Of a stretch of DNA of 40,852 nucleotides, positions 1 through 40,852 are shown in pieces. Location: IMG/VR virus record IMGVR_UViG_3300029908_000059, positions 1 to 40,852 of that record; one strand, written 5' to 3'. Position 1 is the stretch's first letter. Each line of letters starts with the position of its first letter. Both the position numbers and the translations under genes were made by a program. The stretch is from a virus. The notes under the pieces were generated by a model. The model was not told where the DNA came from. It did not search any database and saw nothing but the letters and a program-made list of their open reading frames with translations.

Positions 1-95
1 TAAGTTTCCTCTTGGCTGAGAATAATAGGTGCACCTGATTCATCAGCAACATTCGTGATGAGTTCGCCCCGTGAGTTTAATACGTGTTTCAACAT
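1..95 (-). CDS. Probable major capsid protein, N-terminal fragment
   Basis: Only the first 31 codons are inside the window; the gene runs off the left edge. The start is the ATG at 95-93, preceded on the minus strand by AAAGGAAAG at a normal distance. The visible peptide begins MLKHVLNSRGELI and contains no diagnostic motif. The capsid assignment rests on position: it follows the terminase, portal, MuF-like protein, DUF2213-like protein and cement protein in the order usual for this phage type. The alternative is another head protein. Confidence 0.55.
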   Translation of the reverse strand, partial: MLKHVLNSRGELITNVADESGAPIILSQEET

Positions 96-123
96 AAATG
101 TCGCTTTCCTTTTAAAATATTAA

Positions 124-987
124 TTAAGCTTGAGTGTAAGTGATATTGAACTGAATCGAAGTGCCGCCAGCAGAAGCCGTTCCGTTATTAACAACCTTCA
201 AGCCATCACCAGATCCAAGCGGCCCACCAAATCCAACACCAAGCGTGGTGTTAGATGAATTCGGCGTAAGAATTGCGCCGTTTGTTAGTCCAGCCTCTGC
301 AATGGTTGTAACTGCAACAGGAGTTGCATTGGTAGATTCAAGCTCAACACTGGTACCAGTGGTGAATGCACCCGTAACTTGCGCTACATAATTAGTAACA
401 GTAATTTTCTTACCAGTAATACCGGGAATCAAAGTGAGGCCAGCATTAATTTGAGCAAGCGTTGCGACAAAAGATGCGTTCTTAATTGTGCTAGAAGTAT
501 TCGAACCACTTAACTGCGGTGAACGAATCAACACGCGGATAAGGTCACCAGCGTTAATTGCCGCATCATAAGCATAGCCAACGATGGGATTTACACCTTG
601 CCATGCGAGAACGGTATTGGCCGTTGCATTATATTCAACAGGGCCAAAACGATTGATACCAACCGTGGTGGAATCGGAAGTCATATACATGCAGGCACCA
701 TCAAGCGCCAACTCAATGCGAGCATTTGTAGGTGCATTGATATCTTTGATGTTGCGAACAACAAAACCAAGCGCAGGAACAGAGCCATTAGTCAGAGCAA
801 TTACGGGCGGAACACCATCATAATTGGTGCTTGGAGTTGTTGCATCACCAGCTACAGCTTGACCAGCGATAAGCGCAGTTGCCTGATTGGCAGAAACGCG
901 TGCGGACACCACAGAACCAACAAAGGACAAGTCCATCTGACCCTGTACAGGAGTTTGCGCAAATGAGTTAATATTCGGATTTACCAT
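124..987 (-). CDS. Putative capsid cement/decoration protein
   Basis: A 287-residue protein, low in Cys and rich in Ala, Thr, Gly and Val, with a beta-rich pattern. The first 155 residues (GQAVAG, GFVVRNIKD, NPIVGYAYDAAINAGD, IRVLI) follow the rhythm of phage structural cement proteins. The second half is an extra beta-rich domain (around residues 165-287) containing LIPGITGKKITV. A good AGGAG ribosome site precedes the ATG at 987. It sits between the DUF2213-like protein and the probable capsid gene, where decoration proteins are normally found. The role is inferred from position and general character; no catalytic motif is present. Confidence 0.55.
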   Translation of the reverse strand: MVNPNINSFAQTPVQGQMDLSFVGSVVSARVSANQATALIAGQAVAGDATTPSTNYDGVPPVIALTNGSVPALGFVVRNIKDINAPTNARIELALDGACMYMTSDSTTVGINRFGPVEYNATANTVLAWQGVNPIVGYAYDAAINAGDLIRVLIRSPQLSGSNTSSTIKNASFVATLAQINAGLTLIPGITGKKITVTNYVAQVTGAFTTGTSVELESTNATPVAVTTIAEAGLTNGAILTPNSSNTTLGVGFGGPLGSGDGLKVVNNGTASAGGTSIQFNITYTQA

Positions 988-1020
988 GTAGAGTTCTCCT
1001 GAATTATGATGTTAAGTTAA

Positions 1021-2115
1021 TTATTTGCCAGAACCGTAGCGCTTCTTGCCGCGAGCTATCTGATCGATAGAGGTAACAACGAGAGGTGCTTTTTCAGCCT
1101 GTTGGGCTTTCAAATGCGCATTACGAAGCTCATCGAAGTAAGTATTATCGACTTCTTTTGTCGAATTTTTCTTTTCCTTCTTTTCTGCGTCTTCGTCCTC
1201 GTCTTCTTCCTTTTCGTTTTTCTTTACGTTCTTTTTGACATTCTTCTTCATCTTCTTATTTTTCTTGTCGTCGCCCACCTCATCATCGGTTTCGTCAACT
1301 TCATCTTCATCGCCATCTTTGGCTTCAGCAAAAGAATCGTCTTCGGACTTATTCTTCTTTTCCTTTTTGTTGAGCTTGCAATATTTGTTTACAAGTTCAT
1401 CGAGCGGCATTTCTTCGCCAGCAACGTTCACCATCTGTTTTTTGTTCTGCTTCTCGGCTGTGAGAGCGTTTACCATCTCACTAACCTTAACGGTGGTACC
1501 GTCAGGAAGTTCGGCCATTGTATCTGCGTCAATGGTGGAAACTTCTTCTTTTTTTAACTTAAAAAACTTCATGATGGCACTCCCTTTTGAGTTTGAATTC
1601 TGTAATTCCGATAGCTTACTTTTTAGATTTTCCTGATAATTTTTAAACTCATCAGGAGAAAATATCTTCGCTCCTTCATATCGCGGATCGGGGACAATTG
1701 CAAGGTGCGTAAATTCTCCGTTAATGACTTCACGATCATATTTGCAATTATTTTTCGTTCCGCCCGGCCCAAATTCTGTCGGAGCATATGCGTTCGATAC
1801 AGCCCAGCCCTCGTCTATAGCCTTATGAGCTTTATCATCAATTGCGAGAAATTTAAACCAACCCCATCCATCAAGTTCATTGTAAAAACTATCTGTAATG
1901 TATCCATCAGCCTGTGATTTAATATCCTTCAGACTTACATTTTGATGATTTATGTAAACGGGCTTGCCCACACCAGTCTTTAAAAGATTCACCATTCCAC
2001 GATGATCAACAAGTATGGTTTCATCTTCATACTTAGCCGTTCCCGGTTGCATATGCTTGCAATAAAATACTTTCGGAAACTGACTGGCGTTTGTTTTTTC
2101 GGTCATGTTTGCCAT
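1021..2115 (-). CDS. DUF2213-like capsid scaffold/maturation protease
   Basis: The N-terminal 160 residues resemble the DUF2213 phage family: GKPVYINHQ around residue 50, GWAVSNAYAPTEFGPGG around 105-120, FTHLAIVPDPRYEGA around 135-150. They are followed by a long, highly charged Lys/Glu/Asp tail (about residues 245-330), as in fused scaffolding regions. In head assembly this protein would scaffold and perhaps cleave the capsid precursor. Either ATG 2115 or ATG 2106 could start it; neither has a clear Shine-Dalgarno. The gene follows directly after a strong terminator, so it needs its own promoter, which I could not place with confidence. The protease activity is inferred, since I cannot name its catalytic residues. 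Confidence 0.7.
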   Translation of the reverse strand: MANMTEKTNASQFPKVFYCKHMQPGTAKYEDETILVDHRGMVNLLKTGVGKPVYINHQNVSLKDIKSQADGYITDSFYNELDGWGWFKFLAIDDKAHKAIDEGWAVSNAYAPTEFGPGGTKNNCKYDREVINGEFTHLAIVPDPRYEGAKIFSPDEFKNYQENLKSKLSELQNSNSKGSAIMKFFKLKKEEVSTIDADTMAELPDGTTVKVSEMVNALTAEKQNKKQMVNVAGEEMPLDELVNKYCKLNKKEKKNKSEDDSFAEAKDGDEDEVDETDDEVGDDKKNKKMKKNVKKNVKKNEKEEDEDEDAEKKEKKNSTKEVDNTYFDELRNAHLKAQQAEKAPLVVTSIDQIARGKKRYGSGK

Positions 2116-2144
2116 TATCGCATAAAGTTAATATTCGCACAAAC

Positions 2145-2183
2145 CAAAAAAAATGGCCTGTTCATTGGGAAAAACAGGCCATT
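2145..2183 (-). terminator. Rho-independent terminator after the tRNA
   Basis: A perfect 11-bp inverted repeat, AATGGCCTGTT (2152-2162) and AACAGGCCATT (2173-2183), with a 10-nt loop. Read on the minus strand it is followed by a run of T (A-run at 2145-2153 on the plus strand). It ends transcription from the MuF gene and tRNA before the DUF2213-like gene. Confidence 0.85.
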
Positions 2184-2203
2184 AAAAACAATGGAGGGCA
2201 ATG

Positions 2204-2277
2204 TGGTTGCGCAGAAAGGAATTGCACCCTTGTCTCTAGGTTATGAGCCTAGCGTGAAACTGCTTCACTACCGCGCA
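2204..2277 (-). tRNA. tRNA-Met (anticodon CAT)
   Basis: A complete 74-nt cloverleaf can be folded by eye on the minus strand: acceptor TGCGCGG/CTGCGCA (one G-T pair), D stem GTGA/TCAC, anticodon stem CTAGG/CCTAG with loop CTCATAA, four-base variable loop AGAC, T stem AAGGG/CCTTT with loop TGCAATT, then A and an encoded CCA. The CAT anticodon can mean elongator Met, initiator Met or lysidine-modified Ile2. The D loop (AGCAGTT) lacks the usual GG pair. The tRNA sits just downstream of the intein-bearing MuF gene. Confidence 0.88.
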
Positions 2278-2289
2278 GCATTTTACATA

Positions 2290-4128
2290 TCACCGAATGA
2301 CTGGAATTGCAACACACCTACAGTTTGACACAATGGCACTTGTTGCTGTATAGTATCCAATATCAACTTGGAGATTATAAATATGGCCAATATAAAGAGC
2401 GCTTCTAACGCTAATAACTCTATCAAGCGTGGTGGCCATAACAGATTGCAATTCGATGTGAAACCCATCATCGATGCTTATATCTCTGGTGAAAGTGAAC
2501 TTTCCATCTCTAAGCGTACCGGCCTTGAACGTGTTGTTATCCGCCGAAGGCTTATTGAAAATGGTGTTGCCATCAGAAGCATTTCTGAGGCTAACAAAAT
2601 TAGAATGAGTAAGCTTACCTTTGAAGAAAGATGCAAACTTACTGAGGCGTCGCACAAAGGATGCAAAGCTATACCAAAATCCAAAAGAACAAAGATGCTC
2701 GAAAAATCTGCTAATGCACATTGCAAAAAAATCGGAGAGGGAGAGCAAGAGGTTATTGATGCTATTTCTTTGCTTAATATCCCCATAAAATCCCAAGTTG
2801 CGTGTGGCGTCTATAATATCGATATTACGTGTGGAACCGTCGCCGTGGAAATCTACAAGATGCCCCGCAGCAGTGTTGAAAAGAAAAGATTCCCGCAAAG
2901 ATTTAAATATCTCTCGGATAGAGGTTTCACCCTGATTTGCGTCTGTTTCACTAGAATTGAGCAACTCTTGGGGAATCTTAATGATGTAGTCAGACTCATT
3001 GATTTTACTTATAGGCTTCCAACCACTGACCGTAAGCATAGGATGATTAGGTGTGGCTCTAATCGTTTCTCCCGATTCAAGAATGATCTGGGTCAATTCT
3101 CCGCAATACCAGCGGCGGAAACATTTTTCTATTCTACCGAAAATATTAATCCGTGAGTTACCGGGAAAACAATTCCAATCCTCACCCGGATTATTTCGCG
3201 CACCTGTTTTCTGATCTGTTATAGGTGGGTTATCCCATCTAAACACTTTACCATTAAGCTTGCGATGATCAGGACGCTCACGCGCATCATTAGCTCCGCT
3301 CCACCTATATTCCTCAATGCCCATATCCTTGTAACGACTCTCTTGAAACTTAGACATAAGTAATGCTGTTTCTTGCCGAGCGAGGAATTTAGCCTTGCGT
3401 TGCGATACACCATAGTTTTCCGAAATCATTTTTACTAAGCTCTGCGCACGACCACCATCTAAAATATGCGTTTGAATGGACTGTCTTAAGCTCAATATAT
3501 TGTCCTGCGACCATTTCTTAATGTATAAATCAAGGTTATCGCTCCACTCCTCAGCTATTTTCTCTTTCATTGCATCGGTCAATTGCGCCTCAATTACTAG
3601 TTTTGAACGCGCCGTGGCGGGTGCATCAGTGGGATTTGTTTCACCCTTTGGTATGGTTTTCTGTAAATCACTCTCCATAGATGAAAGGGTTTTTTCATAA
3701 GACCTCGTAGTTTGTGAAATCAAATCAACATTATCAATATCAACATTATCTAGTGTATTCAATAGCTTATCGCACAATCTATTGTAACGCGCATCCGCCG
3801 TTGCCTGCGCAAACTTCACATCTGAGGGTACATGGCTTTGCTCTAATCTCCATGTGCGCGTGCTTTTTTTAAACGTCGCGCCGATGCGCATAAGCTCTTT
3901 AGTTATCTTGGCACTGTATTGACCATAGAACTCACCATTTTGATACCACACATTGCCCATAGCAATAGCATCGAGCAACGCATTCGCGCTGTTTTTGAAC
4001 TCTTTCATGCGCGTGCCTAGCGATTCAAATACAGGCTGATAAATAAGACGGTCAAATATGCGCTGAATTTCTTTTTCAATTTCGCTATAGTAATGCTCTT
4101 TGACTATAAGGGGAGGGAGTTGGAGCAT
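2290..4128 (-). CDS. MuF-like phage head morphogenesis protein interrupted by an intein
   Basis: 612-residue precursor. Residues 1-319 and 603-612 form the MuF/SPP1 gp7-like minor head protein, seen in RKAKFLARQETALLMSKFQE, RPDHRKLNGKVFRWD and the family's C-terminal motif NPGEDWN + CRCVAIPV. Residues Cys320-Asn602 are an intein inserted between the N and C of that motif. Splicing would give a 329-residue protein of normal family size. I chose ATG 4128 because AGGGGG lies 8 nt upstream; a GTG at 4137 is less likely. It overlaps the preceding small Cys-rich gene and follows the portal gene, the usual site. The head-assembly role comes from the family; splicing is predicted, not shown. Confidence 0.85.
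   Translation of the reverse strand: MLQLPPLIVKEHYYSEIEKEIQRIFDRLIYQPVFESLGTRMKEFKNSANALLDAIAMGNVWYQNGEFYGQYSAKITKELMRIGATFKKSTRTWRLEQSHVPSDVKFAQATADARYNRLCDKLLNTLDNVDIDNVDLISQTTRSYEKTLSSMESDLQKTIPKGETNPTDAPATARSKLVIEAQLTDAMKEKIAEEWSDNLDLYIKKWSQDNILSLRQSIQTHILDGGRAQSLVKMISENYGVSQRKAKFLARQETALLMSKFQESRYKDMGIEEYRWSGANDARERPDHRKLNGKVFRWDNPPITDQKTGARNNPGEDWNCFPGNSRINIFGRIEKCFRRWYCGELTQIILESGETIRATPNHPMLTVSGWKPISKINESDYIIKIPQELLNSSETDANQGETSIREIFKSLRESFLFNTAAGHLVDFHGDGSTRNIDIIDATRNLGFYGDIKQRNSINNLLLSLSDFFAMCISRFFEHLCSFGFWYSFASFVRRLSKFASFFKGKLTHSNFVSLRNASDGNTIFNKPSADNNTFKAGTLRDGKFTFTRDISIDDGFHIELQSVMATTLDRVISVRSALYIGHIYNLQVDIGYYTATSAIVSNCRCVAIPVIR
2325..2354 (+). promoter_or_regulatory. Sigma70-like promoter for the antisense endonuclease ORF
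   Basis: TTGACA (2325-2330), 18-nt spacer, TATAGT (2349-2354). It lies 28 nt upstream of the ATG at 2383 and is wholly inside intein coding DNA. The -35 hexamer lies over the last codons of the intein (Val-Ser-Asn), exactly at the C-terminal splice junction. Confidence 0.6.
2383..3156 (+). CDS. Putative Vsr/EDxHD-type homing endonuclease, antisense inside the intein
   Basis: 257 residues from ATG 2383. GGAG (2370-2373) lies 9 nt upstream; a TTG at 2368 in the same frame is less likely. Residues about 20-65 form a resolvase-like helix-turn-helix (SELSISKRTGLERVVIRRRL, then NGVAIRS). Residues about 118-205 look like a PD-(D/E)XK/Vsr-like nuclease core: an acidic GEGEQEVI, GVYNIDI with Asp147, VAVEI with Glu156, then a basic RFPQRFKYLSDRGFTLI segment. 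This is the arrangement of free-standing Vsr-like (EDxHD) phage homing endonucleases. The His of that motif is not obvious. The whole ORF lies within intein DNA, in codon register with it. Expression and activity are inferred. Confidence 0.72.
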   Translation: MANIKSASNANNSIKRGGHNRLQFDVKPIIDAYISGESELSISKRTGLERVVIRRRLIENGVAIRSISEANKIRMSKLTFEERCKLTEASHKGCKAIPKSKRTKMLEKSANAHCKKIGEGEQEVIDAISLLNIPIKSQVACGVYNIDITCGTVAVEIYKMPRSSVEKKRFPQRFKYLSDRGFTLICVCFTRIEQLLGNLNDVVRLIDFTYRLPTTDRKHRMIRCGSNRFSRFKNDLGQFSAIPAAETFFYSTENINP

Positions 4129-4268
4129 GGCATGCACCCCCTTTCGGTCAATATAACAAAGTAGCTTTTATAAAATTCGCGCTTAATACCGTCATAGCAA
4201 TCTTGGCAAGTGCTATAAGGATCAATTAATTTCTTCTTTTCTTCCTCGCAACATGCACACTTCATCAT
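4104..4268 (-). CDS. Small Cys-rich protein between portal and MuF genes
   Basis: 54 residues beginning MMKCACCEEEKKK, with Cys pairs (CACC and CQDC) spaced like a small zinc-binding knuckle, and further Cys near the end. Its ATG overlaps the portal stop (ATGA), which suggests translational coupling, and its 3' end overlaps the MuF start by 25 nt. The tight fit in the operon supports a real gene. No function recognised. Confidence 0.6.
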   Translation of the reverse strand: MMKCACCEEEKKKLIDPYSTCQDCYDGIKREFYKSYFVILTERGCMPCSNSLPL

Positions 4269-5677
4269 GCCTCGCTTGGAGTTTGTTTCCCCGATTTACC
4301 TGAAGCTGGTTTAACATCGTCATTCATTCCAGTGCCAATAGGTGGTTGCGCAGGCGCGTTAATATCCACCTCGACACCCAGCAATGAATCCTTATTGATA
4401 GCCTCTTTGGCTTCCTTATCCATAACAAGACCAGAATTGTAACCTGCCATAACGCGGTTGAATTGTGAGTCTTTGACTTCTTCTTCCTCTTTGGCATTGA
4501 GAATGCGCAACGGATTCCACGCAATTTGTAAATCACTTGGAACAAAACCAAATAGTTTCTGGCAGCAAATACCCACTACATCAGCAACCAAAAACTTGTT
4601 CTTCCTGCGCACTTCACCTTCGATCATGCTGTTATAGTTTTCAATATCATCTTCACCGCTATTAAAGCCTGCACTACTTATGCCAAATAGTTTAGTCATC
4701 GGCATTTTCAAATCAGCAGCCAAGCCCTGACGAATCTGCAAAAGGATTTCACCAAGTCCCGTAAAGCTGATTTGCTTTTGAATATAATCGTCGCCCGCGT
4801 CCATAGTAAGCGCATGATTATAATTCTTAATTTGATTTGCCATTTGAATGCGCTTAGCAACCGCACCTGTTCCGCCCTTACTTACGAGCGCCTCATTGTA
4901 ACCTTTGATTTTATATACATCGACTTTCGCTTCATCGAGTAATTCAAACACAACATCTTGATTTTTAAGATATTGATTCAATGAACGCACTAAACGCTCT
5001 AACTCGCTCATACCCCACCCACGCAAGCGTGGTCTAATAAATGAAGGCGCTTTTTTGCCCATGATCTTCAATACACGGCTTTTGTGAACCTTAATGCCAT
5101 AGTAATCATAGAAATCGCCATAAGCCTCACCCAAAGCACCGCCCACCACAAGCGTTCCCATGGTGTTCTGCACATCGTAATAAAGCTCCCACATATCGAC
5201 ATCACGAAATTCTAATGGCGTGTCATTTCCTATTTTAGCCACATTGAGCGGTGTTGCAGGGTTTTGATTAGTCACCACCATTACAGCGCCACCACCATAG
5301 AGCCTTCCCCATTTAATGGCCTGCATCATATTGCCAATGACTTCATTGCGTTCGCAATATACGTCTAGCAATTCCAATTCATCGGCGCTTAATTGTGATG
5401 TCTTTATCTCGAAGCCAGCACGAAAAGCATCATCCACAGGCTGATCCACAAGAGTTTGCACAATTCCGTGCTCAGCATAAAGCTGCGATAATAGTTGACG
5501 TAAATTCGATATGAGATACCAGCGATTGTTATTAAACAAACCATCAGACTGACTAATTTCAGGGCCAAAACTTCCATACCCACCCCATCCATTAATTGTA
5601 TCGCAAAGAGAATTGAGAGAATTAACCACCACTTCCGCGTTGATAATGTCTTGCTCGGTTTGAATCATTTCGACCAT
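4265..5677 (-). CDS. Phage portal protein (DUF1073-like)
   Basis: 470 residues. The N-terminal half matches the DUF1073/Phage_portal_3 type: LYAEHGIVQTLVDQPVDDAF around residues 68-87, IKWGRLYGGGAVMVV around 122-136, RVLKIMGKKAPSF around 200-212. Later, MPMTKLFGISSAGFNSGEDD (about 320-340) is the typical family segment. The portal forms the dodecameric ring through which the terminase pumps DNA. It lies between the HNH gene and the MuF gene. Pfam now relates DUF1073 to the N-terminal part of Acb1 anti-CBASS proteins, but I see no added phosphodiesterase domain here. Confidence 0.85.
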   Translation of the reverse strand: MVEMIQTEQDIINAEVVVNSLNSLCDTINGWGGYGSFGPEISQSDGLFNNNRWYLISNLRQLLSQLYAEHGIVQTLVDQPVDDAFRAGFEIKTSQLSADELELLDVYCERNEVIGNMMQAIKWGRLYGGGAVMVVTNQNPATPLNVAKIGNDTPLEFRDVDMWELYYDVQNTMGTLVVGGALGEAYGDFYDYYGIKVHKSRVLKIMGKKAPSFIRPRLRGWGMSELERLVRSLNQYLKNQDVVFELLDEAKVDVYKIKGYNEALVSKGGTGAVAKRIQMANQIKNYNHALTMDAGDDYIQKQISFTGLGEILLQIRQGLAADLKMPMTKLFGISSAGFNSGEDDIENYNSMIEGEVRRKNKFLVADVVGICCQKLFGFVPSDLQIAWNPLRILNAKEEEEVKDSQFNRVMAGYNSGLVMDKEAKEAINKDSLLGVEVDINAPAQPPIGTGMNDDVKPASGKSGKQTPSEA

Positions 5678-5680
5678 AAA

Positions 5681-6325
5681 TTACCGTTTCTTTGGCGTTT
5701 TTAACGCTTCCATAATATCCCAGCCCAATCGAAGTCTATCATAAACTAGGGATGGTTTTATACCATAAATTTCTGCCGCCTCAGAAATAGCCATATTCTT
5801 TCCATCAATTTCGACAAGAGTAACTCCACGTTTATTTCTATTTTGCTCCTTCGCCGTAGCCCATCGACAGTTTCCTGGCTCATAATTTCCATCGTTGTTT
5901 GGCCATCTATCTATGCTATGATTTCTTGATGGTCTTTTGCCCATATCTTCAAAAAAGTTTTCAAAAGACAACCACCTTTTGCATACAGCTATATTTCTCC
6001 CACCATAAAGATAATAGTTAGGCGCATTGGGATTTAAACATCTCTGCTTCATGGAATTCCACGTTATATAAGTAGGAGTGCTTAACATTGAATGCTTTGT
6101 TACCGCATCCTTCTGGGCGCACCCACAGCTAGTGGTTTTTCCTCTTCTTATACTACTTGCTCTTGTAATAATTACATTTCCACAGACGCATTTACATTCC
6201 CATAAACTGTTACACTTACCATCATTCCCAGCATAATTAATAACAGTAAGAAGGCCATATACATGCCCGATTCTATTTACAAAGGTTTTTACAAGAGGAA
6301 TTTTATGCATAATCCCCCATACCAT
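5681..6325 (-). CDS. HNH-type free-standing homing endonuclease
   Basis: 214 residues. A Cys-rich knuckle (WECKCVCGN at about residue 43, SCGCAQKD about 66) is followed by the HNH-like core (HSIDRWPNNDGNYEPGNCRW, about 135-155) and KEQNRNKR. The C-terminus has a NUMOD-like DNA-binding segment (MAISEAAEIYGIKPSLVYDR). Such proteins nick or cut intron-less or intein-less alleles and spread between phages. It is inserted between large terminase and portal, and its stop lies 3 nt before the portal start. ATG 6325 or ATG 6310 could start it. It is co-oriented with the structural genes, unlike the antisense endonuclease at 2383. Confidence 0.82.
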   Translation of the reverse strand: MVWGIMHKIPLVKTFVNRIGHVYGLLTVINYAGNDGKCNSLWECKCVCGNVIITRASSIRRGKTTSCGCAQKDAVTKHSMLSTPTYITWNSMKQRCLNPNAPNYYLYGGRNIAVCKRWLSFENFFEDMGKRPSRNHSIDRWPNNDGNYEPGNCRWATAKEQNRNKRGVTLVEIDGKNMAISEAAEIYGIKPSLVYDRLRLGWDIMEALKTPKKR

Positions 6326-6347
6326 AAATTCTTTAATACATCAACTA

Positions 6348-7985
6348 TCAATACAAACAATCAAAGATTGAGACCTCTCTGCACGGGCAAAAGCACATAA
6401 CTATAGAATCTGCAATATTAGGAGATGCTGCGCCACTGGGCTTTTTGTCCACCATCACTTTACCATTCTGTGAATTCTTATATTGCGGTTGTGATAATTC
6501 GTTCTTTATTTCCTGCAGACGCGGCAATGTAGAATCTAATGAAATAAGCTCTTCCGCTTCATAACGCTCACCGAATTTCACGGCGCGATAGGTTTTATAA
6601 AAACGGCTTCTAACTCTAAACCAAGCCTGCGCTTTTAAGTTTGCATATTGATCTTCATTAGTGGGGCTTTGGGCATCACCGGGTATAATATGGCTATCAC
6701 CATCTAAAGGCTTTGCGCCTGCATTCCATGGGTAAACACCGAGATTTTGCGGAAATGTCGGCTGGCCCTTTTCATTTACAATCTCCATCATGTTGTTGAT
6801 AGCCTCCTTAAACCCAGCGCCAATACCTATAGAGTCAAAGTATAATTCAGTGACTCCCCACTCAACACAGATAGGTACCGCTTGCCTTGCGGCATCCCCA
6901 GCGCTTCCGCCCCAGTGGTCTGCGTGACGCAATACCCAGCCATGGCGTATTGATAAAGCGTTGCGGTCACCGCCCTCGTCGGCAACGTCTTGTCCTGCGA
7001 CTTTAGAGCCCTCTACAGGTAATTTAAGAACCTTGTGGGCATCGACTGCAGCATTGATCCAGTCAGGATGGATGATAAGTCTATCGACCGCTGCGGAATA
7101 ATTGCGCTCGACCTCTTGTGCAAATATGTGAAGCAACCCCTCAGATTCAGCTTTTGCACGCCTTGCATCATACCACTCCTGTGTCTTTAATGGATTTTCA
7201 CTCCAATCAAATATGAATACACGCAACTTCCCCTTAGTGGGCTTAACATCAGGATACCATATCTCGCCTGCCATGCGCTTGCGATAGAACACATTGTTTG
7301 TGCCGTTTACCGAGCTAATATCAATAGCAACGTCCGTGTTATCACCAAGCGCGGCCTCAATAAGTTCAGCTTGTTCATAATGGGCTGATTCATCTTTAAA
7401 ATAAATGGTATTACGAGAGCCACGACCTTGATTTGCACCCGCTTCACCGCTGATGATTGCGCCATTCTCAGGATTGATGATTTTCATATAGGTAGCATCT
7501 CGTTCCATATTAAAATCTTTAGGCAATAACAATGGAGGAACGTACTCTATAAGCTGGCGTATTTTAGGGAAAATAGCTTTTGTATCACCTTTTTTGTCAA
7601 CATACTCTTCTTTGCGCGAACCCCAGCCGATGGCTGTTTCAGGATAAAACAACCAAAGCCATACCGTAAATGCAACGCAAAGATAGCTAGCACCAACGTC
7701 ACGAGCTTTTTCAATCAGCCCATGTTGTTTTTCATTTAAGCATTGATGTAAGAAAGTTACAAATTCTATTTGTCTTGGAAACAATATAAATGGCATTAGC
7801 CGTGGCATTGGGTCGGAAACACGTGGGTCATAAGTTACGCAAACATCGCTTATGAAGTCTATTGGATTGTATTTATAATGAAGTTTACATGCCGCGAGAA
7901 AGTAAGGATCATCGTGCATATTATCAAATAATTCAATGCGACGCTTATATTCAGCAAGATAATCAGGATTCCAATTTTCAGCCAT
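6348..7985 (-). CDS. terL: Terminase large subunit
   Basis: 545 residues, full length. ATPase half: Walker A-like EKARDVGAS at residues 92-100 (the non-canonical form common in terminases) and Walker B YFKDES at 195-200. Nuclease half: GQDVADEGGDRN at 331-342, with Asp333 in the RNase H-like metal site, and LYFDSIGIGAG around 373. It packages and cuts phage DNA at the portal. It overlaps the small subunit gene by 8 nt, indicating one operon. The final residues run to a TGA at 6348. Confidence 0.93.
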   Translation of the reverse strand: MAENWNPDYLAEYKRRIELFDNMHDDPYFLAACKLHYKYNPIDFISDVCVTYDPRVSDPMPRLMPFILFPRQIEFVTFLHQCLNEKQHGLIEKARDVGASYLCVAFTVWLWLFYPETAIGWGSRKEEYVDKKGDTKAIFPKIRQLIEYVPPLLLPKDFNMERDATYMKIINPENGAIISGEAGANQGRGSRNTIYFKDESAHYEQAELIEAALGDNTDVAIDISSVNGTNNVFYRKRMAGEIWYPDVKPTKGKLRVFIFDWSENPLKTQEWYDARRAKAESEGLLHIFAQEVERNYSAAVDRLIIHPDWINAAVDAHKVLKLPVEGSKVAGQDVADEGGDRNALSIRHGWVLRHADHWGGSAGDAARQAVPICVEWGVTELYFDSIGIGAGFKEAINNMMEIVNEKGQPTFPQNLGVYPWNAGAKPLDGDSHIIPGDAQSPTNEDQYANLKAQAWFRVRSRFYKTYRAVKFGERYEAEELISLDSTLPRLQEIKNELSQPQYKNSQNGKVMVDKKPSGAASPNIADSIVMCFCPCREVSIFDCLY

Positions 7986-8313
7986 TTTGAATAAGTAAGG
8001 GCAAGCTTTTTGCTTTCATTTTATAAATTTCAGAGGCTTGCCTTAAATCTGTTATCTCAATTTTTATTGAGCTGTCACCGCCAGTAATTTGAGATTTAAT
8101 TTCTTTCGGTAGTATTTTAACCCAAAGACTGTAAAACATTCCCGGTTCTTCTCTAGCCCATGCCATAAGAGCAGTAACGCCACCGAGTCCATCAAATGCC
8201 ATTTGCAATGCATCTTTGACTTCCGTGGTTTTTTTATTAGGTATGCCCTTAGTTCGTCCCGCACCTATGGGACGTGGCTTTCCTCTTCGCGATTCGCCAA
8301 TATTAGGATTCAT
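7978..8313 (-). CDS. terS: Probable terminase small subunit
   Basis: 111 residues. The basic N-terminus (GAGRTKGIPNKKTTEVKDAL) and the segment LGGVTALMAWAREEPGMFY...LLPKEI are typical of the small phage proteins encoded directly before terL. It would recognise packaging-site DNA. The start has only a weak ribosome site. The 8-nt overlap with terL supports the pairing. Its N-terminus (RRGKPRPIGAGR) is likely DNA-binding. Confidence 0.8.
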   Translation of the reverse strand: MNPNIGESRRGKPRPIGAGRTKGIPNKKTTEVKDALQMAFDGLGGVTALMAWAREEPGMFYSLWVKILPKEIKSQITGGDSSIKIEITDLRQASEIYKMKAKSLPLLIQNG

Positions 8314-8327
8314 AATTAATTTATAAC

Positions 8328-8447
8328 TTATTTTTTATTTAATTTCAACCCAGCAAAATAATTGCCACCTATACTTGTATATAAATGATACCAACTTTTT
8401 TTGCCTTGACTTATAAGCGGGCCATAAGTAACGTAAGCGCTTAACAT
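8328..8447 (-). CDS. Small ORF upstream of the terminase operon
   Basis: 39 codons (ATG 8447, stop 8328-8330) giving a basic, aromatic-rich peptide beginning MLSAYVTYGPLISQGKKSW. No clear Shine-Dalgarno and no recognised family. It is listed because its composition looks protein-like in an otherwise AT-rich gap and it points into the terminase operon. Confidence 0.35.
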   Translation of the reverse strand: MLSAYVTYGPLISQGKKSWYHLYTSIGGNYFAGLKLNKK

Positions 8448-8469
8448 TTCAAGAATATTTAGTTGCCCG

Positions 8470-8782
8470 TGGACTAGTATGGACGGGTATTGGACGGGTA
8501 ACTATATTTGGTACCCGTCCAAGTTTTATTGTTATTTTTCAATATATTATAATTCTATGGACGAGTGGACGGGCAAAAAACGTCTTTCCCAGTAATTGCT
8601 AGAAATACACCTATTCTATAAATAATATAAATATACAAATATATAAAAACTCATTTCTATATATATGTATATAAATATACCTGTCCACTAGTCCATATAT
8701 AGATAAGCAACTAATATATAATAAAAAAACATGGACGGGTAGGGAATATTCCCACCAGTCCATCACTAGTCCAACCCGTCCA
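8470..8782. repeat. Iteron cluster, candidate replication origin/control region
   Basis: The AT-rich gap upstream of the primase gene holds many copies of a 9-bp motif. TGGACGGGT occurs at 8480-8488, 8491-8499 and 8732-8740, and inverted at 8513-8521 and 8774-8782. One-mismatch copies lie at 8558-8566 and 8566-8574. A second form, TGGACTAGT, occurs at 8470-8478, and inverted at 8687-8695 and 8765-8773; ACCAGTCCA is at 8754-8762. Between the two clusters (8575-8680) the DNA is almost pure A/T. Clustered iterons, an AT-rich stretch and an adjacent primase-helicase gene are typical of a phage origin. The cluster also lies between divergent operons, so operator function is possible. Confidence 0.6.
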
Positions 8783-8791
8783 ATATTCTAT

Positions 8792-8823
8792 TTGACTTAT
8801 AATATTTTTAAATTATCTATAAT
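8792..8823 (+). promoter_or_regulatory. Possible promoter for the replication operon
   Basis: TTGACT (8792-8797) and TATAAT (8818-8823) with a long 20-nt spacer, directly upstream of the primase-helicase gene. The spacing is poor and the region is so AT-rich that chance -10 boxes are expected. Confidence 0.3.
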
Positions 8824-8851
8824 AACAATATAAGAAATATAAGGGGATTAA

Positions 8852-10996
8852 ATGGAACAGGAATTCAAAGACGCGATGATGCGTTCTGGCGTTTCACCTG
8901 CCCACGGCCTAATTTTAGACGGTAAATTAAGACGTTATAGGGTTGAAGGCGATCGTAAGGGCCGTAAAAATGGCTGGTATCGATACGTTCAAGTCTCACC
9001 AGAATACGCTTGGGCGGTATTTGGGTGCAATAAACGCGGACAAAGCGAAAAGTGGAGTAGTAAAGCAACCAAAAATATAAATAACTTTGAAATCAAAGAG
9101 AGAAAGCGGATTGAGAACCGAATACGCGAAACAGAGGAAGAATTACAAAATAAGACTGCCGTTAAGTGCAATGAAGTGTGGGGACGCTTAAAATGGGCCA
9201 CAAAGCACCCGTACAGCGATCTAAAGGGTATAGGGCTATATGGCATCAAAGAAATGCACCGCGTGCTTGTGGTGCCAGCCTATTACGAAAATTACCTCGT
9301 TTCATTTCAATACATAACGGCGGACGGCTTTAAAGGGTTCATAAAAGACGGGCGTTCTAAGGATTGCTATTGCTTAATAGGCGATGAAACCGAAACGCTT
9401 TACATTTGTGAGGGCTATGCGACGGGCGCAAGTGTGCACGAGGCTATGGGACAACAGGTTTGTTTAGCGTTTTACGCATCAAACATACCGGGTGTGGCTA
9501 AACAAATGCGTGCTAAATGGCCCGATAGGAAAATCGTAATAGCGGCTGATAATGATCAATTCACAAAAGGCAACCCCGGTATTTCATATGCGCAGGAGGC
9601 GGCGGTTGAAAGCAAATGCCTGGTAAAATACCCTTTATTCGATCCATTAGACCCGGCAAAAAATACTGATTGGAACGATTGGCACGTAAAGTTCGGTCTT
9701 AAAAGCGTTGCGGATGAAATATTCGGAACAAAGAAAAATGTCCCGGTTGTAAAAGAAGAATTAAAATGGACTCATGCTTTATTAGAAAAAAATCATGTCG
9801 AGCAAGGGGGATATAAAGATTTTGATCCAAAATCAAAAGAGAATGCTTACATTTTTATGGAGAATCATCCGCTTTTTAAGAACATGCTTGTTTACAATAT
9901 TTTCACTGACAGCATTTTTTTAATGCGCTGTCCGCCATGGGAACGGCAAGAAAGATTTTTTCCAAGAGAACAAAGAGAATCAGACCCCGCTATGTATGTG
10001 AAGGAATTTGAAAAAATAGGAATAAAAACGAGCAAAGATGTAGTTATAGATTACATGATGAAAATTGCTTATGACAATGTAATAAATCCTGCAAAAGATT
10101 ATTTTGAGAAGCTTAAATGGGATGGCACGCCGAGAATAAATAATTGGCTTACTTATTATCTTGGAGCGGAAAAACAGGATAAAAAATATTTAGAGGCTGT
10201 TGGTTCAAAATGGCTAATGGGAGCTGTATCGCGTATTTATAATCCGGGATGCAAATTTGATAACGTTCTTATTTTAGAAGGTAAACAGGACATCAAAAAA
10301 AGTATGGCATTTGAAGTATTGGCCACGTTCAATGAGGAAATTTATTTTCTTGAATTTTCAGGAGACGTTTCATCAAAAGATTCGCTCACTGAAATGCACG
10401 GAAATTTAATAGTTGAGCTTTCAGAGTTAGCATCTTTAGCAAAAGCTGATTTTAATTACATGAAGGCATTTATAACTCGTAAAATTGATAAATATCGACC
10501 TGCATATGGGCGTAATCAAATTAAAAGACCACGCTATTTTGTATTTGCAGCCACTACCAACAATGACGGAGCTGAAGGCTATTTGGTAGATCCAACGGGT
10601 GGTAGACGTTTTTGGCCGGTTGAATGTAGTCATGTGGATATTGACGGCCTTAAAATGAATAAGGATCAGTTATGGGCTGAGGCTGTTTATAGATACGATG
10701 TTTTAAAAGAGCGTACTTGGCTTGAAGATGATGAAAAAGAATGGGCTAGTATAGAGCAAGTGCGACGCAAAGAAGAAGATTCATGGACTGAACCAGTAAA
10801 CGATTTCCTTTTAACTCAAGGAATGGAAACCAGTGTGTTTAAAATTGCGCGCGGATTGAACTTAACCGCAGAGCAAACCAATACAAAAAATGCAAAACGT
10901 ATCGTTAGAATATTGCGTGACTTAGGCTGGGAGCCAAGCAAAAACAGGCCGCGAACCGATTCGGGAAGAATTACAATATGGAGAAGAAAAGTATGA
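8852..10996 (+). CDS. Toprim primase fused to VirE/D5-like helicase
   Basis: 714 residues; start ATG 8852 with AAGGGG upstream. Toprim fold in the first half: YICEGYATG with Glu187 and AADND with Asp233/Asp235. The C-terminal half is of the virulence-associated E (VirE, PF05272) helicase type: KLKWDGTPRINNWL, MHGNLIVELSELA, then TTNNDGAEGYLVDPTGGRRF (arginine-finger/sensor region). Such proteins start replication by priming and unwinding. The Walker A position reads GKQDIKKS (477-484) instead of GxxGxGKS, losing two glycines while keeping the Lys-Ser. The gene lies just after the iteron cluster and opens the plus-strand replication operon. Confidence 0.85.
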   Translation: MEQEFKDAMMRSGVSPAHGLILDGKLRRYRVEGDRKGRKNGWYRYVQVSPEYAWAVFGCNKRGQSEKWSSKATKNINNFEIKERKRIENRIRETEEELQNKTAVKCNEVWGRLKWATKHPYSDLKGIGLYGIKEMHRVLVVPAYYENYLVSFQYITADGFKGFIKDGRSKDCYCLIGDETETLYICEGYATGASVHEAMGQQVCLAFYASNIPGVAKQMRAKWPDRKIVIAADNDQFTKGNPGISYAQEAAVESKCLVKYPLFDPLDPAKNTDWNDWHVKFGLKSVADEIFGTKKNVPVVKEELKWTHALLEKNHVEQGGYKDFDPKSKENAYIFMENHPLFKNMLVYNIFTDSIFLMRCPPWERQERFFPREQRESDPAMYVKEFEKIGIKTSKDVVIDYMMKIAYDNVINPAKDYFEKLKWDGTPRINNWLTYYLGAEKQDKKYLEAVGSKWLMGAVSRIYNPGCKFDNVLILEGKQDIKKSMAFEVLATFNEEIYFLEFSGDVSSKDSLTEMHGNLIVELSELASLAKADFNYMKAFITRKIDKYRPAYGRNQIKRPRYFVFAATTNNDGAEGYLVDPTGGRRFWPVECSHVDIDGLKMNKDQLWAEAVYRYDVLKERTWLEDDEKEWASIEQVRRKEEDSWTEPVNDFLLTQGMETSVFKIARGLNLTAEQTNTKNAKRIVRILRDLGWEPSKNRPRTDSGRITIWRRKV

Positions 10997-11190
10997 TGAA
11001 TGAAATTCTAACACCAGAGCAATTAGCCCATAGGTGGCGCATAAGCGAAGGAACTCTTGCTGTATGGCGATCGATTGGTAAAGGCCCAATTTATAATAAA
11101 ATATCAGGAAAGGTAAGTTATAGCATGAGCGATATTTTGAATTATGAAGAGCAAAGTAAAGTTGATCCCACTCAAAAGAAGGATAAATAA
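10993..11190 (+). CDS. Small AlpA/excisionase-like HTH protein
   Basis: 65 residues from ATG 10993, which overlaps the primase stop (ATGA); GGAGAAGAAAAG lies just upstream. The sequence LTPEQLAHRWRISEGTLAVW fits a MerR/AlpA-type winged helix-turn-helix, followed by a basic segment (KGPIYNKISGKVSYSMSDI) as in the HTH_17 family. It could be an excisionase or a local regulator. No integrase is present in the window to pair with it. Confidence 0.65.
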   Translation: MMNEILTPEQLAHRWRISEGTLAVWRSIGKGPIYNKISGKVSYSMSDILNYEEQSKVDPTQKKDK

Positions 11191-11191
11191 T

Positions 11192-11542
11192 ATGCCATTA
11201 GGAAATTTCAGACAAAATATATTGCCTTATACAATGCGCGAGCAAAGTGATGGGTCTTGGTTATTGTTGAATAGAGAATATCAACCTTGCGGTACGAATA
11301 AAAGAGCGCAACACCCCATAAATCCACATGATTATAGCATTTACACCATACGATTTAAAAGAATGCTTAATAAAACGTTATTGAGGCTATCTTGGGATAA
11401 TTACATTAGAATTTCAGATGATGGGCTGCGAGCTATATTTTTATATAATGATGGAACAATTCCAGATCATTCTCCAGATAAAATGAAAGCATATTTTGAA
11501 AAGCTGAAAATTCTTATTAATTTAAAGTGCGATAGTATTTGA
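11192..11542 (+). CDS. Hypothetical phage protein
   Basis: 116 residues from ATG 11192, preceded by AAAAGAAGGAT. Begins MPLGNFRQNILPYTMREQSD; it is basic and rich in Tyr and Trp in the middle (IRFKRMLNKTLLRLSWDNY). No domain recognised. It ends exactly where the repressor-type promoter at 11539 begins, and is the last gene of the first replication sub-operon. Confidence 0.6.
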   Translation: MPLGNFRQNILPYTMREQSDGSWLLLNREYQPCGTNKRAQHPINPHDYSIYTIRFKRMLNKTLLRLSWDNYIRISDDGLRAIFLYNDGTIPDHSPDKMKAYFEKLKILINLKCDSI

Positions 11543-11567
11543 CATTAGCAATTTAATTGCTTAAACT
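11539..11567 (+). promoter_or_regulatory. Promoter with palindromic operator, copy 1
   Basis: TTGACA (11539-11544), 17-nt spacer, TAAACT (11562-11567). The spacer contains the 15-bp palindrome AGCAATTTAATTGCT (11547-11561). The same promoter/operator architecture occurs at 14031 and 18681. A repressor on this site would block RNA polymerase directly. It reads into the genes starting at 11589. Confidence 0.72.
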
Positions 11568-11588
11568 AACTATATAAGGATAGCTTTT

Positions 11589-11768
11589 ATGAACGACATT
11601 TCATTTGTAGAGCGTGCCAAACTAAGGGTTAAGAACGCACCTGCCAATGAAATGATCCAAATGCGAGCCAAGGATTTAAAACTAATATTAATGGCGCATG
11701 ATACGTGGCAAGAGCGTGCGGTTAATAAAACGATTGACGAGGTGTTCAATGAAAAAATATGCCGTTAG
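11589..11768 (+). CDS. Small hypothetical protein, first gene of an operator-controlled operon
   Basis: 59 residues, MNDISFVERAKLRVKNAPAN, ending EVFNEKICR. Ribosome site AAGGA lies 8 nt before the ATG. It overlaps the next gene by 20 nt in another frame. Predicted largely helical; no family recognised. Confidence 0.6.
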   Translation: MNDISFVERAKLRVKNAPANEMIQMRAKDLKLILMAHDTWQERAVNKTIDEVFNEKICR

Positions 11769-11937
11769 GGTTTTAATTGAAACTGTAGAGACTTGGATTG
11801 TTGAAGCCCCTAACGAGCATGCTGCGGAAGCGAATTTTGAAAAAGGCATATTAATGCAAACCGATGAATATAAATGGAAACGAACGCTAAATGTTAAAGA
11901 AGTAATTAAAAGCAATATGGAGATTAAAAATGTCTAA
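11749..11937 (+). CDS. Small hypothetical protein
   Basis: 62 residues from ATG 11749 (GAGG upstream), beginning MKKYAVRVLIETVETWIVEA, with a beta-alpha-beta pattern. It overlaps the preceding gene and the following gene (11930). The reading frame is open upstream to 11698, but no ribosome site supports that start. No function recognised. Confidence 0.6.
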   Translation: MKKYAVRVLIETVETWIVEAPNEHAAEANFEKGILMQTDEYKWKRTLNVKEVIKSNMEIKNV

Positions 11938-12718
11938 CACTAATAATTTACTAGCTGATTTTTTACCCCCTAAAAATCACAATAATCCACCAACTGATTT
12001 AGAATTATTAAAAGAAGAAGTGCTTTTGCGCCATATTGATGTGGTGCAGGAGGCGGATAAGTATATTGCATTGGCGACTAAAATACCACCCACATTTAGC
12101 AATGATGAAGAGGCAAATTTCGTTTCTGATTTCATTAAAAAAGCCAAGAAATGCACCAAGGCTTTAGAGAAATCCCGTAAAGAAGAGAAAGAGCCTTATT
12201 TGCGTAAGGGCGATTATGTTTACGGCATTTTTAGCGAAATTATTACCAAGCTCAATTTAGCTGCAGATCGCGCGAATATTCCTTTGACCGGGTATTTGAA
12301 TAAAAAAGCCTATGAAGAGCAAAAAGCGCGTGAGGCTGAGTTTGCGGCATTAAATGCCGAGAGAGAAAAGGCGCTGGCAGAAGTGCAAAAGATGGTAACG
12401 CAAGCACCTCAAATGCACACCTTTATGGAGGCGGTAGACCACTTAAACACAGTTTCGCATGTTGCCGAGGTTGCACAAAAAGCAGCGGAAGCACCGATTG
12501 CGGCCATGGCACAAGCGCAGGGCACTATATCGCAGGCAGCTCTTGTTAAGACGTGGCAAGGAAAATTGGTTAACTTAGAAACGCTTGATTTAAATAAATT
12601 GCGTTTATTCATAAGCCGGGGAGCTTTGGAGGATGCCATTACACGATTCGTTAAGAACGGTGGCCGTCAATGTGATGGTGTTGAAATTAAGGAAATTGTG
12701 GAGGCGAAAGTAAAATAA
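11930..12718 (+). CDS. Coiled-coil phage protein of unknown function
   Basis: 262 residues. Residues 60-160 are strongly helical and charged (KKAKKCTKALEKSRKEEKEP, AREAEFAALNAEREKALAEV), and the C-terminus ends LVNLETLDLNKLRLF...KNGGRQCDGVEIKEI. This layout is common in phage early proteins next to helicase and recombination genes, some resembling Gam/Gp157-like helical proteins. I cannot assign a function. GGAG precedes the start; the stop overlaps the next start (TAATG). Confidence 0.65.
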   Translation: MSNTNNLLADFLPPKNHNNPPTDLELLKEEVLLRHIDVVQEADKYIALATKIPPTFSNDEEANFVSDFIKKAKKCTKALEKSRKEEKEPYLRKGDYVYGIFSEIITKLNLAADRANIPLTGYLNKKAYEEQKAREAEFAALNAEREKALAEVQKMVTQAPQMHTFMEAVDHLNTVSHVAEVAQKAAEAPIAAMAQAQGTISQAALVKTWQGKLVNLETLDLNKLRLFISRGALEDAITRFVKNGGRQCDGVEIKEIVEAKVK

Positions 12719-12834
12719 TGAAAATTATGGAAATTATAGGAGTAATATTCTGGCTTTTAATGTGTGTCGTTTTTCCACCCATTATTCCTTTTGTTATAAT
12801 AATTCTTTTAATGGCTATAGCGTTAAAAAAATAG
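12718..12834 (+). CDS. Small membrane protein
   Basis: 38 residues, MKIMEIIGVIFWLLMCVVF and then a Pro pair and a second hydrophobic stretch ending ALKK. One or two membrane-spanning segments. Its ATG overlaps the previous stop (TAATG), suggesting translational coupling. No function recognised. Confidence 0.6.
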   Translation: MKIMEIIGVIFWLLMCVVFPPIIPFVIIILLMAIALKK

Positions 12835-12842
12835 GGAATGAT

Positions 12843-14027
12843 ATGATCGAATTCAGCCCAGAACAAGAACGCGCCATTGATTCTATTTTGCAGTGGTATG
12901 GATCGGCAATAAGAGGAGGTAAAAAGGAATTTTACCTAGCTGGTTATGCGGGGGTGGGCAAATCCACTGTTTGTGCGGAAGCTATATCACGCATTAAAAA
13001 CCTTTACGGAATTACCAATGTGCCAACGGCGGCTTATACCGGGAAGGCTGCCTATGTATTGCGTAAAAAAGGAAATGCCAATGCGCAGACTATTCATAGC
13101 ATGATTTACACGCATTACGAAGATCCAAAGACGGGTGAAACGGAATGGCTGGTGAATGAAACCGGGCCAGCCGCAGCGGCTGATTTAATTGTGCTTGATG
13201 AATGCTCAATGATTGACGCGAAAATGGCAGAGGATTTGCGCTCCTTCGGAAAACCCTTGTTAATTATGGGTGATCCGGGCCAGCTTCCTCCGGTAAACGG
13301 TATAGGCGCATTTCATCATGAGCCGGATGTATTTTTACAAGAAATACACCGTCAATGCTGGGATAGTCCTATCATTGAGCTTGCCACCATGGCGCGCAAG
13401 GGCATGGCATTGCCGATAGGCTATAGTAAGGGAGATGTGAAAGTTATGCGTCTTACCAATGAAACCTCCGAGCTTTTGCATAATCCTGATACGCAAGTTA
13501 TTTGTGGGTTAAATAGGGTGCGCTGGTCGGTGACACAATTGATGCGCAATAGGTTAGGCTACAATGGTGTATGGCCACAAATAGGTGAGCGCATATTATG
13601 CTGTAAAAATAACCGCGAAAAGGGATTGTATAATGGCGGGATGGGTGTGTTGCGTAAATTAGAAATACGCGATCCAACTATGCAATGGCATGATGCATAT
13701 GATATCTCTCCATTCGATTATGATAAAGAAAATTATAAAATCCGCATTGAAGCAGAAATAGAAGGCACGCCTCACCATAAGCTTGTGGCCGATCCCACAT
13801 TATTCAAACAGCATTTTGATAGCGGCGCTTCAAAGAAAAATCCTAAATCAAAAATTCCCAATGAGTTTGACTGGGGATATGTCTTAACATGTCATAAAGC
13901 GCAAGGAAGCTCATTTAATCATGTCACCCTAATTGATGATTCTGATAGCTTTAGAGAGAGCAAATTCAAATGGTTATATACTGGAATAACTCGTTCAGAA
14001 ACCGGCCTAACAATATTAGTAAAATAA
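12843..14027 (+). CDS. RecD-like (SF1B) DNA helicase
   Basis: 394 residues from ATG 12843. The frame is open upstream to 12762, but GGGA precedes this ATG and the family begins here. Walker A GYAGVGKS (34-41), Walker B IVLDECSMID around 116-125, motif III MGDPGQLPPV, and C-terminal VLTCHKAQGSSFNHV plus WLYTGITRSE (UvrD_C_2 motifs V-VI). It resembles Dda/RecD-type phage helicases used in replication restart and recombination. Confidence 0.9.
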   Translation: MIEFSPEQERAIDSILQWYGSAIRGGKKEFYLAGYAGVGKSTVCAEAISRIKNLYGITNVPTAAYTGKAAYVLRKKGNANAQTIHSMIYTHYEDPKTGETEWLVNETGPAAAADLIVLDECSMIDAKMAEDLRSFGKPLLIMGDPGQLPPVNGIGAFHHEPDVFLQEIHRQCWDSPIIELATMARKGMALPIGYSKGDVKVMRLTNETSELLHNPDTQVICGLNRVRWSVTQLMRNRLGYNGVWPQIGERILCCKNNREKGLYNGGMGVLRKLEIRDPTMQWHDAYDISPFDYDKENYKIRIEAEIEGTPHHKLVADPTLFKQHFDSGASKKNPKSKIPNEFDWGYVLTCHKAQGSSFNHVTLIDDSDSFRESKFKWLYTGITRSETGLTILVK

Positions 14028-14030
14028 CAC

Positions 14031-14058
14031 TGGACAAAGCAATTAAATTGCTTAAACT
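14031..14058 (+). promoter_or_regulatory. Promoter with palindromic operator, copy 2
   Basis: TGGACA (14031-14036), 16-nt spacer, TAAACT (14053-14058). The palindrome AGCAATTAAATTGCT occupies 14038-14052. It is nearly identical to the site at 11539, including the TAAACT -10 box. It reads into the KTSC/Sak4/SSB operon. Confidence 0.7.
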
Positions 14059-14077
14059 TGACCAATAAGGAGACAAT

Positions 14078-14359
14078 ATGAAACTAGAAATTATACGAAA
14101 CTCAGTGCCATCCTCCAATGTTAAAAGCATTGGCTATGACACACCATTTAAGCTTTTGGATATAGAGTTTAAAAATGGCGGTTTGTATCGCTATATGGAG
14201 GTTCCTTCAGAAACTTATATAAAGCTGATGGGAGCGGCTTCATTAGGATCGTTTATTGCACATCATATTAAGGGAAAATTTGATTGTAGTTTTTACGCCA
14301 ACGCAGAGGATGAAACAGAAACGAAATTTATACCAAAGAACGAAGAAATAACTAACTAA
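14078..14359 (+). CDS. KTSC-domain protein
   Basis: 93 residues. Matches the KTSC domain (PF13619): NSVPSSNVKSIGYD, LLDIEFKNGGLYRYMEVP, ASLGSFIAHHIKGKF. In other contexts KTSC is fused to or found near nucleic-acid enzymes; its biochemical role is unclear. AAGGAG lies upstream. First gene after the promoter at 14031. Confidence 0.85.
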   Translation: MKLEIIRNSVPSSNVKSIGYDTPFKLLDIEFKNGGLYRYMEVPSETYIKLMGAASLGSFIAHHIKGKFDCSFYANAEDETETKFIPKNEEITN

Positions 14360-14372
14360 CCAACGAAAGGAA
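14355..14372 (+). promoter_or_regulatory. Repeated ribosome-binding leader
   Basis: ACTAACCAACGAAAGGAA precedes the gene at 14378 and is repeated exactly at 14647-14664 before the gene at 14670. A rearranged version, ACCAACTAACGAAAGGA, lies at 15617-15633 before the gene at 15640. The shared part extends well upstream of the AAGGA core. Confidence 0.6.
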
Positions 14373-14377
14373 TTTTT

Positions 14378-14668
14378 ATGAATTTACCAAGATACCAAGA
14401 AGATTATCTATTTCTACAGGGCTTTATAGCGGCAAATTCAAGAGAATTAAATGGGGCAGCAATAGTTCGATTGCGCACTCTTTACGAATTTATCGAAAAA
14501 TCAGAAGAATCAATGCGGTCTATTAAGGCAAAAATTTTAAAACTAGAAGAGTTAAATACTTTTTTAGACAATAGATATTTGCTTTTAAGGGCAAAAATTA
14601 ACAAGAATAAAAACGAAAAAACTAAAAAGAAAAAATTAATCAATAAACTAACCAACGAAAGGAAATAA
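14378..14668 (+). CDS. Lysine-rich helical protein
   Basis: 96 residues. The N-terminus (NLPRYQEDYLFLQGFIAANS) is followed by long helices and a very basic C-terminal tail (KNKNEKTKKKKLINKLTNER). The 3' end of the coding sequence itself encodes the repeated leader used by the next gene, so the Lys-rich tail partly reflects that leader. No function recognised. Confidence 0.55.
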   Translation: MNLPRYQEDYLFLQGFIAANSRELNGAAIVRLRTLYEFIEKSEESMRSIKAKILKLEELNTFLDNRYLLLRAKINKNKNEKTKKKKLINKLTNERK

Positions 14669-14669
14669 T

Positions 14670-15593
14670 ATGAGTGTAGTAATTAGAAAAGCATCACGAA
14701 AGAAGGCAAAGTTAAGGCTCGGTATTGCCGCACCGGGTGGCGCTGGTAAAACCATGGGGTCGCTTTTTCTCGCCTATGGCATCACCAAGGACTGGGATAA
14801 AATTGGCCTTATTGATACTGAAGAAGGATCGGGCGAGCTTTACGCCGGAACGCATAAAAACGGCGTAACCATTGGTGATTACCAATATTGCGGCATAAGC
14901 GCTCCCTACACTGTTGCAAAATATATTGACGCCATAAAGGCTATGGAGCAGGTTTGCGATGTGGTTATTATCGATAGCTTAAGCCATGCGTGGGCAGGCA
15001 CAGGCGGCTTGTTGGATAAGCAGGGAAAAATAGCGGACGCCTCTAAAAACTCTTACACCGCATGGCGCTTCGTAACCCCTGAGCATACTGCCTTAGTGGA
15101 TTCTTTATTACAGTCCCCACGCCATATTATCGCCACGATGCGCTCTAAGCAGGAATATGTGTTAGAGGCTGGTTCAAACGGCAAAATGGCGCCACGTAAA
15201 GTAGGTATGGCCCCTATTCAAAGGGATGGCATGGAGTACGAGTTCACCGTAATGTTTGACATTAATCAGGATGCTATTGCCACAGCTACAAAGGATCGCA
15301 CTGATTTGTTTTCCTCGACGGATGGCGCGGGACGCATTGAAAAGCGACAATTTGTAATAAGCCCTAAAATTGGTGAAGAATTGGCGGAATGGCTTAATAA
15401 GGGTGAAGAGTCATTAGATATGCTATGTGAAAAAATGGTGGCAGATATTAAAATAAGTACCGATTTAGAGGCTGCATTTCAAAAACATGCCGCTTTAATC
15501 CAACGTGTAAAAGATGAAAAGCCCGAATGGGCTGGACATATAACCCATTTATTTGAGGTTAGGAATCAAGAATTAAGTGCCGTGCCTACCTAA
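14670..15593 (+). CDS. AAA_24/Sak4-like RecA-fold ATPase
   Basis: 307 residues. Walker A APGGAGKT (21-28), Walker B VVIIDSLSHAW with Asp102, and MRSKQEYV as a later conserved strand. The type is PF13479 (AAA_24), which includes Sak4-like phage single-strand annealing ATPases. Here it is followed immediately by a DUF669-like protein, the usual SSB partner. Role: strand annealing in phage recombination. Confidence 0.85.
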   Translation: MSVVIRKASRKKAKLRLGIAAPGGAGKTMGSLFLAYGITKDWDKIGLIDTEEGSGELYAGTHKNGVTIGDYQYCGISAPYTVAKYIDAIKAMEQVCDVVIIDSLSHAWAGTGGLLDKQGKIADASKNSYTAWRFVTPEHTALVDSLLQSPRHIIATMRSKQEYVLEAGSNGKMAPRKVGMAPIQRDGMEYEFTVMFDINQDAIATATKDRTDLFSSTDGAGRIEKRQFVISPKIGEELAEWLNKGEESLDMLCEKMVADIKISTDLEAAFQKHAALIQRVKDEKPEWAGHITHLFEVRNQELSAVPT

Positions 15594-15639
15594 CTATAAT
15601 TAAATTTATTTAATAAACCAACTAACGAAAGGATTTTTT

Positions 15640-16170
15640 ATGAGTGAGAATTTACTTGCGGGAATTGATCTAACAAATGTTAAACCATCTGATGGATATA
15701 ATGCTCTTGCGCTAGGACAATATGTTGTAAGAATTGAGGGAACAGCAAGAAAGGCAGTTAAAGATACCTTTGATAAAGAAACTGGCTTGCCGAATCCTGA
15801 TAATGGCAAAAACCATTACCTACAATTAGTGCTCAAGGTTTATGGCGGCCCTAGCGATGGTCAGACTGAATTTGATAATTTAAATATATGGAATATAAAT
15901 CCTAACTACAGGGCTATGGCCGAAAAACAGCTCGTATCTGTTATGAAAGCTATAGGCGTTGATCAGCCTAATGATAAACTTTTTCATGGGAAATGGGCGC
16001 TTTTGGATGTAAAGCTTAATAGTAAAAACAAACTAACAAAATCTTATAGCGCATTACCACCATCAATGATTCCCAAGGATGCTCCTCCTGTTGCATCTCC
16101 TGCCCCCGCGCAGCCTATACAAACAGAGGCGACTCCATTGGCACAGCGCACACCAAGCTGGGCTAGTTAA
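15640..16170 (+). CDS. DUF669-like phage single-stranded DNA-binding protein
   Basis: 176 residues. GQYVVRIEGTARK, HYLQLVLKVYGGP, and FDNLNIWN are the OB-fold-like strands of DUF669 (PF05037). The tail is Pro/Ala-rich and ends TPSWAS. The family regularly accompanies AAA_24 recombinases and replaces cellular SSB. A rho-independent terminator follows directly. Confidence 0.82.
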   Translation: MSENLLAGIDLTNVKPSDGYNALALGQYVVRIEGTARKAVKDTFDKETGLPNPDNGKNHYLQLVLKVYGGPSDGQTEFDNLNIWNINPNYRAMAEKQLVSVMKAIGVDQPNDKLFHGKWALLDVKLNSKNKLTKSYSALPPSMIPKDAPPVASPAPAQPIQTEATPLAQRTPSWAS

Positions 16171-16175
16171 TAATG

Positions 16176-16204
16176 ATGGGGGTGTTTCGGCATCCCCATT
16201 TTTT
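16176..16204 (+). terminator. Rho-independent terminator after the SSB gene
   Basis: ATGGGGGTG (16176-16184) and CATCCCCAT (16191-16199) pair over 9 bp (one G-T) around loop TTTCGG, followed by a six-T run (16199-16204). It lies only 10 nt before the SF2 helicase start, so it should limit helicase expression. Confidence 0.85.
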
Positions 16205-16213
16205 CATATTTTT

Positions 16214-17914
16214 ATGAAACTTCGCCCCTATCAAAATAAAGTTATAGATGATTTCTATAATTATTATTCTACCGGAAATGGTAAGAATGGCATTCTTGTT
16301 CTGCCGACTGCGGCAGGGAAATCCATAATTTGTGGAAAACTTATTACTGATATAGTGAGAATATTCCCTAATCAGCGTGTATTGTTATTATCCCACGTCC
16401 GGGAATTAATATCCCAGAACCATTCTAAAATAATGCTTTGCTGGCCTGAAGCTCCTGCTGGTATTTACTCTGCAGGCCTTAATAAACGACAATCTCACCA
16501 TCCTATTGTGAGTGCTTCAATACAAAGCGTTTATAAAAAAGCTAATATGCTGGGCCATAGAGATTTGGTTTTTATAGATGAAAGCCATTTACTTAATAGC
16601 GAAGGAATTGGAATGTATAGGCATCTCCTTAAAGAGATGATGATTATAAATCCAAAACTTAAAGTATGCGGATTAACCGCAACCCCATATCGAATGGATA
16701 GCGGCCCTCTTACTGCCGGAGAAAATGCACTATTTAATGATATAATATCGGAAATATTCATTTCAGATCTACTCGATGAGGGCTATTTAACCCCGCCCAT
16801 CAGCAAAGCCTCCCTAGCTCAAGCCGATATGGAGGGTGTGAAGCGCACGGCAGGCGAGTTTAATATTAAGCAAATGGCCGAGCGATTTGACCAAAAAGCA
16901 TTTATGAATGCGGCCTTGGATTCAGATTTGCCTTATTTTGCCGATCGTAAATGCATAGCTTTATTTTGCCCTACAATTGAAAACGCACAGCATGTTGCCG
17001 AAGGCATGGTGGCGCGAGGTATTGCTTGCGAAGTCATTCATGGCGACATGGGATTAATTGAGCGTGAGGACAAATTAGAACGATTCCGAAATGGACAATT
17101 AAGAGCACTGGCCAGCGTCGGCGTGATTACCACGGGAACGGATATACCCGGCATTGATTGTATTGTGCTTTTACGTGCTACCGAATCGCCGGGGCTTTAC
17201 CAGCAAATAGTAGGGCGTGGATTTCGCGTGGTTTATGCCGAGGGTTATGATTTAGAGACAAAAGAAGGACGATTAAGTTCCATTCGTAATGGCCCTAAAC
17301 CTAACTTTTTAATTTTAGACCATGGGGCCAACATAGAGCGTCATGGCGCTATCACGCATGTGGAAAAACCAAAAGCACGCGTGAAAGGTGAAAGGCGTGC
17401 AATTTTAAAGGCCGATGTTCGTATCTGTGACTTTTGCCGCTCTTGCTGGCCAATGGAAGTGACTGTTTGCGGCACCTGTATGATGGAGTTAGTAGATAAG
17501 CGTGACATGACGGCGAATTTAAGCATCAATGCCAGTAACGCAGATATTATGGGGACGCCATTTAGCCGAGGTGAAAAAGCGGAATGGTTTGGGGTGGATG
17601 AGGTTCAGTATAGTTCTCATCTAAAAAAGGGCGGTACAGAATCTTTTAAGGTAACTTATCATTGTGGGATTATGCAATTCAATGAATGGTTAAAGCCTAG
17701 TGTAACTTCCCGCTGGTTAAAATGGTGGAAAGATAGGAATAGCGATATAGCAGTAGCAGTAAATATAAGAGATGCATTGCATGATTCAGTTTTATTAAAA
17801 AGACCATCTAGCGTTCTCGTTTTCAAAAACAAACAAGGTTATTATGAGGTAATGGATTATGAGTTTAACAAATCAACAAAAGCACACACTGGAAGCATTG
17901 CAACAACTGCTTAA
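16214..17914 (+). CDS. SF2 DEAD/DEAH-type helicase
   Basis: 566 residues from ATG 16214 (family start MKLRPYQNKVI). The frame is open upstream to 16079, but that part overlaps the SSB gene and the terminator. Walker A PTAAGKS (31-37), motif II IDESH, motif III GLTATPYR, motif V/VI TTGTDIPGID and QIVGRGFR. A Cys cluster (CDFCRSCWPMEVTVCGTC) in the C-terminal half is likely a zinc site. Similar phage helicases act in replication or recombination. The ribosome site is poor. Confidence 0.9.
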   Translation: MKLRPYQNKVIDDFYNYYSTGNGKNGILVLPTAAGKSIICGKLITDIVRIFPNQRVLLLSHVRELISQNHSKIMLCWPEAPAGIYSAGLNKRQSHHPIVSASIQSVYKKANMLGHRDLVFIDESHLLNSEGIGMYRHLLKEMMIINPKLKVCGLTATPYRMDSGPLTAGENALFNDIISEIFISDLLDEGYLTPPISKASLAQADMEGVKRTAGEFNIKQMAERFDQKAFMNAALDSDLPYFADRKCIALFCPTIENAQHVAEGMVARGIACEVIHGDMGLIEREDKLERFRNGQLRALASVGVITTGTDIPGIDCIVLLRATESPGLYQQIVGRGFRVVYAEGYDLETKEGRLSSIRNGPKPNFLILDHGANIERHGAITHVEKPKARVKGERRAILKADVRICDFCRSCWPMEVTVCGTCMMELVDKRDMTANLSINASNADIMGTPFSRGEKAEWFGVDEVQYSSHLKKGGTESFKVTYHCGIMQFNEWLKPSVTSRWLKWWKDRNSDIAVAVNIRDALHDSVLLKRPSSVLVFKNKQGYYEVMDYEFNKSTKAHTGSIATTA

Positions 17915-18080
17915 GGCATCGCAAGATGTCATTGCGGCATTTAATTCTGATAAAGGATGTTTAACGTGTAAAAATTACTTATTCCCGCATTGCCAGCTTA
18001 TTGGCATGACGCCACCCGCCCATGTTATTAAGGACGGATGCAATGCCTACGAGATTGATCCCACTTCTCCGCCTTTTTGA
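17859..18080 (+). CDS. Small Cys-containing hypothetical protein
   Basis: 73 residues, beginning MSLTNQQKHTLEALQQLLKA. CLTCKNYLFPHCQ and a later Cys (DGCNAYE) could bind a metal, like short phage proteins that end in CxxY motifs. It overlaps the helicase end by 56 nt and, at its own 3' end, the convergent nuclease gene (18028-18396) by 53 nt. Confidence 0.6.
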   Translation: MSLTNQQKHTLEALQQLLKASQDVIAAFNSDKGCLTCKNYLFPHCQLIGMTPPAHVIKDGCNAYEIDPTSPPF

Positions 18081-18396
18081 TTAGGGATAATAATTCTTCT
18101 ACGGAATGAAAAACTATATAAATCCCGCCATTTTTTTCTACTACATATTTCTGGTGGATCTTCTGGCTTTGTCTTTGTACAGCATTCCCGGTTTTAGCCT
18201 CTAGCTCAGTGTGCGTGCCAAAAGGCTGCAGGACTAAAAGTATATCCCCAGACCCCTTTTTTCCAAATGTAACCCACCCCCTGGACTGTGTTTTTGTCCC
18301 ACCTGTATTATTGAGCCACGCCGAATAGCCAGCTTTTGCCAAAGCCACGAGTGCTTCATGAACAAGCTTCGTATGCTTTTCATTATTGATTGGCAT
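18028..18396 (-). CDS. VRR-NUC-like PD-(D/E)XK nuclease
   Basis: 122 residues. The core is GSGDILLV (Asp51) and ELEAKTG (Glu66, Lys68) followed by RQSQKIHQKYV, the pattern of VRR-NUC (PF08774) endonucleases. In phages these act as Holliday-junction or branched-DNA resolvases. It overlaps the HTH gene by 14 nt, so it is co-transcribed with the candidate repressor, in the opposite direction to the rest of the recombination genes. Confidence 0.8.
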   Translation of the reverse strand: MPINNEKHTKLVHEALVALAKAGYSAWLNNTGGTKTQSRGWVTFGKKGSGDILLVLQPFGTHTELEAKTGNAVQRQSQKIHQKYVVEKNGGIYIVFHSVEELLSLIKKAEKWDQSRRHCIRP

Positions 18397-18619
18397 TTTT
18401 AAGAAAATCCGCCGCTTTAACTTTTCCTTTAGAAAAGTCCTCTATAACCTTAAGCCAATAGGGGCGTGGCATAACACCCTGTTCCCAGTAACCTATAGTG
18501 CGCTGAGATTTGATAATACGGGCATCCGTAGGGAATATAACGGCAGCATGGTCTTCTAGGTCAGCGCCGATCTCTTCCTGTGATTTTTTAAGCTTAGTTC
18601 TAAATGTTTTAAAGTCCAT
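18383..18619 (-). CDS. HTH regulator, candidate CI-like repressor
   Basis: 78 residues. FRTKLKKSQEEIGADLED and SQRTIGYWEQGVMPRPYW fit an XRE/Cro-type helix-turn-helix. There is no C-terminal peptidase domain, so it would not be a classical self-cleaving CI. It is divergent from the early genes. The palindrome at 18689 lies in the divergent region, and two more copies control downstream sub-operons, making this gene the best candidate repressor. There is no Shine-Dalgarno; see the promoter at 18626. Confidence 0.72.
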   Translation of the reverse strand: MDFKTFRTKLKKSQEEIGADLEDHAAVIFPTDARIIKSQRTIGYWEQGVMPRPYWLKVIEDFSKGKVKAADFLKNANQ

Positions 18620-18625
18620 GTGCCG

Positions 18626-18654
18626 ATAATAACGGAATATTAAGGAAAAGGCAA
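18626..18654 (-). promoter_or_regulatory. Promoter giving a leaderless repressor transcript
   Basis: On the minus strand TTGCCT (18654-18649), 17-nt spacer, TATTAT (18631-18626). The predicted transcription start falls at about 18619, the A of the ATG, and there is no Shine-Dalgarno. This resembles the leaderless repressor mRNA of lambda PRM. Confidence 0.55.
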
Positions 18655-18680
18655 AGCAAAAAGAATGCTAAAAATAGTTA

Positions 18681-18709
18681 TGGACAATAGCAATTTAATT
18701 GCTTATAGT
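18681..18709 (+). promoter_or_regulatory. Promoter with palindromic operator, copy 3
   Basis: TGGACA (18681-18686), 17-nt spacer, TATAGT (18704-18709), with AGCAATTTAATTGCT at 18689-18703. It drives the rightward accessory operon (18744 on) and lies in the divergent region upstream of the HTH gene. Confidence 0.72.
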
Positions 18710-18743
18710 GGTGAAACTAGATAACAAACGAAAGAACAAACCA

Positions 18744-18908
18744 ATGATACTATCTGAATTACACGATCAACGAAACGCAGCAATTAGACGGCGCAAATAT
18801 GACAAATTTATTGCTTTTCTTGCTATTTCACCAGCCCTTTCTATTCTAACTATTATTGCAATAGTTAGCATATTTTGGATTTCACTCTTTTGGATGGTAG
18901 GTTTATGA
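18744..18908 (+). CDS. Small membrane protein
   Basis: 54 residues from ATG 18744: a basic N-terminus (LHDQRNAAIRRRKYDKF) and one or two hydrophobic segments (IAFLAISPALSILTIIAI, FWISLFWMVGL). First gene behind operator copy 3. The leader contains AACGAAAGAACAAACC, a relative of the repeated leader at 14355. The stop overlaps the next start (ATGA). Confidence 0.6.
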   Translation: MILSELHDQRNAAIRRRKYDKFIAFLAISPALSILTIIAIVSIFWISLFWMVGL

Positions 18909-19207
18909 ATAGTATTAATCCACGCTCTTGGCCGCAGCATGAAAAAGAGAAAATCTATAACGATATAGGAAATCCCATGGATACAGAAAACATCATAACC
19001 ACATTAGAGCATGCCATTCAGCTTTTAGATATTGCTCGCATGGGGCATATATTAAATCCCGATGAGATGCAGCAAAGCCTTCATGAAATGCGCCTTGTGA
19101 GAAAAGAACTTATTTTACTGAATGGGCAAGAAAAGCAGAGAAAATACCAAGAACAAAGATTACAAATTAAAAGTCAAAATAACTTTGTAGAAATGGGAAG
19201 AGAATGA
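18905..19207 (+). CDS. Hypothetical helical protein
   Basis: 100 residues from ATG 18905. Charged and helical (MDTENIITTLEHAIQLLDIA, LHEMRLVRKELILLNGQE). Coupled to both neighbours by ATGA overlaps. No function recognised. Confidence 0.55.
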   Translation: MNSINPRSWPQHEKEKIYNDIGNPMDTENIITTLEHAIQLLDIARMGHILNPDEMQQSLHEMRLVRKELILLNGQEKQRKYQEQRLQIKSQNNFVEMGRE

Positions 19208-19740
19208 ACGATATTTTATACGCTTATTTCTTGTTACAAATTCCTTTTAAGGCATTCGCATATAGAGCGCGCGGCGGGGCTATTCCTTTAGGATCAACCA
19301 CCTTAGCACGTATAGTGTTTTGGGGATTGCCGTATTCTATTGATGGGGCAGTATTTGCGTATTTGTTAAATATACGCGCTGATTTTATTGTTCCTATGGC
19401 CATCTTATCTGTGATTACAGCATGGTTTGCAGCAATGGTTCAGCATTCTAAATGGCAAAGCCCTAGCTGGCATAACTATGTAATAATGGGAACAATAACA
19501 ACTGGCATGCTTACTATAATGCTATCGCCATTTTTATATTTTAATCCAAACATAATGATGTTTCTGCCGTTAGGAATGCTAGGTACATTTGCATCATGGC
19601 TTGGGTACAAAATGAAAGGTGGATTAAAGCTTTTCGGGATCCAATGGTGTGTGCCAAGCGATTCATCATGGGAAGAGTTTTATATAGGTGCAATGCCGTT
19701 TGGCATAGTTATTGCGGCAATAGGATTTTATTTAATATGA
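19204..19740 (+). CDS. Multi-pass membrane protein
   Basis: 178 residues with four or five hydrophobic segments (IVFWGLPYSIDGAVFAYLL, FIVPMAILSVITAWFAAMV, TITTGMLTIMLSPFLYF, IMMFLPLGMLGTFASWLG, FGIVIAAIGFYLI). Such proteins occur in the accessory region of several phages. Start and stop overlap neighbours by 4 nt. No function recognised; superinfection exclusion is conceivable but not supported by a motif. Confidence 0.65.
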   Translation: MNDILYAYFLLQIPFKAFAYRARGGAIPLGSTTLARIVFWGLPYSIDGAVFAYLLNIRADFIVPMAILSVITAWFAAMVQHSKWQSPSWHNYVIMGTITTGMLTIMLSPFLYFNPNIMMFLPLGMLGTFASWLGYKMKGGLKLFGIQWCVPSDSSWEEFYIGAMPFGIVIAAIGFYLI

Positions 19741-19877
19741 CCGATTCAGATGAAATAACTAGAAAGGGAAGCGTGATGGTTGCATTGGTTTACACCACCA
19801 CATTACTTGCTTTGGTTTCAGTCGGGCTATGGGCAGGCAGAGTGAATTACGAGCACGCGATTAAGAATTTGAGATAG
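19737..19877 (+). CDS. Small single-pass membrane protein
   Basis: 46 residues, MTDSDEITRKGSVMVALVY then a hydrophobic stretch (TTLLALVSVGLWAG) and a short basic tail. ATGA overlap with the preceding membrane protein gene suggests they work together. No function recognised. Confidence 0.55.
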   Translation: MTDSDEITRKGSVMVALVYTTTLLALVSVGLWAGRVNYEHAIKNLR

Positions 19878-19901
19878 TAAAACCAACAAAGGGTTCTGAA
19901 C

Positions 19902-20153
19902 ATGATTAAGGCGGCGGCTATAAAAATTGGTGATGTTATTCACACTTTACCTGCGCCTAATAGACATCATCATATCATTGCCCAAATAGGGGAGACATCA
20001 AACGGTCTGCTTATTGCCAGAGGCACACAGGGCTTTATAGACGACGAAGGTGAGTTCTATGACCGCGTATCAGCCGGAGAACATGCTTTGCGCTGTGGCC
20101 AGATAAGAGAACTTGATAATGCACCACAACTTTTCTCGGAGGATTTATGGTAG
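19902..20153 (+). CDS. Conserved phage protein of unknown function
   Basis: 83 residues. IKIGDVIHTLPAPNRHHHII, GTQGFIDDEGEFYDR and LFSEDLW resemble a small protein often seen in phage accessory regions near methyltransferases. His-rich segment at 25-30. No biochemical role recognised. Overlaps the next gene by 7 nt. Confidence 0.6.
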   Translation: MIKAAAIKIGDVIHTLPAPNRHHHIIAQIGETSNGLLIARGTQGFIDDEGEFYDRVSAGEHALRCGQIRELDNAPQLFSEDLW

Positions 20154-20350
20154 ATAGCAACGATTCGCTGATTGAGTGCCGCAGGGATTTTGAGGCGTGG
20201 GCTAAATCCAGAAGCCTTGACGTTCACCCCTATATGAACTCATGGACAGAAAAAGTTGATTATCAGCATAGTCACATAAACGCGATGTGGGACGGCTGGC
20301 AGGCCGCTTGGGAACTTCAGGACGCGCGAGTGAAAGGATGCATGGCATGA
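20147..20350 (+). CDS. Small phage accessory protein
   Basis: 67 residues: FEAWAKSRSLDVHPYMNSW and INAMWDGWQAAWELQD follow a pattern common in Ea22-like accessory proteins (an F..W motif and a later W..WQAA). GGAGG lies just upstream of the start, and the stop overlaps the next ATG. The gene at 21183 contains a similar arrangement. Confidence 0.55.
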   Translation: MVDSNDSLIECRRDFEAWAKSRSLDVHPYMNSWTEKVDYQHSHINAMWDGWQAAWELQDARVKGCMA

Positions 20351-20514
20351 ACGATATGATAGGGAGACTACAAAAGCTGGCAGACCATCTTGAGGACTTA
20401 GACAGCGCCAGTGGTGAAGCCAAGTTATTGCGCGAGGCAGTAAAGAAAATTGAGAGCATGGAAGATGCCATGATGGCAATGTCCGACAGTTTGGGAGTAA
20501 TGGCAAATGAGTGA
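20347..20514 (+). CDS. Small helical protein
   Basis: 55 residues from ATG 20347 (ATGA overlap with the preceding gene): MNDMIGRLQKLADHLEDLDS, then KLLREAVKKIESMEDAMMAM. A likely coiled coil. No function recognised. Confidence 0.5.
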   Translation: MNDMIGRLQKLADHLEDLDSASGEAKLLREAVKKIESMEDAMMAMSDSLGVMANE

Positions 20515-21178
20515 TCAAACATTGATAGAGTTAAAAGCCGCCGCACAGGCAGTTATTGACCGCTGGGATAGCCCTAGCTGGAAAGATTTACCCGCGACAG
20601 CCGATTACATTCACAGGCTTCGCAAGGCTATGGGAGATGCCGGAAACGGGGCAGTGAAAAGCAGTAAGGAGCAAGCAGAACCTGAGATTGTTCCTAAATC
20701 CGCTGGGTTAGAGTCAGGGTGCGCTCAGCCATCTCCCGCCAATCAAACATTGAATCAGGAAGCTTTAGAACGCTCCTTAATATGTCTAAATGCGGAACAT
20801 GCTGGTGTAGCAAAACACGCCATTAAGACGTACTTGGCGGCGCTCCCTAGTGAGATATTAGATAACAACATGCAAGAGCGTCAAATCTCTCTTTGCCAAG
20901 CATTATATCCAGAGGGAATAAAACATCCCCAGCAATCTGAATGGTGGTACATGATTGAAAGGGTAAGGGATCTTGCATTATGCTATGAGTTGCTCGAGGT
21001 CAGAAGTGAGATACCGGTAATTCACCCGGCCCTCGCTAATGCTGCCGAGATACTCACCAACTTTAAAGGCGAAGGCAATAAGCTGGAAGAATGGCAGGCC
21101 TGTTACGCAAAGCTGTTTAAGCAGATGAATGACATTTGCATGTCTATCCGCTTAACGCCCAACAACGCTAGGGATTGA
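20507..21178 (+). CDS. Ea22-like mosaic accessory protein
   Basis: 223 residues. The N-terminal segment (LIELKAAAQAVIDRWDSPSW) recurs in many phage accessory proteins. A low-complexity linker (about 60-85) separates it from a C-terminal helical domain. The build suggests domain shuffling. No catalytic motif. Confidence 0.5.
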   Translation: MSDQTLIELKAAAQAVIDRWDSPSWKDLPATADYIHRLRKAMGDAGNGAVKSSKEQAEPEIVPKSAGLESGCAQPSPANQTLNQEALERSLICLNAEHAGVAKHAIKTYLAALPSEILDNNMQERQISLCQALYPEGIKHPQQSEWWYMIERVRDLALCYELLEVRSEIPVIHPALANAAEILTNFKGEGNKLEEWQACYAKLFKQMNDICMSIRLTPNNARD

Positions 21179-21182
21179 TTTT

Positions 21183-21542
21183 ATGAAAACACATGAAGAA
21201 CTATGTAAATCCGGCGAAATTCACGGTAGCGAATACGACCGCCGGAAACAATCCGGCACGGATAGCCCGCTCCGAGAAGCCTTCGAGAAATGGTATAAAG
21301 AGACGTATGTTGGAGCAACGCCTGATTACAACAAGGCTTTTTCTGATGCGATTTTTGAGGGTTGGAAAGGCGCTCACCGTGAATATCAGGTAGATATGAG
21401 AGAAGTGAATTTCCAATGCGTTCAAGGGTGGCTTTCGGAAGCTAAACAACTGCTACGGGACGCTCTGGCCGTAATGAACGCCGCTTCCGTAGGGCATAAA
21501 ACACAGGAAGCAGTTGAACACTTTTTAGAGGAGGATTTATGA
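21183..21542 (+). CDS. Phage accessory protein
   Basis: 119 residues. REAFEKWYKETYV...NKAFSDAIFEGWKGAHREY is the F..W / W.ga pattern also seen at 20147. C-terminal half helical. AGGGA precedes the ATG; the stop overlaps the next gene. No function recognised. Confidence 0.5.
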   Translation: MKTHEELCKSGEIHGSEYDRRKQSGTDSPLREAFEKWYKETYVGATPDYNKAFSDAIFEGWKGAHREYQVDMREVNFQCVQGWLSEAKQLLRDALAVMNAASVGHKTQEAVEHFLEEDL

Positions 21543-21802
21543 GCAAGAGCACTGGCCCACACCCAGACCCACAGGCAGATGAACCGCAAATTGAATTGCT
21601 TAAAGAAGATGACGAAACCACGGCACGGCGCTATGCCAAGGAAGCGGGCGATGCTGCGATTCTCTTGGGTATTGCGCTAACCGCCCTAGATAAAATCGCA
21701 AGCGATAGCAGCATGGTGACAGAACGAGATTGCGCCAACCATGCGAAAGAGACATTGGCCGAAATTGAACGCTTGAAAACCACAGGTAGCCCCAATGGGT
21801 AA
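21539..21802 (+). CDS. Hypothetical phage protein
   Basis: 87 residues, a Pro-rich start (GPHPDPQADEPQIELLKEDD) and a helical remainder. GAGGA just upstream; overlaps both neighbours by a few bases. The stretch GCAAATTGAATTGCTTAAA within it resembles the operators but has no -35 box, so I do not call it one. Confidence 0.5.
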   Translation: MSKSTGPHPDPQADEPQIELLKEDDETTARRYAKEAGDAAILLGIALTALDKIASDSSMVTERDCANHAKETLAEIERLKTTGSPNG

Positions 21803-22256
21803 GAACCGGATAGGCATGGACATTTGTAAACAAAAGTGGGAACAAGGCAAGATTTCATTGCCCAAGAATTTTACGGGAGATATTACAGAAGAGATGCACA
21901 AGAAGGCATTTGCTTCAGCCAAAAAAGAATACGAATTGGTAAACGAATACCCATATAGCGAAGAGGCATTGCTATCAGCCGTCACTTGGTATCGTCTATA
22001 TGTAAATCACATGCTGAGTTCATCCCAACCGGTGCGGGAATACATTGAAGATAAGAAGCCAGAATATAAGCTTAATGCCGATTATCTGAATAACTTACAG
22101 GTAGATTCTTTAAATGAATTTCTTAACCTTGTTAAGCATGGGGCAAAATCTATAGATATTCATGTTCGCAAGGACGCCAAGGAATATAGCTTCCAAGCTG
22201 ATTTTCTAAAGTATCTTAAGTCACCAACCGACAATCATATAGAAGGCCAGTCATGA
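21795..22256 (+). CDS. Hypothetical phage protein
   Basis: 153 residues, charged and mostly helical (EEMHKKAFASAKKEYELVNE, YPYSEEALLSAVTWYRLYVN). Starts 8 nt inside the preceding gene and ends in an ATGA overlap with the next. No domain recognised. Confidence 0.5.
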   Translation: MGKNRIGMDICKQKWEQGKISLPKNFTGDITEEMHKKAFASAKKEYELVNEYPYSEEALLSAVTWYRLYVNHMLSSSQPVREYIEDKKPEYKLNADYLNNLQVDSLNEFLNLVKHGAKSIDIHVRKDAKEYSFQADFLKYLKSPTDNHIEGQS

Positions 22257-22426
22257 AACTATTTGTTTATGAAATTCCACCAATGAAATCATACTTTAAG
22301 TCAAGATATTTCTTTAGTGAGTTTCACGATATTAAACGTGAATATTTTACGCCTGAATCTAAATGCATTGGGTTTGTGGAAGTAAGGCCATTAACTGAAT
22401 CGGAAGATGGGGCCAGCAATGTTTAG
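22253..22426 (+). CDS. Small hypothetical protein
   Basis: 57 residues: MKLFVYEIPPMKSYFKSRYF, then REYFTPESKCIGFVEV. A compact alpha/beta pattern, coupled to the preceding gene by an ATGA overlap. No function recognised. Confidence 0.5.
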   Translation: MKLFVYEIPPMKSYFKSRYFFSEFHDIKREYFTPESKCIGFVEVRPLTESEDGASNV

Positions 22427-22679
22427 ATATCCGGTTCACGCCAGCGACTATTTAGATTTAAGCGGCTATGAAGGCCGTGGCAGCGTTGCTGGCATTGTGT
22501 CTGATGATAACCTTATAATCATCGGATATGGTTCTCGCTTTACTTATAAGCAGGCAAAGAGGGTTGCTGAATTTCTTAATGAAAAGCGCCCAGAACCTAC
22601 TGGCGAACTAATTGATCGGGTGCGCGAAATTAAAACAGATCGGCGTAAGAGTAATCGTTCTAAAGGCGGTCAATCATGA
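22419..22679 (+). CDS. Hypothetical phage protein
   Basis: 86 residues from ATG 22419; an in-frame ATG at 22407 is possible but has no usable ribosome-site spacing. Contains YLDLSGYEGRGSVAGIVSDD and YKQAKRVAEFLNEKRPE, with a very basic C-terminus. No function recognised. Confidence 0.5.
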   Translation: MFRYPVHASDYLDLSGYEGRGSVAGIVSDDNLIIIGYGSRFTYKQAKRVAEFLNEKRPEPTGELIDRVREIKTDRRKSNRSKGGQS

Positions 22680-22879
22680 GCAACTTTAAGATAAAAGCTC
22701 GCAATAAGAAAACCGGCGTACTTCACGACGTTTGGTGCCTTGATGATTATTTCGGGCGGCACCGTTACGGCTATATCCCGAATAACGGCGAAGGTGAAGG
22801 CATGGACGAGGCGGATTTTTATCGTGAATACGAGCCAGAAGAACCCAAAACCGATTCAACAGTTCAGGAGGGTAAATAA
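22676..22879 (+). CDS. Hypothetical acidic phage protein
   Basis: 67 residues: FKIKARNKKTGVLHDVWCLD, then an acidic C-terminus (EADFYREYEPEEPK). Overlaps the preceding stop by 4 nt. It is followed by GGAGG and the broken gene at 22881. Confidence 0.5.
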   Translation: MSNFKIKARNKKTGVLHDVWCLDDYFGRHRYGYIPNNGEGEGMDEADFYREYEPEEPKTDSTVQEGK

Positions 22880-22880
22880 T

Positions 22881-23027
22881 ATGGGCTGGCAAATTTACGA
22901 GGACAGGAAGGGCAGGCCGCTTAGGTGGGCTGGTTACGGCGTGCCGGACGTGGAACAGTTGGTAAGATTGCGGTTATCGGTATGCGTGAGCGTGGCAAAG
23001 GTGGCCGTACAAAAGCGAAGCCGATAA
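22881..23027 (+). pseudogene. Phage accessory gene truncated by IS1595-type DNA
   Basis: 48 codons remain open. The first part (MGWQIYEDRKGRPLRWAGYG) is the start of a small conserved phage protein type that normally continues with a Cys-containing segment. From about 22940 the frame runs into transposase DNA and is nonsense. A strong GGAGG ribosome site is retained, so the short fusion peptide may still be made. Confidence 0.6.
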
Positions 23028-23404
23028 CAAGCACGGGCGGCGAACACCTGAGCGAAGCAATCCACGCTAATGTCATGCTCGGCTCTGTTCTTCATACCGA
23101 TGAGCACAGGGGTTATCAACAAATCGCTGGCGTTTTTGAACACAAGACGATAAATCACAGCGCAGGTGAATATGTGAGGAATGATGTGACCACTAACGGA
23201 ATCGAAAGCGTATGGGCGCTCCTGAAACGCGGGATACATGGTGTCTATCACCATACCAGCGACAAGCACCTTTCACGATATATTAACGAATTTACGTTTA
23301 GGTTGAATGATGGGAATGTTGCTCGTCACACTATGGAACGTCTTGAAAGCCTTGTCTGTGCTTCGTTTGGGCAACGCCTCACTTATCAATCACTCATTGC
23401 ATAG
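22940..23404 (+). mobile_element. IS1595-family (ISXO2-like) transposase remnant
   Basis: The frame 22925-23404 encodes the C-terminal part of an ISXO2-like DDE transposase: AGRGTVGKIAVIGMRER, then LHTDEHRGYQQIAG (second catalytic Asp), HSAGEYVRND, NGIESVWALLKRG (catalytic Glu), GVYHHTSDKHLSRYINEF. The N-terminal half with the first catalytic Asp and the zinc domain is missing, so it should be inactive. I see no intact terminal repeats. The left junction lies inside a phage gene; on the right it ends 11 nt before the methyltransferase, which it may have accompanied. Confidence 0.82.
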
Positions 23405-23415
23405 GAGTACGCCGC

Positions 23416-24333
23416 ATGGATTTCGGACTGCCCGCGCTTGATCGAATCACGGACACGGTTCTTAAATATAATCCTAGCGATAAACCCCGCGTAAAGAAAA
23501 AACCGCTGGCGAATATAGATTGTGCCGACAATCTTCTGTTTATGAAAAACCTGCCGGATGGTGCAATGCAGTTGATTGTGACATCGCCTCCCTACAACAT
23601 GGGCAGGGCATACGAATCTAAATCAACAATGGAATCTTATCTTAAAGCACAAGAGAAAGTAATCGCTGAATGTAATCGGGTTCTTAACTCACGCGGCTCA
23701 CTATGCTGGCAGGTAGGAAACCATGTGCAAAATGGTGAAGTGTTCCCCCTGGATTTAATGCTCTATCCGATATTCAAAAAACATGGGTTCATGCTTCGCA
23801 ATAGGATTATATGGCATTTTGAACATGGCCTCCATTGTTCCAAACGGCTATCAGGACGTTATGAAACCATCATGTGGTTTACAAAATCGGATGATTACAT
23901 TTTTAATCTGGATACGATCCGCGTTCCGTCTAAATACCCCGGAAAGAAATATTTTAAGGGGCCGCGCAAAGGTGAAATATCCGGTAATCCGTTGGGTAAG
24001 AATCCTAGCGATGTATGGATATTCCCGAACGTAAAAAACAACCATGTTGAAAAAACAATTCATCCCTGCCAGTTCCCTGTTGAGCTAGTGGAACGGCTCG
24101 TTGTGTCGCTCAGCGACGAAGGCGGTTCTGTACTGGATCCATATATGGGGGTTGGCACTACTCCGGTGGCCGCTGAAATGCACGGGCGCATAGGCTACGG
24201 TTGCGATGTTGTGAAAGAGTATGTGGATATTGCAAAGGATAGGATACGCTCCCTTGAGGCAGGTACATTGAAAACACGCCCTATGGATAAGCCTGTTTAC
24301 GACCCAACGCAGCCTAACGGCGGACATAAATAG
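23416..24333 (+). CDS. DNA methyltransferase (N4-cytosine or N6-adenine, beta-type order)
   Basis: 305 residues. Catalytic motif IV TSPPYN at 56-61 precedes the SAM-binding motif I DPYMGVGTT at 241-249, the beta-class order of the N6_N4_Mtase family (PF01555). TSPPY favours N4-cytosine but does not exclude adenine. No partner restriction enzyme is nearby, so it looks like an orphan phage enzyme that protects DNA from host restriction or marks phage DNA. Its stop overlaps the next start (TAGTG). Confidence 0.9.
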   Translation: MDFGLPALDRITDTVLKYNPSDKPRVKKKPLANIDCADNLLFMKNLPDGAMQLIVTSPPYNMGRAYESKSTMESYLKAQEKVIAECNRVLNSRGSLCWQVGNHVQNGEVFPLDLMLYPIFKKHGFMLRNRIIWHFEHGLHCSKRLSGRYETIMWFTKSDDYIFNLDTIRVPSKYPGKKYFKGPRKGEISGNPLGKNPSDVWIFPNVKNNHVEKTIHPCQFPVELVERLVVSLSDEGGSVLDPYMGVGTTPVAAEMHGRIGYGCDVVKEYVDIAKDRIRSLEAGTLKTRPMDKPVYDPTQPNGGHK

Positions 24334-24503
24334 TGAGAATAGCCGCCGTGGATGAAATGGGAGGCGTGGGAAACTTCCAAGCCGCTCACGATGTCTGGAA
24401 CGTCTCAAGTATGCTCAGCGGGATGCGGAAGCCCTCTGACGAGGTGTTACATTCGCTGGGGTACAGGCGGAAGCCGACAGAATACGAGAAACTGAAGAGT
24501 TAA
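24333..24503 (+). CDS. Small HTH-like phage protein
   Basis: 56 residues from GTG 24333, overlapping the methyltransferase stop. The pattern FQAAHDVWNVSSMLSGMRKP followed by SDEVLHSLGYRR resembles a single-domain Cro-like helix-turn-helix common in phage accessory regions. GGCGGA lies upstream. It may be a regulator or a DNA-binding accessory; too short for a firm call. Confidence 0.55.
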   Translation: MRIAAVDEMGGVGNFQAAHDVWNVSSMLSGMRKPSDEVLHSLGYRRKPTEYEKLKS

Positions 24504-24527
24504 CAAGCAACTGTTCGAAAACCTAGT

Positions 24528-24577
24528 GTGACAGCCGTCACTATTTTGTTGAACGACCATTGGCCGTATGGTATAAT
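24528..24577 (+). promoter_or_regulatory. Strong promoter with upstream palindrome
   Basis: TTGAAC (24549-24554), 17-nt spacer, TATAAT (24572-24577). Just upstream, GTGAC-AGCC-GTCAC (24528-24541) is a perfect 5-bp inverted repeat, a possible regulator site. It is unlike the AGCAATT operators, so this promoter is probably under different control. It drives the genes from 24625. Confidence 0.7.
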
Positions 24578-24624
24578 GCTTACGAACTCGGCAATTAAGT
24601 CGCGTTCAAATTCAGGAGATATTT

Positions 24625-24813
24625 ATGGCTCAGGTATTGGAAATGAAAAAACCCCAAGAAGCAGCACCGACTTATGATGATTTGCTCTATCTGCTTTACG
24701 CAAGCTGGAGCTATATCCGCGATGACAGCAAAAGCCCCCGCCGCAGAGGTGTGATGCTTGGCGAACTTGAGAAGGCATTAGAAGGCACTCCGCATGACCC
24801 CAAAGCAGCTTAA
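24625..24813 (+). CDS. Small hypothetical protein
   Basis: 62 residues with CAGGAG 7 nt before the ATG. YDDLLYLLYASWSYIRDDSK and GVMLGELEKALEG suggest a helical protein. First gene behind the promoter at 24549 and overlapping the HTH gene at 24794. No function recognised. Confidence 0.6.
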   Translation: MAQVLEMKKPQEAAPTYDDLLYLLYASWSYIRDDSKSPRRRGVMLGELEKALEGTPHDPKAA

Positions 24814-24973
24814 CCTTATTGGAAAGAAACTTGGGGAGGGCTGGCAATCAAAACTTGCTCGGCTCCTCCCTTGCAACTTGCGTACTGTCCAGCGGTGGGT
24901 TGCCGGAGACAGGGCTATCAGTGACATGGTGGCAGAGCGCATCAAGCAGGTCGTTAATGAAAGCAATCAATAA
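24794..24973 (+). CDS. Small Cro/YdaS-like HTH protein
   Basis: 59 residues. LIGKKLGEGWQSKLARLLPC followed by NLRTVQRWVAGDRAISDMVA is a clear helix-turn-helix of the kind found in small phage regulators. Out-of-frame overlap with the preceding gene suggests coupled translation. It may act on the nearby GTGAC palindrome, which is untested. Confidence 0.65.
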   Translation: MTPKQLNLIGKKLGEGWQSKLARLLPCNLRTVQRWVAGDRAISDMVAERIKQVVNESNQ

Positions 24974-24988
24974 CTGGACGAGGTGACT

Positions 24989-25243
24989 ATGTTTAGAAAT
25001 AAAAGAGCAGAAGAGGCTGAATCAAGAGCGCAGATAGCAGAAATGAGGCTGCAAATTTCTGAGATGCGTTTAGCTCAATACGATAGGCTAATGGCCAATT
25101 TGCAAAAGCATGATTGGTTTGAGTTTAACTCTGGGGGTGGCATTATCGCTCACGATAAAAATGAGCCAGATGGACCTTTCATGTATGGAACTGGCTATTG
25201 CTGGCCTGACCCAAAATTTAGATGCACTATAACCTACAACTGA
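24989..25243 (+). CDS. Hypothetical protein
   Basis: 84 residues from ATG 24989 (GAGG upstream; a GTG at 24983 is possible). An N-terminal coiled coil (EEAESRAQIAEMRLQISEMR) is followed by an aromatic C-terminus (DWFEFNSGGGIIAH, GYCWPDPKF). No function recognised. Confidence 0.5.
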   Translation: MFRNKRAEEAESRAQIAEMRLQISEMRLAQYDRLMANLQKHDWFEFNSGGGIIAHDKNEPDGPFMYGTGYCWPDPKFRCTITYN

Positions 25244-25254
25244 TATGGGAAATT

Positions 25255-25521
25255 ATGGAAACGATTTATAAATACCCTCTTCTTATCCTTGACGAACAGG
25301 AAGTGGAAATGCCAATGGGTTCCGGTATTATGGCCGTACAGATGCAGAACGGTCAACCGTGTCTCTGGGCATTAGTAAACACTGGAAATACCCCTGTGAA
25401 GCGCAAAATACAAATACGCGGCACAGGCCATCCATGTGAGGGCGTGGGAGAGTATATTTCCACCTTCCAGATGAAGGGCGGCGAATTAGTGTTTCACGCC
25501 TTTGCCACGAAAGAGCAATAG
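25255..25521 (+). CDS. DUF7352-like phage protein
   Basis: 88 residues from ATG 25255 (GGGA upstream). IYKYPLLILDEQEVEMP, PCLWALVNTGN, RGTGHPC and GELVFHAFATK match a small beta-rich protein common in phage accessory regions. Role unknown. Last clear plus-strand gene before the convergent lysis genes. Confidence 0.65.
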   Translation: METIYKYPLLILDEQEVEMPMGSGIMAVQMQNGQPCLWALVNTGNTPVKRKIQIRGTGHPCEGVGEYISTFQMKGGELVFHAFATKEQ

Positions 25522-25648
25522 CCTATATGTCGATTATGGAAAGGAAAGTGCTGGTGGTAGTTACCGCATCGTATTGCAAGGCATGGCTGGCAGATAAACC
25601 GCGAGGGACTTGTCAGCCCCTTTCCACCAACTTTAACAGCATAGGGTT

Positions 25649-25786
25649 TCAGTGAAAATGACCTAATAGCATGGTTGCTATCCAACAAGCTAATCCTGCG
25701 CCCACTAAATTAAATCGTCCAGAAGGCGCTCCAACACCGGCTAATACAAAAAACACAAAAGAAAATACAAGTAATATAAGTTCCAT
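25649..25786 (-). CDS. Small membrane protein of the lysis region
   Basis: 45 residues: MELILLVFSFVFFVLAGVGA, PSGRFNLVGAGLACW, a second hydrophobic stretch and GHFH. Two short membrane segments; the type is frequent in phages near lysis genes. AGGA lies upstream of the ATG on the minus strand. Confidence 0.6.
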   Translation of the reverse strand: MELILLVFSFVFFVLAGVGAPSGRFNLVGAGLACWIATMLLGHFH

Positions 25787-25814
25787 TATCAAATCCTAAA
25801 TAAATATAAGTTTT

Positions 25815-25874
25815 CTATATGTCTTTATAACGCTCTATAGCCCAATTTCTAATGCATAAAATGATCAACAGCAT
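25815..25874 (-). CDS. Tiny ORF with a strong ribosome site
   Basis: 19 codons, MLLIILCIRNWAIERYKDI, preceded by a perfect AGGAGG (25884-25879) at 4 nt. Between the small membrane protein gene and the o-spanin gene. The ribosome site is the main support; it may be a leader peptide. Too short to recognise. Confidence 0.35.
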   Translation of the reverse strand: MLLIILCIRNWAIERYKDI

Positions 25875-25921
25875 AAAACCTCCTAAAAATTAAGAGCCTA
25901 TCTGTTTATCGATTACCTGCT

Positions 25922-26167
25922 TTATTTTATAGCCACGGCATCTATAAGGCCGTTATAGCGCAATCCTACACTATAATAACTATTTGCGCACCCAATATAA
26001 GCTTGCGCTAATTCATCGCTATTGTGGCCCTCGTATGGCGGCAATGGTGCGGCTTTTTGGACAAGATCAGCGGGATATTGTGGTCGGAGGTAAACTGGCT
26101 TCGTGGAGCAAGCGTTGCATAGCAGGAGTATGGACACAAACAATGTGTTTTTTAGAAATCTCAACAT
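25922..26167 (-). CDS. Outer-membrane spanin (Rz1-like lipoprotein)
   Basis: 81 residues. Signal peptide with lipobox: MLRFLKNTLFVSILLLCNAC, then Ser. The mature part is Pro-rich (PVYLRPQYPADLVQKAAPLP), as in Rz1. It starts inside the i-spanin gene in another frame, the classic embedded arrangement, and extends past its end. Rz1 pairs with Rz across the periplasm to fuse inner and outer membranes at lysis. This implies a Gram-negative host. Confidence 0.82.
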   Translation of the reverse strand: MLRFLKNTLFVSILLLCNACSTKPVYLRPQYPADLVQKAAPLPPYEGHNSDELAQAYIGCANSYYSVGLRYNGLIDAVAIK

Positions 26168-26405
26168 TTACTTTTTCCTTTATACCATTGGTATGGTTAG
26201 CCAGCCCAGATTGAGCGATGCCTTGCTTTGCATCAATTGCGCCGATTTTGTTTTGACTTTTCTGGTAATCGGAAACTGCTTGAGCAAAACTACGCGTCTC
26301 ACTCGCTTCATACGCATTTTTGGTGACATACCACCCGCCAATAAAGCCGATGATAAGTAATCCGAAAACGACTGCGAGTTGAAAATATCCATTGAGTGCG
26401 CTCAT
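26067..26405 (-). CDS. Inner-membrane spanin (Rz-like)
   Basis: 112 residues: an N-terminal membrane anchor (YFQLAVVFGLLIIGFIGGWY), then a periplasmic helical region (RSFAQAVSDYQKSQNKIGAI) ending LLHEASLPPTTISR. The size, single anchor and overlapping Rz1-like gene support the call. It lies between the holin candidate and the o-spanin in the usual lysis order. Confidence 0.78.
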   Translation of the reverse strand: MSALNGYFQLAVVFGLLIIGFIGGWYVTKNAYEASETRSFAQAVSDYQKSQNKIGAIDAKQGIAQSGLANHTNGIKEKVNVEISKKHIVCVHTPAMQRLLHEASLPPTTISR

Positions 26406-26421
26406 TGTCTATCCGTTAACA

Positions 26422-26643
26422 TTATGTTTTGTCGGTTTTGCTTTTTGCCCATATACCGGCCAATGAACCGCCAGTAAGACCACCAAATCCCGTGCCATAG
26501 CCCATGGCATCAAACTTTTGTGCTAAATAAACGACGCTGTAAGTTGAAAGACCTATAAAAACTAACACACCGAGAATGAGAGCGACCCTACCGGGACAGA
26601 TAGTATCGCCATCATTTTCGGTGAAAATGTCAGTTAATTTCAT
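26422..26643 (-). CDS. Putative holin or holin-like membrane protein
   Basis: 73 residues. PGRVALILGVLVFIGLSTYS is a clear membrane segment; GYGTGFGGLTGGSLAGIW is a Gly-rich second candidate; the tail is basic (KSKTDKT). Its position between endolysin and spanin genes fits a holin, but sequence alone does not prove it. Starts directly after the gene at 26643 ends. Confidence 0.55.
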   Translation of the reverse strand: MKLTDIFTENDGDTICPGRVALILGVLVFIGLSTYSVVYLAQKFDAMGYGTGFGGLTGGSLAGIWAKSKTDKT

Positions 26644-26849
26644 TAAATTTCAGCTTTTACTTCTTCTACAATCTTTTCAGCTTCAGCAACGATTTCATGC
26701 GCTACTTTTTCAACTTCAGCTTCAATTTTTTCAACTGTAGTTTCAGCAGGATCAACTGTAGTGGTTACTTCTACGGGAGCAGTTTCTACTGTTACAGGTT
26801 CAACAATAGCCAATGTGGGGGCGGATTCGCCGGATGCAGATGATGTCAT
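26643..26849 (-). CDS. Acidic coiled-coil protein of the lysis region
   Basis: 68 residues. Thr/Val/Pro-rich first half, then a Glu-Lys heptad-like helix (VEKIEAEVEKVAHEIVAEAE). AGGA upstream. No membrane segment or signal peptide. No function recognised; its stop shares a base with the next start. Confidence 0.5.
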   Translation of the reverse strand: MTSSASGESAPTLAIVEPVTVETAPVEVTTTVDPAETTVEKIEAEVEKVAHEIVAEAEKIVEEVKAEI

Positions 26850-26919
26850 AAAAAATCCTATTCATTAAAGTTTTAGCAAATGCATTGCTGAGTATATCAA
26901 TAATCACGTTAGAATGCAA

Positions 26920-27339
26920 TTAGGTATTGGAAGCACTAAAACTGGATAATTGAAAATGCGGAAAATCTTTTATAGAATGCCAAGTGCTGCCTGACACAAG
27001 TCCAAGTGATTCTCCGATAGCGATAGCAGTCTGCCAAGCTGGGTCTTGGGCATTCCAATCGAGGTCACCGTTACCATCCTTAATTCCGAAATCGAAGGCC
27101 TTGCTAGATGGTGTGCCGTCTTCCAGCGTGCAATTATGAGGCGACTGGCCTCCTTTGGCATTGGTAATAATATGACCGGGTGCAGTTCTTCCAGAAGCGT
27201 AGTCGGCATCTTGATCCTCACTACTTCTGTATGTTTCTGTTAAAAATACATTGATATTTTGCGCATGGCATTGATCTAAGAATTGCTGGCAAAGGGATTG
27301 CAATTCTGGATCTAGGTCTAAAATGTTGCGGTCACTCAT
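26920..27339 (-). CDS. Endolysin, M15/VanY-type L-alanyl-D-glutamate peptidase
   Basis: 139 residues. Zinc-site residues of the M15 peptidase fold are visible: His68 in GQSPHN, Asp83 in KAFDFGI and His128 in DFPHFQ. TETYRSSEDQ near the N-terminus is also typical. Such enzymes cut the peptide stem of peptidoglycan (endolysin group PF13539). No signal peptide, so it should need a holin. It overlaps the next upstream gene by 4 nt. Confidence 0.87.
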   Translation of the reverse strand: MSDRNILDLDPELQSLCQQFLDQCHAQNINVFLTETYRSSEDQDADYASGRTAPGHIITNAKGGQSPHNCTLEDGTPSSKAFDFGIKDGNGDLDWNAQDPAWQTAIAIGESLGLVSGSTWHSIKDFPHFQLSSFSASNT

Positions 27340-27578
27340 TTCATCGCCCTGAACTGAAGATAATAATCTACAGCTTTGCCAAAAAGTATAAGCGCCGTAA
27401 GTCCTTGTGCGATGCGTATTTGGAGCTTTGTTATAGACTCTCGCATTTCATCCTGAGAATCCCAAATGCCCTTTACCATGCCCTTAAATTCATCAATGGA
27501 TTTCACATTGCGAGTATCTCTCGCATCACACTCTTTGATGTGCATATCAAACATTTGTTTGAGAGAATCCATGTCCAT
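27336..27578 (-). CDS. Small membrane-anchored lysis-region protein (XhlA-like)
   Basis: 80 residues from ATG 27578, with AAGGAA upstream. An ATG at 27608 is in frame and overlaps the preceding stop, so a longer form is possible. Helical body (FDMHIKECDARDTRNVKSID) and a C-terminal hydrophobic segment (IAQGLTALILFGKAVDYYLQ), as in haemolysin XhlA-like phage proteins. Confidence 0.55.
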   Translation of the reverse strand: MDMDSLKQMFDMHIKECDARDTRNVKSIDEFKGMVKGIWDSQDEMRESITKLQIRIAQGLTALILFGKAVDYYLQFRAMK

Positions 27579-27604
27579 TTTATTGTTCCTTATTATATGT
27601 ACAT

Positions 27605-27712
27605 TCATCGAATCAACCTCGCCTGCAATTCATAACTCTCACCGCTCTTAGCGTGTCCATGCGGCAGGAAAGCGAGAAGAGATAGGAGGGTTAGGGGGAT
27701 GAGGAGTTTCAT
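27605..27712 (-). CDS. Short secreted peptide
   Basis: 35 residues: MKLLIPLTLLSLLAFLPHGH then AKSGESYELQARLIR, which reads as a Sec signal peptide with a 15-residue remainder. Between the SGNH hydrolase and the XhlA-like gene; its TGA overlaps an ATG at 27608. It might be a lysis accessory. The ribosome site is weak. Confidence 0.45.
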   Translation of the reverse strand: MKLLIPLTLLSLLAFLPHGHAKSGESYELQARLIR

Positions 27713-27715
27713 GAT

Positions 27716-28627
27716 TTACCAACCATTTGCTAATATGAACTGCCACACGCGATAGCCAATAATATTATACCCATTACTTAGAAGATGCGTGTTATCGAAG
27801 TGCATACTAACAGGGAAAGTGCTGCCACCCTGAGACTGCCCATTGGCAGGAAATACACCATTAGCAATATCAATCAAATCCCCAGAAGTGGGACTATATC
27901 CTATATAAGCCATTTCCGCAGTAGTGGGTGGAGTGCTGTTAATAAAGTTGTTGGGATATGCAGCCTGCAATGTAGCATTATAAGCTATTATTTGATTATA
28001 AGCTGTAGTGCCTAGTCCTTGATTCACAGAAGGTAATACGCCAATGACTATGAAGCGGCGTGGCTGTTTCAGATTTTGTACGATCGAGTCTACGTTCGCC
28101 AGCGTGTTAGTAAATGTGGAATCATTTTTACCAGCCCAGATGACATTGATGTGGTTACGAGTATTTGGCAGTAAGTCAGGAATAAAAGGCGTGGCTGCGG
28201 GAATAGTAGCAGAAGACGCAACACCTGGCTGTATCGTGTAAACCTCACTGCCGCTATTAGTACGAGTTATAAAGCACGGAATACCAAGCACATTTCCGCT
28301 CACAACACGGGTTGTTGTGTCTGCCGAGGTGGATAGAAATTGCTCACTAATGGCACTCAAAACAATTGAATTGGCAAGCCCGGTAAAAGCACCACCCGTA
28401 AGCGTCACATTGATGGGATACCCTCCGAGCCGCGCCGCAATCTGGTCTGATGTCTGACCGCCGATAGCATTGATGTTTACAATCCTATCAGGTAAATAAT
28501 ATTGAACATAATTCGGGTAAGCAAAGTTTGCAGTAGAGCCCGTCCCAGCAGTAAGGCTATCTCCATCGCATTCAATGGTCGGAGTTTGGCCTAGGGAAAA
28601 GTCGGTACTTAAAATTGTTGTTGTCAT
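27716..28627 (-). CDS. SGNH/GDSL-type hydrolase, virion-associated
   Basis: 303 residues. Block I CDGDSLTAG with Ser24, block II GGQTSD, block III GKNDS, block V DNTHLL (Asp and His of the triad). The family includes esterases and deacetylases. Next to tail-fibre genes it probably modifies host surface polysaccharide. AGGA upstream of the ATG. No signal peptide, consistent with virion assembly. Confidence 0.83.
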   Translation of the reverse strand: MTTTILSTDFSLGQTPTIECDGDSLTAGTGSTANFAYPNYVQYYLPDRIVNINAIGGQTSDQIAARLGGYPINVTLTGGAFTGLANSIVLSAISEQFLSTSADTTTRVVSGNVLGIPCFITRTNSGSEVYTIQPGVASSATIPAATPFIPDLLPNTRNHINVIWAGKNDSTFTNTLANVDSIVQNLKQPRRFIVIGVLPSVNQGLGTTAYNQIIAYNATLQAAYPNNFINSTPPTTAEMAYIGYSPTSGDLIDIANGVFPANGQSQGGSTFPVSMHFDNTHLLSNGYNIIGYRVWQFILANGW

Positions 28628-28635
28628 GATTTTTC

Positions 28636-29436
28636 CTATGCGTTTGTCTGGGTGCCTTGGGCATTAACGTAAATCTGAGAAGCTGTAGTGCCGCATTGCA
28701 CAGATAGCGCACTAGCGTAAGAACTTTTTAACAGTGGCTCAAACAGGATGGTTTGCTGTGAATTGGTGGGCATATAACCACGCCAAATGACAGTGCTCGC
28801 TCCATCCACAATAAATACTTCAGTTCCTACTGCTGCACTGGCATTCGCAAGTTGTAAACTTCTAATAAAGTTTTTCTGTGAAGAGTTACCAGCAGCTTGA
28901 ATCTGCGTCAGTGTAGTGGTTGTCAAACCGCCCGAAGGAGCCACATAACTCCACGCTCCTGAGGGGTTTAAAAGCTCATTTTCTCTATTCAATGTTATTG
29001 GATTTGGCGACAACAGAACACGACAAGTATCAATTGCAGTAGCGTTAGCAGAGATTGTTCCACGACGTATTCTTAGGTAGCGAGTTGTCCTGTTAAAAAT
29101 GAATAGGTTAGGTACATTGGAGGTAACAAATACTAGATTTCCATCCACCAAGGATGCAAAAGAGGCATTATAAACCTTTAATGGCGACCAAGAACCATTT
29201 CCCGCCGCAATGTCATTCGTACCTTCAAAGATATATGTATTGAGTACGTTACCACACGTTAATTGTATGGTAACACCTAAATATCCTTTGAGGTCTAAAA
29301 TAGTAGGTACAGAACTGCCTGTCTGGGTATAGACATAATTATATACGGCCTCAGAGACTTGCACTTTCTGCTGCGATGCAGATACGCTTTGCTGGGGGAT
29401 GATTGGCTGGGGATTTGGGTCTGCGATGAAACTCAT
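28636..29436 (-). CDS. Putative tail/adhesion structural protein
   Basis: 266 residues, beta-rich, no Cys cluster, with regular short strands (TIQLTCGNVLNTYIFEGTND, RYLRIRRGTISANATAID). Between the SGNH hydrolase and the large beta-helix protein, so likely a virion adhesion component. No family recognised with confidence. Confidence 0.5.
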   Translation of the reverse strand: MSFIADPNPQPIIPQQSVSASQQKVQVSEAVYNYVYTQTGSSVPTILDLKGYLGVTIQLTCGNVLNTYIFEGTNDIAAGNGSWSPLKVYNASFASLVDGNLVFVTSNVPNLFIFNRTTRYLRIRRGTISANATAIDTCRVLLSPNPITLNRENELLNPSGAWSYVAPSGGLTTTTLTQIQAAGNSSQKNFIRSLQLANASAAVGTEVFIVDGASTVIWRGYMPTNSQQTILFEPLLKSSYASALSVQCGTTASQIYVNAQGTQTNA

Positions 29437-29440
29437 CTAC

Positions 29441-32194
29441 TTACACCACATAAAGGTTAGTGCCATTGGCAAGGCTGGTAATACTCGTTCCCTGCGACGT
29501 TATGACCACACTGGAGGTCAATGCACCAGCGCCCTGTATTTGGCCGCTTGCCGGGGCTATAGTGACCGTATTGGCAGAGCTATCTATCTTCTTCACAATG
29601 TACTGGTTGCCTGCGTTTACAGGAAGAGTGTATGTCAAGTTTCCACTAGCTGCATTAGCTAGAATTATAATATTCAAGTTAGCTTGTGGAGAGATAGTCA
29701 TGGAACTTGATGAAGGAACTATCTGCGGCGCTGCCTCAAACAGGGTCACCGCATTCGCTCCCGTAAGACTCACATAGTCAAAATTGCTTGTAAAGGGGTT
29801 ATATACGAGCTTATTACCAAGCGCGGCCTGCTGTGCGTTATAAGATATACTATAAGCACCTGCGTCAGGAGTGACGAAGAAAGGGTTGCCAGCGTAGTCC
29901 GTAGTTACAACGCCATTAGTATTCGTACCGATACCTTTTGCGGGGCTTGAGTTTGACGGAACGAAATTGGCCGGTGTCGTAAAACCGCTAATCTCACCCG
30001 GCAATAACGGATTTGCATTGACACTGTTTAAATCGTAACCAGCACCTTGCCATAGTGTCCAAGTAGCACCGCTAGTGCCAATGCGCTGACCGCCCGGATT
30101 CCAGACATCATTATAATTAATTACTATATTAGTGGGCGCAGCACCCAATCCATTGGAATTTAAAGCATAGGTGTTGACGTTATTTGCAAGTGTAGTGCTG
30201 TTAATGAGGATGTTATTTTCGACAACAATGTCGTTGCACTGCTGTTGGTTAGTTACCGTAACAGAGTTAAACGATTGGCTGTCGGGGGCACACAGTACCG
30301 CATTACCAGTGTAAGTGGTGTCAATAACAAATATATTGTTATAACACGATGAATGGTTCGTAGCCTTAGCGTAAAATGCAGCTCCACCCTCAGCCTGTGT
30401 AGAATAAAATAAATTGTCATACGTCAATGAGCGATTTGTCGAGCTGCCTTTAATCAACTTCATCAAATAACCGATACTCCCGCCGTATATCTGATTGCGA
30501 TATATCTGCCCACGCGTAATGCAGAACATAACATTCATATGCGTTTCTAGCGCATTGCTAGTGGCATAAGTGATGTTATTGCGGATAACAGAATCGGTAA
30601 TACCATACGGGCCGGTGCATAAAGCAAATAGAAGCGCCTTAGATGTTTGTGCAGTCCATGAGCTACCGTTAGCAGAAACAAGCGTACTACCTGCCGTTAC
30701 CGTCGCATTGCTCTGGATAGTCACATAATTCGTGCCATCTATTGTTCCCGTATAGCTCAACACTAAGTGAATTTTGGTGCTTGGAGCGACATAAGTATGG
30801 TTAGCAAAATCGAATTGGTAGGGTAACGCGCTTCCTGTAAGTGACGCTGCGCTAAGTGTCGTATCCGAAGTCTCAATAAGCGTCCCCGGTACGCCCGCAT
30901 TATCCAGATAAGCAGAGCAACTGATGGTGCCAGTCGGTGAGCCAGACTTTGCCATGTTAACGATGTAAGAGCCAAGATAAGAGCAATGGGCGGAAGATAT
31001 AGCAGTAGTGGTGCAGAACTGGTCTACATATGTATTGCCAGATACATCACCCAAGTTTTGATTTCCAGTTGTAGTGGCAATATTCTGAACATCAGTTGCA
31101 TACCCATCAGTGCCAATAGCAATGCAGTGCTGTGAACCATTGCTCGTAACCGTATTATTATAGACTATTGCAGAGCCATTACCGTTGGTTATAGCAATCG
31201 GATCAACGTTTATTGTAGTTCCTGTATTGCTCAGTACACCATCGTGAATTGTCGGGCAGACGACTAACTCATTCGGGCCATAATAAACACCACGAGTAGT
31301 ATTTGCACCGTAAGTATAGGTGAAATTATTTATAGTAATTGAACCTGTGACAGTCAAAGTTGTATCGATAGAATTGCACACAATCATACCGGGGGTGTTT
31401 GTCGTATCAAAGTTATTGGCTGCAATAGAAACAATAGAACCCGATAGCTTAATGGGCTGTGCATTACCTGTAAATTGCGGTCTTCCTCCATTAACATCTG
31501 TAGTAAGGATAAGCGCACCCACCGTTGATGATGGGTTGCCAAACGCTATAAAAGGTGTGCCATTTGCGCCAAGAGAAGGCATCGTAAAAGCCCCACCTTG
31601 AATTTGTAGCGTGCTGGCAGTTGTGGAATTTAAATAGCCAATAGCCCCTCCGAGCGCCGTGGCATCAACTATATATCGATCGATAATATAGTTACCCACT
31701 TGGGCGCCGCAGTTTAGAGTTACAGCAGTGGCATTTGCCGCTACATTGACCGGGCGCAGCCGAGTGAAGGTGCTATTTCCTGATTGGTGCGGAGTAAAAG
31801 CGGGTTTCGCAGATACATTTTGGCAATCAAATACAAAGTCAGTAATGGTCTGCATTGTGGCAGAAGTATCGCCTTGTGTATTGGCAACACGGCTCGTTGC
31901 AGTAGATTGTACAACCAAGAAACCAGTTGATGTGAAGTTCGGATCGGCCATGTAGTTGTTCTTCTTGCCACCAAAATCAAGGTAGCCAGAACCACTATTT
32001 TCTACATAGGGATTATTAGCCGCAGTAGCACTATTGCTTGAAGGATTGACGATGCAGGTATCGCCAGTGCTTGCCATAATCGAGATGGCATGAGCAATTG
32101 TCAGAAACGGAGTCGATTGGCTCGTACCATTATTCGTATCAACACCCAGTGCGTAGCCGTTGGAACTATTATTTGAAACATAATATGTTGTCAT
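29441..32194 (-). CDS. Large parallel beta-helix tail fibre/tailspike protein
   Basis: 917 residues. The N-terminus (TYYVSNNSSNGYALGVDTNN, then SQSTPFLTIAHAI and GDTCIVNP) is the entry motif of pectate-lyase-like right-handed beta-helices. The middle repeats N-rich coils (NNITYATSNALE, NNIFVIDT, NNILINST) over hundreds of residues. The C-terminal 130 residues form a separate beta-rich, probably trimerising, domain. It would bind or cut host glycans. AGGAG upstream. No catalytic residues can be named. Confidence 0.75.
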   Translation of the reverse strand: MTTYYVSNNSSNGYALGVDTNNGTSQSTPFLTIAHAISIMASTGDTCIVNPSSNSATAANNPYVENSGSGYLDFGGKKNNYMADPNFTSTGFLVVQSTATSRVANTQGDTSATMQTITDFVFDCQNVSAKPAFTPHQSGNSTFTRLRPVNVAANATAVTLNCGAQVGNYIIDRYIVDATALGGAIGYLNSTTASTLQIQGGAFTMPSLGANGTPFIAFGNPSSTVGALILTTDVNGGRPQFTGNAQPIKLSGSIVSIAANNFDTTNTPGMIVCNSIDTTLTVTGSITINNFTYTYGANTTRGVYYGPNELVVCPTIHDGVLSNTGTTINVDPIAITNGNGSAIVYNNTVTSNGSQHCIAIGTDGYATDVQNIATTTGNQNLGDVSGNTYVDQFCTTTAISSAHCSYLGSYIVNMAKSGSPTGTISCSAYLDNAGVPGTLIETSDTTLSAASLTGSALPYQFDFANHTYVAPSTKIHLVLSYTGTIDGTNYVTIQSNATVTAGSTLVSANGSSWTAQTSKALLFALCTGPYGITDSVIRNNITYATSNALETHMNVMFCITRGQIYRNQIYGGSIGYLMKLIKGSSTNRSLTYDNLFYSTQAEGGAAFYAKATNHSSCYNNIFVIDTTYTGNAVLCAPDSQSFNSVTVTNQQQCNDIVVENNILINSTTLANNVNTYALNSNGLGAAPTNIVINYNDVWNPGGQRIGTSGATWTLWQGAGYDLNSVNANPLLPGEISGFTTPANFVPSNSSPAKGIGTNTNGVVTTDYAGNPFFVTPDAGAYSISYNAQQAALGNKLVYNPFTSNFDYVSLTGANAVTLFEAAPQIVPSSSSMTISPQANLNIIILANAASGNLTYTLPVNAGNQYIVKKIDSSANTVTIAPASGQIQGAGALTSSVVITSQGTSITSLANGTNLYVV

Positions 32195-32204
32195 TTTTTA
32201 TCTC

Positions 32205-32462
32205 CTACGAATAAGTGTAGGAAGCGCGATTATTCCATATTAAGTTTGTCGCGGGATTTCCATTGTTATTGCTTGCAAATAATGCTGTAGAATTTACATT
32301 CCCATTTCCATCATAACCCAATTCTCTAATGGCTAATCCAGCGGCGCTTTGTAACGTACCCAATAATCCATATCCCAAATAAAGTGGCTGATTACCTGTT
32401 GCGCTATTATCTATGAATAAAAGAACATAATTAGGCGGTAATGATATTGAAATGTCTGCCAT
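32205..32462 (-). CDS. Small putative tail-fibre-region protein
   Basis: 85 residues, beta-rich (DISISLPPNYVLLFIDNSAT, LGTLQSAAGLAIRELGYDGN). AGGGA upstream. Just before the beta-helix gene; could be an adaptor or chaperone. No family recognised. Confidence 0.5.
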   Translation of the reverse strand: MADISISLPPNYVLLFIDNSATGNQPLYLGYGLLGTLQSAAGLAIRELGYDGNGNVNSTALFASNNNGNPATNLIWNNRASYTYS

Positions 32463-32492
32463 AAATTTTTTCCCTAAATTCTCTATATCAAA

Positions 32493-32723
32493 TTAGCTTG
32501 CCGTTGTCGAAGTGATTCTCTGAAAACCACCCGCGCCATCGGCAAAATACATTGTATTCAATCCACTGTTTTGTGAGCTTGCAGGCACATAATAAAACGC
32601 AGGCAATACTGCTATTAATGATGCAGCTTTTGCCAAGGCATAACTCGCAAACACCTGAATTGGCGTTCCTGCTGGCCCCTGCGGCCCCGCATTCGCAATT
32701 GTTACTGTAATGTCTGTACTCAT
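32493..32723 (-). CDS. Small protein with collagen-like triplets
   Basis: 76 residues. GPQGPAGTP near the N-terminus is a short collagen-like stretch, common in phage fibre proteins; a compact C-terminus (YFADGAGGFQRIT) follows. Overlaps the BppU-like gene by 4 nt. Likely fibre part or tip. Confidence 0.55.
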   Translation of the reverse strand: MSTDITVTIANAGPQGPAGTPIQVFASYALAKAASLIAVLPAFYYVPASSQNSGLNTMYFADGAGGFQRITSTTAS

Positions 32724-33088
32724 GGGACTGGCGATACACTAGGGGTTACACTAAAAATTCCCTGAATTAATGGAGTCTCCGCACCATTCGGCGCAATCAT
32801 CCAAAAATCCCAAGGCACATAATTTGTAGGAAATGCTGCCGTGGTGGTCGATGACATATTAAGTTGCACTATTCCATTGACCGCATCCGTCACCACAATA
32901 GCACCGCCGCCACTAGTAAACTCAATAGGTGTTTCAAAGTTTATTTGTGATTTAAAACTATAACCCGTTAAGTTTAAAGCCGCACCATTAGCTTGAATCG
33001 TTAAAGACAGCGCAACGGTTTCACCCTGAATTATGGATATATTAGTTTGTACACCAGATGGATTTCCACAATTCTGCGATATAATCAT
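32720..33088 (-). CDS. BppU-like baseplate/receptor-binding N-terminal domain protein
   Basis: 122 residues. IIQGETVALSLTIQANGAAL, NLTGYSFKSQI and VPWDFWMIAPNG resemble the N-terminal Ig-like domain of baseplate upper protein (BppU) and related fibre adaptors. 1-nt overlap with the next gene upstream. Confidence 0.6.
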   Translation of the reverse strand: MIISQNCGNPSGVQTNISIIQGETVALSLTIQANGAALNLTGYSFKSQINFETPIEFTSGGGAIVVTDAVNGIVQLNMSSTTTAAFPTNYVPWDFWMIAPNGAETPLIQGIFSVTPSVSPVP

Positions 33089-34257
33089 TAAGCGTATTGT
33101 CCGCCTGTTGATGTTGTCCCGGATGAACTTCCGGGGAAATAATTAGCTCCGCCACTATTTGTATTAATAGTCCCATTTAAATTTGCGGCATATCTAACGC
33201 CTGTTGCAGATCCTGAAAAGGTAATAGTCTCTGCGACAAGGGCCGAATTAGCGGAAGCAAAAGCGAATGCTCCGGAAAAAGCAGGTGTACCGGTAAGAGT
33301 AATTGTCTCATTATTACAATTTAAATTTGCCACTTGATTCAGAAAATAATGATATTGAGCAGCCCCACTAATAGTATAATTTGTATTGATATTTATATTT
33401 CCACCATTAGTCGCAGCCACATGATTACCAGCGCAAGCCCCAAAAATCATAGCCCCTGTTACATTTATAGCGCCCAGCGTTGCGGCTTGTAAGCAATTCC
33501 CTGATGTAGCTGTTTGTAATTGCAATCCGCCCACCACTAAAGAGCTGTTAATTACAGTAATGCAGGCCGCGCTTGTAGTGGATATAATGCAATTAGAGGG
33601 CGTTGAAGTGTTGCCGAGAATTGCAACGCTTCCTTCGCCAGTAAATTGCCCTGTAACAGAGACAGGAGTTGTATAAGTTCCTGTTGCAACATTAATAGTT
33701 GCAGTATACCCAGCAAGATCAATACTGGATTGAATATAATTTATTGCATGCTGAATAGTAAGCCAAGGCGATCCAGAAGTTCCTGCATTACTATCATTGC
33801 CTGTTGTGGCCACATAAAAATTGGTATTCGCACTTAGCACTATTCGAGATGCTGCGGCCCAATAAGTACCATTAGATAATGCGTTCCCGGTATTAGCATT
33901 TGTCAGCGATGTATATAAAGGAAATCCACCAACTGGGCGCGTAACATCTCCAATATTATAGGTCGTTCCTGCATCATATTCAGGAATTCCGCGCTCAAGT
34001 AAATAGGCGATTTGTGTGGTCAAATAGTTATCAACCGAATTCATATCCTCAATAGCAGGAAATTTAGTGGATCCTAAAGTTGCCGCTAGCCAGCCAGCGG
34101 CCCACGATCCGCTTTGTCCGGTTTGAATATTTGATAGATTGTTTGAACTTCCAGCTTCAGTGGTAACAACGCCATTTGCTCCAGCACCAAATCCGCCCGT
34201 AGGAGTTAGGCCGGTGGTTGCAAATAATTGTGCGGTTGCGCGTGTAATACCAGCCAT
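33088..34257 (-). CDS. Tail fibre protein with beta-helix domain
   Basis: 389 residues. The N-terminal 130 residues (MAGITRATAQLFATTGLTPT, ERGIPEYDAGTTYNIGDV) look like a virion-attachment region with a chitin-binding-like YNIGDVTRP turn. From about 150 (NFYVATTGNDSNAGTSGSPW) a pectate-lyase-type beta-helix begins. A second, smaller relative of the gene at 29441. AGGT upstream. Confidence 0.68.
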   Translation of the reverse strand: MAGITRATAQLFATTGLTPTGGFGAGANGVVTTEAGSSNNLSNIQTGQSGSWAAGWLAATLGSTKFPAIEDMNSVDNYLTTQIAYLLERGIPEYDAGTTYNIGDVTRPVGGFPLYTSLTNANTGNALSNGTYWAAASRIVLSANTNFYVATTGNDSNAGTSGSPWLTIQHAINYIQSSIDLAGYTATINVATGTYTTPVSVTGQFTGEGSVAILGNTSTPSNCIISTTSAACITVINSSLVVGGLQLQTATSGNCLQAATLGAINVTGAMIFGACAGNHVAATNGGNININTNYTISGAAQYHYFLNQVANLNCNNETITLTGTPAFSGAFAFASANSALVAETITFSGSATGVRYAANLNGTINTNSGGANYFPGSSSGTTSTGGQYA

Positions 34258-34264
34258 GATTTAC

Positions 34265-35056
34265 CTATGAGATCTGAGAATATTCTAATACTTGTCCGGC
34301 AAGCGTAGCATAATTAGAGTAAGTTGAAAAGCCATAACCAAAAGAGGAATAAACGCTGTGCGCGGCATCCGCATAAGTTGTCATTGAAAACATCAAATCG
34401 GTTATATTATTAACTACAGAAAATCCTACGCCTTCAGGAACAGGTAAAAGCCCTTTAAAGATTATAGTATTAAGAAGCGTCGAAATAGGGCCGACAAAGA
34501 AAAATGTCATCGACATATTGTAATTAGATTCTGCATGAACCTGATCACCAAATATAGTCCATAAGGCCGAATCAATAGCATATGCGCTATAATTCATGTT
34601 GTTACAAAGTATCATGAATTGAATCAAAAGCAGAAAATCCGCATCTGAAAGCGCATTTTGCGAGGTAACAATGTCGTTATAAACGAGCGTTCCATTGTAA
34701 TCATAGTCAGGAAATGTCGCGTATGTGCCAAAACCAAAAGCAGGGGGAGATGCAGGCAATGATGAATGCTGGCTATAGTTAACCATTGCAAAATAGTTAA
34801 TTAAATCAATAGCAGAGTAATAACGATTTACGCCTACATATTTACCAATAACATCAAGCTGATCACCAACAGCCGTGGGGCCTAATGCGGGATTTATGTT
34901 ATAAGCATTTAATACATCAAAATAGACGTTATTGGCTAAAAGTGCAGTCACAAATGTTGTGATGGTTGCGCTTGCTTTTGGTAACCCATGATATTGAATT
35001 ATCAATAAATTTACATAATATTCAATAAGCTGGTCTATTGATTGCTGTGTAGCCAT
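34265..35056 (-). CDS. DUF2612-like tail/baseplate protein
   Basis: 263 residues. LGPTAVGDQLDVIGKYVGVN around residues 80-100 and the overall layout match DUF2612 (PF11041), encoded after baseplate J in contractile-tail phages. It probably links baseplate and fibres. Shares one base with the J-like gene. Confidence 0.75.
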   Translation of the reverse strand: MATQQSIDQLIEYYVNLLIIQYHGLPKASATITTFVTALLANNVYFDVLNAYNINPALGPTAVGDQLDVIGKYVGVNRYYSAIDLINYFAMVNYSQHSSLPASPPAFGFGTYATFPDYDYNGTLVYNDIVTSQNALSDADFLLLIQFMILCNNMNYSAYAIDSALWTIFGDQVHAESNYNMSMTFFFVGPISTLLNTIIFKGLLPVPEGVGFSVVNNITDLMFSMTTYADAAHSVYSSFGYGFSTYSNYATLAGQVLEYSQIS

Positions 35057-36252
35057 TATACTACCGTAATGCTAATGTTCGCACCCGATACAGTGAACTC
35101 AGAAGCAATAGTGCTGGGCGCTAAGTAATCCGTCCATGTTGAATTATCCGGCGATATTTGAACCAGAACCGGAACGCCACCACCGCCTTGCGCCGCAATG
35201 GCTGCAACCGCCACGGCAGTAATAGAAGATGTTTCCGCAAATTGGCCGATTCCATAGGTAAGATTTGCGGCAATATAAGCTTGAATGGCAGAGATAGAAA
35301 ATTCAAATCCCGGTACTGTGCGCTTAATATCAAATTCAATATAAAGCGTTTCGGGTGTTGGATTATCCCATTTTGCCGTAAATATAGCGCCGCTTGGTGT
35401 GGTTACAGAATAAGAATTGCTTCCTTTCATATCACAGCCATCGGAAATTGTTTTATACATTAAATTAGCAATATCAGAAGACGCTCCGCCAGCCTCTACC
35501 ACCCAAATACAATGTGGCGGTATACTATTGGCATCAGTAGTATCTGTACGATTCTGATACACAACAGCTTCTGTAACTCCGGGTAATGCAAGCAGATTTC
35601 CTTGCAATCCAGTGCTATTGCCGGATGTTGCATTGGCAGTGCTTTGTGCGCGCCTAATGCGAAACTGGCCGTCTGTCTCTTGAGTGATGCCAACCGTTAT
35701 GGCGCTATTAGGATTATTTACCGATACAACGCCGGGAATGATGGTCACTGGCGTGGTTATCGTATTAATGGGAACTGAAACCTGCCCAACTTGCTGCGCA
35801 CGGAAATCGCATACTGTAGTTCCCGCCGTGAGCGTTGTGGTTGCGGCTAGTATAAATAAATTACCAGAACTGTCTTGTACTGTATAGCCTACGCCATTTG
35901 GGTTATTATAATTAGAATCAAGTCCGGCCAGTGTAACGGTAGCATTTGTGACTATGCTTATGGGCTGAACGGTATATGTGCCACCAATACGTGGTATATT
36001 GTTTATTGCACACCGCTGGTCTAATTGAATGCCGACGGCCTGATCAGGGTCAAAACTGTTATTTATGGAAACCAAAAGCTCGCGAATATCAACGTTAGCC
36101 TGCGTATTAATACCAATAAACTGCCCATCGGGACTATTGGAATCCACGTTAATGTCAGCGCCATAAATAGCCTGCATGCCAGTGGTTAGCGTAGTGGTGA
36201 TTTCCGCTGCAGTGGATACTGTAAGGCCGTCAACGCCTATTGAATCAACCAT
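35056..36252 (-). CDS. Baseplate J-like protein
   Basis: 398 residues. N-terminus with TTLTTGMQAIYGADINVDSN and QLDQRCAINNIPRIGGTYT, middle ITQETDGQFRIRRAQSTANA, then SGNSTGLQGNLLALPGVTEA, are the hallmarks of baseplate J/gp47 proteins. It is a wedge protein of contractile tails. Overlaps the gp25/46-like gene by 8 nt. Confidence 0.9.
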   Translation of the reverse strand: MVDSIGVDGLTVSTAAEITTTLTTGMQAIYGADINVDSNSPDGQFIGINTQANVDIRELLVSINNSFDPDQAVGIQLDQRCAINNIPRIGGTYTVQPISIVTNATVTLAGLDSNYNNPNGVGYTVQDSSGNLFILAATTTLTAGTTVCDFRAQQVGQVSVPINTITTPVTIIPGVVSVNNPNSAITVGITQETDGQFRIRRAQSTANATSGNSTGLQGNLLALPGVTEAVVYQNRTDTTDANSIPPHCIWVVEAGGASSDIANLMYKTISDGCDMKGSNSYSVTTPSGAIFTAKWDNPTPETLYIEFDIKRTVPGFEFSISAIQAYIAANLTYGIGQFAETSSITAVAVAAIAAQGGGGVPVLVQISPDNSTWTDYLAPSTIASEFTVSGANISITVV

Positions 36253-36610
36253 TCTGGATATCCTGCATTAGTGTATTTTGATAGCTTTGCGAAAATATAG
36301 TGTCGATAGTATAATTTGCGGTAAATCTCCGGTCGGGAGTTAAAGTGGCATAAAATGAAACTAGCCCCTGCACCCCATAACTTTGCAAAATAACGCGCCT
36401 TAAATTTAATTCTAGCACACTTTCTTTTCCAACACTACCGAGCAAGTTTAGCCAATCAATCCCTGCCGCCATATCGAAAAAACAGTCATTAACCCACGAC
36501 AAAAGGCGCGTATCTATATTGAGGCCAATGGCCGCATCATTAGTGATATAGTTGCCTATTCCCGATCCGAATGTCCAATCGCCCGAAGATGTTAGATTTC
36601 TAAATATCAT
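36245..36610 (-). CDS. Baseplate wedge/sheath initiator (gp25/gp46-like)
   Basis: 121 residues. NIDTRLLSWVNDCFFDMAAG, then IDWLNLLG and VLELNLRRVILQSYGVQGLV match the gp46/gp25-like phage protein type encoded next to baseplate J. It nucleates sheath assembly. Supports a contractile tail. Confidence 0.8.
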   Translation of the reverse strand: MIFRNLTSSGDWTFGSGIGNYITNDAAIGLNIDTRLLSWVNDCFFDMAAGIDWLNLLGSVGKESVLELNLRRVILQSYGVQGLVSFYATLTPDRRFTANYTIDTIFSQSYQNTLMQDIQNG

Positions 36611-37353
36611 ATAGGGCTACCCGTATCGCCACCGCCTGTTTGAACGCCACCATGGACATGAGTCTGCAAGCTTATGGAGCCAGCAACCACATCTCCGGTC
36701 GTATGAATTGCACCATTGACAGTAAATGGTACTGAAGCGCTATTTTCATTTATCACATTTATGACGCCTTGCACAGTAACAAGGGGGGAATTGAGATTTA
36801 TCTGCGTTGGTGCGGTTATGGTAACAATTTGTCCGGTTCCATCAATTTCGACGAATGTTGCCCCATCATCGCTGCGTAATTGTGCGGTACTAGTTGATAC
36901 ACCTGATAACGATCTAGGATAAGAGCGGATGCCAACTAATGCATATGCATCTGACCAATCATGAAGGCGGGGAGTTGATGGGACACTCAATGTTCCGCCG
37001 CTTAACATAAAATTATCAAGCTCTCTGTCGTTAAATATTACAATGCACTCATCACCTGTTTTAATGGGAAATGTAAGTGTATACCCTCCCCCACAAGGAT
37101 AAAATACCGGAACATTTACTAATGGCGAATAAGTCGCCGTTGTCCTTGTGCCATCTGGTTGTACGCTTGTAACTTGCTGTTGCGCAATTTGCACTGTAAC
37201 AGTCTGATTAGAAGCATCAAATGATTGTATAACTCCGGGTCGCGCACAGTTTATTTGCTTACGAATCTCTTCACTCAAAGAAACATCAATAGATCTTGGA
37301 TCTGGTTTTGATAGTGCTTGGAATGTAGGTTGAATTGGATTGGTTACTGTCAT
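36607..37353 (-). CDS. Baseplate spike protein (gp138/gpV-like)
   Basis: 248 residues. An N-terminal OB-like domain (INCARPGVIQSFDASNQTVT, VFYPCGGGYTLTFPIKTGDE, CIVIFNDRELDNF) fits Gp138_N; the C-terminal part (IDGTGQIVTITAPTQINLNS, ending HVHGGVQTGGGDTGSPI) is a beta-helical tip. It punctures the host envelope. Confidence 0.82.
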   Translation of the reverse strand: MTVTNPIQPTFQALSKPDPRSIDVSLSEEIRKQINCARPGVIQSFDASNQTVTVQIAQQQVTSVQPDGTRTTATYSPLVNVPVFYPCGGGYTLTFPIKTGDECIVIFNDRELDNFMLSGGTLSVPSTPRLHDWSDAYALVGIRSYPRSLSGVSTSTAQLRSDDGATFVEIDGTGQIVTITAPTQINLNSPLVTVQGVINVINENSASVPFTVNGAIHTTGDVVAGSISLQTHVHGGVQTGGGDTGSPI

Positions 37354-38246
37354 GATCCCTGCAGCTTTGTATAATTAAAGTAATTAGCGGCCAAAAGAAA
37401 AAATGTTGTTCTACAATCTCCAGAAACCGCGCCAGATATAACTCCAGCGTGCTGAAATCCAACAACCTTATAGCTTCCATTGTATACTGGTTCCACAGCG
37501 GAGTTAATATTTAATATTTGATTGATTGTGACCCCGGCCTCCAAAAGAGTTGTAACGGTCATAAAAGCAAATTCCCTGCGCGGAGTCTCTAATAAGCCAG
37601 AGCTTGCATCTAACGTAGTTAAGGAAGTCGCTATTAATGCTTCATTATCCTGCAACACATATGCTTTGCCATTATCAATATAACCCCTATTACCGCTATA
37701 TTGCTGAATAAGCTGCCATGCATTCCCATTTAATACTATGGCCCTAGGAAAAACCATGTTCCAATTACCAACACACCCATATTGAACATTTGGAAGTGCC
37801 GCTATTAAAGCTTTAAAAACCTGCGCTAGAGTAGTGCCAGCGACGAGGGTTGTATTAATATTCCCCGATGCCACATCAAAAGCCCCAGAAAGACCTTCTA
37901 TATGCGTTATAAGATCAGTGCCCTCCCTAACTGAGCTAGCCAGAAAAATATCACCGCTGTAAACCTGATATAACGTAGAGCCATATCCGATTTGTAATGA
38001 AACAGAGCTTCTTCCAACATTAACTCCATTTATATATTTTTCTTGGAGATTAAATGTATCTTGGTAAATTCTGCGACGATTAGATAAAGACAAATTATAA
38101 ATATCAATGCTTATATTATTTAGACTTGCGACTATATCGCGCTTCATATGAAAACGAATAGTAAAGGGCGGCTGCACCACAATAACGGGCTCACCATCTT
38201 TTGGGTCAATAGTCAGTATGTAATTCCTATTGAATTTTTGGCTCAC
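37350..38246 (-). CDS. Baseplate hub protein
   Basis: 298 residues. SLQIGYGSTLYQVYSGDIFL and a later VPRREFAF-like strand pattern match gp27/D-type hub proteins of small contractile phages. It lies between the plug and spike genes, as in Pam3-like baseplates. 4-nt overlaps with both neighbours. Confidence 0.7.
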   Translation of the reverse strand: MSQKFNRNYILTIDPKDGEPVIVVQPPFTIRFHMKRDIVASLNNISIDIYNLSLSNRRRIYQDTFNLQEKYINGVNVGRSSVSLQIGYGSTLYQVYSGDIFLASSVREGTDLITHIEGLSGAFDVASGNINTTLVAGTTLAQVFKALIAALPNVQYGCVGNWNMVFPRAIVLNGNAWQLIQQYSGNRGYIDNGKAYVLQDNEALIATSLTTLDASSGLLETPRREFAFMTVTTLLEAGVTINQILNINSAVEPVYNGSYKVVGFQHAGVISGAVSGDCRTTFFLLAANYFNYTKLQGS

Positions 38247-38581
38247 GTAAAAAGCGCCGCCTCAACCGCAGCTACATCCGCGCTATTCAATAAATAGAGG
38301 CTGGAATTTAAACTTGAAAAGTCCTGCAATGTATACGGATCTAAAAAATATATATTAGTACAAGCCAATCCAAAGGGGATAATATTTCGCCATTGGCGTA
38401 GTAGATTCGGACTACATAAAATAGGTATTCCATCAGCCTCAAACCCTGCATAACTTATATTCATTTGCCACTGCTCAATGCGCGGCATAAACCTAATAGT
38501 TAATCCTATCTGTATAGTAGGAATACCCGTTAAAGTAAGTTGCTGTATTGGATTATTGGTTAGGGTATTTATCAAAAACAT
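38243..38581 (-). CDS. Baseplate plug protein (DUF6983/Pam3 gp18-like)
   Basis: 112 residues from ATG 38581; the open frame to 38716 upstream lies inside the Dit-like gene. PIQQLTLTGIPTIQIGLTIR, WQMNISYAGFEADGIPILCS, and SSLYLLNSADV match the small baseplate plug family. It follows the Dit-like gene and precedes the hub gene. Confidence 0.72.
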   Translation of the reverse strand: MFLINTLTNNPIQQLTLTGIPTIQIGLTIRFMPRIEQWQMNISYAGFEADGIPILCSPNLLRQWRNIIPFGLACTNIYFLDPYTLQDFSSLNSSLYLLNSADVAAVEAALFT

Positions 38582-38589
38582 AAAAATAC

Positions 38590-39483
38590 TTAATTTAACG
38601 GTGGCCCAAAATTGGTAGTGGCAGAAACTGACTCCGGAGTTACAGAGGTTGCGGCTCCCGGACATGGGCCTAGATTTGTTGAATTTGCAGCCTGAACATT
38701 GCTTACACCAGAGCATACTGCCGCTGGAGGCGTAACTCCAGCAGGTGTTGCACTTGCATTGCTTCCAGAGCTAAATGCCGTAGTAGATGTGGATGCAATT
38801 CTTATTTCCTTGAGGGATATGGAAAAATCAGAAATCCACATAGATTTTTCATCCTGCATAACCATAATATGCTCAATAGCCATGTTCGTCATGAACTCCC
38901 ACGGCGTTTGAATACCCATTAAAGTTCCGCTTTGCATTAATGCTTTGAAATAGGTATAAGCATTTTGTTGATTTTTTGTCGGGCCAAAGGCCCCTAGAAC
39001 ATTCTGCACAAGACCATAAATACTAGATGTTGCCCCCAATATACTTGCAGGATTTTCTAATATTCCCATAGGGCCAGTCAATGGACTAGCGAGGGCATTT
39101 TGAGCCTGAGTAGCCGATGCACTTAAGGTGGGAAGAAATGAAGATAAACTCGTTAGCTTCTGTGCTAATGTGTTTAATGTGCTCGGCGCATTACCAGCAG
39201 AATTATATACAAGCTCTCCAACATAGCCCTTAAGCGTTATACGTTTCGGGTGTATAGCAATATGATCCTGAATTGCAGTATTATCTTCTGTGTAATGGTC
39301 AGTTATATCGGCACTAAGGTTAGCCGCAGCCTCGCCCACAGCATTAAAAACAAAACCAGATATTCCAAATGCAGCAAGTGGCCCGACAATATATTGATTT
39401 ACAATGCTGGTTATGCCGGTGAGCGCACTTCCAACCGTGGCATTAGTACCTGATATTTGGTTTAGACTTTGTGTAAGGCCCAT
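38590..39483 (-). CDS. Dit-like tail/baseplate protein
   Basis: 297 residues. LSADITDHYTEDNTAIQDHI and HPKRITLKGYVGEL around residues 57-90 are the Dit-like N-terminal motif. The later SMWISDFSISLKEIRIA fits the same domain, and the C-terminus is a Ser/Ala/Pro-rich tail. Encoded directly after the tape-measure gene, as expected. Confidence 0.8.
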   Translation of the reverse strand: MGLTQSLNQISGTNATVGSALTGITSIVNQYIVGPLAAFGISGFVFNAVGEAAANLSADITDHYTEDNTAIQDHIAIHPKRITLKGYVGELVYNSAGNAPSTLNTLAQKLTSLSSFLPTLSASATQAQNALASPLTGPMGILENPASILGATSSIYGLVQNVLGAFGPTKNQQNAYTYFKALMQSGTLMGIQTPWEFMTNMAIEHIMVMQDEKSMWISDFSISLKEIRIASTSTTAFSSGSNASATPAGVTPPAAVCSGVSNVQAANSTNLGPCPGAATSVTPESVSATTNFGPPLN

Positions 39484-39485
39484 CT

Positions 39486-40852
39486 TTAATAACCACCATT
39501 AGGATTTGTTTGTGCATTCCGGCGAGAATCTCTGGCTTGAAGATGCTGGCTAACTATTCCAGCTACCTGCTGTGGATCGGCAGAATTAGAATGAACATTT
39601 ATAACAATATTTTCAGACCCTTTAGAAACTTCGTAATACTTCTTTGTGGCAAGATAGGCGTCATTCGCATTGCTTGTTTGTGCTATTTTATCGCCCGCAC
39701 TCTTCCATTTACCTTGAGTCATTTCCCAATAGGCAAAATCAAGCTGCTGCTGTCTTGTAGAGCCATGAATATCAAAACCCATATGCGCTTTGAATGCCGC
39801 CTGCCTATCGGGATGTAGTTGCATTACGCCATACGCCTCATTTGGCATACCCTTCGCCTCCGATCCTTGGCCGTATGCATTTGGATCTAGCCTGCTATAG
39901 CTTTCATCTTGAAATGCTTTTATTATTCCGGCTATTTGATCTTTAGTAAATTTATTTTTCCCTCCACCGCTTCCGGGGCCAAAAACTTGTGCATTTGGGT
40001 CTATGCTATGCACACTAAATAAATCACTCCATGATGGCATGCTCCAGTCCCAAAACTTGCTAGATGCAGCGGCTTTTTCTGCCGGAGTCATCGATCTAAT
40101 TCCAGCTCCATTAATATTATCCCGCATATTAAGCAATGCATCGCCAAGCTTATCTGCACTGGGCAAATAATTGATGAATGCGGTAACTGCATTGAAAAAA
40201 CTAGTCATAGCGGGAGCTAAGTGATCAGCCACTGTCATTTCAAATTTATCTATCGCCAGATGCAACTCTGCCGTGGATTGCCCAAATGCTGTTAATGCGG
40301 CAATCCCTTCATCCGTATTATTATATTTTGAATATGATTGATATTTAGACTCTGATTCTCCCATCAAATTAGAAGTGTCGGCGAGGCCCGGAATTGCCTT
40401 TAATAAATCAGAATATATTGCTTGCGCCTTAATCGGATCATTAGAAAGTGTTTTTAAAATAACATCCTTATTGGCGGCCATTTCTTTGCGAGCCTCTTCA
40501 GGTGTGAGGGCCTCAGACCAGCGCACGCCCAAACGAGCCAACGCACCAGCGCCTTCACCACCCTTGCCCTGAGTAATTGCTGCATTTATAAAATTAGAAA
40601 AATCTTTGTATTTATCCAATGCAGAAGAAACACTAATATTCGGGCTTATTGCATGCAAAGCATTAGCGAATGTCATGGCATTTTGTGCCATTACACCCCA
40701 CTGAGTCGCCATATTAGTTATGCCAACGGCGCTATTCGCCTGTGATTGCATAAACAATGTTAAAGCGCCGAGAGCCGCCAAAGCGGAAGCTCCCATCGTT
40801 ATCATTGTCTCGTTTACTTCTTTAAGTGTTTTACTAAAATCTTTTAGCTTCT
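39486..40852 (-). CDS. Tape-measure protein, C-terminal part, with lysozyme-like domain
   Basis: Partial; the frame stays open to the right edge. An ATG at 40805 exists but codons upstream of it (KLKDFSKTLKEVNET) continue the protein. The visible 440+ residues include an N-terminal helical/hydrophobic part (GASALAALGALTLFMQSQAN) and a C-terminal muralytic domain: IKAFQDESYSRLDPNAYG, EAYGVMQLHPDRQAAF, DFAYWEMTQGKWKSAG, like phage tail lysozymes. Typical of tape measures that cut peptidoglycan during injection. Confidence 0.82.
   Translation of the reverse strand, partial: KLKDFSKTLKEVNETMITMGASALAALGALTLFMQSQANSAVGITNMATQWGVMAQNAMTFANALHAISPNISVSSALDKYKDFSNFINAAITQGKGGEGAGALARLGVRWSEALTPEEARKEMAANKDVILKTLSNDPIKAQAIYSDLLKAIPGLADTSNLMGESESKYQSYSKYNNTDEGIAALTAFGQSTAELHLAIDKFEMTVADHLAPAMTSFFNAVTAFINYLPSADKLGDALLNMRDNINGAGIRSMTPAEKAAASSKFWDWSMPSWSDLFSVHSIDPNAQVFGPGSGGGKNKFTKDQIAGIIKAFQDESYSRLDPNAYGQGSEAKGMPNEAYGVMQLHPDRQAAFKAHMGFDIHGSTRQQQLDFAYWEMTQGKWKSAGDKIAQTSNANDAYLATKKYYEVSKGSENIVINVHSNSADPQQVAGIVSQHLQARDSRRNAQTNPNGGY

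Follow-up and report, generated by a model that had tools for sequence, protein, structure and literature searches.

An intein in a phage head protein gene with a predicted homing endonuclease encoded antisense and in codon register

Introduction

Canonical mobile inteins, such as PI-SceI and PI-PfuI, carry an in-frame homing endonuclease that is part of the same polypeptide. Fractured split inteins have a gene for an EDxHD/Vsr-like nuclease between their halves, and a nuclease of this type, I-Bth0305I, is represented by the structure 3r3p. ShiLan-type insertions in phage methylases contain a hidden HNH nuclease encoded on the same strand, and no splicing domain was found in them (PMC11855218). 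Antisense homing endonuclease genes have been described in nuclear group I introns, where I-DsqI was shown to be an active enzyme (PMC9548176). The Rodin-Ohno hypothesis deals with in-register coding on both strands, in ancient ancestors and in designed model genes (PMC4082485). A preprint by Gosselin et al. (bioRxiv 10.1101/2025.01.02.630785), the title of which is cited in PMC11855218, concerns actinophage inteins with "non-canonical architecture".

Here we analyze a locus within a 40,852-nucleotide stretch of viral DNA (IMG/VR record IMGVR_UViG_3300029908_000059, hereafter the window), which very likely encodes a mobile intein whose homing endonuclease is antisense to it and in codon register. 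Its splicing, expression and DNA cleavage are inferred. The locus resembles canonical mobile inteins in having a Hint domain, a nuclease encoded between blocks B and F, and a pattern of spread into empty alleles. However, it does not meet their definition of an in-frame nuclease, since the opposite strand encodes the nuclease as a separate protein and the sense linker represents no more than the complement of the nuclease gene. With the fractured split inteins it shares the combination of an intein with a separate Vsr-like nuclease gene, the core of which best matches 3r3p, whereas the intein of the present locus is continuous, with the nuclease gene inside its coding sequence but on the other strand. 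The locus is not a fractured gene, because the host protein and intein form a single open reading frame of 615 residues, and complete relatives are also continuous except for one (locus L009). As in the ShiLan-type insertions, an insertion that is open in the host frame conceals a homing nuclease in a different frame. In contrast to them, the nuclease is on the opposite strand and is Vsr-like instead of HNH, and a genuine intein with a splicing domain is present. The placement of a homing gene opposite its self-splicing host element recalls I-DsqI, although the host element of I-DsqI is an RNA intron and that nuclease shares no codons with another protein. As in the Rodin-Ohno hypothesis, two unrelated protein families are encoded on opposite strands with codons in register, whereas the present case is living, natural and under selection.

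Results

The intein and the antisense nuclease

One continuous open reading frame on the minus strand (2290-4137) encodes a MuF-like head protein together with the intein (Table 1). The intein is flanked by ...GEDWN on its N-terminal side and by CRCVAIPVIR and the stop codon on its C-terminal side. The insertion meets the intein profile PF14890 (E=7.6e-10) and has the sequence hallmarks of inteins, namely C1, T40-H43, N283 and the Cys+1 nucleophile. The first cysteine, the TxxH/TPNH motif, the terminal asparagine and Cys+1 are retained in nearly all relatives. The structure model of the intein has a low overall quality (pLDDT 51). Its ends are structured and its middle is disordered, with low confidence for residues 127-246, and the structures nearest to this weak model in a Foldseek search are inteins. 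No nuclease family of Pfam matches the sense linker, which is predicted to be disordered. A tRNA-Met gene (2204-2277, minus strand) is located directly 3' of the stop codon of the MuF gene.

The nuclease frame on the plus strand extends from an ATG at 2383 to a TGA at 3154-3156. The nuclease of the window alone had no match in Pfam, and searches of NCBIfam and the PDB with the single sequence returned nothing useful. It was identified only through alignments and structure prediction. Ten of the 18 aligned relatives match REase_MTES_1575, several match helix-turn-helix (HTH) families, and the matches to the Vsr, DUF559 and MTES_1575 families of Pfam among the relatives are weak. Members of the family have one or two HTH domains. 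The model calculated from the alignment of 18 relatives is confident (mean pLDDT 82.5). In it, a helix-turn-helix is followed by a helical stretch, the alpha-beta core of the nuclease and, at the C-terminus, a beta hairpin. The best match of the model in the PDB, found using Foldseek, is the catalytic domain of I-Bth0305I (3r3p; probability 1.00, target TM 0.70). The second structural match is the DUF559-like protein 3hrl, also with a probability of 1.00, which was additionally found by sequence profile (E=4e-4). The Foldseek E-value of the nuclease matches is modest (2e-3) despite the probability of 1.00. Residues E121, D147, E156 and R173 are invariant across 18 diverse members and look catalytic, which is inferred in the absence of cleavage data.

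An initial annotation of the window, made without database searches, had placed a complete intein (Cys1-Asn283, Cys +1) at 2323-3171 in a MuF-like protein, and these coordinates proved exact. Its expectation of a Hint fold in the minus-strand frame was borne out by Pfam and by the inteins identified by Foldseek. The 257-codon plus-strand frame at 2383-3156, with a start 60 nt from one end of the intein and a stop 15 nt from the other, was also confirmed exactly. The proposed HTH and Vsr/EDxHD-like core are supported by the match to I-Bth0305I and by the weak profiles of the relatives; the histidine to which the EDxHD name refers is not one of the invariant residues.

Table 1. Features of the head protein gene, its intein and the antisense nuclease, in coordinates of the window
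Feature	Coordinates	Strand	Evidence
N-extein, MuF-like minor head/head-morphogenesis protein, ending ...GEDWN	3172..4137	-	Pfam Phage_Mu_F E=2.8e-17; PHROG head morphogenesis
Complete intein, 283 aa, Cys1...Asn283	2323..3171	-	Pfam Intein_splicing E=7.6e-10; inteins as best Foldseek hits
Intein block B (GETIRATPNHPMLTVSGW, TxxH motif)	3019..3072	-	T40-P41-N42-H43 invariant in intein alignment
Intein linker, complement of nuclease core and HTH; mostly disordered by prediction	2431..2964	-	Model confidence; substitution pattern
Intein block F (GHIYNLQV), complement of nuclease Shine-Dalgarno sequence and ATG	2365..2388	-	Motif position, alignment
Intein block G (AIVSN)	2323..2337	-	Alignment
C-extein, Cys+1 (CRCVAIPVIR) and stop	2290..2322	-	Sequence; N^C[RK]C site common to relatives
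Putative sigma-70-like promoter TTGACA-18-TATAGT, within block G and F codons	2325..2354	+	Pattern, recurrence in relatives; function inferred
Shine-Dalgarno GGAG of nuclease	2370..2373	+	Faces Leu codon CTC in 18/23 relatives
Antisense homing endonuclease gene (predicted), 257 codons and stop, in exact codon register with intein	2383..3156	+	Open reading frame, alignment, structure model
HTH region of nuclease, model residues 27-59	2461..2559	+	Structure model; HTH profiles of relatives
Vsr/DUF559/EDxHD-like nuclease core, residues 116-211; invariant E121, D147, E156, R173	2728..3015	+	Alignment, model
C-terminal beta hairpin of nuclease, residues 220-254, facing intein blocks A/B; doubly constrained zone	3040..3144	+	Model, alignments, wobble sites

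Codon register and open frames

The reverse complement of each nuclease codon n is exactly intein codon 264-n. With this register, the intein remains open only if the codons TTA, CTA and TCA are absent from the nuclease, and vice versa. The nuclease contains none of these codons against 10.9 expected (p=1.8e-6), and the intein frame contains none against 13.4 expected (p=8e-8), as calculated from the codon usage of the window's own genome. Both frames are also found in every close relative. The intein frame across from the nuclease has no stops in the matched region of nearly every relative examined, whereas the other two antisense frames contain several to dozens. The exception among the inteins is L009, with a single in-frame stop in the intein linker and an intact antisense nuclease; the stop may be a sequencing error, a site of recoding or a sign of a dying intein. 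This locus (L009:3532-4398) comes from IMGVR_UViG_3300038428_000252, and the same contig was also read as L017 and L168.

Start signals of the nuclease

The start codon of the nuclease is complementary to the histidine codon of block F, and the Asn-Leu-Gln codons that come next in the intein are complementary to the GGAGG-like ribosome site of the nuclease. The leucine of block F is encoded by CTC in 18 of 23 relatives, compared to 6.7 expected (z=5.4). This excess indicates selection for the ribosome site, beyond that for leucine alone. The initial annotation had also assigned the nuclease a promoter of its own. The promoter sequence is present; its pattern alone is not above chance, since shuffled sequences yield 2.1 such patterns per region. 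A promoter of the TTGACA/TATAAT type recurs in the close relatives L014, L015 and L009, and many relatives, including more distant ones, lack clear TTGACA/TATAAT elements. Therefore, recurrence in close relatives is the only support for the promoter, and its function is inferred from sequence alone.

Selection acts on both frames

The nuclease is 51-61% identical between the window and its closest relatives, compared to 36-44% for the intein. Substitutions were counted by codon position in nine genomes of the Jerseyvirus group. In the linker next to the HTH, variable columns fall at nuclease position 3 in 72/110 cases, at position 1 in 37/110, and at position 2 in 18/110, and the excess at position 3 is significant relative to both position 2 (p=9e-14) and position 1 (p=4e-6). 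In these nine genomes, the sense linker merely follows the substitutions of the nuclease. Blocks F and G, which lie outside the nuclease, vary at intein position 3 in 9/20 codons and at each of the other positions in 1/20. The conserved mid-intein residues F108, H109-G110-D111 and L126 are complements of the likewise conserved nuclease residues V153-A154-V155-E156 and Q138.

In the zone of blocks A and B, conserved intein residues diverge less at their fourfold wobble sites than the N-extein does, in 12/12 pairs. The pooled differences are about 92/245 (~0.38) for the A/B zone and 463/664 (~0.70) for the N-extein. The pooling was performed by hand and the pairs partly share sequences; within the Jerseyvirus group alone, the constraint on A/B-zone wobble sites is weak. 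Selection thus maintains the nuclease across the linker, the intein at blocks F and G, and both where blocks A and B face the C-terminal hairpin of the nuclease. We also considered that the C-terminus of the nuclease is a mere shadow of blocks A and B. This was rejected because a free-standing homolog aligns through the hairpin and because the intein wobble sites are constrained.

A free-standing nuclease in Acinetobacter phage IME285

Acinetobacter phage IME285 (L051:458-1348) has an uninterrupted MuF gene, and a relative of the nuclease immediately adjoins it on the other strand. The IME285 nuclease aligns with the embedded ones over its full length, including the hairpin, and the frame opposite to it contains 8-13 stops. 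IME285 represents a natural control, in which no intein is present and the frame facing the nuclease has not stayed open. In a phylogenetic tree, this copy, the only free one included, is nested among the embedded nucleases (support 98/89), which suggests that it escaped from an intein and is not their ancestor. The alternative of a free-standing ancestor of the embedded nucleases was considered; the nesting of the IME285 copy speaks against it, with the reservation that the root of the tree is unknown. The same protein is encoded by phage BUCT629, and P1068 also contains a match.

Distribution and spread of the intein

Relatives of the nuclease or the intein were found in 122 and 124 phage records, which include phages of Salmonella (Jerseyvirus), Klebsiella, Pseudomonas, Vibrio, Edwardsiella, Aggregatibacter and Gordonia. 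Further relatives are encoded at 242 IMG/VR loci. From these, 80 were retained and 79 analyzed, with 61 distinct. At the loci tested, with the exception of IME285, the nuclease is antisense and in the same register, inside an intein that interrupts a minor capsid protein of the MuF type or a related one. The insertion is usually located just upstream of a C-x-C motif. The intein of the Kagunavirus Escherichia phage fEg-Eco06 (L041:2501-3394) has the same antisense in-register nuclease; this intein is too diverged to be detected by tblastn, and the record annotates a "minor head protein with inserted intein". The arrangement of an intein with an antisense nuclease is therefore a widespread class, present in dozens of lineages that include well-known cultured phages. 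The host frame of L123 (2302-4788, minus strand) combines MuF, the intein and a C-terminal domain of the ADP-ribosyltransferase type (PF03496). The sole match to the nuclease in the plasmid collection, NZ_LN890657.1 (Candidatus Promineifilum breve), underlies a gene annotated as a phage minor head protein. No relatives were found in GTDB genome contigs using two patterns derived from the alignment, and bacterial chromosomes are thus poorly sampled.

The search of relatives of the window's own MuF N-extein did not identify a close empty-site allele, and mobility was therefore assessed in Jerseyvirus. The flanks of the Jerseyvirus MuF site are present in 495 phage records, compared to only 72 for the intein. 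Salmonella phage FSL SP-101 has an exact empty site, and the site is empty in most relatives, with the flanks matching in one piece. The inteins of phages vB_StyS-sam and dunkel are identical in 816/816 bases, whereas the adjacent N-exteins are 61-81% identical over most of their length. Identical inteins in diverged hosts are the pattern that homing would leave, which provides indirect support for cleavage of the empty site and for homing, both of which are inferred. Ordinary recombination between co-infecting phages, without a nuclease, could also explain the horizontal identity.

Discussion

The computational evidence establishes both folds, the codon register, the conservation and selection of both frames, the embedded start of the nuclease, the horizontal spread, and the presence of empty sites. 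The initial annotation had named three outcomes that would refute it: no nuclease fold, an unconstrained antisense frame, or no Hint fold. None of them came true. Homologous phages that keep both frames were found, and related inteins hold the antisense frame open and under constraint. The strict codon register, the occurrence in dozens of lineages, the start inside block F and the horizontal spread had gone unnoticed.

Based on these results, a mechanism can be proposed. The late head-gene transcript would be translated into the MuF precursor, in which the Hint halves (A/B and F/G) would meet over the long, mostly unstructured linker, and the intein would be spliced out to leave ...N-CRC.... 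A separate transcript from the opposite strand, starting within blocks G/F, would encode the stand-alone nuclease with an HTH and an EDxHD/Vsr-like core, perhaps made at a different time from the head protein. MuF genes without the intein may be cut by the nuclease, on the N^C codon junction or close to it, and would then be repaired with an intein-bearing copy as the template, so that the whole element spreads.

Three other explanations were evaluated. The antisense protein may be real and no longer serve homing, acting instead as a DNA-binding regulator, or its transcript may control the expression of the head gene. The one or two HTH domains fit this reading, and a late gene could be regulated by antisense transcription across it. 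However, the catalytic-type residues E, D, E and R are invariant across the 18 diverse members, the element spread horizontally in recent times and is patchily present, and the nuclease is found only inside the intein or directly adjoining the target gene. We consider a purely regulatory role improbable. Alternatively, the intein may no longer splice, the head protein having come to tolerate or lose the interrupted form, and the sense frame would be the relic of a nuclease gene inserted backwards. The unstructured linker of the model and the linker stop of one relative could be taken in favor of this. Nevertheless, the splicing residues Cys1, TPNH, terminal Asn and Cys+1 persist in nearly all relatives, blocks F and G vary almost solely at intein wobble sites, and the frame is open in dozens of lineages, in MuF-type proteins that are head components. 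The loss of splicing is therefore also very improbable. Finally, the plus-strand frame as a passive shadow of a real intein, kept open by codon bias, is consistent with the relative ease with which in-register antisense frames stay open and with the lack of a Pfam match of the window's nuclease alone, but it is practically ruled out by the higher conservation of the nuclease frame than of the intein frame, its variation chiefly at its own third position, the nuclease fold and selected ribosome site, and the full-length free-standing homolog without any intein.

The mobile intein with an antisense homing endonuclease thus remains the preferred reading. A bolder interpretation, which we regard as likely, is that these loci represent an unnamed class of mobile inteins, in which a splicing domain and a homing endonuclease are encoded codon against codon, both have long been under selection, and the ribosome site of the nuclease, and in some lineages its promoter, are embedded in the intein motifs. 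The initial annotation had held that such an architecture is not known to be a described class. The literature searched, which excludes Gosselin et al. 2025, contained no description of a continuous intein whose nuclease is encoded antisense and in register. That preprint may already describe part of the class, and its data could include the Gordonia phages of the present survey.

If the bolder interpretation is correct, the locus is a natural, living example of in-register double-strand coding of the Rodin-Ohno type. Few long, fully overlapping antisense gene pairs have been shown to be under selection on both strands, and such cases are usually disputed. The present case comprises dozens of lineages, two recognizable folds, and a free-standing homolog as a natural control, and offers a tractable system in which to study sense/antisense coding in register, as assumed by the Rodin-Ohno hypothesis. 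Cultured members (Jerseyvirus, Kagunavirus and Gordonia phages) make the claim testable at the bench. The arrangement would also explain how a nuclease carried by an intein can be expressed independently of the late host gene. Antisense homing genes have been overlooked in well-known phage genomes, where the frame is mostly unannotated or hypothetical.

The antisense nuclease of Salmonella phage PK1 (L042) is annotated as the hypothetical protein XRA40086.1, and the frame is unannotated in most of the other records examined. The phage of the window also has a second homing-type gene, which encodes a free-standing HNH endonuclease (5681-6325, minus strand; PHROG HNH endonuclease E=6e-68) and is located between the terminase and portal genes.

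Follow-up and report, generated by a model that had tools for sequence, protein, structure and literature searches.

An intein with a predicted Vsr-like homing endonuclease gene on its opposite strand in a phage minor head protein gene

A minor head protein gene in the window (the whole stretch of DNA analysed here, a virus record of 40,852 bp) appears to contain a mobile intein that has its homing endonuclease gene on the other strand, overlapping the splicing domain in a locked codon register. We put the probability of this reading at a little under four in five, with expression, splicing, cleavage and homing as predicted steps. Beyond the window, there is good reason to think that such doubly coded inteins form a widespread, unnamed class of mobile elements, in which a splicing domain and a Vsr-like homing nuclease lie in locked register on opposite strands and the expression signals of the nuclease (start codon, ribosome-binding site, promoter) fall in the block F and C-terminal junction motifs of the intein. 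The features of the window on which the analysis is based are the following.

2152 to 2183, minus strand: terminator-like stem-loop with a T run, 3' of the MuF and tRNA genes
2204 to 2277, minus strand: tRNA-Met, directly behind the MuF gene
2290 to 4137, minus strand: MuF/SPP1 gp7-type minor head protein gene, exteins plus intein (PF04233, E 2.8e-17; TIGR01641, E 7.3e-21)
2323 to 3171, minus strand: intein of 283 aa, from Cys1 (3169-3171) to Asn283 (2323-2325) (PF14890, E 3.6e-9; PDB intein matches)
2325 to 2330, plus strand: candidate -35 element TTGACA, covering the whole Ser codon TCA together with two bases of Val GTG and one of Asn AAC
2349 to 2354, plus strand: candidate -10 element TATAGT after a spacer of 18 bp (11/12 consensus matches together with the -35)
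2368 to 2373, plus strand: Shine-Dalgarno-like TTGGAG, 9 nt before the ATG at 2383 (from the sequence and the enrichment of such motifs in the family)
2371 to 2388, minus strand: intein block F, G-H-I-Y-N-L, opposite part of the Shine-Dalgarno motif and the nuclease ATG
2383 to 3156, plus strand: antisense nuclease gene, 257 aa, in codon-register antisense to 91% of the intein
2443 to 2574, plus strand: N-terminal helix-turn-helix (HTH) region, residues ~21-64 (AF2 helices; VIA-align)
2731 to 3018, plus strand: Vsr/I-Bth0305I-like nuclease domain, residues ~117-212 (structure, profile and invariant residues)
2836 to 2856, both strands: mirror motif, nuclease T-V-A-V-E-I-Y (plus) against intein V-D-F-H-G-D-G (minus)
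3043 to 3054, minus strand: intein block B, T-P-N-H, opposite nuclease M-I-R-C

The intein and the predicted product of its opposite strand

The MuF gene and its intein are read as a single unbroken frame (4137 to 2290, minus strand), and the insertion point of the intein is a conserved N|CRC motif. The landmarks of the intein are CFPGNS, TPNH, GHIYNL and SAIVSN in this order, the last being followed by the extein residues CRC. The splicing signature is complete (C1, block B T40-P-N-H43 and N283|C), and C1, T40, H43 and N283 are invariant across the inteins of 40 relatives. In the AF2 model of the intein, residues 1-70 and 244-283 reach a pLDDT of 90-98, residues 163-239 remain below 50, and Foldseek matches to the RadA, DnaB and RecA inteins indicate that the HINT fold is present. 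The tRNA-Met gene and a strong terminator-like hairpin (2152-2277, minus strand) begin about 12 bp past the MuF stop codon. The same head gene cluster also contains another homing-type nuclease, unrelated to the first: a free-standing gene for an HNH endonuclease at 5681-6325 (minus strand; phrog_374, E 6e-68), between the terminase and portal genes.

The product of the antisense ORF at 2383-3156 is, according to its model, an HTH plus Vsr-fold nuclease similar to the homing endonuclease I-Bth0305I. Its AF2 model (mean pLDDT 84) was aligned by VIA to E. coli Vsr (1cw0; Z 11.7 over 113 residues, 2.5 A) and to I-Bth0305I (3r3p; Z 10.6 over 94 residues), the latter being the Foldseek top match. 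Residues 20-64 of the model align to HTH proteins in VIA-align, and HTH Pfam families were found in 10 of 15 nuclease relatives. A profile built from these 15 relatives retrieved 3r3p (E 4.5e-6) and 3hrl (E 3.4e-5) as well as HTH proteins. The window nuclease alone gave no Pfam, NCBIfam or convincing PDB match; among these sequence searches its kinship with Vsr emerged only with the profile. Across 44 sequences, six positions never vary: E121, Y144, N145, D147, E156 and R173. In a tentative comparison with the EDxHD signature, the window copy has E..D..E but no counterpart of the W-H that follows E156 in many relatives; as this His is missing, the catalytic competence of the window copy is uncertain.

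Distribution of the family and selection on the two strands

A tblastn search with the antisense ORF matched 122 phage records. Among the matches listed, nearly all fall in genes whose annotation is minor head protein or hypothetical; where the record was fetched, the nuclease match lies on the strand opposite the head gene. About 100 more loci came from three scans of viral contigs and a scan of genome contigs, the latter with only 3 loci, and a plasmid scan yielded one record, a phage minor head protein. No part of A1 was sufficiently conserved to scan the collections with, and subgroups were used instead. Searches by phmmer with C-terminal intein pieces were uninformative. The reciprocal search with the sense intein gave 123 records, and all four further records fetched from it also carry an antisense nuclease-like ORF; they include inteins at a different MuF site (L138), in a VG15-type protein (L140) and in a dCMP deaminase (L141). 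In E. coli phage KMB36 (L138, 802-2772), the intein with its antisense nuclease lies before CRARDG and the usual MuF site is empty. The deaminase (PF00383) with an intein and antisense nuclease inside it (L141, 1126-2478) is annotated as a head morphogenesis protein, probably because of the intein. Two inteins of the doubly coded class lie in long portal-type proteins (L092, 1745-4750; L103, 2384-5680), and the L103 ORF combines a portal match with a weak MuF match.

About 120 relatives were examined, mostly in phage MuF-type genes and a few in other genes, and in all but one locus the nuclease lies opposite an open frame with an intein, the two being in exact codon register. The locus that departs from this is in Acinetobacter phage IME285, in which the same nuclease is annotated and free-standing behind an intein-less MuF gene. 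In this phage (L017, 413-2055), the nuclease gene is convergent with the MuF gene and overlaps its end, an arrangement that is possibly a loss or a pre-invasion state. The overlapping nuclease genes are absent from nearly all phage annotations inspected, including those of Aaphi23, MSW-3 and the Salmonella Jerseyviruses. Some records do identify the intein itself, among them that of phage Snoke and those of the UPWr_S phages (PMC8425127).

Antisense stop codons were counted in 376 of 16114 codons in the exteins versus 59 of 11535 in the inteins, where the stop of the nuclease itself accounts for about one per locus. Under extein codon usage, an antisense frame open as in the window has a probability of 10^-6.9. 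Between related pairs, the substitutions at sense codon positions 1, 2 and 3 are distributed as.27/.20/.53 in exteins and as.48/.16/.35 in inteins, so that the variable position in the inteins is the third position of the nuclease codons. The models contrast in the same region, as the antisense product is confidently modelled whereas the sense product opposite it is of low confidence. The strands also mirror each other: the invariant sense motif FHGD lies opposite the nuclease motif VAVE, and DFHGDG, seemingly an intein motif, is the shadow of the nuclease active site. Read from sequence comparison, the substitution pattern, the avoidance of stops and the mirrored motifs show selection on the nuclease strand, and selection is shown to act on both frames. 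The original prediction of an antisense endonuclease ORF is borne out in that fold, stop avoidance and substitution pattern agree on a nuclease gene under selection.

Promoter-like and Shine-Dalgarno sequences at the splice junction

As proposed from the window sequence, the hexamer TTGACA at 2325-2330 overlies the Val-Ser-Asn codons of the C-terminal splice junction, which the coordinates confirm. Of the 33 promoter-like sites that a scan of the first 12 kb gave, the window promoter ranks first; this number is no excess over shuffled sequences (34.6), so the scan alone proves nothing and was replaced by a synonymous-resampling null. Given the residues V-S-N, the probability of TTGACA is 0.03, and the whole promoter score of the window has p=0.032 under this null. 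For the window alone, the evidence for a promoter is thus merely suggestive, and it is the relatives that make it convincing.

In 61 representative loci, the best sigma-70 site upstream of the nuclease was compared with synonymous resampling of the sense codons. The score exceeded the null at p<0.05 in 24/61 loci and at p<0.01 in 17/61, versus 1/120 at p<0.05 among control antisense windows inside exteins (Mann-Whitney p=9e-19, with the reservation that the representatives share ancestry and pooled p-values overstate independence). A promoter at the C-terminal splice junction, as originally predicted, therefore recurs across the family. Sigma-70 hexamers spaced by 16-18 bp, upstream of the gene and above chance, are found in the window and, by enrichment, in the family. 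The remaining 37/61 loci have no promoter above the null at p<0.05; other promoters may serve in some hosts, or the nuclease may rely on read-through there.

Three promoter registers recur at the junction. Register I, found in the window, in Vibrio PvVp04 and in a number of the loci L041-L052, has TTGACA or TCGACA beginning 2 nt within the intein, with a hexamer resembling TATAAT after a further 18 bp. In register II, TGnTATAAT or a close variant overlies the two codons that precede the last three, often Ile-Ile; any -35 lies in the extein, and the inteins mostly end in His-Asn. In register III, TTGACA is shifted by 2-3 nt and the residue before Asn is Ser (AGY), Lys or His. Exact TTGACA occurs in 7/17 members of the clade of the window, with 0.34 expected from the residues, and TATAAT at +9 in 9/20 register II loci (1.67 expected). 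Shine-Dalgarno motifs of at least 4 nt were found in 41/61 loci (10.4 expected). The nuclease ATG lies opposite block F in 50/61 loci, and the block F Leu is encoded by CTC, which is GAG on the other strand, in 42/55 (12.5 expected). The candidate promoter and ribosome-binding site of the nuclease are thus apparently written into codons needed for splicing, and transcription from this promoter would be expected.

Since conservation on one strand appears on the other when the frames are in codon-register antisense, the antisense frame might simply reflect conservation of the intein protein, and the promoter, with its p of only 0.032 in the window, might be there by chance. This is highly improbable, given that the substitution pattern is reversed relative to the exteins, that stops are avoided, that a confident Vsr fold stands opposite a low-confidence sense model, that Shine-Dalgarno motifs and promoters are enriched with clean controls, and that a free-standing copy of the nuclease exists in IME285; a chance antisense ORF is rejected on the stop counts, the substitution pattern and the enrichment of both signals. 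The original prediction had further suggested a trade-off, in which the Ser before the terminal Asn would be the price of the promoter, His being the usual residue but destroying TTGACA; on this reading His would splice better. Indeed, with a His codon at this position the hexamer would read TGTGCA or TATGCA, and the TTGACA register at +2 was found only with Ser. However, the window groups in the nuclease tree with 16 others (support 99/95) that all end in Ser-Asn, and among these 17/17 Ser members 8/17 use AGC or AGT and have neither TTGACA nor TCGACA, so that Ser is a property of the clade, independent of the promoter. Several other subgroups also end in Ser, TTGACA in the shifted register occurs alongside Lys (L094) and alongside AGY-encoded Ser (L056, L071), and inteins ending with Ser, Lys, Arg or His before Asn all carry the antisense nuclease when junction residue and -35 are compared across relatives. 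Ser before Asn is also ordinary in a well-studied intein, as Npu DnaE ends in IASN and, to our knowledge, has no such antisense nuclease. A trade-off of this kind is accordingly very unlikely, and as the cause of the Ser it was rejected on the clade codons and Npu DnaE. What look tuned are the synonymous codons (GTG TCA) and not the amino acid, the promoter apparently exploiting a Ser that was already there.

Mobility, related systems and significance

MuF proteins that otherwise differ greatly have their inteins at one N|CRC-type motif. In close pairs, the inteins differ far less than their exteins (1.7% vs 23% for L022/L061, 1.2% vs 12% for L014/L031), although double coding, and not recent transfer, could be part of the reason for the low divergence. 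A natural pair of empty and filled sites is provided by KMB36 and Snoke (L138/L139), both phages of E. coli. No repeats were found within the element region. In one relative (L102, 2321-3199), the nuclease has one premature in-frame stop, absent from the related L112, whereas the intein frame is open; this nuclease copy is apparently decaying. The claim that promoter and gene home as a unit fits the window, where the promoter lies wholly within the intein, its -35 beginning 2 nt from the edge, so that homing would carry both together; in register II, any -35 would fall in the extein.

The mobile intein with an antisense homing endonuclease would work as follows. On the minus strand, the intein would be translated with the MuF head gene and splice itself out. 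On the plus strand, transcription would start from the sigma-70-type promoter with its -35 over the last intein codons, and the nuclease would be translated from the Shine-Dalgarno motif and the ATG that mirror intein block F. The HTH plus Vsr-fold nuclease would then cut intein-free MuF genes at N|CRC, and repair of the cut copies would bring in intein, nuclease and promoter together. With a promoter of its own, the nuclease could be made independently of both late-gene expression and splicing. The plus-strand transcript, complementary to the MuF mRNA over ~800 nt, might instead act mainly as an antisense RNA that restrains the late MuF gene early in infection; this is very unlikely as its main role and could at most be an added effect, as it leaves the selection at the protein level, the conservation of the Shine-Dalgarno motif and the nuclease fold unexplained. 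Phage homing nucleases can disadvantage intron-less rivals, and an expressed nuclease could act against competing phages instead of spreading the intein, but we consider this very unlikely, since the insertion point at N|CRC is constant across widely differing MuF proteins and the inteins are more alike than the exteins, both of which fit homing.

Inteins with nested nucleases are textbook knowledge. Canonical bifunctional inteins (nested LAGLIDADG or HNH) resemble the present ones in blocks A, B, F and G, in the nuclease slot between B and F and in the conserved insertion site, whereas the nuclease described here is Vsr-like, overlaps the splicing blocks as well and is encoded on the opposite strand as a separate product, presumably expressed from its own promoter and Shine-Dalgarno motif. 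The fractured genes in phage, reportedly described by Dassa et al. in 2009, are said to consist of split inteins with a free-standing Vsr-like nuclease gene that brings its control elements along. They are alike in being phage loci with an intein and a Vsr-related homing nuclease, but there the host gene and intein are reportedly split around the nuclease gene, whereas here the intein is unbroken with the nuclease antisense within it; the MuF ORF (4137 to 2290) is not split into two ORFs around the nuclease. The nuclease I-TevI likewise has its own promoter inside the element but, unlike the present one, is in the sense orientation and without protein overlap with its host. It is an intron homing nuclease with a late promoter (PMC3943268). 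The EDxHD homing endonuclease I-Bth0305I, treated among the group I intron enzymes (PMC3943268), shares the nuclease fold, the profile similarity and multi-domain DNA binding, whereas the gene described here lies antisense inside an intein, encodes an N-terminal HTH and, in the window copy, lacks part of the signature. In the Didymium iridis rDNA group I introns S956-1 and S956-2, the homing endonuclease genes are in opposite orientations (PMC13182076; Johansen 2006 cited there). A reverse-oriented homing endonuclease gene in a mobile self-splicing element, with antisense expression, is thus shared, but the Didymium element is a eukaryotic RNA intron whose strands are not both protein-coding in register, as they are here. 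No description of antisense, overlapping intein nucleases was found in the open literature, most subscription papers lying outside the search. With caution as to the closed literature, an antisense nuclease inside an intein therefore appears to be new, the fractured genes and the reverse-oriented Didymium gene being the nearest precedents.

The doubly coded inteins would represent a second arrangement of intein and nuclease, with expression signals embedded in the catalytic splicing motifs, unlike those of the textbook nested nucleases. The timing of the nuclease would be uncoupled from the late host gene, while its reading frame is tied to a capsid gene. As the frames are locked, a frameshift in the nuclease would also break the host protein, and the overlap would thereby shield a selfish gene from one main route of decay. 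The family would also provide a natural system in which one stretch of DNA satisfies two proteins, a promoter and a ribosome-binding site.
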